Shown here in pieces: positions 1-64,000 of a stretch of 64,000 bases of DNA. Source of the DNA: Caenorhabditis elegans (taxonomy: Eukaryota; Nematoda; Chromadorea; Rhabditida; Rhabditidae); assembly GCF_000002985.6 (NCBI RefSeq), contig NC_003280.10, positions 5,328,501 to 5,392,500 on the forward strand, given 5' to 3'. A program made the translations under genes and the position numbers. Below the pieces are notes generated by a model, which was not told the DNA's origin, did no database searches, and worked only from the letters and a program-made list of their open reading frames with translations. Each line of letters opens with the position of its first letter. Position 1 is the first letter of the stretch.

Positions 1-2988
1 AGCCGTCAAAGTAGAGCATTGGAGTTCCATGTCTACTACGGAACAATACAATACGTTCGTGCTCTAACTCTTTTCCTGTTCTTTGTAAAATGTATCATAT
101 GGATTATTCCACAGTAAACAAGATCATAAACAATTGAAACCCTAAGATCCTATGACCCCCCATGAGGAGTTTACAAAGAGCCTTTCTCTTCTAATCTCAA
201 AACAAAATGACGTGCAATCATCATAACTTTAATATGTTTGCTATTTTTAACATCGACCACTTTTGATTCACGGGGATTTGTCTTGAATTTTATAGAATGA
301 ATCAAAAACATTTCAGCGTCATTTCGACCTTTCACCTCATGGATCTCATGAGAGTTTTCCCTTAATAAATAAACAATAGATTTTTAATATAAAAAATGTG
401 TAATCGGATCCATTATGTATTTCTTTTTTCTGCAAATGTCAAGCTATGAATGTTTTTCGGCGCCCCTCATCCTCCTCCACATCATCATCATTTTCTCATC
501 ATTTATTCCTTTTTCGTCTTTTTTTTAGAAGTTGACATCATTTTCATTCATTGGAACACTTTTTTTTTGGAACTCGTTGATGTTTCCATTCTGATAAGAT
601 CTCGATAAAGATCTTAGAAACTATAATCAGATTAATTTCCGGCAACTATTTCCGTCTTCCAAGTAGAAAAGTAAATCCCTCTCAAACTCACCTGCTCTTT
701 AGAAATGTCTCGTTTTTTTTCATGCTTCACCTGACTGCTATTTACAAGAAATTATGATGTTTTCATTTCCGAGCACCAGCAGCAGTGTCCGTTTATGCCG
801 TCATGGTCTTTGGAACTCCTTTCGGGTGGCTCTTTAGATGAGAAATGGGTTTGTATATGCCCAAAGCGCCCATACTTTTTTGGAGTAAAACATCACTTTT
901 TAGTCAGAATAGATCACAAAAACTACAAGCTTTCTTCCGAATACATATGTAAATGTCTCGGTTCTTTCCGAGAGTAATGCTTTTTGCAAATTATTTTCTT
1001 GAACTTTCCCATGGTTTTCGTTAGCTCAACATTTTGAGGTGTGATCGTGATTTGATGAGCATCCAGATTCTTTTTATTTATTTAATTTTAGTTTCAAGCC
1101 AAAAAAAATGAAATAGAGAAAATGTGGTATATTCAGTTTAATAAAAATAGGTCCTTTGGAATTAGTCACACGTGTAGGCACAAGGTTTGTGTAGGTCGCC
1201 TAGAAAACTGGTAGCCAGAGAGTTTCGTAATGTATTGCCTAAACTTGGCATTTTAGTCATTCTATAGTCATTCTGTAGTCAGTTGTTAAGTTTTGAAATG
1301 TTCTTCTCAGTGGCGATGACAATTGTGATGTCAAGCGAAAATTTCAAAACTTTTAGTCATATTGTTGCTTTTTACTACTTTTATCGTAATTTCTCAAAGA
1401 ACTCCTTTTCCGGCTGCCTGGTTCTATGATCTTTCTAGTGAACAAACACTGACAAAACGCACTATTGAGCCGTACGCGGTCATTCGAATCAAAATTTGCC
1501 TTCTATGTTTTAAAGATAAAAAAGGAAAAGGAAATTTATTGTTTTAATGAGTTACCATAGCTACAATTGAAAAATGAAATGTCTTGACCTAAAATGTGCA
1601 GCTGCAAAACCGTCACCCACCTTCTCTAGATCAGTAAAATCGGTTCACCTGTCATGTCAAAGATTGATGCAACAATATTTTATAAACGTCCAACCCATAA
1701 AATCCAAAAGTCATTTTACGTATCTCCCATCTACCCAATTCCATGTTTCCCATGTAACTCGTGCTCTCTGCGTCTCCTCGATGACCGTACTGTCTCCAAC
1801 TGTCATGTAGTTTTTCCCTCACTCTCTCTGTCTCTATGTGTCTCCATCTGTCTCTCATAAAAGTGACATCACTTTCTCGGTCGATTTCAAAACGACAGAA
1901 AGAAAGACAGTTTCTACCATAGGGCGGAGCCTCGTGTCCACCGTTCAAAACAAAAATTGTCAGTTTGTCTTTAAATATCTTTATTATGTTTTCTTACCGC
2001 ATGTTTCATATAGTTTCACATGTTGCAATTTTGAATTAAATCATTACGAAATTATTGTCACAACCCTCTCCCTGTATGATGACATATTTCAAATAACCTT
2101 CGAGATAAATGTGTACTTTGAAGTATCTTATCATTTAATAGATAATGTCTCTAAAATTTCAACTTACTTGGTTCTTTTAGGTAGCGTCATTTAGTCTCAA
2201 ATTTTGTGTCTTTCTAATCTTTTTTCTGCTAGCTAGCCAACAGTTTTTCTTGTATTCTTGACGTAAACATTACCGGTTAAGCACAATATTTTGTGCTATT
2301 TTCTGTTAGTTATGGTGACATCAGATTATCATCTCGATAAAATAAGATCTTTCGAAATGTTAAAACACTTTCTCTTAAAATCTAGTTTTTGAACTGAACT
2401 TGAATTTCAAAACTTTTCAAATTGCAAATGCATTAGGTTACCAACGGGATCAAGTAGGACTTTTCCAAAATGTTCTATTTAAAGAGGATGATGTTAAAAA
2501 AATTTCTTCCATGAATAAGCTTTATTCTTACATTCCGACCTCATACCTACCTGCCTGCCTACCTGCCTGCCTACCCATTTTCTGCATTTTTCATGAGCCC
2601 CCAATGTTAACTTTTTTTTTTTTTCATCAAATACCTTGTTCATAATTCAATTAAATTAGCTGTGGTTACTTTCGGAAAGGCATACCCGTAGGCACGTAAG
2701 TGGTTAGGCAGGCAGGTGTGCCTTCTTTGCATTTTGACCGTAATTTCTGCAACAGCACGTTCAGAATCTATCTGTTCTCATATCAATTCTTCTATGATTT
2801 TTTCTTCGGTATCTTTAACATTTGACGTCATCTGTAAAAGAATAAGTGGCTTTTGACCTTCTTAAGTCTCCCGTTTATTTTTATATTTTTAATATTTATT
2901 TTCAAATTTTCATGAAAAGGTGATACTTTTTGATTTGAAATTATAAATCTTCAAGCAGGAAAATTCTAAATTTACTAATTTTCAGAAT
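1..2988. other. gene-free region upstream of vhp-1
   Basis: I find no convincing coding exon here on either strand: open frames are short, AT-rich and lack paired splice signals. It is probably the 5' regulatory region of vhp-1 and perhaps of a gene beyond the left edge. A CT-rich tract lies at about 1817-1858, and a TAGG/CAGG-type repeat occurs near 2545-2722. Confidence 0.5.
2545..2722. repeat. CTACCTGC tandem repeat with inverted counterpart
   Basis: A run of CCTACCTGCCTG units at 2545-2576 is mirrored by a TTAGGCAGGCAGG tract at about 2703-2716, so the two can pair as a hairpin with a loop of about 130 bp. Similar TAGG/CAGG hairpins occur at about 12630-12880, 27490-27540 and 57350-57425, so this is a dispersed family. 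Confidence 0.6.
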
Positions 2989-5900
2989 ATGACAGTACTT
3001 GACACAGTCACAATCTCTACATGCGGGTTGGCTGCACTTATTCGCGAGGCTCCAGACACAACGCTTGTTGTCGATTGTCGTGGATTTACAGAATACAATG
3101 AATCTCATGTTCGACACTCTATGAATGCATTTTTCTCGAAACTCATCAGAAGACGTCTTTTTGAAAATAAGGTAAGTCGTTTTTTTTTTGGAAAAATATT
3201 TGTTTTTCATTATTTGCTCGTTACTTGCTTTTTTCTTCTATTTTCCTTGAACAATCATATATCAATAGAGTAAAAAACTCTGTCTGATTTCTCCAAATTT
3301 CTTTCAATCTTCCCAATAATATTGATTAGTTTTTTGTGTTTGTGAATGCTAGTGAGTGGCGCAGCGGGCCGCGAATTGACGTCATAAGAAGGGGACGGTA
3401 TTGGATCGAAACACACAAAAAAGAGTGGAATGAATGGACTAGAACGTTAAGAGACCAACGGTCTAAAAGTCAAAGCCTTATTTTTAGTGCAATGGAACCA
3501 ACATTAGTCAAACAGGTGGGGGACTCGCATTCGGTGAATTTCTGAAACTGATGATTAAATTATTGGTATACACAAGTCAGGTTTAGTCACTTTAATTGTA
3601 GACTAGACTTACAATTAGCTAGACTTGTAATTTTTGAGCTGCAAAATTGGAGAAACAAAAGTGAGTCAGCTATAGCCTAGGCATAGATTAATTGTGTTGA
3701 ATTATTTATGTGTATGTTGATCAAATTTCACGTCAGGCATGAATATTGAAAAAGTTATTAATTCTAAACATTTGACAACGTACCTTTTAGCCTGATTAAA
3801 TACGATATTCTTTTAAAAAAAAGTATTCTAGCAATTCTCATATGTACAACATAAGAACTATAAGATTTTTATAAATGCGCCAAAATGTTTTTTTTCTGAA
3901 AATTCTATAGATTTTTATATAAGTTCCCTTTCTAGATTTGCTATTTTTTGATCTCATTGAAACTTCCAAACATTTTCCTCGCTTTGCACCCCGTTATCAG
4001 CCATGATTTGTGTCTCTTATCCAAACATTGGCTCTTTTTTGTGTGATTTTTGTGTGACCACCCGAAATAATTATAGGATTTTTTACGAAATTCGTCTGAC
4101 TTCTACCGCTGCAAATCACACTTTTTTTCAAAAAATGACATCAATATGCAAACATGTATCTACCGTAACATAACGCAATTATACGTTGCAAATGAGTCAT
4201 TTAAAGGTGCATGATGAAATTAAATAGACTACAGTAGATTTCATCATTTCAAGGATCCAAATGGCCCATTGACTCATTGAATTTCAAAAAAGCAGTCCTT
4301 TATGACTTCCTACTCACTGATTCGGATCTATGCATCATACAGAACAGCCTCATTTTACGGCCTCCTGGTAATTCAAAACATTTTTTGTCTCTCGGCAATG
4401 AATCACAAGCTATTACTAGCTATGATTCATGTCTTTTCTTAGCCGCGTGCAAAACCAATGGTGACTAATTCTTTGTCTCCGTGAATCATTCCGCGTCGGG
4501 TGCCGCCACCGCATGACTCAAATAGTGTATACCATCATACAAATGGGCGGTGTTATGGGTGAACACTTTCCTGATGTTGGTCAGTCGTAGAAATTGAGAG
4601 CAACCATTTACAACTTTGGTCAGTTTCGTGTACATACCGTATTTCCTATGTTGTAATATTGCTGTGGCCTGCCTTACTTTGGGAGCCTATATCTCGGCTG
4701 TTTTTGGAATTATTAAAAAGTTGTCTATTGTCAAAGTGTTTCTTATTCCTTTTTCTATAGTTTTGTAATTGAAAATTCATTGATATAATTAAAATTAACT
4801 GAAATATATGCAGTCAAAGTATAGCTTTGAAGAAAATAGCTTTGGAAATTTTTGATTTTTGATTTTTAAATTTGATCTCAAGTCCCTTTATTCATCATTA
4901 TCAGTTGTTTCATTAAAAAAATTTATAGAAGAAGTCACATTCGGCAAATAGACATATGACATGAATATTGATAAAAGATGCACAATATCAATTAGGGGGA
5001 GAATTCTAAACATTCTAGTTCTGAAAATATAACATATGTACATTTCTCGATACGCTTTGTTCGCTGAAAATTCTTAGAAAATAATATTTTTGCATATCCG
5101 AGGTGCTAAATAATTTCGAATTTTACCTATTAGGGGGCGTTTTCCGGGCAAGACACGGGAATCCCATCGAATACCTATTTCGAACTTACTTTAGGCAGCT
5201 CAAATATTTTTGTCTGCAAAACAATTAACTTCCGGCTTCTTTTTTTGAATATTTTTTGCAATAGATCTATTTTGTCTGTGTTTTTTTCTTCCAACCACAC
5301 CCAATCCCTTTCTCATACAAACACATGTTCATTCCGTTTCTAGGTATACACTCTCTGTCCCCCCATCCATCTAACCCATTTGTGTCTTCGCCTGACGTAA
5401 CAAATAAAAACGACCGAATATGTAATGTACATGGGCATACAAATACAATTTTCTGATCATTAGTGACATAGTGATAAGAATGGAATAAAGAAAAAACAGA
5501 AGAAGAAGAAGGTGTATGCCTTTCAATGTTTTCTATAGAAGTTAGGCTGAGTCATGAGCAGGGAAAAACAAATGTGTACGGAGACACACGTATTTATTAT
5601 CGGCCCTTGCCATGCCATAAATGCGACGAAGGAAAAGCCATAACAATCAACAAGTCTGAAAATTTTAATTTCACTTTTCCCTTATCTAGAACATTTTTAA
5701 CATGAATTTTCACTTTGGCTCAATGCAAACATTTTATCCCACTGGCTCACATTTAAGACTTTTGCATCATTTTTGTGCTTAGTAATTCTTGCAAAGTCAA
5801 TTGCTCCCTGTCTGATCTTCCAACTTTTTCATCCATTGACTCATTTCTCCTGTCCAGAATCAAATCAAAGATATGATTCACAACTGGTCAGCAGGGTGGC

Positions 5901-8900
5901 TCGTTGAGCCACAAACAAACATAAAGCCTCTCTTTTTCATGGTCAAAGACCAACACTCTCAAATTTTGATATCTATTTTTGAATTGTTTAGTAAACAACG
6001 TGAAATTCATATTGCTCTGTATTTCAGCTCGACGATAACTGCTTAATTCATCAATTGATGAGCTGCTCGTCAGGTTGCACAAAAATGGATGAGAAGCTTG
6101 ATTTAGTTTTATACGCAGAAGAAGATAAGCCACGTGGAAACAAGAGACGGTAATACTTTTTTTCAAGTGATTTCATAGTTAACCTCTATACTTTCAGAAT
6201 CGCGTCGTGTAATGCTCCAGAATCCACTGCAAAAATCATGCGAGTTCTGAGAGAACGACTCGAGGACACTGACAAATTTCGAAGCGTCATGGTTCTTGAA
6301 GGTAAGCTTTCTTAGAATTTCTGATAGTATTCTCTGACATGTCACGTCTAGTTTACAAGTTTACAAGCGAGAAACATGTCATGCGGATTTGATTCTGACA
6401 CATCATGTCAAAAACTGAGAGTCCCAGTGTGTGTGGCTTAGAGCTCTTCACATGGTGGCCTTCTTTCAAATGTTTAGTCAAATTGAGTTGACTTGTATTG
6501 TGATTAAAAGTGTGTGTGTAATGTTTGAACTCTTTTGTGTGACTTGCCAGTGACTAATGATAGATTAGAGTGAGATTTTTGATTCTAGATTTGGGATTTT
6601 AGATTTTTTGCTCAAAAACCAAAAATTGTAGTGCCAAGTATTCAGATCTAAGAACTCACGTATTCGCTTCCTGGTTTAATTTTTAATTTTTAATACTTGT
6701 TGATCGGATATCTAGGTACATAATGTTCAGCTCTGAAATTAAATCAAAGCCCCTTATTCTCTCCCTTTTCTTTTTTTTTTTCTTGCTAATGACATTAGGG
6801 CAAAAAAAGGCAATCCTTCTCCTGCTTCTCAACGAGAAGGATGCTGTTTCTTTTCCACTTCCAATTCTTTGCTTTATTCTCCATTTTCTCCCCCCATTCG
6901 TTTTCAGCATTCAATTTTTGCTACTCTTCTCTGATTTGCACTCTTCCTCCTCCTCCTCTTCTAGTTTCAGATAATCCCTTCTAGATTTATCATCTTTTTT
7001 TCTTTTTTTCATAAGCTTCTCATGATATGAGCAACACGTTTCGCGCGGTGCCAAGCACCATAATTAGAGTGTCGTGTGTGTGTGTATGTGAGTGAATGAG
7101 TAAGTGAGAGAGTGTGCTGTGATTTAAGCACATTGATCATACTCCAACGGCCTTTTCAATTCTAAAACAGTATGACTCATAATCCGAGAGCTCAAAGAGC
7201 ATGAATACGTGATTAGACTAATCAAATGTGTGAATACTGAGAAACATTGCAAGTTTTGCAATACCAATTCTAATCTTTTTTTTTCAAATTTTGAGTCACT
7301 TTTCTCTGGAAAAATGATTGCAAACCGGTATTTCACACGTCTGCAAAAATTTCAACATTTTTCTGATTGGTAATAATAGTTTGTAGATAGATAGGTTAAT
7401 GATATTTTTCAATGAAACAAGTAGTTTTCAAGTCAGGGTATTTGAGTCAGAGAGATGATCACACACTTTTCAATGCAAAATGCTCTTTTTCTTGCCATCT
7501 TGCACATACACACAAAGCTCTTCTGACTCATACTCTCTCTTTTTTCCCTTTCCTTTTTCTCCCACCGCTCTATCCTATTGATCATAAAAGGCCGAAATGA
7601 CGACGGCAGGGTGGACGTCTTCTATGTTCTTTCCCTCATCCACACATACTATTTCGAGAAGTCCTCTAACAATCTGCGGTACCTTCTAGGCTTATGTCCT
7701 CCCCCGTCCAACTCCTCCCACTTCTTCCACTCCTTCTGAATACTTCCAAACGAGCCCCGCTATAGTGCTGTGCTCAGTGGACCCTCCAAGTTGCCAAATT
7801 TTTCAAATGGGTGGTCAACCGTTTGAGGCGTTCCGTAAGAATCGCAAACGAAAGAAGACGAAAAATAAGAAGAAACGAAGAAATAACAATAATTCAAAGA
7901 ACAAAACTCCCAACACTTTTCCTAATGAAATTGAAGAGCAAGACCCCGTATCATCACTTCCGACATTCCCAGCTAAAAAATTTGGACTAAAACTTCAACT
8001 TACTCTCACTTCTTCTCCTACTAACTCATCTAGTCCTATTTCGAGTTCTTCACCAACCAATGGTACGTTTTAAATTCTTCGTATTAAAAATCAAATCAAT
8101 ATAAAATTAAATGTGTGATAAGAAGAGGAAAGAGTCGCTTTCAATACAATCTTTGTCGTCGACATACTAATTTTCATATTCTATTGTGACTCATTTTTGT
8201 TTTCAATATTTGTCCCTCCTATCGCCTACTTTGTTTTCAGTTTTCAGCCTTCATTTCACCCCCACTATTTTCAGAATTCCATGATCTCATACTGCGCACT
8301 TTCATAGATTCTTAGAATCATATTTCTTGATAACAACAAAAAGTTCATTCATCATGCTTTTTAGTGTTTACAATAACTTATGATTAAGTGATAGAACAAC
8401 TAGATATATACCTAACATACCTGAACAAGTTTGAGAGAAGGGGTGAAAGAGGCAAAAAAATTGGAATGCGACATTGTCATCGATGAGTCACTTCGTCAAT
8501 AGCGGCGCCCGATGGTGGGGGAGAGAGATCGAGAGATGGTGAGACGGATGACGCACAGTGAGATAGAATATGAAACCATGAGAGCATATAGAGAAATAAG
8601 AGAGCAGAAAAACACAATAAGTGTGTGTGAGTGTGTCATCGAGAGAGAGGCGGGAAAACGAAAAACCACCTGTGGGATAGAGGTGAAAAAAGAGAAAAAA
8701 AAGTGAAGAAGAAAATAGTTTCTATCTCCTCCTACTTTTCTGTTCACATCGATACTGAAACCTATTCCTCATTTATTCTTAATTGAATTAGAAGAATGAA
8801 AACAATGAAGTCAATATCTAATACTTTTTTCTGTTTCTCGATTTTCCTGATAAAGCTTCTAACTGATAAGAAACCAACGTCGGGGCAGCTTTTCCTCAAT

Positions 8901-11747
8901 AAAATTTCCACTTTCCTGATACTTTGGTCTACTTTCCTTGTTTCAATTGAAACTCTACTTTTCTTTTGCAAATGACTTTCTTGCTAATCTTTTGAATTTT
9001 TGAATTGAAATTTTTTGAGACGATACATTTATTAAATATGCAAAAAAACGTTTCAAAATTTTTTAACATCTTTTTGGCTGAAAAAAAGATATGAGTCAGT
9101 AGTGTCATTCCCCCTCCCCTTCCAACAAATTAACGATCATACACACCACCACATCAGTCAGTCACTCCTTTCTCTCTCGTTCCCCTCCTCTCATTTAATA
9201 TGATGATGATTCATTTTTGTTCTTTGCAACCCGATACCATCATACATTCTATGATTAGTAAGTGAACAATATATATGTATATATATATATACATAATTTC
9301 TAATCATAACGAAATCAAATTCACGCCGCCTTGTTCCTCGTCGTCTGGAGCAAAGGAAGGCGAGGCGGTACACACTTCCGCTATTATCTTATCATTTCTT
9401 CCTCTTCCTATTCTTGCTCCTTTTTCATTTGAATATATAAAGTGTCTGTTGTTATTATCACGGTCTAGTCTGCCATCGTTCTCTGAAAACATTATTCTCT
9501 CCGCCTAACTATCTTTATCTTCTATCAGAATTCCAAATCCAAATCAAAAACCCAAGCGCAAAATGAGCCCATGCGTAGTGTCCCGGATAAGACCCACACT
9601 TTCGTTCATGCAAGATACTGGTCCGTCAGAATTTTGAATAATCTACATAATTTTACTTTTGAATTTTTCAGGTGGCTTCAAACAATTCGCACAACAATAT
9701 CCTCAATTGTGCGAGAGTTCAGAAGGAATGACTCGTTTGCCACAAAGCCTCTCACAACCATGTCTATCCCAACCAACTGGAGATGGAATCACATTGATCA
9801 CTCCAAATATTTATCTCGGAAGTCAAATTGATAGCTTGGATGAGACCATGTTAGATGTAAGTTTGTTGACTCTTGAATATTTCATAATTCCTTTCCCAAA
9901 AAGTGATGGTGATGATAAGTCTGAAATCATCAACAAGTGCACACGTCACCATAGTTTCATTCCAGAAAAATCTCTCCACATTTAGTTTTATATAGCGGAG
10001 ACAAGACACCCACTTTTTCATTTATTTACATACCTCCCGGGGTCAACTGACTGCCAGAGGCGACATGTGCCTCTCTTGTGTAATCGGAAGGGGGGCGACG
10101 ACTAAAAAATGATTCATCTCAAAGTGCGGTAAAATTTAATGAAAACTAGAAAAATAGAAGAATACAGAGATTTTATTTTGAAACCCAATTTCAATACATT
10201 TTTTTGGGGACGATGACTAATTTTCAATGTTTTTTCCAGGCTCTTGATATCAGTGTTGTCATCAACCTTTCTATGACTTGCCCCAAATCCGTATGCATCA
10301 AAGAAGATAAGAATTTTATGAGAATCCCAGTAAATGACTCCTATCAAGAAAAACTTTCTCCATATTTTCCAATGGCTTATGAATTTCTTGAAAAATGCAG
10401 AAGAGCCGGAAAGAAGTGCCTGATTCATTGTTTGGCTGGCATTTCTAGAAGCCCCACACTGGCTATTTCGTATATTATGCGCTACATGAAAATGGGAAGC
10501 GATGATGCATACAGGTATAGGAATTGCAAAATTTGACTTGTTTAATCTTAATCCTAATCTTCCTTCTATTTCAGATATGTGAAAGAGCGTCGCCCTTCGA
10601 TCTCGCCAAACTTCAATTTTATGGGACAATTGCTTGAATACGAGAATGTTTTAATCAAAGATCATGTGCTTGACTACAATCAAGCTTCAAGACCACACCG
10701 ACATATGGACTACTATGGGCCATCTGATCTGTGTCCACCAAAGGTTCCAAAAAGTGCATCATCCAACTGTGTATTCCCTGGAAGTACTCATGATGAATCA
10801 TCACCATCTTCTCCTTCTGTATCAGAAGGATCAGCTGCAAGTGAGCCTGAGACATCATCATCAGCTGCTTCATCTTCATCAACTGCATCTGCACCTCCAT
10901 CGATGCCTTCTACAAGTGAACAAGGAACATCGTCAGGAACAGTTAATGTCAATGGAAAGAGAAATATGACCATGGATTTGGGACTTCCCCATCGCCCAAA
11001 AGCTCTTGGACTTCCATCAAGAATCGGTACTTCTGTTGCGGAGCTGCCGTCTCCATCAACTGAACTTTCGAGATTAAGCTTTAATGGTCCAGAAGCAATT
11101 GCTCCATCTACTCCAATTCTTAACTTTACCAACCCATGTTTCAATTCTCCAATCATCCCAGTTGCATCTAGCTCGCGAGAAGTTATTCTGACCCTTCCAA
11201 CTCCAGCTGCTTCATCTTCTTCTTCAACATCATCTGAACCATCTTTTGATTTCTCATCATTTGAATCTTCATCATCGTCTTCAATTGTTGTCGAGAACCC
11301 ATTTTTCGCCAGCACAGAAGTGCCTGCTGGATCATCATCGATATCCACACCATCTGGATCACAATCAACTCCAGCATCTGCTTCTTCATCAGCTGCTTCT
11401 AGATGCAGAATGAAGGGATTCTTTAAAGTATTCAGCAAGAAGGCTCCAGCTTCAACTTCCACCCCGGTTAGTATAATGAAATTACATTAAACTCCCCCAC
11501 AAGCCGAATCAATTTTTATTTTTCACATTTTCAGGCTTCCTCAACCCCTGGAACTTCCCGAGCAGCTCGTCCAGAATGTCTCCGATCATCCGGCATCATT
11601 ATCTCAGCACCAGTTCTTGCAATTACAGAAGAAGAAGATGCCGAGTCTCCAGAATCGGGGTTTAACGAACCCGAAGTCGGAGAAGAAGACGATGATTCGG
11701 TGTCAATTTGCTCGACGAGCTCTTTGGAAATTCCGTGTCACCAGTAA
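2989..11747 (+). CDS. vhp-1: VHP-1, dual-specificity MAP kinase phosphatase (DUSP8/16 type)
   Basis: Exons 2989-3171, 6028-6149, 6198-6301, 9672-9856, 10240-10514, 10575-11466 and 11535-11747 join in phase to a 657-residue protein. Residues 1-136 form the rhodanese/CH2 domain that docks MAP kinases. Residues ~160-310 are the dual-specificity phosphatase domain, with general acid Asp near 231 in PVNDSYQ and the signature HCLAGISRS (catalytic Cys ~262, Arg ~268). The rest is a long Ser/Pro-rich tail with an acidic C-terminus. The family dephosphorylates JNK and p38 kinases, and C. elegans VHP-1 is known to restrain KGB-1 and PMK-1 signalling. Introns 1 (2.9 kb) and 3 (3.4 kb) are unusually long; intron 3 holds two alternative first exons. 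The start was chosen because ATG 2989 directly follows a TTTTCAG acceptor. Confidence 0.95.
7807..8062 (+). CDS. vhp-1: candidate alternative first exon of vhp-1 (basic N-terminus)
   Basis: An open frame from ATG 7807 ends in phase 1 at a GTACGT donor after 8062. That is the same phase as the upstream rhodanese exon ending at 6301, so it joins in frame to the exon at 9672. It encodes about 85 residues: a strongly basic Lys/Arg/Asn-rich stretch that could act as a nuclear localisation signal, then a Ser/Thr/Pro-rich segment. A product made this way would lack the rhodanese/CH2 docking domain but keep the phosphatase domain. The phase match and donor are seen; use of the exon is inferred. Confidence 0.55.
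9269..9294. repeat. AT dinucleotide microsatellite
   Basis: An interrupted (AT)n run inside vhp-1 intron 3, about 270 bp before the short alternative first exon. Confidence 0.8.
9563..9620 (+). CDS. vhp-1: candidate short alternative first exon of vhp-1
   Basis: ATG 9563 opens 19 codons plus one base and ends at a GTCCGT donor after 9620. The following intron is only 51 bp and leads to the common exon at 9672 in the correct phase. The product would begin MSPCVVSRIRPT and lack the rhodanese/CH2 domain. A microsatellite and a low-complexity 300-bp stretch immediately upstream could be its own promoter. The phase agreement is direct; expression is inferred. Confidence 0.55.
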
Positions 11748-14357
11748 TTTTGTGAACATCATTCTCTAGTCCACACATAAGTTTCTTCAAATTGAAGAAG
11801 AACTATGAAAAATGATTGAAAATTCTTTATTTCAATCAGAACCATTTTTCATCCATCTCTCCCAACATCATTACTCTCATTACAATATGTGATAATTGTA
11901 TCCCCTTCATCAATCCATCCCACTTCACCCCCTCTCCACATTTTTAAAGTGTCGACGGGTACTGTGTGCTCTTGATTTTGAGCCCTGACCCCCTTCCCCA
12001 AGTTCTTCTTCATGAAAAGCAATATTTGAACTCGTGATGTTCGATTCTTTCCGTTTCTTTTTTATTTTTTTTTATTTTTTATATCTTGAATCCATTAGAG
12101 TATCCCAATTTTATCAACCATGTTACTTTATTTGACATTACATTTTTTGTATATAACCCGGCAAATTTCATTTATTTATACCATTCAACCCCACCAACCA
12201 AAACATCACCCCCAATTTTTCATTTTTAAACCTCTACTGATTCTGGTCTAGCCTGACGTACCACACATTTAATTATGTGGAATTGAAAGAATAATTCAAT
12301 TAATAATAATGAAAAAAGTTTTTTTTTGACATTTATGTTGAGTTGATTACAAAGTAAAAATTTCAGAGAAGAGGAACCTTGGAAACCTGAAATGTTTTAC
12401 AAAAATGCAGACTAGATTACACAAAATTACAATACACAGCTTTGAGATGACACAAAGAAAAACGTATTAAGAATACTTTCTTTTTGATTAGAAACTTCAT
12501 ACAACTTTTGACAAAAAATGGTTCAAAACGAAAAAGGAAAAAAATCTGGTAGTTTTTTTTCCAGAAATGTGAACTTTATAATGGCTTCCATCAACTCTTT
12601 AAATTATTCTCCGCGATTGCCAAAAATGTTGGTCTGCCTTCAAGGCAGCCTACGTGTGCCTACTCGCAGCACTTGCACTTGCAGTACTTGCAGTATCAGC
12701 ATTTTCGCTAATTTGCCAGTCAGTTTAGTGAAAAGTTAATTGAAATTGGAAACTTTTGAATAAATTTTAAATCAGATTTTCGGGAACATCCCACAGTTAA
12801 ATTACAGTTTTTATCAGAAATCTCGGGTCCTTTATGCGCACTTCGCAAATCAGCTAGGTAGGTAGGTAGGCCCGTAGGCATGAAACGTTCCAGCATACAA
12901 TGTAATTTTACGCCGCTCTAGGATGGAATGGTTTTAATATTTTGCGGTACTTTCTCTGTTTTAAATCATCAATATACTTTTATTGCTTCTCAACTCACAA
13001 CTTCATACATCTGTGCAAAAATTCCAGATAATGTACATATGTGCCCCAAACGTCATTTTCATATTTTCAAAGATCCTGACTAGTTTTCACCGATTTTTTA
13101 TTATAGTTTCAAACAATCCAACCTACAACCTGACACTACGAAAAAGTTTGAATGATCTACAATGACTCATTTCTAATCCGAATCATTCGAATCAAAATCT
13201 TTTATTCCATCACAAACTACGTAGCTACGTCACAAATCTGATCAGTTGCTGATTAGACAAACGAGTTTATCACTAACTTCTTTTTCAGTAGAATTACACC
13301 AATTGCAGGTAAAATGTTTCAGGATTATTGAAGAAGGGCGTGACGAAATTCAATATTTTGATTTTTGAATTGCGGGGGAAAAAGTGATGATAGCTGTCAC
13401 AAAACATAGTTGAACATAACAATGGAAAGACTAATGTCGAATTTTTATTAAGTTTTGAAAAGAAAAAAGTTAAACAGGGCCTGAAGCGGTAGCGGTCACT
13501 TTGTTCGCCTTTACGGCGAGGCTTGTCAGAAACACAAGAAGGCATTTTTTGCCGGTTTCAAAGAATACAAAATATTTTTCCAACTATTATTATACAATTT
13601 TAATACTGGCTGGGCGGCTCTAGGGCGCCTCCGCGAAAAGCTTTAAATCTAAATAAGTTGCAAAAAGTAATCTATGAAATTTACATCTCAGGTTATTTGC
13701 AGCGTCTCAGTGAGCACGATGGCTCCATATCGATAGAGAATCGGCAACTCATACTCACGGGAACTGTCAAAACAAGCCAGACTCATAAGTCTTTCCGAAA
13801 CTTGTTCAAGAAAAATATAATTTTTATTTCACTACGATAATCGATAGTTCAATTAGAAGATTTTCGAAGATCGGTGATCATTTCTTCTCGTTTTTTTCTG
13901 ATTTTTCACAAAAAATTGTTGATTCAATCCGCCGAACAGCAACTCAAATGACTCATGACCCAAATCAACAAATCAGATCAATCAATGTGTATCAGTGATC
14001 TACGTACTTACGTCACCGAAAGACAATTGTTCAGTTGTTGATGATGACCATCATCATGACATACGTTCTGTGACTTCTATTTTATTCCACTCATCAAAAA
14101 TCGCCTCACACCTTGCTAAACCCCCGCGTTAACCCTTTCGGAACCCATGTCACATGTTTTTTGTGGTAACACACATTTTATTTTGGAGTGATGGACTGTT
14201 GTTCGAGAGCAGAATGTAAAAATAATGAAAATTAGAAAATGGCGTTAATGTTGTTACACACAATTAAACAGAATCTCTGAATCCCTCTTTGATCTTTTTG
14301 TGCGGCACGTGTTGGTGGAAGTGTTTGGACGATGAAGATGTATTTTAGATGAAAGTG
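11748..14357. other. intergenic region between vhp-1 and a secreted-peptide gene
   Basis: About 2.6 kb with no exon I can support. It includes the vhp-1 3' UTR at its left end, where a T-rich stretch lies at 12055-12085. A TAGG/CAGG-type repeat pair occurs at about 12630-12660 and 12855-12880. The remaining sequence is AT-rich with only short, unsupported open frames. Confidence 0.5.
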
Positions 14358-16352
14358 TTATCCAAGTCGTTGAAGATTTGATAAACGACCATGTGAGTCT
14401 ATTTCTGTGAATGCTTCTGGACCAAGAAGCTGTTGGAGTCGAGCCATTACCAGTTCTTTTTGATCTCCACTGAAAAATTATTATTTTTTAATTTAAAACT
14501 TCTTGTAAGTCAGAAAGTATCTTCAAAAAGTAACAGTGAAAATACAGAAGAAAAAAATCATTGACTATATTTTTCCATGACTACCTGTGCCCCTTGCCGA
14601 ATCATTTTCATTTTTGTTCATGAGAATTTCAGCTGAACTATGTATTTTCAAACTGGCGTATCTTGAAAAATATACGTCCAGGAAAAAAATGTTCAGCAAA
14701 CAAACTGATCGGAAATATTTTTCCTTTCTTTTGTATTGCGTTTCATTACAAAATATTAATTATTTGTTGAGTTACACAGAGTCAAACCCATTTTACCAAA
14801 ATCCTCCAAAAATTTTGAAAACTTTTCTGTTGTACCAGTTATAATCTAACAACCATTGAATTTCAAAAGAAAATAATTGTTGAATAGTAACTAGAAAATA
14901 TTTAGCTACATTTTATCAGTTTCAAGTTTTTTGATAACTTTGTCTTTTGCCAAGTTACAGGCCGTTTTCTGAAAAAATCCAATTTTGTCCATAAAACTCT
15001 TCATATCCATCGTAACAACTTGGAATTTGGACGAAACATCGCAATTTTTGGTGCTCTATCAGATTCCATCAAAAAAATTTCAAAAATCCTGTTAATCTCC
15101 AAAATCGTCCTCCGCTCCGAAAAATGAAATCGGGTGTTTGCCTTTCGGAAAATGGCCAAAAAAATGAAATTGGGATATTGGGGTCGAAAAATATATTTTT
15201 AGAAAGCTGAGAACACGTTATTTACGAATTTCATATTCATTTTTGATGAAATATCGTTTGAAATGACCTAAAAATTAAAGCAAAAAGCCGATTTTTATTC
15301 TCACGTGAAAATTGTTCTCTTAAAAACAACAGGAAAATTGATAAGTTTGTTTTTGGGGAAGAACAATTTTCACGTGAGAATCGAAATGAGCTTTTTGTTT
15401 TAATTATTAGGTCATTTGAAGCTACAATTCATCAAAAATGAATATGAAATTAGTAAATAACGTGTTCTCAGCTTTCTAAAAATATATTTTTCGACCCCAA
15501 TATCCCAATTTCATTTGTTTTGGTCATTTTCCGAAAGGCAAACACCCGATTTCATTTTTCGGAGCGGAGGACGATTTTGGAGATTAACAGGATTTTTGAA
15601 ATTTTTTTGATGGAATCTGATAGAGCACCAAAAAGTGCGATGTTTCGTTCAAATTTCAAGTTGTTACGATGGATATGAAGAGTTTTATGGACAAAATTGG
15701 ATTTTTTCAGAAAACGGCCTGTAACTTGGCAAATGACAAAGTTATCAAAAAACTTGAAACTGATAAAATGTAGCTAAATATTTTCTAGTTACTATGCAAC
15801 AATTTTTTCTTCAGAAATTCATTGGTTGATGGATTAGAAATGGTACAACAGAGAACTTCCCAAAAATTTTGATGGTTTTTGATAAATTGGCTTTGACTCT
15901 GTGTAACTCAACAAATAATTGGTATTTTTTGATGAAAAGTAATACAAATGAAAGAAAAAATATTTCTGATCAGTTTGTTACTTTATCATTTATTTCCTGG
16001 ACGTATATTTTTCAAGATATGTCTGTTTGAAAAAACGCAATTGAGCGAGTTTAGGAAGTTATTTGGTCTTCTCAGCGTGATGTACCTACAGTCTCTCACT
16101 TCTTTCCCTATACTTTTTATTTTCTTGAAGTTATCATGAACAAAAATGAAAACGAGTTGATATTGAGAAAAGGTCGTCAATAATTCTGGAGTCAATACTT
16201 ATTTTCCAGCAAAAGAGGACTCACTTGGCTCTTTTATAAACAAATCTTGGATCTTCTATCATTGTCAGATCGGCTCGTTCAAATGGACCACCGTACACTA
16301 CGTGGCAGCACACAATCAACAAAAGGAAGAGAATCGCAATGCAGGAACGCAT
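14358..16352 (-). CDS. small secreted protein, candidate amidated neuropeptide precursor
   Basis: Two exons, 16352-16225 and 14469-14358, join in phase to a 79-residue protein. Residues 1-21 are a clear signal peptide (MRSC, a hydrophobic Leu/Ile/Val core, then VVYG). A dibasic Lys-Arg pair lies at 40-41. The protein ends in ...LQRLG followed directly by the stop, so prohormone cleavage after 41 and use of the final Gly as amide donor would give an amidated peptide of about 37 residues. No cysteines follow the signal peptide. I do not recognise the family. The start was chosen because it is the only ATG giving a signal peptide, although the frame stays open further upstream. The single intron (1.75 kb) is filled by a large palindromic repeat. 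Secretion is well supported; the neuropeptide role is inferred. Confidence 0.7.
14630..16050. repeat. large near-perfect palindrome (foldback element)
   Basis: The arms (about 14630-15315 and 15360-16050) are reverse complements over roughly 690 bp with scattered mismatches. For example, the block around 14985-15080 is repeated inverted at 15615-15700, and the segment ending in TATACGTCCAGG near 14680 reappears inverted near 16005. The spacer is about 45 bp. No transposase frame is present, which suggests a non-autonomous foldback DNA element. It lies entirely in the intron of the 79-residue secreted-peptide gene. I cannot name the family. Confidence 0.85.
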
Positions 16353-16848
16353 AATGACAGATCTCAAAGGGATACCTACAAGCTTTGAGTTGAATAAAAA
16401 ACGATTGTGAGGAATAATTGGAAAAAAGATTTCGTGGGAACTTGAGAAAATATGAGAGAAAAGTTTTAAAATAAAATGAAAAATGAAATCAAAGTAGGAA
16501 GTGAAACATAGCTTCTGTTTTGGAGCCGGAAAAGGGCGGGATTTTATCGGAGCACTCAAATGCTCTCTACCGTACCTCGTAACGCCTACTCGAAGCCACC
16601 AATTTTAGCAGTTGGTTTAATGACGTGACACTTTTGTTTAATTGCTGTACGAACAAAGAAATAGATAATGAATAGGGAAACGGGAAAACGAGGTAAGAAT
16701 TGGCTCTGAAAGTATAGGTTACGATGGTGATCAAAATGAAAAAAAGAACGATCAAGTTGTAGTAAGTAAACACCATGAATGGTTTTTCAAAGTGATAAGA
16801 TGCCTTTGTGGTAAATTTCTTAAATGGTAAAGCTTTTACTACAACTTA

Positions 16849-16904
16849 CAGCTGATGCCCAGAATGGCAGCTGATGCCCAGAATGGCAGCTGATGCCCAG
16901 AATG
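16849..16904. repeat. three-copy 19-bp tandem repeat
   Basis: The unit CAGCTGATGCCCAGAATGG is repeated three times head to tail; the last copy lacks its final base. Confidence 0.9.
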
Positions 16905-17125
16905 ATTGCTCCGTGAATTTTGTTAAGCCGCAAATGCGGAGCCGGAGCATTGTGTTGCAAGATTGTGGCACTGTTAATTATGCTTGTTTACAAAGACTTG
17001 TGTAATCCACGAGGAAAAGTTTAACAATAAGTTTGACAGTTAATTCGCAATGGTTTCAGTTTTTACGTTTTGTACTCTAAGCATTCTGAAACTAGACCTA
17101 AAATGGTCTAAACCATGGTGTGCGT

Positions 17126-17222
17126 CAAATTTGCCGAATTTGCCGTTTGCCGGGCGCGGCAAATTTCAAAGAAGTAAATTTGCCGAATTTGCCGAGCTCG
17201 GCGAATTTTGAGATTTGCCGCC
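17126..17222. repeat. TTTGCCG-rich dispersed repeat
   Basis: Alternating TTTGCCGAATTTGCCG and inverted CGGCAAATTT blocks form a self-complementary, GC-richer island in AT-rich flanks. It looks like a member of a dispersed C. elegans repeat family, which I infer from memory rather than from a search. Confidence 0.6.
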
Positions 17223-18050
17223 AACTCCTGGTCTAAACGAACACAAGAGCTTTTAAAGATTTCGTTTTTATCAGTGTTTCCATCTGAAAACATTTAACAA
17301 AGTAGAACTACAAAACACATGCGGCCAAATGATCAATTTTCCAGAAAAAGTCCAAACGACAAATCATTAAAATATCTGAACCAATTTCTCTGGTGTTCTT
17401 GTGGACAACATGCTCATAAACTATAATTTGAAATTTTCTTTCTTCGAGAGAAGTTCGCGAACAAAACAGAAGAACAGAAACATTTATTACGTCATTTTTT
17501 AAGAGCTCTCAGAAACTACAGTAATCTCGAATTTTCATTACAATATTATAAATTCTCCCCGTTTTTTGTATCCATGGTCTCCCGCGAAAAAAAGCTCATT
17601 TGAAAATATAATTTCGAATAAATCAGGAGGTTACGAATGGAAAATGAAGGAAAAGGATGTGCCAAACGGGCATAAATTGCTACCGAAATCTAGATGAAGT
17701 GCTGCTTCGAGAATAATTACGTTACATATTTCTCTGAGAAACATTAGAAACACGACACTTCTCGGTGTCACACTTTTATACGAATGAGCTCTGGAATTCA
17801 GAAAACATGATGAGATCATTCGAATTGTGTAAAGCGGTTGGGATTATGGGCACACGAAGACGGCGCAATTACTTAATTTTTAATTAATTTCAGATTAACT
17901 TTCTTCTTCCGTTTGGAAATTGTTGCGCTTTTTGCACACTTTTCCTGTATACCCTAGATCAGGAGCAAATGGGGACAAAAACTCAATTTTGAATCTCCGC
18001 TAATTTGATGGTTGCGGTGGAGCATGTTTGCATTAATTTTTGTAGAAATT

Positions 18051-18783
18051 GAGGGGGTACGTTTTCGTAAGGGGATTTTTTCGTAAGGAACGCTTTCAGT
18101 AGGGCAATGTGCGGCGCGCCTTTTCGCAAGCCCGCCGCACAGTCCTTCGCAATGCGCCGCACGGCTTTTTGCAATGCGCCGCACGCTTCTTCGTATTTAT
18201 TTATTTATTTTTCCAACAGGAAATTTCGAACGGAATTCAATTAAAAACGGATTTTTAATGGAAATTAATTAGTTTTATTCGAGCTAAATACGGATATTTT
18301 CAGAATTTTCGATGACAAAAACGGGTTTCATTCGATTTCGAATCGATCAAAATTAATATTAATCGAAAATGAGCGTTTCCTTCCCGGAAAAAAGAAGAAC
18401 TTGATGCTGAGAGTGATCCAAGCGGAGCCAAACGCTTTTTTAGAGGCAAGTATTGATGTCTAAAGATTAATTGAAGAGTGAAAAGTATTTTTCAGCGTTC
18501 GACAGGGATCTAAAGAAGAAAAGAAATCCGAAAGCGTCTACTACAAATGTATGTGAATCGACTCCTGCAACAATCGATCTGGTTACTCCACCTGCATCAC
18601 CACGTCGGTCTGATTCGTATATGCAGTTTCCTTCAAATTCTCGAGAGCTCGATGAGCCGAGATCCACTGACGATATCCCGGAATGCGATTCAATAGCCAA
18701 TTCTACTCAGGAAACAAGCTTGGATACAACAGATTCCATGGCAAATACTGAAAGATTTTTTGATTTTTATCCAGCTGTATTTC
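18051..18783. repeat. left terminal inverted repeat of the MULE
   Basis: 733 bp, reverse complement of 21370-22102. The outer 130 bp hold GC-rich GCGCCGCAC motifs. The inner part contains, in plus orientation, a copy of the 5' coding exons of the transposase gene, so the gene's start is embedded in the inverted repeat. Confidence 0.88.
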
Positions 18784-19083
18784 GCCGCACAGTCCTTCGC
18801 AATGCGCCGCACGGCTTTTTGCAATGCGCCGCACGCTTCTTCGTATTTATTTATTTATTTTTCCAACAGGAAATTTCGAACGGAATTCAATTAAAAACGG
18901 ATTTTTAATGGAAATTAATTAGTTTTATTCGAGCTAAATACGGATATTTTCAGAATTTTCGATGACAAAAACGGGTTTCAATCGATTTCGAATCGATCAA
19001 AATTAATATTAATCGAAAATGAGCGTTTCCTTCCCGGAAAAAGAAGAACTTGATGCTGAGAGTGATCCAGGCGGAGCCAAACG
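18783..19083. repeat. direct duplication of subterminal repeat sequence inside the MULE
   Basis: This 301-bp block repeats 18133-18434 in direct orientation, starting at CGCCGCACAGTCC and ending at GGAGCCAAACG. It differs by a few substitutions and by one fewer A in a poly-A run (five here, six in both terminal repeats). The five-A version keeps the presumed first transposase exon in frame; the six-A versions do not. Confidence 0.8.
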
Positions 19084-19248
19084 ATTAAAATGATAGAAGT
19101 GATTTTTTATTCAGTCGAAATGGAAAATAAAACTGCAAACAAAAGTTAATTCGATTAAATTAAGTAAGAAAAATCATGGCGAAATTTGGATAACCTGAGT
19201 ATGGAAAATTGTTTCTATAATCTAATGGCACAGAGGTAAACAAAGAGA

Positions 19249-21784
19249 TCAGTGATAGCATTTCGGAATTTCCATAAAAGGGAAAAGTTTCTCATTAAAA
19301 GCACTGAAACCGGTATAATTCAAAAACACTGAAGTACAGAAATCGGGGTTTTTGTATAATGGCACAGCGGTTGTTCGATTTCCGGATCGTCTCTTCAAGT
19401 CTAGGATCAATGATTTTGATAGTTGAATGGTCTTTTGAATCACTCCTCGCAGGTTTTGATAGTCGTTGTGATGATACATTCTCTGGAAAACAAAACAAAT
19501 CGATATTATATACCTATTTGAGAACTTAAAAAACTACAAAAAGAAACTTGCCTTCAGCTTGGAAAATTGCTGCTCACTCGGGTTGTTTGTGAACTCTAAT
19601 CCGTTTCGAACCCTCTCTTTACAGTTCCAAAAATCAACGGGATATCGAGCATCTTCTCCAAAATAGAATTTTTCGAGGTAGCTGAAGAAATCTGAAAAAC
19701 GAGAATAATTGATTTCATGACAAGATTTTTCAAACCTTTCAATGCTGGATGAATATTAACTGTTCAACATTTCAGAAGACGGAGCCAAAGAAGTACTTTG
19801 TCGTGTGGAGCAAAACTGAGAGTATAAATCGATTTTAAAAGATTCACGAATTCCGGCTTATTGATATCGTCTCCAACAGCTGAAATTTTGAATTAGGTTA
19901 GCAGCATTAAATATTTAGGTTTACCTTTTCGCAGATTTTTAAAAAGATTCACTTTGAAGTGACGCCAACATCCGAAAATGTCCGCATTCGGCCACACAGC
20001 TCTGCTCGCATTAACACTGGCCACTTCAAAGTCTGGATAGGTTGATAAATTTAATAAATATAACCAACGTTTACCTGAAAATACGTATTTTGGTTGGATT
20101 CCACTACGTAGGAAAGATAGGAACAAACGTCTGTACAAATCTTCTTTGGCAGAGCCACACAAAGCAAAAACCAATGGAACTGCCACGTTCGTATCGAGAT
20201 CCTGCAATGTCATTGGTTGACATCAAAATACCTTTCAATTAATACGCACCGTGACTGTTGCGATGTAAAGCTGTCGATAATTTTTCGGAATTTCTGAGAA
20301 TTTCCCATCCAAATGCAAGCTGTGCGCACCATACAAAGATTCAGCTTCCTCTGCTTGCCACACAACTAGCAAATCCTTATTAGACTCAAACGTTCCAGAA
20401 CTGTCTAAACAACATTTTCCTCCTTTAAAATAGGCAGAATCGAGGGCTGGTGGAAAACTATTCGTCGATTTCCTACTCAGCATACCGTCCAGTATGCGAC
20501 TGATTTCTTTCTGGAAAAAGTATATGTTTTATTGATTCCACGATTTATTATTTACGTTGCTCTTGAGAAGTTCAACAACTTCATATCTTTTTGAAAGTGT
20601 AACAGCAAGCTCATAAAGGCGTTCTTTTGATGGTGAAGAAGACATTGATGAAACTGCGATTTTTCTCATAATTAATTGCACCTAAAATATAAATTTAGTT
20701 TTGAAAAACGTAAATTTCAGTATACTGCAATTTCGCTTCTCCTCGATTCGTGATCACAATCACGACTGACTTTCACATGGCCTGTCTCAGTCTTGATACG
20801 CACGGATCCGGGGCACTTTCTCGAGTTTTCCAGTGTAACGTTACATCTGAAATAAATTAATGAAATGTGTGACAATTTTTTCCTAGCGATAATTCACCTA
20901 GCCACAATGTCCCCATTTTTCAGTGTTTCTCTCGGACGATAGCTTTGATTGTTGAAAATGACCAATGGAGCTCCTCGTTTCGTCGAAATACTGAAATTGC
21001 ATAGTTTCTATGTTTAATTGTTTTAGAAGTTAGAAGGCATACCAAAAATCTGAACTATTCTCGCTGATATATTCCGGTGCCATTTCAAGCACCCCTCTTG
21101 GGCTATTGGCAATCGGTCTATAGTGCATCAGAGAACGTAACACGTGTGACTTGCTGGAATTTTATATTTTGATAGAGTTATTGATTAATAACAACCTATT
21201 TGTCAAAAACCAATCCGGATGGTATGGAGTCTCTTCGTCTTCAAACGGAGATTGATATGAATTGTGACCTAAAAATACAACGTCTGTTATTTCTATTTAA
21301 TTATTAGTTAAGACCTACACAGAAGATTGAATTCACTTGTTTCCTGTAGATCGTGATCCATTTCTTCGGGAAATACAGCTGGATAAAAATCAAAAAATCT
21401 TTCAGTATTTGCCATGGAATCTGTTGTATCCAAGCTTGTTTCCTGAGTAGAATTGGCTATTGAATCGCATTCCGGGATATCGTCAGTGGATCTCGGCTCA
21501 TCGAGCTCTCGAGAATTTGAAGGAAACTGCATATACGAATCAGACCGACGTGGTGATGCAGGTGGAGTAACCAGATCGATTGTTGCAGGAGTCGATTCAC
21601 ATACATTTGTAGTAGACGCTTTCGGATTTCTTTTCTTCTTTAGATCCCTGTCGAACGCTGAAAAATACTTTTCACTCTTCAATTAATCTTTAGACATCAA
21701 TACTTGCCTCTAAAAAAGCGTTTGGCTCCGCTTGGATCACTCTCAGCATCAAGTTCTTCTTTTTTCCGGGAAGGAAACGCTCAT
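19249..21784 (-). pseudogene. FLYWCH/MULE transposase gene, disrupted
   Basis: Exon-like blocks joined by consensus splice sites run from 21784 to 19249. In order: a Ser/Thr-rich N-terminal region (21657 to about 21315), a FLYWCH-type zinc finger (about 21000-20720, with TKRGAPLVIF, RETLKNGDIVAR and a CNVT...KCPG...DCDH ligand pattern), and a MULE transposase core. The core has the DGKF motif near 20315, PLVFALCGS, DFEVASVNA, and a GCWRHF Cys/His motif near 19965. A C-terminal FWN...FTNNPSEQ block follows near 19600. Two lesions are visible: an extra A frameshifts the first exon after about ten codons, and an in-frame TGA interrupts the frame near 19775. Two introns would use GC donors. Alternative starts or splicing might bypass the lesions, but as read the copy looks non-functional. 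Confidence 0.75.
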
Positions 21785-22102
21785 TTTCGATTAATATTAA
21801 TTTTGATCGATTCGAAATCGAATGAAACCCGTTTTTGTCATCGAAAATTCTGAAAATATCCGTATTTAGCTCGAATAAAACTAATTAATTTCCATTAAAA
21901 ATCCGTTTTTAATTGAATTCCGTTCGAAATTTCCTGTTGGAAAAATAAATAAATAAATACGAAGAAGCGTGCGGCGCATTGCAAAAAGCCGTGCGGCGCA
22001 TTGCGAAGGACTGTGCGGCGGGCTTGCGAAAAGGCGCGCCGCACATTGCCCTACTGAAAGCGTTCCTTACGAAAAAATCCCCTTACGAAAACGTACCCCC
22101 TC
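21370..22102. repeat. right terminal inverted repeat of the MULE
   Basis: 733 bp, the partner of 18051-18783. It carries the start (minus) of the transposase gene, including the presumed first exon (21784-21708) and most of the second (from 21657). Confidence 0.88.
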
Positions 22103-22175
22103 TAGAAATTTCTTATTTTGTTGTTTCCTTCCTTTTCCGTGTTTAGAACTAAATAATATAGTTTTCAGGTAGAAA

Positions 22176-23434
22176 ATGTCTATAGAAATTGTACAAAAAA
22201 GTCTATTCAACATTATTGAAGCCGTTGCCGACGCCGTTACTGCTTCGCAAGCCACAAAAAGGTTGGTAAACCGGAAATTATTGCGAAACTAAATTAATAA
22301 TGAATTTTTCAGATGTCGACTTGTTGCTGTCAGTAAAACAAAGTCTGCTGATTTAATAGAGGCATGTTATTCTCAAAATCAGCGTCATTTTGGAGAGAAT
22401 TACGTCCAAGAAGTGAGAGAAAAATCATCAACAAAACTTTTGAAAATGATTCCTTATTGTTCAGCTTGAAGAAAAATCTGATGTTTTGGCGTCAAAATGT
22501 TTAGATATTCGTTGGCATTTTATCGGACAAGTGCAATCAAATAAAGTTAGTTCTGATGGAAAATTTACCTTATTTATTAATCATTTAAAAATTTTTAGAT
22601 TGGAAAAATTTGCAATTCTCCTGGACTTTGGTGTGTTGAAACAGTGGAGACTGAGAAACATGCTCGGATTTTCGACAAGGTGTGTTTAGTGACTATTAAT
22701 CTATTTTAATTAAATATCTTGAAGGAATGGTCAAAACACGGAGCCAATTTGTCACCACTACGAGTTCTCGTGCAAGTAAATACATCCGGAGAAGATAATA
22801 AAGGAGGAATCGAGATTGGAGAAGCACCGAAACTTGCGGAATTCATTCGAAAAGAATGCCAAAACTTGAAATTTGATGGATTCATGACTATCGGATCGTT
22901 TGACAACAGGTATATATTTATTTATTGTTACGACTATCCTACTAAAAAGTTGTTCAGTGGCAGGTGAAATGGAAATAGGTGTAAGAAATGATGAAAATGA
23001 ACGTTTTATATTAATTATTACTTGTAAATAATGATCAAGCTAACAAGCGATAAATTAAATATTTACCATAAAATAAAAGTTCAATTTTACAGCCACGCAA
23101 GCGGAGAAAATCCGGATTTCGAGAAGCTCTTCAAAGTCCGACAAACATGGGCAGAACAAACAGGTGAACAGATTTTCTAGAAAAATCAAAGCGAGAACCG
23201 TCAGTGGTTGACGTCAAAAAATAAAACTTATGCTTCAAGAAATGTTTTGAAATGTTGGATCCACAAAGTTTCTAAACAAAAACTTGAAAAGTATTGATTT
23301 CAGGTGAATCTGCGGATTCAGTAGAACTCTCAATGGGAATGTCCGATGATTTCCTTCAAGCAATTCATCAAGGTGCAACAAGTGTTCGAGTGGGAAGCAA
23401 GCTGTTCGGAGCCAGAGAATACAAAAATAAATAG
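22176..23434 (+). CDS. pyridoxal-phosphate homeostasis protein (YggS/PLPBP family)
   Basis: Seven exons (22176-22261, 22313-22412, 22465-22545, 22599-22679, 22725-22909, 23093-23163, 23304-23434) join in phase to about 244 residues, the usual length for the family. Hallmarks are LVAVSKTK with the PLP-binding lysine, [43 protein letters not shown] and [11 protein letters not shown]. The fold is an alanine-racemase-like TIM barrel; the family has no established enzyme activity and buffers cellular vitamin B6. The ATG follows a TTTTCAG site at 22168 suited to SL1 trans-splicing. A young MULE insertion ends 74 bp before the start. The next gene begins 175 bp after the stop, so an operon with it is plausible. 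Confidence 0.93.
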
Positions 23435-23608
23435 ATTTACATTCCATTTTTTAGTTTGTTATTTTTTTAGTATTTAAAGAAAATTCACTATTCAAATTCA
23501 CTTTTTTTTTAATTACCAGATTCCAATTCAGTTGCTGTTACTGTTTAAATACCTTTCTTTTGAATTGAACTTTTCAGTTCCTTCAGCATTTTTTTCAGTC
23601 ACAGAATA

Positions 23609-24717
23609 ATGGATAATTTCCGATCGGAAATTCTCAAGGAAACTCGAGAATTAATGCTCAATGAGCAGCAACATGTAGGTTAATTCTTTACTTTTAAGCA
23701 AATTAAGCGTGATTCATTCAGGAGGAAAGCATGAAATCTTGGAACGGACCTGAAACGAAAGGATTTGAATTAAAATTCGGAGGCACCAAGCGAGGAGTTC
23801 CACAGAACTCTGGAGTAGTTGGTCAGGTTTTCATCAGTGAGGATGGAGGATTTGAAGCAATCATAACTGGATATGTCATAAAAAGTAAGTTTTGAAAATA
23901 AAATTGTCAGTTATAATTCGATTTTTCAGACAGTCTCCGTTCCATCGCAGCTTCTTTCACAGTAACTCCTTCGTCTTCTCTGAAATCTGATTTGTCGGAA
24001 GGTCTTCATCCACTCGTGCTTGCTATTGGATCAGCTCTTACTCTCAATCATATTTTGATGCTCGGCTCTCTGCGTGACAAAATTCTGAAAAACTTGACAC
24101 CCAAGAGTGTTGCAAAACTCATTTTATCGAACAAGAAATCTCAGCAAATTCTTACATCTGATGCGGTCGATAACACATTCTGGAAGAAACGTTTAAACAA
24201 TGATTTTGGAAATGAAACTGTACAAAATACGATCACCACCGGCCGAAAATTCTATGGAATGTATTGCCAGAAAGCAAATGAGTCGAGAACTACAGCGAGA
24301 AGAAATGAACCAGTTCGTAATGAAAATCCGCTTATGATCGGTGGACCACGTCATCCTCCTAGACATCCTGTTCATGACCCTTACGGGAATCGTTTTCCTG
24401 ATCCGGATACTGAGTGAGTTTCCGATTTCTCATTGTCAAATTTAATTTCAATTTTTTTTCCTAAAGGTTGATGCATTCATCTCCGAAATTTCAGATACTA
24501 CAATCCCCTCGGAGGTTTCTTGCCACCAGGTGTACCACGCGCCGGAAATCCAAACATTCCAGACCTGTTCCGTGGACCTGATCATCCGGATCTCAATCCA
24601 CTGGGCCCATTAGGACAGCCACGTGGAGGAGGAAGTCACGGAAGACCATTCATGAGAGATCCCAATGGAAGATTCGGTGGAAACGGAGGTGGTGGTGGCT
24701 TCGACGGATACATCTGA
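23609..24717 (+). CDS. FBXO7/PI31-like protein (FP domain, F-box-like segment, Pro/Gly-rich tail)
   Basis: Exons 23609-23674, 23722-23884, 23930-24413 and 24495-24717 give about 311 residues. Residues ~30-130 resemble the FP domain shared by FBXO7 and the proteasome regulator PI31 (GPETKGFELKFGG at the start, HPLVLAIGSAL in the middle). Next comes an F-box-like stretch (LTPKSVAKLIL...FWKKRLNNDFG). The C-terminus is Pro/Gly-rich with NPLGGFLPPGVP and DPNGRFGGNGG, typical of the PI31/FBXO7 proline-rich region. There is no N-terminal ubiquitin-like domain, unlike vertebrate FBXO7. A proteasome or SCF-ubiquitin-ligase role is inferred from these resemblances. It lies 175 bp behind the PLP-homeostasis gene with a TTTTTCAG site 11 bp before the ATG, consistent with a downstream operon position. 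Confidence 0.75.
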
Positions 24718-24885
24718 AAACCATAATTGTTGTATTAAATGTGTATTTTATATTTATTTGAATGCTACTCCGTCAGCTCCATGAGCGTGTTAAAATTAGA
24801 AAAGTCTTGTATAGCTTGCAATATTAAAAATGCAAACTACGAAACCAAGATATCTATCAAAATCGGAAAATAGGTTAGAGGGGGT

Positions 24886-25866
24886 TTATATTTAATATGT
24901 ATTGAGCATGCTACAAGAAACCAAACACACAAAAGCCTTATAAATTCCAGAAACTCTCACGTCTACATGACTATAAAAGCCTGTCTCAGAAAAGCCTGTC
25001 TCAGAAATTTTGTTCGGAAAACGTCCCGGTCAACTTTTTGTTGACAATGTTTTACCCTCTTCCCCCCCTCATACTTAGTCACCGGACTCTTGCGGGTCCA
25101 AATGATTATTTTATATCTATTTATTCATTCTTTTTTCCTTCACTTCACTGCTTTGTTGTAATTGTATCATTATGATTGTTGCCTGATGAATAAATATAAA
25201 TAAATGAAAAAAAGTGAGTCCTGAATGTTTGATAGTACCCAATAAAATGTCAACCATAATTTTTTCAACTAATTCCTTTTCTAGGATGACACAAAACTTC
25301 AAGCAAAAAAAGTTGCCACCGCTGGGATTGAACTAGTGGACGTCTGCGTGAACGCCAAAATTTTGAGCCACTTGACCACGGAGGCTTTTTTAATTTATTG
25401 GTAGTAAGGACGATGATATTTTAATGACTCCAAATTTAGACGTCCAAAGCTGAAAATGCGCACTCACTACAGTACCCCAAAACACTCGATTTTAAAATAT
25501 TGGTCAGTTTCAGCCGAAAATTGGTTTCTCAAAGTAAATTGGGATGTTTAGTTCGGAATTTGGATGGAACTCCTGCAGAAAAACGGATGTTTGCGAGTTT
25601 CAACGTGCCAATCGTGGGTTACTGTAGCTCCAAAACTAAGACTACAGTATCCCAAAACCCAATTTATTTTTCGAGGGGAACGGGTGCTGCTGAGTTAATT
25701 AGTAATAAATAATGTCAATAGTCGAATCATCAAAATGAGTAATAGGGTATTTAGAGTCTTGATTTATATTTTATATGTAGTAAGCATACTACAACAAACC
25801 AAAGAACCTCAAGCGCATATTTACAACAATTCCAGAAATTCTCTCACGTCCACATGAATATAAAAA
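24886..25866. repeat. diverged direct repeat pair
   Basis: About 95-115 bp is shared between roughly 24886-24980 and 25750-25866, including TATTTAATATGTA-like, GCATGCTACAA-like and CTCACGTC-ACATGA-TATAAAA blocks, with small indels. The tRNA-like sequence lies between the copies. They could be long-terminal-repeat remnants or a segmental duplication; I cannot decide which. Confidence 0.55.
25312..25385 (-). tRNA. tRNA-like sequence, probably a degenerate tRNA pseudogene
   Basis: Read on the minus strand it starts GCCTCCG and ends CGGTGGC, which pair as an acceptor stem with one T-T mismatch. It has an A-box-like TGGTCAAGTGG and a B-box-like AGTTCAATCCC, and a T-run (possible pol III terminator) follows within a few bases. 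The D, anticodon and T stems pair poorly and I cannot assign an anticodon, so a decayed or tRNA-derived copy is more likely than a functional gene. Confidence 0.4.
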
Positions 25867-27211
25867 TGCGATATTTTTGCTCAAATTATGAGATGTTTGA
25901 TATACACAGTTTCGGCTCCAAAAAAATATATCTTCACCGAATCTTCGAGTATTTTCTAATTAATATCTGAAAGATGAGAAGATGAGTGGGTGGAAGATGG
26001 GAGGAACGAAAAGTTTCTCATATTTTCTGGCACTTTTTTCAGATGAACTTGAGTATATATATTCCCGATTCCATTTAGATTCTCTATTTTCTTTCCAATC
26101 ACGAGACAAACAAGACACTCTTAGCAGCTTCTTTCATTTCATTTATTCTCGTATTTCATTCATTTTGTTCCTTGTAAATGAACATTTTAGCTCTTTTCCA
26201 AATGTGCTAAAAATTTGGGAGCAAAAGTCAGATATCAGTGTTAAAAAAAGTGTTTTCGATTATTCCGGGAAATGCGTTTTTCGCAGATAAAGTGATTAGA
26301 GCGTAGTAAACATTATTTCTTATATTTAGTGAGAAGGGGTAGATAATTGTGATTTCCGAGGTTTCCGTTTAGTTTAGTGAATCAGAAAACCAGAAAATCA
26401 GTTTTATTTTCAATTCTCTACTTATTTTTTACCCTTTTGGAATATTTTGGCAGTGGCGAGACTACCGTAACCGGAGCCTACCGTAACATGGCAATTTTAT
26501 GCAATTTCTTACATAATCACGGGAGAAACGAGAAGATATTTGAAAACGAAACAAAAAATTCGTAAAAATTGTGTTTTGCAATCAAGTTTTGTTTAGTATT
26601 AGATTTTCGAAAGAGGCAATTTTTCTCTAAACATACTTTTGAAGAGCCATGGGTCTCGAAGCCCCGGTTACTGTAGTTTCAAATTTTAAAGTTCAACTTT
26701 TGTGATGATTGTCGTAATTTGTACTACTCAACAATTTTAATAGAGTAATAAGAAAACAGAAAAAGACTTTCAATAAAGTTTTGTTTTAAAAGTAGAGCAG
26801 CATATCAAAAACCAGATCTTGTCACTTTTGGATTACTGTAGGTCTCCGGCTCACCACAGCTTTGTTTTTTTGGAATTCTTTGCATCGAGACTTTTTATTT
26901 CAAAGTTTTGCAAAAGAAATAGCGAAGCTAAGACTTGCTCATACAAATTTAGAGTTCACACACTTTTTAAAAAATGTTCCCATGCGTGCAAAAATTAGCC
27001 TGCCAAGTCTTATTAAATCTCTGTGAGACTACATTAAAACGCGTATGATCTGTCTGATATATTGCTCTTGTGCTTAAAGATATTAAATGTCCTTGTTCTG
27101 GATAACGAGATTTGTGACTCGTTTGCTCAATTTATTTATTCCACGCTGTTGGCTTTACCTTCCTCAAATCTCTAAAACTTTATAGGAACTTCAAAGGAAT
27201 TGCATCGGCAG

Positions 27212-28841
27212 ATGAATAGTTGTCATCCGCCTCAAGACGAGATGGCGGGGTTAATTGGTATTTATGCTTTTCAAGGTGAGTAATTTTATTCATTTTCAGT
27301 CAAAGTTTCAAATATTTTAAAGGATTCTATGGGCTCTTGTCAGTTGTTGTCTACACATTCAATATAAGAGCACTCCGACATCACAAAAATAATTTGGACA
27401 AGTCATTTAGTCTATTGTACACATGTTGTGCAGCATTGGTAATTTAATTTTGGAACTTTTAATGTAGAAGTTTAGTGAACATAACTAGGTGTTCGGTGTA
27501 GGTAGGGCGACCTACGGCAAAATTAGGCAGGCTGGAAAGAGGAGTAAACATGCGATTGGTTTCATGTAAACATTGGAAAGAAAAAAAGAGAAATTTCCAG
27601 AGCCTCACCTACTTCTTGGATCATTTCTTAATTCGTCGATTTGTGAAACTTGGGTTTTTTTGTGAAATCATTTTGGAAAACTTTGGCGAACCTAATTATT
27701 GGATGATGCCATATAAAACTATTGCTTCATATTGTCCAATTGCAATTTTGGTATTCCATGCTCTAATTGCTGCTCATCGGTTCAGTATTGTTGCGGCACC
27801 AATGAGAGGAGTTCAGGTATGAAGTATAACTTTTGAGGTCTCGAAACGGACAATAGTCTGCAACTACAGTAACCGTTTTCCCTGATTTTTTATACTTGGC
27901 TTTTTATTAAATAAGTTTGCGTTTTAAAATTGAGCAAAATTGTAAAATAAAATGATAATAAAATTACGAAACACTGTGGGTACTGTAGCTGTGATCGTGT
28001 CGAGACCACCATGTTTTGGAGCCTAGATTAATTCTCAATAAATAATATTTCCAGTTATGGGATCGCTATCGTCGATTATTTGTTCTCGTCGGATTCCTTA
28101 TTCCTTTAATATTTATGTGGTTCATGATACCATGCAAAAGCTACGCTGAGCTGGATTCTGAAGGAAGTGGAGGATTGGATATTGAGTATAAGAAAGTTTT
28201 CAGTGTAATAAAAATATTTTTGAAATATTTTAATTTTTTAAATAAATTTTCAGATCAGTTCATCGTTGGCTGCAGCAATTGCTGCTGTACTTTTTGGAGT
28301 TCTTACATTATGCCTCACATTTGGAATGTTAATAGCACTGGCTAAATTGAGCTTGAGAAAACTGTCTCAAGCAGAAATTAGTTTGATTGTTTTTGAAGTT
28401 TTTATGACTGTTTTCACATTGATCTACGCTTTTACGCAGGTTTTTCTGAAAATTGGAAAGATTTAAGGCAATTTTCAGTATTCCAGGGTATTCTCTATTA
28501 TTCAATCTATATTGTGAAGGACATGGAACTGAAATCTACAGTAATCCAATTCCGTACATTTGCAATTGATATTTTTATACTCCCGCAAGCATGGACTTTA
28601 TTGTTTTTATCAACTACAGTAGGTTTTTGGAAATTTTTCAAGATAATTGTTTAGTATTTAAATATATATATTTCAGGTCCGTCGGTATACACTTCGAGCA
28701 TTCGGAAAACGACTTGGAGTTGAATTTTTATCAACTGAAATAGAGAAAAGTGCTAGAATGGTTTCTGTTGCACCAGCCACGATATCTTTGCAAAAAAGCA
28801 CGGTTTTAAATTATAATTTTACTTTGCAAAATTTGTTCTAA
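27212..28841 (+). CDS. seven-transmembrane serpentine receptor, probably class SRG
   Basis: Exons 27212-27275, 27323-27438, 27601-27816, 28055-28195, 28254-28439, 28487-28618 and 28677-28841 join in phase to 339 residues, the usual length of nematode chemoreceptors. Seven hydrophobic segments can be drawn, starting at about residues 22, 52, 97, 141, 180, 220 and 262. Features resembling class SRG include NLDKSFSLLYTCCAA after the first segment, AAHRFSIVAAP after the third, and a conserved WxxxRR at the start of the fourth. Most relatives act in chemosensory neurons; the ligand is unknown. Intron 2 contains a TAGG/CAGG hairpin repeat. The class is recognised from pattern; SRG versus a neighbouring SR class is not certain. 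Confidence 0.8.
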
Positions 28842-28933
28842 TAAATGATCATAGGATTTTATTTACACATGTAAGTGAAAGTTTCAAACGAAGATCAAAA
28901 CCAAATTGAAAGAATTTTTGAATTAATTGAAAT

Positions 28934-29681
28934 CTAATCGTTTTTCTTGGCTTCCATATTCTTGAAGCTGAATGTTTCCCCAGTCGACTCTCTTGGCTGC
29001 GTCTCCGAACTCTCACCCATATCCATTCCTTTAACAACAAAATAGAGATCACAGAAGAATACGATTGTTGCTGGAACGAGACCAAAAATGAATCGTGTTG
29101 GAAGATCTAGGTTCAGATGGGGATATGCATATGTGATCCCTGAGAATCCGAAGAAAAATGATCCAACTACAGTGATAACGACGTTGATAACCGAAATCAT
29201 TTGACGATTTACTGCTCGCATTTCAACTCCGAAATTCTGAATAAAAATCAATAAATATTGAACCGTAATTAATTTAAAATACCTCCATATGATCTGTCTT
29301 TCCGTATTTCTGTACTGGATCCACATCTCTGATGAGTCTCTTGTAAGAATCTTGTTCTTGCTGAATTCTCAATTCTTCAGTTTTCTTACGAAATTCTACG
29401 GAAGCATGATATGTATGATCTTCGCGACGAAGTGTTAACCGATCGAAGAATACGAAAACAGGAATACCGTCAGGTAGTTTCGTCTTAAACGAACAATATA
29501 AAATTGTTGATTTTTAAATAAAACTTACTTTTATATTCACCAAATCTTTATAGCTCACGACATCTTTTTTGTAGAATTCTTTACATGATTTCGATACTTC
29601 AGGAGTTATTTTCTCTTTAGAACCAGCAACCAAATCGCGTAGGAGATTTTTATCTTCTTGTGACACGTTCCACTGCGCCAT
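28934..29681 (-). CDS. Vma12/TMEM199-type V-ATPase assembly factor
   Basis: Exons 29681-29529, 29483-29283 and 29236-28934 give 218 residues. The N-terminal two thirds are hydrophilic and helical. Two transmembrane segments follow (about 137-160 and 168-188), separated by a short loop with AYPHLNLDLP, and the C-terminus is charged. This layout and the pre-membrane block NRQMISVINVV...FFFGFSG match the ER factor that, with Vma21 and Vma22 partners, assembles the membrane sector of the V-ATPase. A TTTTTCAG site a few bases before the ATG suits trans-splicing. It converges on the serpentine receptor gene with only 92 bp between the stops and diverges from the MESD gene. Confidence 0.85.
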
Positions 29682-30194
29682 TTGGTTCTGAAAAATGATG
29701 TTTTATAAATTGTCGCAGAAAACAATGATAACGCAAGCAAAAAATATGGCAATATATTGAAAAGTATGGAAATATATTTCGGGGTTGCAATATTCAGATT
29801 TTTCCCGAATGATATCGAATGGAATATTTTAATTTTTGGTCGCCGTAAATCTACATGAAAGCTGTGCGCACGTTGCCAATAACCGTGCCGCACCATTGCA
29901 GTGGCCGGGAGCGGTGCGATTTCTAGGCCAGCAGGGCTCTGCCAAAAAACTTTTTGCAATTTTTGCTCTGAAATCTGCAGAAAAACGCGAAGGGCAGCCT
30001 CAAGGGTGATGTCACGACTTCCTTTTATGACGCAGAACACCCTTTTGGACCACCCAGCGTGTGAATAATGTTTCGCAATGCTCTCCTTTCCTACCGAGGT
30101 CCTTTTCACTCAACTTCACTGTCTAAACTCGAAATATTTGCTTTTATTTTCTAATAATATATCCAACTTTTATTAATTATTACAATAATTTCAG
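29682..30194. promoter_or_regulatory. divergent intergenic region (Vma12-like / MESD-like)
   Basis: About 510 bp between two head-to-head genes, presumably holding both promoters. The minus-strand frame stays open from the Vma12-like gene to 30109, but this extension shows no resemblance to the family and has a repeat-like composition, so I treat it as non-coding. Confidence 0.5.
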
Positions 30195-30848
30195 ATGAAG
30201 TGGAGGACGGTATTCATTTTCCTGTTAGCTGCTCATATCGGACTTGCCAATGTTAAACAAAAAAAGAAGGATCTATCCAGTTACACGTGAGGTTATATGC
30301 AATTTTAAAGCCTCATTTTTAATTACAGAGATGCGGAGCTGGAAAAGCTGTATGAAGAGTGGGAGGAAAACGACGAGGACGAACTAGAAGAAGATGAGAA
30401 GCCAGAACACAAAAGAAAACCGCCACAATTGGATCTGGAAAGTATGAAGGCAAAAGTGAGGCGAATTTTTTTTGTGTAAAAAATTTCATAAAATAATTTA
30501 TTACAGGCCAAAGACCCGGAGGATCTTCTTATGATGTCAAAGAAAGGCCAAACATTGATGCTCTTCGTCGGAGTTGTTGATCCATCGCAACCAGATCGCT
30601 CGGATATTCGCCCGTTCACGGAAAAATGGACGCAAATATGGCAATCTCAACTCTACAATAATCACGTGGATCTGCAAGTTTTTGTGATTGACGATAATAG
30701 GGCCATCTTCATGTTCAAAAACGGAGAACAAGCATTCGAAGCAAAGAAATTCCTTTTGAAACAAGAATTCGTTTCCGAAGTGACGATCGAAGGACAGAGC
30801 TTTGACGGACCTGCGAAGAAATTCAAAACTGGCAAGAAAGAGCTATAA
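30195..30848 (+). CDS. MESD/Boca-type ER chaperone for LDL-receptor family proteins
   Basis: Exons 30195-30286, 30329-30455 and 30507-30848 give 186 residues. Residues 1-18 are a signal peptide. An acidic helical N-terminal part with YTDAELEKLYEEWEENDE follows, then the conserved core (MMSKKGQTLMLFV, ...WQSQLYNNH, DDNRAIFMFKNG), and the C-terminus KKEL is a plausible ER-retention signal. MESD and Boca help fold beta-propeller modules of LDL-receptor-related proteins in the ER. The ATG directly follows an ATTTCAG site. sec-6 begins 212 bp after the stop, so the two may be co-transcribed. Confidence 0.92.
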
Positions 30849-31060
30849 TATTCACATATCCTAGTCATTTGTATCAAATATTTATTTACGAGGTTCCCCA
30901 ATTTCTCATGTGCCTTTTTGCATTTCACTTACTTTTTACATAATATTTCACTCATAAATTATATTTTCTAATTCATTAATTTCTATAGATTTTCAGACAG
31001 TTTCCAACTGTTTTGATATTTTTTATTTAAAATTGAATGCGTTTTTTAAAGTATTTTAGA

Positions 31061-34000
31061 ATGGACGTTGATGTGGAAGAGGCGGCATTGGAGCAAGTAG
31101 CAGCTCTACTACAACGTCCTGATCAACTGGAAAAATTGCCGGAACTCAAAAAGAGAGCTGATAGAAAGAAGGTAAAACTAATAAATTCTTCCAAGTTTAT
31201 TGAAGTGTGAAAAATTAAAAAATTTCAGCTCGCTGTCGAGGCTATGCTCCGAACTGGTGTTCAAGGTCAATTAGAAGGAATTCGAACTGCAATTGCTCAT
31301 CTTCAAACCGCTTCAGATGATATTACCGCTATTTCTCAAGGGTATTTATTTTAAATTCACTTTAACGAAACATTTTTTTGATTTTCAGAGTTCACGATAT
31401 TCGAGAGCGTCTCGGACCATTTCCCCAACTGAAAGAGAAACTTCGAGAACTTCGTGATGCCAATGCTCGTCACGGTCAATATGCAGCTGCAATGGAGAAT
31501 TTGAAGCATATTTTCAATCTACAAACAACACTTCAAGAAATTCGTGATGCGCTGGATGATGAAAAGTCTGGAGGAAATCTGTTGTTAGCTCACAAACATA
31601 TTATGGATTTGGAAAGAGCTCGAGACGAATTGCTGGCCGAAGTTCATAAAATGAGTGGAACAAATACGGAAAAAGAGCAAATGGTTATTTGTTTTTTTTT
31701 TTGTATTTTCCAAATATTTATAATATTATTTTTCAGCTTCTCGTCAATTTCTTCAAGGGAGTTGACTCGGTTGTCGCCGAATTGTCGAAGAATATGTGGT
31801 TTATTCTCGGTCGAACTTTGGAAATGGTTAAGGTAATTTTTTTATTCGAATATATATTGATATGGTTTAAATATCAACTGAATAAAAAAGTTAAAAAAAA
31901 AAGAATTATCGAATTTTCTCGCCGATTTCAGCGAATTTTTTTTGTTATTTTGATCCGAAAAATTAAAAAAAAAAAGAATTTTTTTGTCCTCCAAAACCTT
32001 GTAATAAAGTTAAAACAATTGCGAGCGGTCACTGTAGATTTGAATCTCTGAGAAAACATCTGGTTTTACGACATTTTGCAGGAAAGTGAATTTCAGAATA
32101 ATTCAAAATTCTAAAGTTGGATAAACATTTTAAAAATTCATTTTCGTCCTGGAAACCTGCCTGAACTATTATTTTTCAGGGAAATGAGCAAGGTGGCGGA
32201 CCGCAACAAGTTGTGACATGTCTTCGAATTGTGGAACGAGAAGAAAGGTAATAATTTCATGAGTTGTCGTGATCAGGGCTATTGCAAAAAGATATTCTAC
32301 CAAAACAAGAAAATTTTATTTTAAATTTGGACCAAAAGACAAAAAATCGAATTTATGAAGAAAAAAAAACTACTTTTGATTTTAAACGGGACACAACGAG
32401 AAATTTTCAAAAATGTTAGAACCTGAACGAACGGAAGGATTTTTGTTTTCTTTTTGTGTTTTGCTGAATCAGTGTTGTAATTTTTCGGTTTTTTTTGGTC
32501 CCAAAAAATATTTTTTTTTCCCAAAAAACCGACAGCCCTGGATGTGATAACAAAGTTATATTTATTTAAGAATCGATAAATTCTACATGGAAGCTCGAAG
32601 CAAGAACTCATCGGCATTTGTTCCACCAGGCCGACCTCGTAACTGGAAAGAAAAAGCCTTACGATCACTTGAGAAGACTGTCTCAAATCGAGTAGATGGA
32701 AATCAACTCGAAGATCGATCTCTGAACAAAGCGTGGCTTGCTAGATATTTAGAAGTTTGTAAAAATGTAATTATGGATGATTTACAATTGGCAAAAGTGG
32801 CGATTCCGTGTTTCCCACCGGATTGGCAGATTTACGATCGATATGTTCACATGTATCACACATCTGTGTGTAGAAGAGTGAGTATTTGACTGAAAAAATC
32901 GATTGTTTCCTCATTTCCTTGCTTTTAGCTCCGAGAAGTGGCATCGGAACATTTGGAAAAAAGCGAGCTGGTTCAGTTGATGTCATGGATCAAATTTTAC
33001 GCATCTGAAGATATGCTAGGACATCCGAAACTGAGGATCAATGCACAGGCTATATTACAAGATAGTCCTGTTCTGTCGAGAAGCACTCTGAATCAACTTT
33101 GTGATCAATTTGTTGAAATGTCGAGAGATGATCTGAAATTATGGCTGAAAAATACTGTTTCTCATGAGACTCATGTAAGTTTTATTTTTTTTTTTTAATT
33201 CTGTCTTGAAATTTTCAAATCATCAACAAAAAAAAGACTGAATGATAGAAAAAAACCGTAATAGTCAAAAAAAAACTTTAAAATTTTTAATTAAAAAAAA
33301 ATCTATTTAGTTTCGACATTTTGTTTTTTCTGTTGAAATGTTCAGTTTTCATTGATTTTTTCGTTAATATTTGATTCGAAATGTCAAAAAAAAAATTTCA
33401 GACATTTTTCCGAAGAGAAAACTTGATTTCTCGTAAGAAAATTACTAAAACTTAAAATTGGCTCAGAAATTAAAAATTAAAAAATTTTATAATTTTTCTT
33501 TGTTGAAAAATGTCTGAAAATCTGACAAAAAATGTTGCAAATCAAATATCTATGAAAATGTCAAGAAAGTTCGATGAATTTAGCTAGAAAACGCGAAAAT
33601 GTCGAAACTAGGTAATTAATTTGCGCGGGAATTCAAAAATAAAATCTATAATTCAAAATATAATTTTTCGTACAAAGTAATAAAAGTAAATTTTCTACAA
33701 AATTATTTATTCCAGGATTGGTACAAAAACTTGCGGCCAAGCGAGGACAATCATGGATATTTCTACACTGATCTGCCAAATACTGTTTTTGGAATGCTCA
33801 AGGACACGGTAAGTTTTTTTTCAAAATATTTGTAATTTCCGCTAGTAGAAACTAAGAAATTTCCTTTCAAATCCAAAAAAAAATGCCGAGGAATTTAAAA
33901 AGCCCGAGAAAAGAACGCACACATATTATTAGCAGCTTTTGCATACCCTCTCCGAGTTGGTTTTTTTTCTAATTTCGCAAAATTTGTAATTCCGCGTCGT

Positions 34001-37000
34001 AGTTCGCTTCACGTCACCATCATCACCACCTCTTGTCGAAATTCACCACGAAAGACGAAAAAAAAGACAAATGTGAGCGTTGTATATCTATTTTCAAGTG
34101 TCAGAGAAAGAATTATTTGTTTACACATGGTATTTCACGTGAAGTACACACGGAGGACGAGTGATTGAGCTAATAATGAAGATAAATCAGGAAAAAAAGA
34201 AACGTCAGATGATCACATATATTGTCTCCGAGATGATAGGCTTGATCAAGGAATTGTCTGGAGAACTTCCTGAAAGGGCAGACAAGTTTGAATAGTGATA
34301 AGGAATTCCTTTTATAAACTCGAATACCAAGTTTTAGAAACAGTTACGAAAATTCATATTTGAATGAAAATTCGAAATTTTTAATGAATATTTTAGTGTC
34401 GTCTAGACCCCCTTACTTCCTTTTTTCGAAGGTTTCTTCTACAATTTAATTATATTAAGCTAGCTCATGAGTAATTTGTCGTGGCGACCTATTCTGTTTG
34501 TAGTTTATTTGTATGCAGAAGACATTTTAAATGTCGTAGTGTGATTATACAAATTTTCGTACTTGTATTTGGTGTGTATAGACGAAAATTATGAAAATAT
34601 AGATGTGAAATGAGATTAAGTTTTTTTCAGAATTCTCGGGGAAATCCCCAAAAATTTGAACTCGTTCATATTCGTTTTGCGAGAAAAAGAAACAGCAACA
34701 CCCTTTAAGCGGTGTCGATTTACGAATAACTAAATGAATCAGGATTTCCCCTTTCTCACAACTCCCCCACACACATATGCACAAATACAACTATATCTTA
34801 TTCATCATCATCATCAGTGGGTGGTTACAGCCCAAAGAACCTCGACAATTGAATTAGCACCATCTAGAATACGCAGAAATGGGTCTTCGTCGTTTTCTTA
34901 TTCCATTTTTCGTTAGTTTCTCGAAAAGTTATCCTATTGGTCGGTTTTCAGCTTTTCGGGTCAGTTCTTCGTTCGCTTTCGCTCTTAAATGTTCGACTTC
35001 CGCCTGGAAGCAGCTCGCCGGGCTCCAGGAGCTGAAGCTAAATGAGGGCGAATATTGGTGGAAAATGACGCCACTTCTTTGTTTCTCTTTTTGAAAGCAA
35101 TAATTAGTAGTGGAGAAGTGAACAAGTGTGTTGTTCCTTCTTTCTTTAGATGAAAAAAATGCAAAAGTCCTACGCACTATTCATCATAGTATCTGAAGCT
35201 TTAAAGCTTAATTAAGGAAGTAAACCCTGTCGAAATATAAGAACGCTCCTTTCTTTTCTATTGTTTTGTATGAGATGGTCGTTTTGGAGCAATTTGAGAT
35301 CAAACGGCACCAAAATAATTCATGAAAGGCAAAATTTCTAAAAGAATGCTGGGTTATAGCCGAGATGAACAGAATATTGAAATAATATGAAGAAAATTGT
35401 TCTCATGTCAAAATATATACACAATAGACTAAATTTGGTCGGACAAACTAAAAAAATGCAAATTTTTTGGTTAGTTGCCAATACCAAATACCGAAAAACG
35501 TATCCATGAAGTACTTTTGGAATATTTTACTTTTTTTTATTTGGTAGATACTCTAATAAAATTTTTCCGCGCAATCATTTCCTTTTACGCAATTTTAGAT
35601 TTACTAGAACATATTTTCAAAGTTGTACCAAAATTTTACACACCTGTTATAATAAGTTGTGTTCTAAACTAAAACGTAAAGTCTCCAGGTTACTGTAATT
35701 GTATGAGAACCCCCGTTCCCAATATAATTAGCATAGGAAAACATGTCAACGTGAGGGTACTCTCGTAATCTGAACGAAATCTAGAAATATCCATTACAAT
35801 TGAATCATTCTCTGATGATCTACGTGAGAATCTTGATAGTTTTTTATGTTGCACATTGTGAAAATTCACATTTTGCATTCTGATGGGAGGTGGGTACGTG
35901 GTGACGTGACTTTGAACTCTTGGCAAATTGTTTTGAAAAAACGATGCCCCATCGTACGAAAGAAGGTCTCAACAATACATCTTCATTTATTTTCAAAAAG
36001 GAAAAAACGATTTGTGTTTTATTGTGGTCATTCTCGGATCTTCAAGAATTATTTTCTTTATCACCATTATATTTTTTAGTGAAAACAGAAAGAGGGGTGT
36101 GCACGAGCTTTTTTAAAAAAGGTTTAAATATCCCAATTGGTGTCTTTTCATGGTTGAAAAATATGAAATTACATTATGCGAATGAAATGACAACGAATCA
36201 ATACATATAATGTATAGAAGGATGGTTAGTAGAATTTAAGATAGTAGAATAGACAAATTTAGGTATGCATGTGAACCGATGAAATATAGTCAAAGAGGCT
36301 GATGGAATGGAGAAGAGTTAGAGTTATGGCAAAGGGTTTTTTGTCGACATCGACGTGTTGTGGTGTTTTTTTTTCGAATTTTGGACCGGGAGTTTGTCAA
36401 AAAAGGAGGAAAATTACAAGAACATTAGAGCCAATTAGATCTTATTCCTAGACGCTAAACTTTTGTGGCTGTGATGGATGGAGTGGAAGAGACTAGAATC
36501 AACTGATTTATTCGATGTATGATCGGAGAGCAGGTGGAAGAGGTTGTATGTCATTGATTTCTACTTTGTCATGCAATGATAGGTGCAAACCTTGTGCAGA
36601 CACGGACATGCATAGCTTCCAGCAGATCGTCGTCGCATCACTGATCCTGAAATTATAGAGTTGTTTTAATCGAGCTTCTTCCAAGGTCTAAATTGACCAA
36701 AATCTACAGTTTCCAAGTTTGGAAATGATAACTGACAAAGCTTTAATGCTTTTAAAGCTTCTTCTCAAATTCCTGCTTGAAAGACATACCCCGGCTTGAC
36801 GATGCCCTTTTTGCTTCCATCATTGCTTCTTCTGGATCTACTAACAAATCTCCATCTGATGCCAATTGCTTCGCTACAACCTGATCGGCAACTTCTAGAG
36901 CCATGATACGATCATTGGCTTGAGGGAAGAACTGAAATACGGATATTACTATATGAATAGCATTAGCTCAAAATTTAATTATTACAACTGACACGACTAT

Positions 37001-40000
37001 CGTTGTGTTTTTTGAGCTAATAATATGATGCCAGAATTTCAAATTAGCAATTTCTATACCAAGAAGAGTCAAGACACAAAATGTGCTCCAAAGAATGAGT
37101 TCAGAGAACCTACCAAATAGAAGCCGTTGACAATTGGCATCGAAACAAGAAGACACATTAAGATTACTGTAGCCACCGATGTGTTCATATTTTTCAGAAA
37201 AGCTGGTTCCGTCTTCGTGTTCTGAAGAGGAGAAATAGAAATAATGCAGCGTTTTGTTAGAGAAGAGCGTCCAAGAAAATGGGCGGGGCCTCCTCCCTCC
37301 TAATGCGGAGCAGATAAGTGGGTGGAGTCGTTTGCAAAGAACACCTTCTACTTTTTCTCAGGGTGGCGGGAAATTGAATGAAAAATGGGATGAGAGAAAG
37401 AAAAGAGAGAACAAAATTTGCAGAGTTTCAAAATTGGAAGGACACAATTGAATTCAATGAATGAGTGAATTGAATTGAAATAGTGACGAGATAAAGAGAA
37501 GCAAAATGAAAAGAAGTTGGTGTTCGAATATCTAAAACTTGGACTCCATCAACTGAAAGAGTAAGGGGCAGACAACAATTTTCTAAATTTACCTGCCTAT
37601 TGTTAGGTTTCAAACTTTGCTCTAATATCCTTCAGTGAACAGGAATGAGCAGGACGATTTGGTTACTGTAATTGAAACTCAATTCATGAGTTTCAATTTT
37701 CAAAATAAAATTTCAAAATGTCAGAATTAATCTAAATCAGTTATGGATCGTCGGCGGAATAAGATATCAAATGTCTAGTACGATTCTGCAAAAATGCAAA
37801 AATAAACCAGAAGAGAAAAGTGCCGCCGACAAAAAACGTTGAAAGATTCGCATTTATAATCTGCTTAATGGAATAACTCTCTCGCTTGGACACGGTGACG
37901 AGTCGTTGGTGTTGTCGTTAGTGATTCTGGAGCACAAAGTGCAGGAGACAACAGGAAAAAGTCAAGAGGGACGGATGTTGCACATATACACACAACATGA
38001 CACCAATACGAGGATTCGTCATTCATTTTTCAACCCGCCGACGTGTCCGTCTTCATCTCTCATTAGTTGCATTGACTCGGATTTCGGCTCAGAAGGATGT
38101 AGAAAATGCAACTGAATGATCTTAAAATGAGTACTATCTTTTTGAACGAATCATCTATTTGCACCTTAATTTTTAGATGACGTCAACAAAATTGGAAATA
38201 AATGTAATTTGCCGGAAATTCAAAGGTTTCAATGAGCAATTTTGAAATTTGAAGCAAAATTTATAGTACTATGGTTAAAAACCAATAATATACCGATTTG
38301 CTAATTTCGGAAACTATCGGTTACTGTAGATTCTACATACGCAAACGAATAATCCAATGTTGCTAATCTCTACCAGAAACAAAGAGTAAGAAGAAACAGC
38401 AAGAAGCAAAATGAGAAGAATCCAATTTCCTCGAAAGGATTGGGCTCGGTTTTCTAGGTTTCTCTACCGAAAAGAAAATGGAATTTCGATACTTTTTGCT
38501 CACTGTTTTTAAATCAGATGAGTTTCACAAAAAAAAGTTAAACGAATCGAAGTCCTATGAAAGAGAAACTTTCTGGACTCCACCAACTTTGAACAGCTTG
38601 GCAAAGTTTGTAAAGAGACGTAAGACCAAAATAGGTGAAGTGCGTGGGGTCTCGAGACTCTGCAGAAGATTTTTGAAAAAAGGGTCTTGAACCGAAAAAC
38701 TGCGATGAGAGCTCTCACGCCTGGATTAGGAAAGAGAAAGGTCTCATAGCAGCAAGTCCTAAGATCTCTTTATGTTAACATATGGAAAACATGAACATCG
38801 AACATTTGAAATTCAAGAATTCAAGCAAATTTTAATCCGAATGGTTAATATGTAACAAACAGAATTGATCACATATTGTGTTGAACAGATGTAAGGTTTC
38901 TCTTGGAACTATCAACAAAATAACATTCAGCATTAAAAGCTCTTCAAATGTGATAGGGTAATTCAGACCAATGAAGTTCAACTAGATTTATCTGTGCAAA
39001 CTCTAGAGTTGATGACAAAGCAGAATATGGAATTATTCACCATGAGAAAACCCCTACTCGAACTTTATCAATTTTTCAGCTCGACAGATTCTCGTTATGA
39101 GAAATGTTTCTCATCGTTCAAAAATTCATACGACCTGGATGAACTCTTTCCGGAACTTAGACGCATTTTTTACTAGAGAAATGTAAAAATATATTTCATT
39201 TCTGTTTTCGTTCTGAGCTACCTGGAATAGCTGAATTCAGACAATAGATTCGGAAGGAATTAATATTTATTCAGTTGGACATTAATTTAGAAGCAGAACA
39301 AACTGATATAAAAAAGAATCGTGTGCGTTAAAAAAGGAAGCAATTCAAAATGAGAGACAGCGGGAAATATAATGATAGTTGTCGAAGATCTGATAGTTAT
39401 TGAATAAGAAGTATTTTTAATTATTGCCGTCATTTTAGTAATTAATTTAGAGATGGATGCAGCTGCATCATATATGCGTAGGGGGGAAGTAGGTGCTGAA
39501 CTTCGGGGTTTTCCCGGTCATTTGGACGTGGGCGACGTGGAAAGCTGTATGGACTGTTGTAGTAGAGTGTTGGATGTCCCGTCCAGTGATCTCGGTTTGG
39601 TGGTAATGGGATTGGACGCCGAGGAAGGTCATTTTGTTGGCGAGCCAAGGCTGGTGATCTTGCTGCAATTGGAATCGGTGGTTCAGCAGCTTCTTGCTCG
39701 TCCGAAGTGGTAGAATATGTCGGTGATACTGGAGAGTAGGCTGGAGAAGGTGGTGAAAACGATGGACTTCTCATACTATTATCCGAACCAGCGTTCGATG
39801 AGACAGAGTTTCTTCCATCTGGATCTTCTGGTTCATCATCATCTTTCTCGACGTCTATTTCAACATCCTCGTCATCTTCATTTTCACGTTGTGCCTAAAA
39901 CTCGTGCATTGAAAATTGTCAGAATTTTTAATTTCTTGTAATCTTACCGGTGCTGGACGAGGAACAGGCATGTTCTGTAGATTTTGGTGTGGTGGAATAT

Positions 40001-43000
40001 AGTGTGCAATACCTTGACTGACAACCGCCACTGGAGCAGGTTGACCAGCTAATAAGTTGCCTGAAAATCAGAATAATTTGTTTTCCGAGTGATCACTTCA
40101 CTTATACTCACCAATATTCGCTGGATGGGATGGCTCGTAGTATTTCAAATAACCACCAGATACCAAAAAATTCCAAGTATATGGTTCGATATACACCCGT
40201 CCTGCCAAAAAGTCCACTATAATATCACGCATTGCTTTTGTTGCATTCATTTGTAAAAGGATTCTCTGAGACAATCGGCGTGGAAATGGAAAATAGCCGT
40301 CGTTGCTCTGATGTCGTTGAATTTGTAACATTTCGGTGCGTCCAAGAAAAGTGAGCAATTGAAAGTCGCCTGAGGTACACGACAAGGCTGGGTCCTGAAG
40401 TTTAAAAATATTGGTATTTTGAAAATATTGGCTTTCTTTATCGTATAACATCTCAAATTTTCACACTAGGAATAGGGAAATACATCTTCCAAAATCTACA
40501 GTAATCTCACCATAATCTTCCTGATTAGATACTCTCCTCCATTTCCTTGACCAGGAAATCCAATTAGAAGAACCTCGTACAATGTCTCTGATGGCACCAT
40601 CTGAAGACATTATTCAAATTATTTAATTTCAGGTGACATTGGCAAAGGAGGTATCAGTTGAAGTTATTCCTAGCATCATCAACTTGACGATTCAAGAATT
40701 CAATGAGTTGGCAGGAAAATATAGAGGTTAGAGCAAAAAATTCACTAGTTTGAAGAAAAAAAAATCAATTTTTCAGATGCATTCACTGCTTACAAGACGG
40801 ATTATTTTGCGGAGAGGAGCAAGTATCAAGAGTTTACTTCTAATATTGTGAGTTTGATTTCCAAAATATTCTAGACAACATTTTTTGAAAAAGTGATATT
40901 GCCATAATGCGAAATAATTGTGAGACTTTACTACGGTCTTGGCACGAAAAAATGCTAAAAATGCCGTAATCTCCATGTCTCAGTGTTTCTAAATTGTTTC
41001 TATACTTTTTTCTATGATTTTTATATAACTTTTTTAAAAAATTATTTCCACAAAAATAACCTCGTTTTCAAGAAAATCAACTAGAAAAAATCGAAGAAAA
41101 ATCCAAAAAAGTTATGTCTGGGGACTACTGTACTTTTTAAAGGCGCATGCCATTTTCCTTTACATTTCGGGTTGAGGACGGTGCCGTATTTTTTATGAAA
41201 AACTCGCAAAAAAAAAAACCAAATTTTTTTGAAATTTCCTAACCTTTTGAAAAAAAAAATTATAAACTATCTACATATCTTTAAAATAACCAATTTTTTT
41301 CAAAAAACAGATTGCAATCGCCAACAATCTTCACACTTGCATCGAATCAACTGAAAAGTATAAGCAACAAATTCGTTTATCAATGGAAGGAGAACAAAAC
41401 GCGGCGGCTGCTATGACAACGCCACTCGCATCAGGACGACGTACTGCTGTTAGACAACAGCAACTCATCGAGAATATGGACGCTTTAAATACGAAATGGA
41501 GTAATGCAGCTTCAGTAGCGTAAGCGAGGGGTTTAAAGCCAGATTTGAGAGCGGAAAAATGATATCTGATAAGAAAAGTTGAGGTTTTGTAGTCTAACAA
41601 AAACGAATATCATAATAGAACACTTCAAAAATTTCAAATCTGTATGCCAAAATTTACGCTAATCAAAAAAATTTCAAAAATTTTGAGCAATGTTGCAACT
41701 ACTACAATGTCCAAATATAAATTATTGAAAAATTTTGGTTAATTTCACACAAAATGGGATATTTTTAAATCACACGAATTTTGCTAAACATTACAATTCG
41801 ATGTCTTCTTCCAATTATTAAAATTCTAAATTTATGGTTGAAAAGTCATTTTAAAAGTTTTGCAAAAAATATTGCTATTATAGAGACATCTAAATAACAA
41901 TTATCTAGTGACGTATAACTATTATTTATAATTAGAAATTGTTCATCATAGACGGAAGAATATGTACTTTGAAACCTGCACTTTTATTTTTAAAAATAAT
42001 TTTAAAAAAGCAAAACCAACAAAAACAAAATCTCAAATTGTTCGTTGTGTCGCCACGAATATTTATGCAAAATCAATAGCACTCACACGAAACAGCTCTT
42101 TTTTGGAGAGGGCGCAGAACCAACAGATGCCAGTATACCCTCTGTGCTGTTTGATGACCACAAATTTCTATTGGAAATTGACCGGACTAGAGAGATTAAT
42201 ATAGCATTGGAAAAGTTGAATTTTGGTTCATTGGACTGGAGGTGAACATTTCAAAAAAAAAATTACTATTGCCGAGACGCGAAGTTTTCGTTCAAAAACT
42301 ACGGTATCGGGTCTCGACACGATTTTTATTTTATATAAACGCGTCTTGCAAGAGTACTGTAGCTCTTCAAGATTTCCCACAATTTATGTGATTCTAATTT
42401 GTTTTATTCTAGTTTTTTCTAAAATTAATCAATATATTTTTTGCGAAAAATATAAAAAGTCGATGAAAATTGCGAAGAAACGAAAGTTTGAAATTACAGT
42501 ACTCTTTCAAGTCGCACAGCTTTTCGCATTGAACAAAAATTGAAAATTGTGTCGAGACCGGCTACCGTATTTTTGGTACAAAAATCGCGAAATTTCGCGC
42601 CTGTGTATAAGCAGATAGGATAGGGGTTTCGTGTTTATGAATTTAGCGTTTTTTTTTCACCAAATTAAAATAATTCAATTTCAGAGTAAACTATCTCCGA
42701 GAAGAAGTCATCACAGATATTGCTCCAAGTCTCGTTGAAATCTTCTCGAAAAAATGGTTAACCGGAAGTGCTGCTCTCGAGACAGTTTGTATGACTATTT
42801 CCGATTATTACCACGATCACAAGCATCTGCGACCAGTCACAAGGTCCACTTTGCTTATGGATCTTCAATTTAGAATTGTTAGCGAATATTTGAAGGCAAT
42901 CGAAACAAAGTAAGTAGCATTTAATTTGGATTTTTTTTTCTCAAAACACCAATATTTCAGGCGAGTGAGTCTCAATTCGTATGAAGAGCGTGCACTTGCA

Positions 43001-43473
43001 GGAAAGAGAATGAAAGCTGATGTTGTTCGTTTGGATAATCTTTATGCTGAATTTGCGACAAGTTCTGATATGGCTGATCAGGTAGAGATCAAAATCTTAT
43101 TTCTAAAAAATTAATTTAAACATTTTTACAGCTCCCACTCCTAACATCAATTGTGGCTGCAGCTGGAGATGTGATTTCTCTAAAAGACAAATCTCTTCTG
43201 TCACTTGAAGCCACTTCATTTGCTCGGAAATTTCCAAATTGTCCTGCTGAATTGCTTTCTGCTGTTATTGCGACTCGTGATGATATTAGTGGCAGTGAAG
43301 CTCGTAGTTTGGCTAGTGAAGTTCTACAACATGTACAGTTCCATCCAAAGGATCAGATATTCGATCAACTTTTTGCTTTGCGACAACAAGAAAATTCGGA
43401 ACGACTTCCAAATTTGGGAATGGCCAACATGTTCAAAGCTGACTTTATGTCAATGCTCAAGAGAGACGCATAA
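31061..43473 (+). CDS. sec-6: SEC-6, exocyst complex subunit (EXOC3/Sec6)
   Basis: Fourteen exons: 31061-31171, 31229-31341, 31389-31683, 31737-31832, 32180-32247, 32571-32877, 32929-33174, 33716-33808, 40633-40726, 40777-40847, 41311-41519, 42685-42909, 42961-43081, 43132-43473. They join in phase to 796 residues. The protein is almost wholly helical, with an N-terminal coiled coil and blocks typical of Sec6 such as DLERARDELL, VTCLRIVEREERID, RPRNWKEKAL and the C-terminal helical bundle. Sec6 is a core exocyst subunit that tethers secretory vesicles to the plasma membrane. The intron 33809-40632 is 6.8 kb and contains two antisense genes; intron 11 holds an inverted repeat. The gene starts 212 bp after the MESD-like stop behind an ATTTTAG acceptor. 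Confidence 0.93.
33809..36560. other. left part of the large sec-6 intron, no gene seen
   Basis: About 2.7 kb of intron sequence, AT-rich, with short open frames on both strands (for example 34879-35094 plus and 34929-35177 minus, overlapping). None has splice partners or family resemblance. It would be the 3' flank of the antisense cysteine-peptide gene. Confidence 0.5.
36561..37188 (-). CDS. secreted cysteine-containing peptide precursor nested in sec-6 intron
   Basis: Exons 37188-37114, 36931-36790 and 36646-36561 join in phase, with GT-AG introns, to 100 residues. Residues 1-22 are a signal peptide (MNTS, hydrophobic core, ending VNG). An acidic helical pro-region follows. Basic cleavage sites lie at Lys66-Arg67 and at Arg77-Arg78-Arg79. 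The predicted mature peptide (about residues 80-100) carries four cysteines at 86, 88, 93 and 97 in the pattern C-x-C-x4-C-x3-C, near its C-terminus. The C-x-C ... C-x3-C arrangement recalls the cystine-stabilised helix of endothelin-like peptides, whose middle spacing is longer. I do not recognise the gene. Secretion and processing are well supported; a hormone-like or defence role is inferred. It lies antisense in a sec-6 intron. Confidence 0.75.
37189..38966. other. sec-6 intron interval, probable promoter of the nested peptide gene
   Basis: About 1.8 kb with no supported exon. Its left end is immediately upstream (minus strand) of the cysteine-peptide gene, with a TTTTTCTG/TTTTCAG-like pyrimidine tract before that ATG. 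The open frames at 37906-38115 and 38478-38690 (plus) lack recognisable features. Confidence 0.4.
38967..39176 (+). other. orphan exon-like open frame in sec-6 intron
   Basis: A TAATTCAG acceptor is followed by 69 codons and a stop (TAG at 39174). The codons look protein-like: charged helical stretches such as MTKQNMELFTMRKP and a C-terminal DLDELFPELRR. I find no upstream exon with a matching donor. It could be the last exon of an unfound nested gene, or the remnant of a dead one. Confidence 0.25.
39442..40600 (-). CDS. unrecognised 312-aa protein nested in sec-6 intron
   Basis: Exons 40600-40511, 40394-40112, 40060-39948 and 39894-39442 join in phase. The ATG sits directly after a TCTTCAG site, as in trans-spliced genes. 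Residues 1-125 look globular (LYEVLLIGFPGQGNGGEYL early, then FPFPRRLSQRILLQMNA and AGRVYIEPYTWNFLVSGG). The rest is low complexity: a Pro/Gln linker, an acidic run (~166-190), then a Ser/Pro-rich part. Residues 215-221 are YSPVSPT, identical in pattern to an RNA polymerase II tail heptad, in the context PAYSPVSPTYSTTS. The tail ends with Pro/Arg-rich sequence. I do not recognise a family and assign no function. The start lies only 32 bp from sec-6 exon 9 on the other strand. Confidence 0.8.
42298..42575. repeat. inverted repeat in sec-6 intron 11
   Basis: The left arm, CTACGGTATCGGGTCTCGACACGA-like (about 42298-42325), is mirrored by GTGTCGAGACCGGCTACCGTA (about 42549-42569). The motif GTCTCGACACG recurs near 46990, 56690 and 56730, marking a dispersed family. 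Confidence 0.65.
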
Positions 43474-43711
43474 TTTATATTTACTTATAGTTAATTTATT
43501 TTCAATTTCACTTCACTTCAATGTAAAAAATTTTATTCTCAATAAGTTTATTGCCAAAATGTTTATCAAAGCTTTGATCAAATACTTAATAGGATACAAT
43601 TATACATATAATAATGAATCAATCATTTTTTTCCATTCAAATTCCTCTTTGTGGTTTTCGTTCGAAACTGATGTTGTGTCGTTTCTAAAAGATTACTTTT
43701 TTTTTTAATTT

Positions 43712-44846
43712 TTAAAAAGTTATTTTCATTATTACCAATGTCTGACTGGATACTGTAGATTTGCTGAGTTTCAACTCAATATCAATTTCTTCTTGTTCAT
43801 CTTGTCGACCTGAATAAGTTTATTATAGTAACAGATACCTAAGAATACGATTTTTTCCATATCATTCCAGAATTTTTCTTCAAAAAACAATGTAAAAATA
43901 TAGTTATTTTCAAATGAAAAATTTTAGAATAACATGGTGCAATAGACACTTTTGTATCAGACATCTATCGATTTTTTTAAAAATAACTCACCATCTTTTT
44001 TCTTCTTTTCGCCTTTGATTTTTGGCACTTTTGCTGGTTTCGGTGCTTCCTGATGTTTCTGTATCTTCTGTATAATCATCTTTTTTGGTGGGCTCTTTAC
44101 TTCGGACGTACTCGGACACGAAACAGTTTTGGCACAAATTTTGGGAGACTGTTTCATAGAGATTGGAGGAGGTGCAAACTGGCGGTAGCGTTTTGGAGAT
44201 GTAGGTGGAAGTCTGAAAAGTTTTTTACTTTGAATTTTAAATTTGAAAAAATCACGAAACTTACCGAGAAGTTGATGGCATTGCGGAGAAATCAAATTTT
44301 GCCGGTTTTGTCTCTTGTGGTCTTCTTTTAATATTTTTGTGAAACGTCAGAACGTCTCTAAGCGTAACTTCAGGATTCATAATAGTTGATGATGGTGTAG
44401 GACCCTTGGTTTCAATTGGTATTCCTTTGAAAGCCAGTGAATGAGCTTCTTCCTTCACTTCTTGTAGTAAAACTTCATCCATTGGATCATGTTCATGAGA
44501 TGAGTAAAAGCTTTCGCGTGGTTGTCTTACTGGGTGACCTTAAAAATCAATCAAATACAAATTTTTGTTTAAAAAAATCTTACAAGGTTGTACAACAGGA
44601 AGAGGTTGTGTCTGTAATATGCAATTGAAGATTTCTTTGACATTTTTTGCTCTTCCGACATGCATATTTCTCAAAAACACAGAATTTCGATTCCAATCAG
44701 ATGGTTGTCCTGTCTGAAAATATTGCGAATTTTATTTATCGTAACTAAAAATACAAAAAAAAACTTACTAGGTATTTATAGACGGATTCACGATAGCTTG
44801 AAGGTCCTCGACATCGAACAATAAAGAACTCTTCGTCGTTTGCCAT
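43712..44846 (-). CDS. unrecognised 266-aa basic, proline-rich protein
   Basis: Exons 44846-44769, 44713-44584, 44538-44265, 44212-43992 and 43809-43712 join in phase. Residues 1-75 may be structured (starts MANDEEFFIVRCRG, then YKYLTGQPSDWNRNSVFLRN and a predicted helix VKEIFNCIL). From about residue 76 on the protein is largely disordered, with Pro/Ser/Lys-rich stretches and basic clusters such as EKKKKDG that could be nuclear localisation signals. I do not recognise it and assign no function. It converges on sec-6 with 238 bp between the stops and is divergent from the aldolase gene. Confidence 0.82.
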
Positions 44847-45503
44847 ACTTGAATTCAGTATTACCAAAATAGAGTAAATCCGGAAAATCTATTGCGAAGA
44901 TGCGCGCAAAGTGCGTCAGCTGAGTGCCGAAAAGACGTCAGCAGTTGTATATCTCTATTTCTCTATGCTCTCTTCAACTTTCAGTTTTCTCTACAACTTT
45001 TACAGTAGGTTTGTGTAGAATAAGATTTTAAAAGTGGTTTATTGTAATTTTGTGACTTTCATAAATGCGCATATTATAAATAATTCTTATTTTTTCAATA
45101 AACGACCTTTGAGATGATAAGCGGATCACATATAACTTATCGAATGGCCTCAATCATCAAAATTGTTATCAACTGGAACAAAACGATAAAGAAGAAATTA
45201 TTTTATCGGTTTGGTCTCACGATTTTTCTTGCCATTTTCGCGAACAAAAAGTATTCTTATTTTCTCTAATTTGAAACAATTATTATTTTTTGATTGTTTC
45301 AATGCTGTGAAGTATTTATTATTTCAACAAAAAATTGTTTCTTGTTTCCCACCAAGATAAAAAAGTTGTGCACTTTTCCGTTCTAGTGTTTGCACCAATC
45401 TTGCTCGGTGCGCCACGATTTTTATTTTTAATTATATAATTCCTCTTCAACTCCTCGTTTTATTCGAAAAATGTTCTAAAAATATTCAATTTTCAGTCAC
45501 AAA
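44847..45503. promoter_or_regulatory. divergent intergenic region
   Basis: About 660 bp between the 266-aa protein gene (minus) and the aldolase gene (plus), presumably containing both promoters. A GC-richer stretch at 44895-44945 with GCGCGCAAAG and GACGTCAGCAG stands out from the AT-rich surroundings. The aldolase ATG is preceded by TTTTCAGTCACAAA, a likely trans-splice site. Confidence 0.5.
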
Positions 45504-46521
45504 ATGGCGACGATCGTGCCAACACTCTTCTCATTCGTTCGTGACACTTACAAGGGCCGTTTCGACGTGGCCACATTCGAAAGAGAAGTTGGACGCGATT
45601 TTGATAATCAGGAGATTGCTCAGGCCATCAGCAAATACGAGCAAGAAGCGAAGAATTTGAGAAATGTAAGATTAATAATTCATAAGCATAATTCTTCTTT
45701 GTTTCTATTAAAATGCTTGTTTCAGAAAGACGAAATTCGCAAAGTAATTCAATATATTGATCTAACTACCTTGAATGGTGATGATACTGCGAGCAAAGTT
45801 GTTGCATTGGCAAAAAGAGCAATCAATCCAGTCCCAACTGATCCATCAATTCATTGTGGATCCGTTTGCGTCTATCCTCAAAGAATCGCCGATGTCAAGA
45901 AATTCCTTGCTTCTTCGAAGTTAAACTCCAATATCACTTCAGTAGCCGGAGGATTTCCATCTGGACAATATCATTTGAAATCCAAAGTTCTTGAAGTCGA
46001 GCTCTCTGTTGCTGATGGAGCTACTGAAATCGATATTGTCATCAGCAGAGCATCAGCATTGGACGAGGATTGGAAAACTGTTCACGATGAGGTTTTGGCA
46101 TGCAAGAAGGCTTGTGGCTCGGCTCATCTCAAGACTATTTTGGCAACTGGAGAGCTGAAAACCTTGAGCAACGTCTACAGAGCAAGTTGGGCAAGTATTC
46201 TCGCTGGATCCGATTTCATCAAGACCTCAACTGGAAAAGAATCTGTGAACGCCACATTGGAAGTTGCTTACGTTATGTGTACTGCCATTAAGCGTTGGCA
46301 TGAGCTCACTGGAAAGAAGGTTGGATTCAAACCAGCTGGAGGAATCAAAACTGTTGATGAAGCACTCTCTTATGTTGCTCTTGTCAAAGATGTGAGTGTT
46401 ACTTATTCTAAATACAATTATAAAATTCATTTTTCAGATTCTCGGCGACGAATGGCTCAATCCTCACTTGTTCCGCATCGGAGCTAGCAGTCTTCTTGAT
46501 GATTGTCTGAAGGGTCTTTAG
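45504..46521 (+). CDS. deoxyribose-phosphate aldolase (DeoC/DERA)
   Basis: Exons 45504-45665, 45726-46391 and 46438-46521 give 303 residues, close to animal DERA length. The enzyme splits 2-deoxyribose-5-phosphate into glyceraldehyde-3-phosphate and acetaldehyde in deoxynucleoside catabolism. Family marks: the catalytic Asp in GATEIDIVI (~157), the Schiff-base lysine in GSDFIKTSTGK (~210) and the assisting lysine in GFKPAGGIKT (~246). Also present are IDLTTL and VCVYP near the start of the barrel and GASSLLDD near the end. A polyadenylation signal lies 129 bp after the stop. ALG2 begins 246 bp downstream on the same strand, so an operon is possible. Confidence 0.96.
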
Positions 46522-46649
46522 ATCAGTTTTTGTTATCATCTTTTTTTTTTGTTAAGGTTTTCCCTATTCACTTTTTTTTTCGAATTGCCATAGCATCCAT
46601 GTTACAATAGGTTGTGCCACCCCGAGTTTTACAGAGATTTTAAGGAATG

Positions 46650-46655
46650 AATAAA
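46650..46655 (+). promoter_or_regulatory. polyadenylation signal of the aldolase gene
   Basis: AATAAA 129 bp after the aldolase stop codon and 113 bp before the next start codon. Confidence 0.65.
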
Positions 46656-46767
46656 TAAATTGTTTTATTTTCTAAAAATTAAAAGTTTATATAACATTAT
46701 GTTTATATTACCATGCTCATATTTTAAAAAAATTGAATACAAGAATTAAAATATTGAATTTGGTAGT

Positions 46768-48486
46768 ATGGTCCGGGTAACCATTCTCCATCCAGATCTA
46801 GGCATCGGTGGAGCCGAACGATTGATTGTTGATGCTGCTGTTGGATTACAGGATCGAGGACACTCTGTTCGGATTTTCACGAATCAATATAGTAGATCGC
46901 ATTGTTTCCAAGAAACTCTAGATTTGGGTGAGTCGTATTGCCTTAATGCAAAATTTCGCGTTTTTTTGTGCCAAAAATACGGTAACTGGTCTTGACACGA
47001 CAAAGTTGTGTTAAAAGTTATTTGTTTAAATATTTAAAACTCAAAAATTTCAATAAAAACATTCATTTTTCAAAATTCGCAAAAAAAAAATTGAAAAAAT
47101 TTCCAAATTCGTGTTTTGTTGATATATTTAGATATCACATAAATAAATATATTTTTATCGAAAAACTATAAAAATTGATGAAAATTCCGCGACAACAAAA
47201 GTTTGAAATTACAGTACTCATTAAAATTGCATGCAATTTTTCATTCAAAAAAAAGAAGTCACATACCGTATTTTTGTCGCAAAAATCTAAAAAATTTCGC
47301 GTCTCCGTAATAATACCAATCGTCAAGCTGATTTCATTTTTCAGATATTTGTACTGTGGTTCCATGGATACCCCGTTCAATTTTTGGAAAAGGTCATGCT
47401 CTTTGTGCATATCTTAAAATGATCATTGCTGCTCTCTACATTGTAATCTACCACAAAGATACTGACGTCATACTTTCGGATTCTGTATCTGCTAGTCAAT
47501 TTGTTCTTCGTCATTTCTCAAAGGCAAAACTCGTATTCTATTGTCATTTCCCGGATCGACTTTTAACGAAACGTGATGGAAATCTGAAAGCTTTCTATAG
47601 AAATATTATTGATTGGATTGAAGAGTACACAACTGGACTTGCAGATGTCATTTGTGTCAATAGTAATTTTACAAAAAATGTGGTTCGTGAAACATTCAAG
47701 TCACTGGCATCTCAGGAGCTGACCGTACTCTATCCTTCGTTGAACACCGAGTTTTTCGATTCGATTGAAGCTTCGGATGATTTTGGTGAAGAAATTCCAC
47801 GTGGTACCAAATATGTTTTCACCTCACTGAACCGATTTGAACGAAAGAAGAATATCGTTTTGGCTCTAGACGCATTCGGTAACTTTAGATTTTATATTTT
47901 TAAAAACCTGTGTAATAAATTATTTTGCAGAGAAATTGAAATCGAATCTTCCTGCCGACGAATTTTCGCAATGTCATCTTGTTATTGCTGGCGGATATGA
48001 TTTGAAAAACCCAGAAAACATCGAACACTATGATGAACTTGTTGAACATATGAAGAAACTGGAGCTCCCAGCTGATCAGGTAATAAATACGAATTTAGCA
48101 AAGTATAAATTACTTTTAAATTTCAGATCGTATTTCTCCACTCACCATCTGACACTCAAAAAGTAAATCTCATTCGGAGAAGTCGTGCGGTACTTTACAC
48201 GCCTGATAGAGAACATTTCGGAATTGTTCCAGTTGAAGCAATGTACTTGGGAACCCCAGTAATTGCTGTTAACACTGGAGGTCCCTGTGAATCGGTTCGG
48301 AATAATGAGACGGGATTTTTGGTTGATCAAACGGCCGAAGCGTTTGCTGAGAAAATGATTGATTTGATGAAAGATGAGGAAATGTATCGAAGAATGAGTG
48401 AGGAAGGTCCGAAATGGGTGCAAAAAGTGTTTGCATTTGAAGCATTTGCAAGAAAGCTCGACGAGATTATTCAATCTACGCTTTAA
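46768..48486 (+). CDS. algn-2: ALG2-type alpha-1,3/1,6-mannosyltransferase
   Basis: Exons 46768-46927, 47345-47878, 47931-48079 and 48127-48486 give 400 residues, close to human ALG2. The enzyme adds the second and third mannoses to the dolichol-linked oligosaccharide on the cytosolic face of the ER. It is a GT-B, family-4 glycosyltransferase: the N-terminal [16 protein letters not shown] loop, a membrane-associated hydrophobic stretch around 80-100, [23 protein letters not shown], and the C-terminal [14 protein letters not shown] with [11 protein letters not shown]. Intron 1 (417 bp) contains an inverted repeat. The polyadenylation signal AATAAA is at 48594. Confidence 0.94.
46948..47301. 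repeat. inverted repeat in algn-2 intron 1
   Basis: About 22 bp (TTTTTGTGCCAAAAATACGGTA near 46961-46982) recurs inverted as TACCGTATTTTTGTCGCAAAA (47265-47285), and TTTCGCG motifs flank both arms. It belongs to the same kind of short hairpin repeat seen in sec-6 intron 11. Confidence 0.65.
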
Positions 48487-48593
48487 TTAATGTTTTTTCT
48501 TGAAATTTGGGTTTTAAGCGTTTCGTTTTAGAATCGCCAGTGTATTTTTTGTGATAGTCCTATGTGCTTTAAATTATTTATTTTGAAAGGTTC

Positions 48594-48599
48594 AATAAA
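48594..48599 (+). promoter_or_regulatory. polyadenylation signal of algn-2
   Basis: AATAAA 108 bp after the algn-2 stop codon. Confidence 0.65.
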
Positions 48600-49694
48600 T
48601 TATATTTTATGACCGAACACATTATATTCTCAGTTGTTATCTTATATATCCACACCGGAATGTTGAATATCTGACCATATATATTTAGAATGTTGCGGTA
48701 ATTTTTTTGTTGCTGTGGAATTTTATTTTATTTTTATTTTTCATAGTTTCAACATTTTACAATTTATTGAAATTTATGGGTTTTAATTGTTATATTTGGC
48801 GTTTTTCGTTTACTTTTTCGATAAAAATAAATTCAGTTAAAAACTAAGTTATAACAATGAAAACACATAAATTTGAACAAATCGTAGAAAAATCACTACA
48901 AATTTGACAGATTTTATGGGTTCTATCGCGATTTATTGAAATTAACGTCTTTTAATTGTTTTATTTTAGTTTTTTAGATAAATACTGTTTTCAAACGAAA
49001 AACTTTGAAAAATCGATAAATCTCGCAGTACTCCTGAAAGGCACACACTCGTTTGTACTTAAGAAAAATTGTCGCGACGAGACCAACTGTCCAACTACGG
49101 TAGTTTTCAAAATACGCGGTTCACCGCAAAGTCAAATTGCGGACCTGAACATTTTTTTATTTTTCCCGCAAACTTTTTTTTTCAATTTTGCCTAAAGCGC
49201 TCGAATAAACATGAAAGTCTCGTGTTTCCTTCCATCCAGACCTCTCATTTTTCAATTTTAAAACTAAAAGCACTTTTTGACCTACTTTTTGTCGCAACCG
49301 CCAAAACTCGCTTCCAGAATTATTCCCTTTTTAGGATTTTCGACGCAACATCTCCAACCGGTTAGTTTTTTCGCAGATTTTCTCGCATTCGCGTAGTTTC
49401 ACTTGTTTACTTCGTGGCGCCTCGTTTTTTTCCGCTCTCTCGTCTGACCACCTTCATATTTATTGATCTGCGCCTAGCGGCGCCCGTTGAAATACTCCAC
49501 ATTTTTTTGCAATCTTGTCTGCGAGTTCAGGTTATTTTCGACTTTTATGAAAGCTTGCTAGGAAGCCATAGCAACCGGGGAAGAATACGCTAGCCAAATG
49601 AGAGATAGAATCGATCAGCTAAATTTAAGATAAATAGTGAATTCGAATTCTAAGACCTGCTCGACCAGCTGAAATTCTAAAACTCTGCGCCAAG

Positions 49695-49706
49695 ATGTAT
49701 AGACAG
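49695..49706 (+). CDS. prdx-2: candidate alternative first exon of prdx-2 (MYRQ)
   Basis: ATG plus three codons ends in phase 0 at a GTAATA donor. Splicing to the TTTTTAG acceptor just before 50342 would add four residues to PRDX-2. Support is the donor and phase only. Confidence 0.35.
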
Positions 49707-49922
49707 GTAATAATATTTGAATTTTCTTTAAAAGTGACCTTGAACCCTAAGATTTTCGCTCCTCCTAAACGTTGTAGTCTGTTACTCCCTGCCGCGACAA
49801 TTGTCAGCAAAAATCGCGTCACATGATGATGAAAGTTTGTGGCAATGTTATAAAAAGACTGACCTTATTTCGTTTCTTGGAAGATGCAAAGAAATGTTTA
49901 TTAAAAATTGCAGTGTGAAATC

Positions 49923-49940
49923 ATGTCTCTCGCTCCAAAG
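49923..49940 (+). CDS. prdx-2: candidate alternative first exon of prdx-2 (MSLAPK)
   Basis: Six codons end in phase 0 at a GTGCAT donor. Joining to the acceptor before 50342 would give a 201-residue PRDX-2 isoform with six extra N-terminal residues. I recall isoforms of about this length for this gene; the splice itself is inferred. Confidence 0.45.
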
Positions 49941-50341
49941 GTGCATTTCTTATTTGTTTTTTAAAAATATATTTGGTTACTTAGATATTAATTTAAATCA
50001 CGGAAAAGTTTAAACCCCTCGATTTCTGTTATTTAACATGATCACTCACTTTTATAACAATTAATTTGGTTTTTCAAAGATGTTCCCAGAATGTTTTATT
50101 AGTTCTCATTTCGTCCTCCGATTTTTTTTCTTTCGTCGCTCTCCAATTTTGCCAATGTATTTCATTCCCATTAGATAAGCACCGCCCGTCACCTTATTCT
50201 CCTTCTTTTCACATTGCAAACAAATTCGTTGCCGTTGGGTTTCAATATCCTTTTCATTTTTTGTCGTATTGTTGTTCTTGTGATTGTGGTTGTTATTTTA
50301 TCGCGGTATTATTTTTTTTTGTTAAACTAATTAATTTTTAG

Positions 50342-50993
50342 ATGTCGAAAGCATTCATCGGAAAGCCAGCTCCACAATTCAAGACTCAAGCCGTCGTTGA
50401 TGGCGAGTTCGTTGATGTTTCGCTCTCTGACTACAAGGGAAAATACGTTGTGCTCTTCTTCTACCCACTTGACTTCACTTTCGTGTGCCCAACCGAGATT
50501 ATCGCCTTCTCTGACCGTGCTGAGGAGTTCAAGGCTATCAACACCGTTGTGCTCGCCGCTTCCACCGACTCTGTCTTCTCTCACTTGGCATGGATCAACC
50601 AGCCACGCAAGCACGGAGGACTCGGAGAGATGAACATTCCAGTTCTCGCTGACACCAACCACCAAATCTCCCGTGATTACGGAGTTCTCAAGGAGGACGA
50701 AGGAATTGCTTTCCGTGGTGAGTTATATTCTGAATGGAATCCTTCATATTTTCGTACTTTATTTGAAAAATAAAATTTCAGGACTCTTCATCATCGACCC
50801 ATCACAAAACCTCCGTCAAATCACCATCAATGATCTTCCAGTCGGACGCTCTGTTGATGAGACTCTTCGTCTTGTTCAGGCCTTCCAGTTCGTCGAGAAG
50901 CACGGAGAGGTTTGCCCAGCTGGATGGACTCCAGGATCCGACACCATCAAGCCAGGAGTCAAAGAAAGCCAAGAGTACTTCAAGAAGCACTAA
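50342..50993 (+). CDS. prdx-2: PRDX-2, typical 2-Cys peroxiredoxin
   Basis: Exons 50342-50717 and 50782-50993 give 195 residues. The enzyme reduces hydrogen peroxide using thioredoxin and acts as a peroxide sensor. The peroxidatic Cys49 sits in FTFVCPTEI and the resolving Cys170 in GEVCPAGW. The GGLG motif ([10 protein letters not shown]) and the C-terminal YF motif (EYFKKH) are both present; together they mark eukaryotic 2-Cys enzymes prone to hyperoxidation. Codon use is visibly biased to C-ending codons (GTC, CTC, ATC), unlike neighbouring genes, as expected for a very highly expressed worm gene. The acceptor TTTTTAG abuts the ATG. Confidence 0.97.
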
Positions 50994-51527
50994 ATGTCTT
51001 ACATCTCTAATTTCCCCCGTATCCCTAGTATTTATCTGAACGGTTTATTTATACTCATTTTTCATTTTGATACTGAAATTCTGAAATTCATGAAATTGCT
51101 TGATAACCGTAAAATAAACTCGGTATTCGAATATAACTGTTTCTGTTCAGGAACAAACAATATGTGTCGAGACTCTCTCTCTGTTACTTTTTTGTCACTT
51201 TCCTAGACCGCCCGTGTTAGTCGGTGCGCGCGCATCGTCGTCCTGTACAGTGTTTGTGAGGGTCACCTGTGATTATTCATTTCTCTATGCCTCTTCAAAG
51301 CTGGGCCGCTCTCACTGACCTGTACACTTGGACAAAATGGGGGTGTTCGATAGAGCGTCAATGCATATATAGCTATAACAGTGTGTGTGTGTGTATGTGC
51401 ATGTTTATTCATGAGTCATTTTTCCCTTTTTTACTCTAATACTGCCAACTCGTCACTGTTTCAGTTTCGCAGTTTTCGTTCAGAACTCCTTTTTTTGAAC
51501 CGTTTTTAGTTCAATTTTTATTTCAGA
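50994..51527. other. prdx-2 3' UTR and pkc-3 upstream region
   Basis: About 530 bp. A polyadenylation signal AATAAA lies at 51113-51118, and a GT-rich microsatellite at about 51379-51400. The pkc-3 ATG is preceded by a TTTCAG site at 51521-51526. Confidence 0.6.
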
Positions 51528-55132
<3,605 letters not shown>

Positions 55133-55703
55133 TTCCCCCACCATCCCCCGAGTCCCAAATATTTATTTTCTTCGGTATACTTTTTTGTGATTTTTATTAT
55201 TATTCTCGAATCCCATCTCCTTCGCCCACTGTCTTATACGATACTATGACACACTAACTCGTGGCATAATCAGTATCCTAACTTATTTTCTTTTTCTCAA
55301 CATCTGTTATACATTTTCTCGCAACAATCACTTCTACTCGTCTTGTGGTATCTTACAATCCCGAAAAGGTTGTGATTTTTTTTGGTTTCTGTTAAAATCT
55401 AGACTATTCATACTTGCTAGGAATACCTAATGCTTGATGACCTCCCCTTCTAAATACACCTTCTTGTTACTTTTCTTGTCAGCTCATTCATTTCCCTGAA
55501 ATATATGTAAAATTGCGGCGAAGACTACGATCAATGTAGTCTCTTCGCCATCTGACACTTCTTTTGTGCCACGTGTGGAACTCGATTTAACTTCAATTCA
55601 ATTTACATGTTCTTCCATTTGACCACTTCCCTTACTTATTTATTGACAAACAAAAAAAAATTGCATTTCAATGGTCTTTATCAGTTCTAATGTGGGCGCC
55701 AAT
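55133..55703. other. convergent 3' regions of pkc-3 and ccpp-6
   Basis: About 570 bp between two stop codons facing each other. It is pyrimidine-rich on the plus strand, as expected for the pkc-3 3' UTR. I see no coding exon. Confidence 0.55.
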
Positions 55704-58700
55704 TCATTTCATCATCACAGTCTGAATCACCTTCCTCGCTTGCTTTTTCAAAGTTTTCTGGGCGCGGGCGGGTAGAAAAGTCTTAAAGGGACGTTCGAGC
55801 ACAATCTCTCGTAGTCCACAGTCGGCTTCATAGAAGTTGAGAAGTGCTCTGCAAAATGCCTCGCCGAGAGCTTCATCTGAAAATTGAACCAAGTTACAGT
55901 AGGAAATCACTGAAAAAAAACCTACATTTATATTGAAGATATGGCGTACAATGTTGTATTCCATTTCCAGAAGAGTCTGTATGGCGATAAGAGAAGAATG
56001 ATACTTCAAGTGTATAGCAAAGGCAGGAAAGTAGATCTCCCATCGTTCTGAAAAGTTATGAAGGGTCCTGACACGACTGGCATTTTTCTGCTACAGTAAC
56101 CCAGCGTGTTTTTCTCAACTCCGTGTTTCCCAATGTATTCATTTTGAAAATATGCATATATTTTCTAGAAACATCATTATAAAACCACACAAAATATTGA
56201 GAAAATGTTGCAAAATAGAGATTGAAAGTAAAAGGTACTGTTGCTGGAAATGTTCACTCACGCCAGGACCCACAGTCGTGTTTTTGCACGCAGATACTAC
56301 GGATGACCATGTGAGAAATTACTAGCTATTGCAAAATTCATATCGTGGCAAGACCCATCAAATTAAAATCACGACTATTCGAAATCCATAATAAATTATT
56401 CGTTCCCTTCCATATAAAAAATCTCACCTTCTGCCAGTACCAGCCTTCTCCACATCCGTGTTGAATTGAGTGAACTCGAGCGAATAATCTTCGGAAAGAT
56501 CTGCCAGCAAATGCGGAAGCCATAACTGCCGGAAAGTCGATTTTTCTTCGACCGAAAATTAGAAAAAAATGTTTCAGAAAATTTAAATTTTGTGGTCATT
56601 GCAAAGTTGAGCGAAACTATGAAAAGATTAGGGTTTAAAATTGTGAAATGCTGTAGATAACTGCTAAGTTTCGGTAGTATCAAGACCGGGTACTTTGTTT
56701 AAAATCGCTAAGTTCTTCAATCGGCTAATATCGGGTCTCGCCACGGACAAAATATTTTCAATAGTTGCTGTACCCCTTCAAGAAATACAGTAACTCATAA
56801 CTGATTCTTGAAGTTGCCCGAACCAATTCACAAAAAAATTCACAACTTACAGCTGACATATTCACATTTCCATACAAAAAACAATTTGGCTTCTGAGAAT
56901 GGGCATGTAGATCAACGTAGATTACAGTTTGGGCTTGCTGAAATATTCAAGAACAGATCCTAAAACTTCTACAAATTATTGATTCATTTATTCCTAAAAT
57001 TGACACATAACAGTGAGCATGGCAACTTTCCCACAATGTTTCAATTTAACCATAGTCTACAGTAATCTAGGATTTTGATCGCTTCGAGATACAGTCAACT
57101 TGAATGTATCATGGGAATTGCAAAAAAAAATTGATGAAAATGCTCAAAAGTCCTACAAAACACTGAATATGTATATCGATAAATTCCCAATATCGATAAA
57201 TTTAACAGCTCTCACCGGATTATTATCATATTGCGTCAGTAAATTCTTCACAGCATAAATTGAAGGATGAGCCCAATCTGAAGGGGTTCTCCACATTCTA
57301 TTCAAGTCATGACCCATTAGAGAACATCTGAAATGACCTTCTGATAAGGTAGGCACTGTAGGTAGGTACGCCTTTATGCCTGGGCCGAGAGGTTGTTGGT
57401 GACGAGGAATGCCTACCTAGGCTGTTTGCAAAAAGTTACCTATAATTTCCGAGAAAAACGCCATCTGGATTAAGCATTGGAATAATTTTGAAACAATAAA
57501 CTTTTCTCAACTTCTGTGCTCGATCATCTTTGGAAACAAGAAATTCAATAATTCCATGCATAACATGACTACTCGGTGACTCTCCAGGATGAACTCGCGC
57601 AGTTAGAAAAATCATTTTCTTGGATCCTTGGAATGTGTCAGGTGTTGCATCAATTGTTATCAAGTCGACACGACGTTTTTGCTGAATTATTTTCCAAAAA
57701 GTTTCAGACTATTCCATGAATATTTCCAATTTACCACAGTTTGAACCAAAAGATCTCTATGAAAAAATGGGTATTTTCTGGATTCCAACTCATTCAACCA
57801 TATCTGCATTTGTCCATAAGTATACGGTATACAGTATGCAAATTGAACAGGATCTGGTGATTCAAATATGAAAGCAAATGAAAGAATCCAACGATCATTG
57901 TGTTGGGAACTACGGTAGTAGTAGATATGGCGAGATGGGATTCGAGCCCTAAAATGTTGAAATGGCTCTTTAAAATAGAAAATCGAGGGGTTTTCATCAT
58001 ACCAACTATTTTGAGCATTTGATTTGACTACAGGTGCTGCAATTCCCATTTCGAATAGTGTTCTTTGTTTTGAAAAGTTCACAATATTGAAGATCGCCCG
58101 CTGAAGAATTTGCAAATTTGATAATAAAATTTTAAAGTTTAAACTGCATAATTACACTAATTTTCAAATAGTACCCAGTCAAAAAGGTGTGCGCCTTCAA
58201 TCAATACAGTAACCGCCGGTAACTTTCAAAACGAGGAATGGGTTACTGTATTCTTAAAGGCACACACCTTTTAGCGCGGAAAATAGAGTACTGTAGCTAG
58301 GAAAAAAGTTGTCTCAAAATGTTCTCCCCGAAAATAAAGAACATATTTAGGTATACTGGAAAATTCGTAAATATTTCAGAACCATGGCCATTGCAGAAAA
58401 AAACTGAAAACCTACAGTAACCCGTAGGGTATTGAATTTTTTTAAAAATCGCTGCGAGACCCGACGTTTCCGCCTCAGATCCAGTTTTCGAATATCAATA
58501 ATAAATACAAATTCTTCAAACATTTACCTGATTTTCAGATGCATTTTTGCATTCAAAATAGAACCAAACTCTATATTTATTATTCAAAGTGTCAGGTCGA
58601 ATGAATAAATCATATTCTGAACAGGAAACTTTGTCGACTCGTCCCAAATTTCCTTAAAATTTAAACTTTTTAAATATTCAAAAAATAATAATATAATTAC

Positions 58701-58817
58701 TTCCTTGTTTGTCTATAATTGAATTTAAAACTAACCAGATTCAAAACTTGCTTCAAAAACCAAATTTCCCTGACCAGGAATTGTATCAGGATAGCTGACA
58801 TTTCCAACATAGCCCAT
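55704..58817 (-). CDS. ccpp-6: CCPP-6, cytosolic carboxypeptidase (AGBL4/CCP6 type)
   Basis: Ten exons (58817-58736, 58652-58528, 58100-58003, 57948-57735, 57681-57440, 57327-57216, 56937-56851, 56525-56428, 56047-55926, 55876-55704) join in phase to 450 residues. The M14 metallopeptidase removes glutamates from polyglutamylated tubulin, shaping cilia and axonal microtubules. Residues 1-170 are the CCP-specific N-terminal domain (ESGNLGRVDKVS, FNIVNFSKQ, SFAFIFESPDPVQFAYCIPYTY). Zinc ligands are His~204 and Glu~207 in ARVHPGES and His~302 in VDLHAHS; PMLNPDGVFLGNYR holds the substrate-binding region, and the catalytic Glu~367 lies in CYTLEVSF. Exon 4's upstream intron is 54 bp and open in frame, so retention would insert 18 residues. 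The exact N-terminus is uncertain: the frame stays open above ATG 58817. Confidence 0.92.
57350..57425. repeat. TAGG/CCTA hairpin filling ccpp-6 intron 5
   Basis: GTAGGCACTGTAGGTAGGTA at the left and GAATGCCTACCTAGGC at the right can pair. Most of this 112-bp intron is the repeat. It resembles the element near 2545-2722. Confidence 0.6.
58178..58274. repeat. inverted repeat in ccpp-6 intron 2
   Basis: AAAAAGGTGTGCGCCTTCAA followed by CAGTAACC (about 58180-58214) is mirrored by GGTTACTGTATTCTTAAAGG and CACACACCTTTT (about 58240-58272), leaving a loop of about 25 bp. Confidence 0.75.
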
Positions 58818-59159
58818 ATTGAAAATGAAATTTTGTTTTTTTGAAAACCAGACCTGAGCTCCGACACCGGAAGCCGGAAGTGTGGTTGGGTGAACATTTC
58901 TAACTGCTTTGACACTTGAGCCAATTTATTCAAGAGAAAAAAGTTTGGAACAATATTGACGGACAGAATTTCGATTTATTTTAACAGTTCTCTTGGAGAA
59001 ATTAGATGGAAAATTGGAAATCATATATATTACTTGTCTTGTTGGAGGCAACTGGAAAAAAAAGACGTTTGAAATTTCAGGATCAGTGAGTAAATCATAG
59101 TAAAAACGAAAACGAAAACGAAAAATAATCAGAAATCGAAGAGGAAATTTTTTCGGAAT
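58818..59159. other. rsp-4 3' region and ccpp-6 upstream spacer
   Basis: About 340 bp between two minus-strand genes. It would carry the rsp-4 3' UTR, and possibly intercistronic sequence if rsp-4 and ccpp-6 share an operon. No separate gene is seen. Confidence 0.5.
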
Positions 59160-60326
59160 TTAGCGGGAGTTGGAACGGCTACGACTTGGCGAACGAGATG
59201 CCGAGCGGCTTCTGGAACGGCGTTCCTTTGGAGATCCATCCTCACGTGGTGGCGGTGAACGAGATCGGGAACGAGAGTTGTCACGACGATCCGGTGAATC
59301 TCTGCGATCACGAGATGGTGGTGAACGAGTACGACTACGAGAACGTCGCGGCTGAAATTATTTAAATACATTGGTGACATTAAAAGTAACTTACAGATCT
59401 TGAGCGAGAATATCTTGGAGATCTGGAGCGTCTTCTCGGTGAGCGGGATCTGAAATTTATTAAGTTTTTAAAAGAATCAAGTTTTTGATAGAGTACAAAA
59501 TACATTACTCGCTGTGAATGTTCTATTCGATAGAAAGAAGTGACAACTCAAAGACAAAGAACAACGTCTATCAATACAGTTTGCCACCGAAAGTTGAATT
59601 TCAGCAACAAACTGTAGAATATGCCGATTGAAAATATTCGGGCACTTACAAAATTGTTTTCTGCCTTTTCCACACTGTCGCCGCTGGTTTCATTCAGCAG
59701 ACACAGCAACATCAAAACTGCTTTTCTCTGCATTTTCAGCAATTCTGCTACTCAAGTGTCACTCAGCAAGCATTTACAGCTTCAACAGCAGCAAAAATTC
59801 AGCTCAGCTCAGCAACATCTGGCTCTGCTGCTGTTCTATAAATAAGTCAGGAAGACAAGGGTTCCATTAAGTCTCGCGCCTAATTTTTGAGCACAACTAC
59901 AAGGGGAATCAACTGAGTATACTAACCTTCTACGTCCACCACCACCTCCACGGCCTCCTCTCTCATCCGATGGTCGATCATACTTTGCAAGAGTCACACG
60001 TAACTCGCGTCCATCAACCAACTTTCCGTCTGTGCGGTCCAATGCGTGCTCAGCATCACGACGTCTAAAATAATATTGATTTTCTGATGTTTTCTCTCCA
60101 ATAGTTCCAATTTAACTTACTCATAAAATCTAACGAATCCGAATCCTTTCGATTGGCGAGAGTACTTGTCCCTTGGAATGTGAACATCTCCAATGTCTCC
60201 GTATCGCTCAAAAGTTCGACGCAAATCGTTGGGCGTTGTTTGGTACGACAAGTTGTCGATTTTCAGCGAAGTTAGACCATTGATATCCGGTGCGGCACGA
60301 CGATCACCACCTCCTCCACGGCTCAT
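59160..60326 (-). CDS. rsp-4: RSP-4, SR splicing factor (SRSF2/SC35 type)
   Basis: Exons 60326-60121, 60064-59927, 59449-59395 and 59351-59160 give 196 residues. Residues ~19-97 are one RNA-recognition motif with RNP2 LKIDNLSY and RNP1 [11 protein letters not shown] Gly-rich hinge follows, then an Arg/Ser-rich tail ([18 protein letters not shown] and similar) ending NSR. SR proteins bind exonic enhancers and recruit U1 and U2AF. The start context AATG follows a TTTCAG site, suited to trans-splicing. The ATG lies 91 bp after the stop of the upstream Nudix gene, strongly suggesting a shared operon. Intron 2 (59450-59926, 477 bp) is much longer than the others. Confidence 0.95.
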
Positions 60327-60416
60327 TTCTGAAATGAAAATCATTTATGAATTGAATATAGCTAACAGAAACGCGAAAATAAGAGGAGAACATGAGAAAA
60401 GAGAGACATGTGGTAG

Positions 60417-61373
60417 TTAATGAGAATGAGATTCTTTTAGAAGATCAATAAAATGAGAATGAGAAGCGTAAAGTGGCTCATTTGAATTAACTGCAATCCA
60501 GCGTAAAGCTTTAGCATCATCTCCTGCTTGAAGAGCCACATTTTTCAGAAGGCCTTTTGAATCATGAAAATTGAAAACAACAGTCTCCATCCATGCGTTA
60601 TCAGTGTTACGTGGGTCATCAACGTAACCTCTGTAAATGAAACATTGAGTGGGATAAAAGAGCTGTGAATGCACCTGTATAACTCTTTACCATTATTCCA
60701 CAATTCATCAAGATTTTCAGAATCGACAATTCCATGCATTGCTTCTTCTGCGAATTCGCGCCGTAGAGTTTGTGAAACATGCTCTCCAGCATCCACCATT
60801 CCTCCAGGAATTGCCCACTCGCCATTGTCATGACGTTGAACTGCAACAAACTCCAAATCACCATTGTCGTTTGTTCTAGAAACGATCGGATCTGCTGCGT
60901 GGTTTGGACCCCAACGACCAAGCAAACCACGACCAGAAAGTCCCGTACGTCCAATAGGATTTAGTGGGCGAAGGGTGACAGGATCAAATGAGTACTGACT
61001 GGAAGGTTTCTTGATTGATTGAGTATATACACTCATAAACGCACCAAACATATGACACTCTATTGATTTTCCCATCGATCGCATTCCAAGACGGTTGGAA
61101 CGTTTTCTCATCGATTTCTGGGTCTGCCCAAACAGCTCCATCAACTTTTGGATCGGTGTGAGCCGGAGGATTGTATCCTGACCATTCTTGGCTCCATTTG
61201 ACAAGATTATCAGGCACATTTAGTCGGTGAATGTTACTACCAAGGTAAACCGTATCTAGAGGTTAAATTTGTATTTAATGTTAGATTAATACATTGTTTA
61301 TACCGATATTTCTGCATTTTTGATGAACGAAACTCATTATCGGACGACACAAAAGATGATTCCAAATTGTCAT
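60417..61373 (-). CDS. NUDT9-type ADP-ribose pyrophosphatase (Nudix hydrolase)
   Basis: Exons 61373-61304, 61255-61059, 61009-60675 and 60630-60417 give 271 residues. The enzyme hydrolyses ADP-ribose to AMP and ribose-5-phosphate. Family features: the N-terminal [13 protein letters not shown] and WSGYNPPA segment, then [20 protein letters not shown] with HAADPI, near-invariant in NUDT9 and the TRPM2 NUDT9-homology domain. The Nudix box is [20 protein letters not shown] followed by EAM, with the RE..EE residues needed for metal binding, so catalysis is expected. Intron 2 is 49 bp. I set the exon-3 start at 61009 because a nearby alternative acceptor breaks the frame. A transmembrane channel region is absent. 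rsp-4 follows 91 bp downstream. Confidence 0.92.
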
Positions 61374-61936
61374 AAATTGCCCAAAAATCGATAATCTTGG
61401 TTAGTGAGTGTAAAAATGCGGCAGAAAACTTTTGAATTAGAGAAATACGAAGAGTTTCGAGAAATTATGAGAGCAGTGATATTAAAAGTTGATGGAAATC
61501 TTGAAAAAAAGAGAAAATAATTTGTAAAAGATAAGTATCGAGAAAAATCGAAGGAAACAAGAATGATGGCCAGCGGAGACGTTTAAAACGAAGTGTGCGT
61601 TCTTAGTGAACACAAGAGTTGCGTCAGCACCGAAAATGTGTCAGCAAGGAAAGAGGAGGGAATTCGAAAAATAGTTTTTGACTCGTCGTTTAATAACGAT
61701 TGAAAACATGGTACATAATATGAAACCAAAAGACACTCGAACGATATCATTTTATTCATAAGCGAATGCATTAAATAAACTACCGGCTGCATACATATAT
61801 ACCGCACAAAATTCGATGAGATACGCGAAAGAAAGCGAATAAATATTCAAGTGAGACTAACCATATATGAAAAGACTATTAAAGAAATGTTCAATATGCA
61901 AAAATTAAATAGGACATGGATCTCCTGAGATGCCAA
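61374..61936. other. brap-2 3' region and Nudix-gene upstream region
   Basis: About 560 bp between two minus-strand genes. It carries the brap-2 3' UTR at its right end and probably the promoter of the Nudix/rsp-4 unit. Open frames such as 61583-61807 lack any support. Confidence 0.5.
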
Positions 61937-64000
61937 CTACTTTTTCTTCTTTCTGTTCAATTTTCTCGACGAGGAGGACGACGAATCGAGTTCAACTTGA
62001 CTTTCAGTTATTTCCTGTAAATTAAACATTTTTATTGTGGCGAGCATTGGTTAACCAACCTCTTGAGTTATTTTTCCAGCATCCAACTGCTCTTTCAGCT
62101 TATTTTGAGTTTCAAAATGCATCAAAAGATCATTGACTTGTGACTGAAGATCTTCGATTTTCTGAAAAGAAAAGCTTTCAAGAGATCAAGGGAATCTATT
62201 TAGACGAATACCTTTTCATACTCGGTTCGAGCAGTTTTCTGACTTTCAATAAGCTTTTCCACTTGACCTTTCCACACTTGCTGATCTTTTCTCAACATTT
62301 GATTTATTTCACGTTCATCTTTCAACTCATTTGCAAGCTTATTCACTTTTTCATTTGTCTGCGTTGCTCGTTTCTCTGCCACTTTTCTCGCCGTCACAGT
62401 ATCATCTAAATCTCCTTTTAATGATTTCAATTCAGTTGATCGTTCCGTCAGTTGATGCTCGAGATTCTCTACTTGAGCATAAGCAGTTTTCTCCATTTTT
62501 GACATCGTTTGCTCCATATCGTGACGTAGACCTTCAAAATATTTCCGTTGATCCTCAAGTTGACTGGTCAGGAGTAGAGTGTATTCGAGTTTGATTCCCT
62601 CAAGCTTGTCTCCACCCTTTTGGTTTTTGTCATCAAAGCTCTGCAATTTTCAACATTTTTAGGGAATTTGAGTGAAGACTAAACATTCTGGTCTATTTAG
62701 TCAGAATACTTGAAAACAAAATTTTAAATGAATTTATAAATTTTCTGTATAGAATGAAAAGGCCACAAAACAGTGCTGGACTTTTTTTTTGCTTTTTTTT
62801 CTGTTTTTCAAAGGTATTTTTTCACGAAAAAAAAAAAATTTTGCTTTATGATAGCAAAAATAAAGTAAAAAATCAAACACTTTGGATTTCAAACACTTTT
62901 AGAACATGATCATACTTATTATTCAACGATAAAGGGGAAAATGAATATATTACAGGATTTTAGCACTTATTCCTAGGCAGAACAAAAGTATTTGTGTGAT
63001 AATTAATTTGAAACGCATTTACAGACGCATATATATATATATATATATTTGTTTTCAAACAAAAACCAATAGAATTCAATGAGAAAACCCGAAAAATTGC
63101 ATCCAAAAAAATTAATTGATTCATTGCCCGAGAGGAGTACACGGCCGAGAATTTTCAAAACTAATTAGTGCGCGAAATTCAAATTAGTTATACGAAAAGG
63201 TTGATTTTCGGCACTTTGAAGCCTCAAAACATTCTTTTTTTTTGTTTCCACCAGTTTTTTAACAAAAAATTATTGTTTTTAAATCAACAATTTTTTTTTG
63301 GTCCAGTATGAACATACCGCATTCGATTCTCTCTGATACTCGACAAGTTTCCCATCAGCTCCATTTTCAATCAATCTATGCACGTAATTGTCTCCAGCAT
63401 AATCCCAGACTCGTTCTCCTCCAACTTTCAAACTATAAGTATGTGAAGTGAGCTCCCAATGTCGTTGTGCATGTTGTTCTGCGTATCTTCCACAACCTAT
63501 ATTTCCACAAATTAGACAAATCCATAGATCGTTGCTCATTCCACAATCATTACAACGTTGCTCTGCGACAACTTCTGGAGATTGAACATATCGACAGACT
63601 GGACAAGTATTGTCTGCCCATTGTTCCAGGCAACGAGCATGAAATGAATGATTACATAGAATTGCAAGAACACTATCATCCATTCGTTCCAGACAAACTG
63701 CACAAGTTGGAAGCTCCGTAAGAGATGTATCATCGGAGGAGAAGAGATCATTCGACGTTGTCTGAAATTTATAAATTGTTTCGAAATATCTGGAATTATT
63801 GAAATAAAATAATAATAACTTACACATTCAATTCTATCCACAAAGAAAAGCGTGCAACAATACGATTCGAGATCATTAAACGGGCAATTGTTGAATTCCT
63901 CGTAGAATGTTACAGCATCATTCTGAAATAAATATTTGCCAATTAATCGTTAGTATAACTTGAACCTACATGTTCCTTGAACTTGATAATCAACATATAC
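61937..64000 (-). CDS. brap-2: BRAP-2, BRCA1-associated protein 2 homologue (C-terminal part)
   Basis: Partial; the N-terminus lies beyond the right edge. Visible exons: 64000-63970 (continues), 63922-63824, 63761-63318, 62640-62212, 62161-62060 and 62014-61937. They encode, in order, the end of the BRAP2 RNA-recognition-like domain ([24 protein letters not shown]), a RING finger (C3H2C3: CAVCLERM...CNHSFHARC...CPVC), a UBP-type zinc finger ([20 protein letters not shown] and [15 protein letters not shown]), a long coiled coil (~140 residues), and a basic KKKK C-terminus. BRAP2/IMP is a Ras-responsive E3 ligase that dampens KSR-MAPK signalling and retains nuclear cargo in the cytoplasm; the worm gene is linked to SKN-1 stress responses. 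A 677-bp intron separates the zinc-finger and coiled-coil exons. Confidence 0.94.
63029..63048. repeat. AT dinucleotide microsatellite
   Basis: Ten AT units in the long brap-2 intron (62641-63317). Confidence 0.85.

Follow-up and report, generated by a model that had tools for sequence, protein, structure and literature searches.

The window analysed here, a stretch of 64,000 nucleotides of Caenorhabditis elegans DNA numbered from its first letter, contains a long intron within an exocyst gene, and the locus raises the question of whether the opposite strand of that intron carries a gene of its own and, if so, what kind of product it would encode. The sequence-only reading of the window had placed a secreted four-cysteine peptide precursor antisense in a sec-6 intron, and the position holds: the plus-strand exons on either side encode Exocyst Sec6 (PF06046, E 6.6e-61) and the intron between them encloses the candidate (Table 1). 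The same intron holds a second gene model, for which no Pfam family was found at E up to 1, and Rfam and tRNA scans of the whole window gave no matches. To the right of the Sec6 region lie DeoC, glycosyltransferase, peroxiredoxin and protein kinase genes, a content that agrees with the F09E5 neighbourhood (deoxyribose-phosphate aldolase, prdx-2, pkc-3). F09E5.3 is deoxyribose-phosphate aldolase and F09E5.15 is prdx-2, both carried on one fosmid (PMC3561212; for prdx-2 also PMC4232591), F09E5.1 is the atypical protein kinase C gene pkc-3 (PMC3887533), F09E5.4 appears in a receptor list (PMC10670001), and the texts found under F09E5.13 deal with DERA, prdx-2 and agt-2 (PMC3561212; PMC6499797). 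None of F09E5.1, F09E5.4 and F09E5.15, as named in these texts, is the candidate gene.

Spliced in frame, the three minus-strand exons, which span 5365061-5365688 of chromosome II, yield a coding sequence of 303 nt for a precursor of 100 amino acids, with a TAG closing exon 3. The phase-matched structure originally read from the letters was recovered at its exact coordinates, with GT...AG boundaries at 37113-36932 and 36789-36647 and phases of 0 and 1. Upstream of the precursor ATG the frame is open as far as a stop at 37302, with no further ATG between. An acceptor-like site opening at 37221 is the second best AG site in 37100-37700; as judged from the sequence it could take a spliced leader by trans-splicing, which would leave a 5' UTR of 33 nt. 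The model has three weak points, the low-scoring donor of intron 1, the small synonymous-codon signal and the low codon signal in the cysteine tail.

Table 1. Features of the candidate gene and of the Sec6 intron that surrounds it (positions within the window)
Feature	Positions	Strand	Description
Host intron of Sec6 (exocyst) gene	33809..40632	+	6.8 kb; encloses candidate on opposite strand
Second gene model in Sec6 intron	40600-39442	-	312 residues
Probable 5' UTR	37189..37221	-	follows acceptor or trans-splice site (tttctcctcttcag|AACACG); acceptor score 6.12 bits
Exon 1	37114..37188	-	75 nt; ATG, signal-like sequence (residues 1-22) and FYL
Intron 1	36932..37113	-	182 nt; phase 0; GT...AG; donor 2.9 of 11.6 bits, acceptor 7.4 of 10.7 bits
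Exon 2	36790..36931	-	142 nt; acidic pro-region and KR site (residues 66-67); 0.35 bit per codon
Intron 2	36647..36789	-	143 nt; phase 1; GT...AG; donor 7.0 of 11.6 bits, acceptor 10.7 of 10.7 bits
Exon 3	36561..36646	-	86 nt; RRR site (residues 77-79), C-terminal peptide SAGSYACPCLHKVCTYHCMTK and stop
AATAAA polyadenylation-like signal	36507..36512	-	downstream of stop

The layout of the predicted product is that of a secreted, processed peptide precursor. Its start is hydrophobic, with a best 12-residue hydropathy of 2.77 that was equalled in none of 56 ATG-led noncoding stretches in a comparison of hydropathy only. Residues 23-65 hold nine acidic and two basic residues, so that the acidic pro-region of the sequence-only reading stands, as do its dibasic and tribasic sites: KR at 66-67 is followed by nine residues, RRR at 77-79 and a 21-residue tail. 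Four cysteines at residues 86, 88, 93 and 97 give the tail the C-x-C-x4-C-x3-C pattern that had been described, and the stop codon lies three residues past the last of them. The last residue is a lysine, and the C-terminal glycine for amidation that is present in many worm neuropeptides is missing, which counts against a neuropeptide precursor. Worm neuropeptide genes have been recognized by a signal peptide together with a short peptide that lies next to basic cleavage sites (PMC9881375); here KR and RRR sites adjoin a 21-residue tail. The nlp genes, which encode the neuropeptide-like proteins of Caenorhabditis and form a class defined by layout and not by homology, likewise specify a small precursor with a signal-like sequence, basic cleavage sites and a short released peptide.

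Given the hydrophobic start, the acidic middle and the KR and RRR sites, the best reading is an ordinary neuropeptide-like or peptide-hormone precursor that would release one peptide with two disulphides, in line with the secreted, cleaved precursor of the sequence-only reading. The candidate is probably a genuine gene nested in sec-6, single-copy as far as searched, that encodes a preprohormone. We infer each step beyond the sequence layout from worm neuropeptide biology. The precursor would enter the secretory pathway and lose its signal sequence, a furin or PC2-type convertase would cut after RRR and also after KR, and the 21-residue tail would be oxidised to form two disulphides, its final lysine perhaps removed by a carboxypeptidase. 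With both disulphides formed, the calculated monoisotopic mass of the tail is 2297.95 Da, or about 2169.86 Da once the last lysine is gone. The peptide would then be released as a neuropeptide or hormone, presumably with a hormone or effector function, and its receptor would most likely be G-protein-coupled. In worms, precursor processing involves a convertase encoded by egl-3 and a carboxypeptidase encoded by egl-21 (PMC10077061).

How the tail compares with known cysteine-bearing peptides has been considered for three groups. With endothelins and sarafotoxins (PF00322) it has in common a length of 21 residues, two predicted disulphides and a C-x-C that precedes a C-x3-C. The order and spacing of cysteines in endothelins is C-x-C-x7-C-x3-C, and in peptides with a cystine-stabilised helix the helix runs across C-x3-C and is tied by two disulphides to C-x-C. 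Both endothelins and sarafotoxins are 21 residues in length (PMC8859281). The middle spacer of the candidate is four residues against seven in endothelins, and the earlier remark that the spacing departs from the endothelin type is upheld. With the precursor, exon 3 and the tail as queries, PF00322 did not appear among the listed matches, for which the E limit was 10, although HMMER filtering discards most hits beyond about 0.1. Across the whole genome the profile matched eight times, in no case above its cut-off or at the candidate locus. Endothelin membership was rejected on these profile results and on the spacer. The allatostatin-C-like precursors of worms (nlp-55, -62, -64, -66, -67, -71, -79 and -88 to -91), of which nlp-88 to -91 share the motif RNCFF(S/T)P(V/A)QC (PMC8764417), are likewise cysteine-bearing neuropeptides; by reading, an NCFF-type motif is missing from the candidate tail.

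The third group provided the closest likeness by score. No Pfam family exceeded its cut-off for the precursor, and the best match was PF14866, the scorpion long-chain CS-alpha/beta toxins, at 16.8 bits for the precursor, 19.3 for exon 3 and 17.4 for the tail (E-values 0.0015 to 0.0086) against a cut-off of 27. A search of PDB matched the potassium-channel beta-KTx toxin TcoKIK (7lgl), with E 0.14 when the precursor was the query and 0.015 when the tail was. The shared stretch places a cysteine and the later C-x3-C in register. CS-alpha/beta toxins have six or more cysteines, a helix with a beta hairpin and a C-x-C after the C-x3-C; the tail, by contrast, has four cysteines only and no C-x-C in that place. 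When PF14866 was run against the whole genome, a separate and unrelated place scored 17 bits and the candidate locus was not among the scored candidates. Since a score of this size also occurs elsewhere in the genome, the likeness amounts to background, and membership was rejected.

That likeness also bears on the possibility that the product is a secreted defence peptide, whose cationic cysteine tail would target microbes and not a receptor. The calculated pI is 8.5 in the tail and only 4.1 in residues 23-65, a charge-masking layout that together with the sub-threshold resemblance to CS-alpha/beta peptides speaks for defence; yet the tail has just two basic residues among its 21, no family passed its cut-off, NCBIfam (a prokaryote library) returned no families, and a single copy was found although worm defence peptides are often clustered. 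We consider this account unlikely. Neither DNA nor protein searches of the genome detected a paralogue, with queries of 21 to 24 residues that have low power and only the best candidates scored, and the gene looks single-copy as far as these searches reach. Searches of viral contigs (18 pattern matches) and of prokaryote genomes (519 pattern matches) yielded none that was confirmed; these results are silent on conservation because neither collection should hold worms.

A more ambitious form of the preferred, preprohormone reading would make the tail the founding member of a family of nematode peptide hormones, with C-x-C-x4-C-x3-C forming a compact fold of two disulphides and an orphan receptor as its target. 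To our knowledge, no cystine-stabilised helix peptide has a spacing as tight as this. The compact fold suggested by the sequence-only reading gained no support, and no refutation, from AlphaFold, which for exon 3 alone gave a mean pLDDT of 55.1 and a pTM of 0.22 with no helix, a model too poor to count either way. We regard this extended proposal as quite unlikely.

Where the coding signal lies matters for which part of the precursor would do the work. Codon log-odds trained on 1696 codons from other genes of the window gave 0.22 bit per codon for the whole coding sequence, and the maximum among 122 noncoding stop-free stretches, each of at least 47 codons, was 0.10. The signal is strongest at residues 23-66 (0.39 bit per codon against 0.14 in the cysteine tail), and synonymous codon choice contributes only 4.6 bits across 92 codons, so much of the signal is amino-acid composition. 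The skew toward the middle of the precursor is what would be expected if residues 23-65 were the working part of a real secreted product and the cysteine tail served only for folding or sorting. Acidic spacer segments are, however, usual in precursors, and four cysteines within 21 residues are improbable by composition (0.0007 at 2% Cys); a working segment upstream of the tail seems unlikely, and release of the tail from a preprohormone stays the preferred reading.

To assess the exon structure itself, a dynamic-programming gene finder was trained on other genes of the window, given splice profiles from ten Sec6 introns and applied to 36400-37320 with four different intron costs. The exact three-exon model came back at -12 and -14. 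At -9 the three exon starts were kept and an extra 3' intron, from 36590 to 36493, removed the last two cysteines; at -6 this intron was one of two that were inserted. A real gene with other 3' splicing, in which two tail cysteines are left and the four-cysteine pattern is wrong, would fit the two more permissive runs, but the extra donor starts GTTTGC, the path is gone at the two strictest costs, and the contiguous reading reaches a stop with AATAAA downstream. Such splicing is very improbable, and the claim of a short C-terminal peptide with four cysteines is retained.

The score of the real region was compared with dinucleotide shuffles and with chunks of the window taken as noncoding, which numbered 62 at -6 and 56 at the stricter costs, after 19000-21000 had been dropped and 12500-16000 trimmed to 15800. 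That no gene is present and the exons are intronic reading frames left open by chance is very improbable, since although one of 100 shuffles and three of the 62 supposedly noncoding chunks score as high at -6, none of 200 shuffles and none of 56 chunks does so at each of -9, -12 and -14, the codon score is equalled by none of the 122 noncoding stretches, and exon GC (0.40-0.49) is above intron GC (0.32-0.33). Of the three chunks that equalled the real score at -6, two are minus-strand (19460 and 19920) and one is plus-strand (5981); the last fell short by only 0.1, 0.2 and 2.2 bits at the stricter costs, and it may hold a real gene. A minus-strand gene very probably exists at the candidate locus.

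Ten precursor strings of 7 to 12 residues were absent from the literature main texts searched, and an eleventh, of five letters, turned up in two papers whose titles concern unrelated subjects. An annotated model for the candidate probably exists already, because this genome has been so closely studied, and the gene may be annotated under an existing name. The nlp genes of linkage group II in a published strain table include nlp-5, -11, -18, -41, -50, -51, -55, -63, -77 and -78 (PMC10077061), and the name may be one of the chromosome II nlp genes such as nlp-51, -63, -77 or -78. nlp-55 has been listed as allatostatin-C-like (PMC8764417). For nlp-50 and nlp-41, qPCR primers have been published (PMC12803089), and both names are unlikely for the candidate, since none of the four primers occurs in the window as an unbroken string.

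Genes of this kind are nothing unusual: more than a hundred such precursors exist in worms, and long introns often harbour nested antisense genes. Several worm receptors are still without ligands. If the gene is expressed and processed as read here, its product would add one more disulphide-bonded ligand to the worm peptide list and, if this is true, would supply a defined peptide mass and sequence to test.

Two arms of an inverted repeat, separated by a gap of 2586 nt, share one open frame, read in opposite directions, and the pair is therefore a recent-looking inverted duplication. Because the inverted-repeat scan ended at 21800, the arms, at least 431 nt long, may extend further. At 14929-15750, two inverted repeats, one nested in the other, jointly form a single long palindrome resembling a foldback mobile element; the scan there ended at 15750.

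Repeats and gene models in the window
Feature	Position	Strand	Details
Outer inverted repeat	14929-15164 / 15515-15750		arms 97%
Inner inverted repeat	15158-15318 / 15360-15520		arms 92%
Small open frame	16221-16352	minus	43 residues
Inverted repeat arms	18353-18783 and 21370-21800		431-nt arms, 100% complementary
Open frame of left arm	18471-18908	plus	same frame as 21308-21682 minus
Open frame of right arm	21308-21682	minus	same frame as 18471-18908 plus
Nested gene model	39442-40600	minus	four exons, 312 residues

The sec-6 intron that holds the candidate four-cysteine peptide gene also houses another nested gene model, whose product has a C-terminal part rich in proline and acidic residues. 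Neither this product nor the small open frame matched a Pfam family at E-values up to 1, and the gene finder gave no convincing continuation of the latter. With its strongly hydrophobic start and a KR pair close to its end, the small frame is possibly a further secreted peptide, or the first exon of one.
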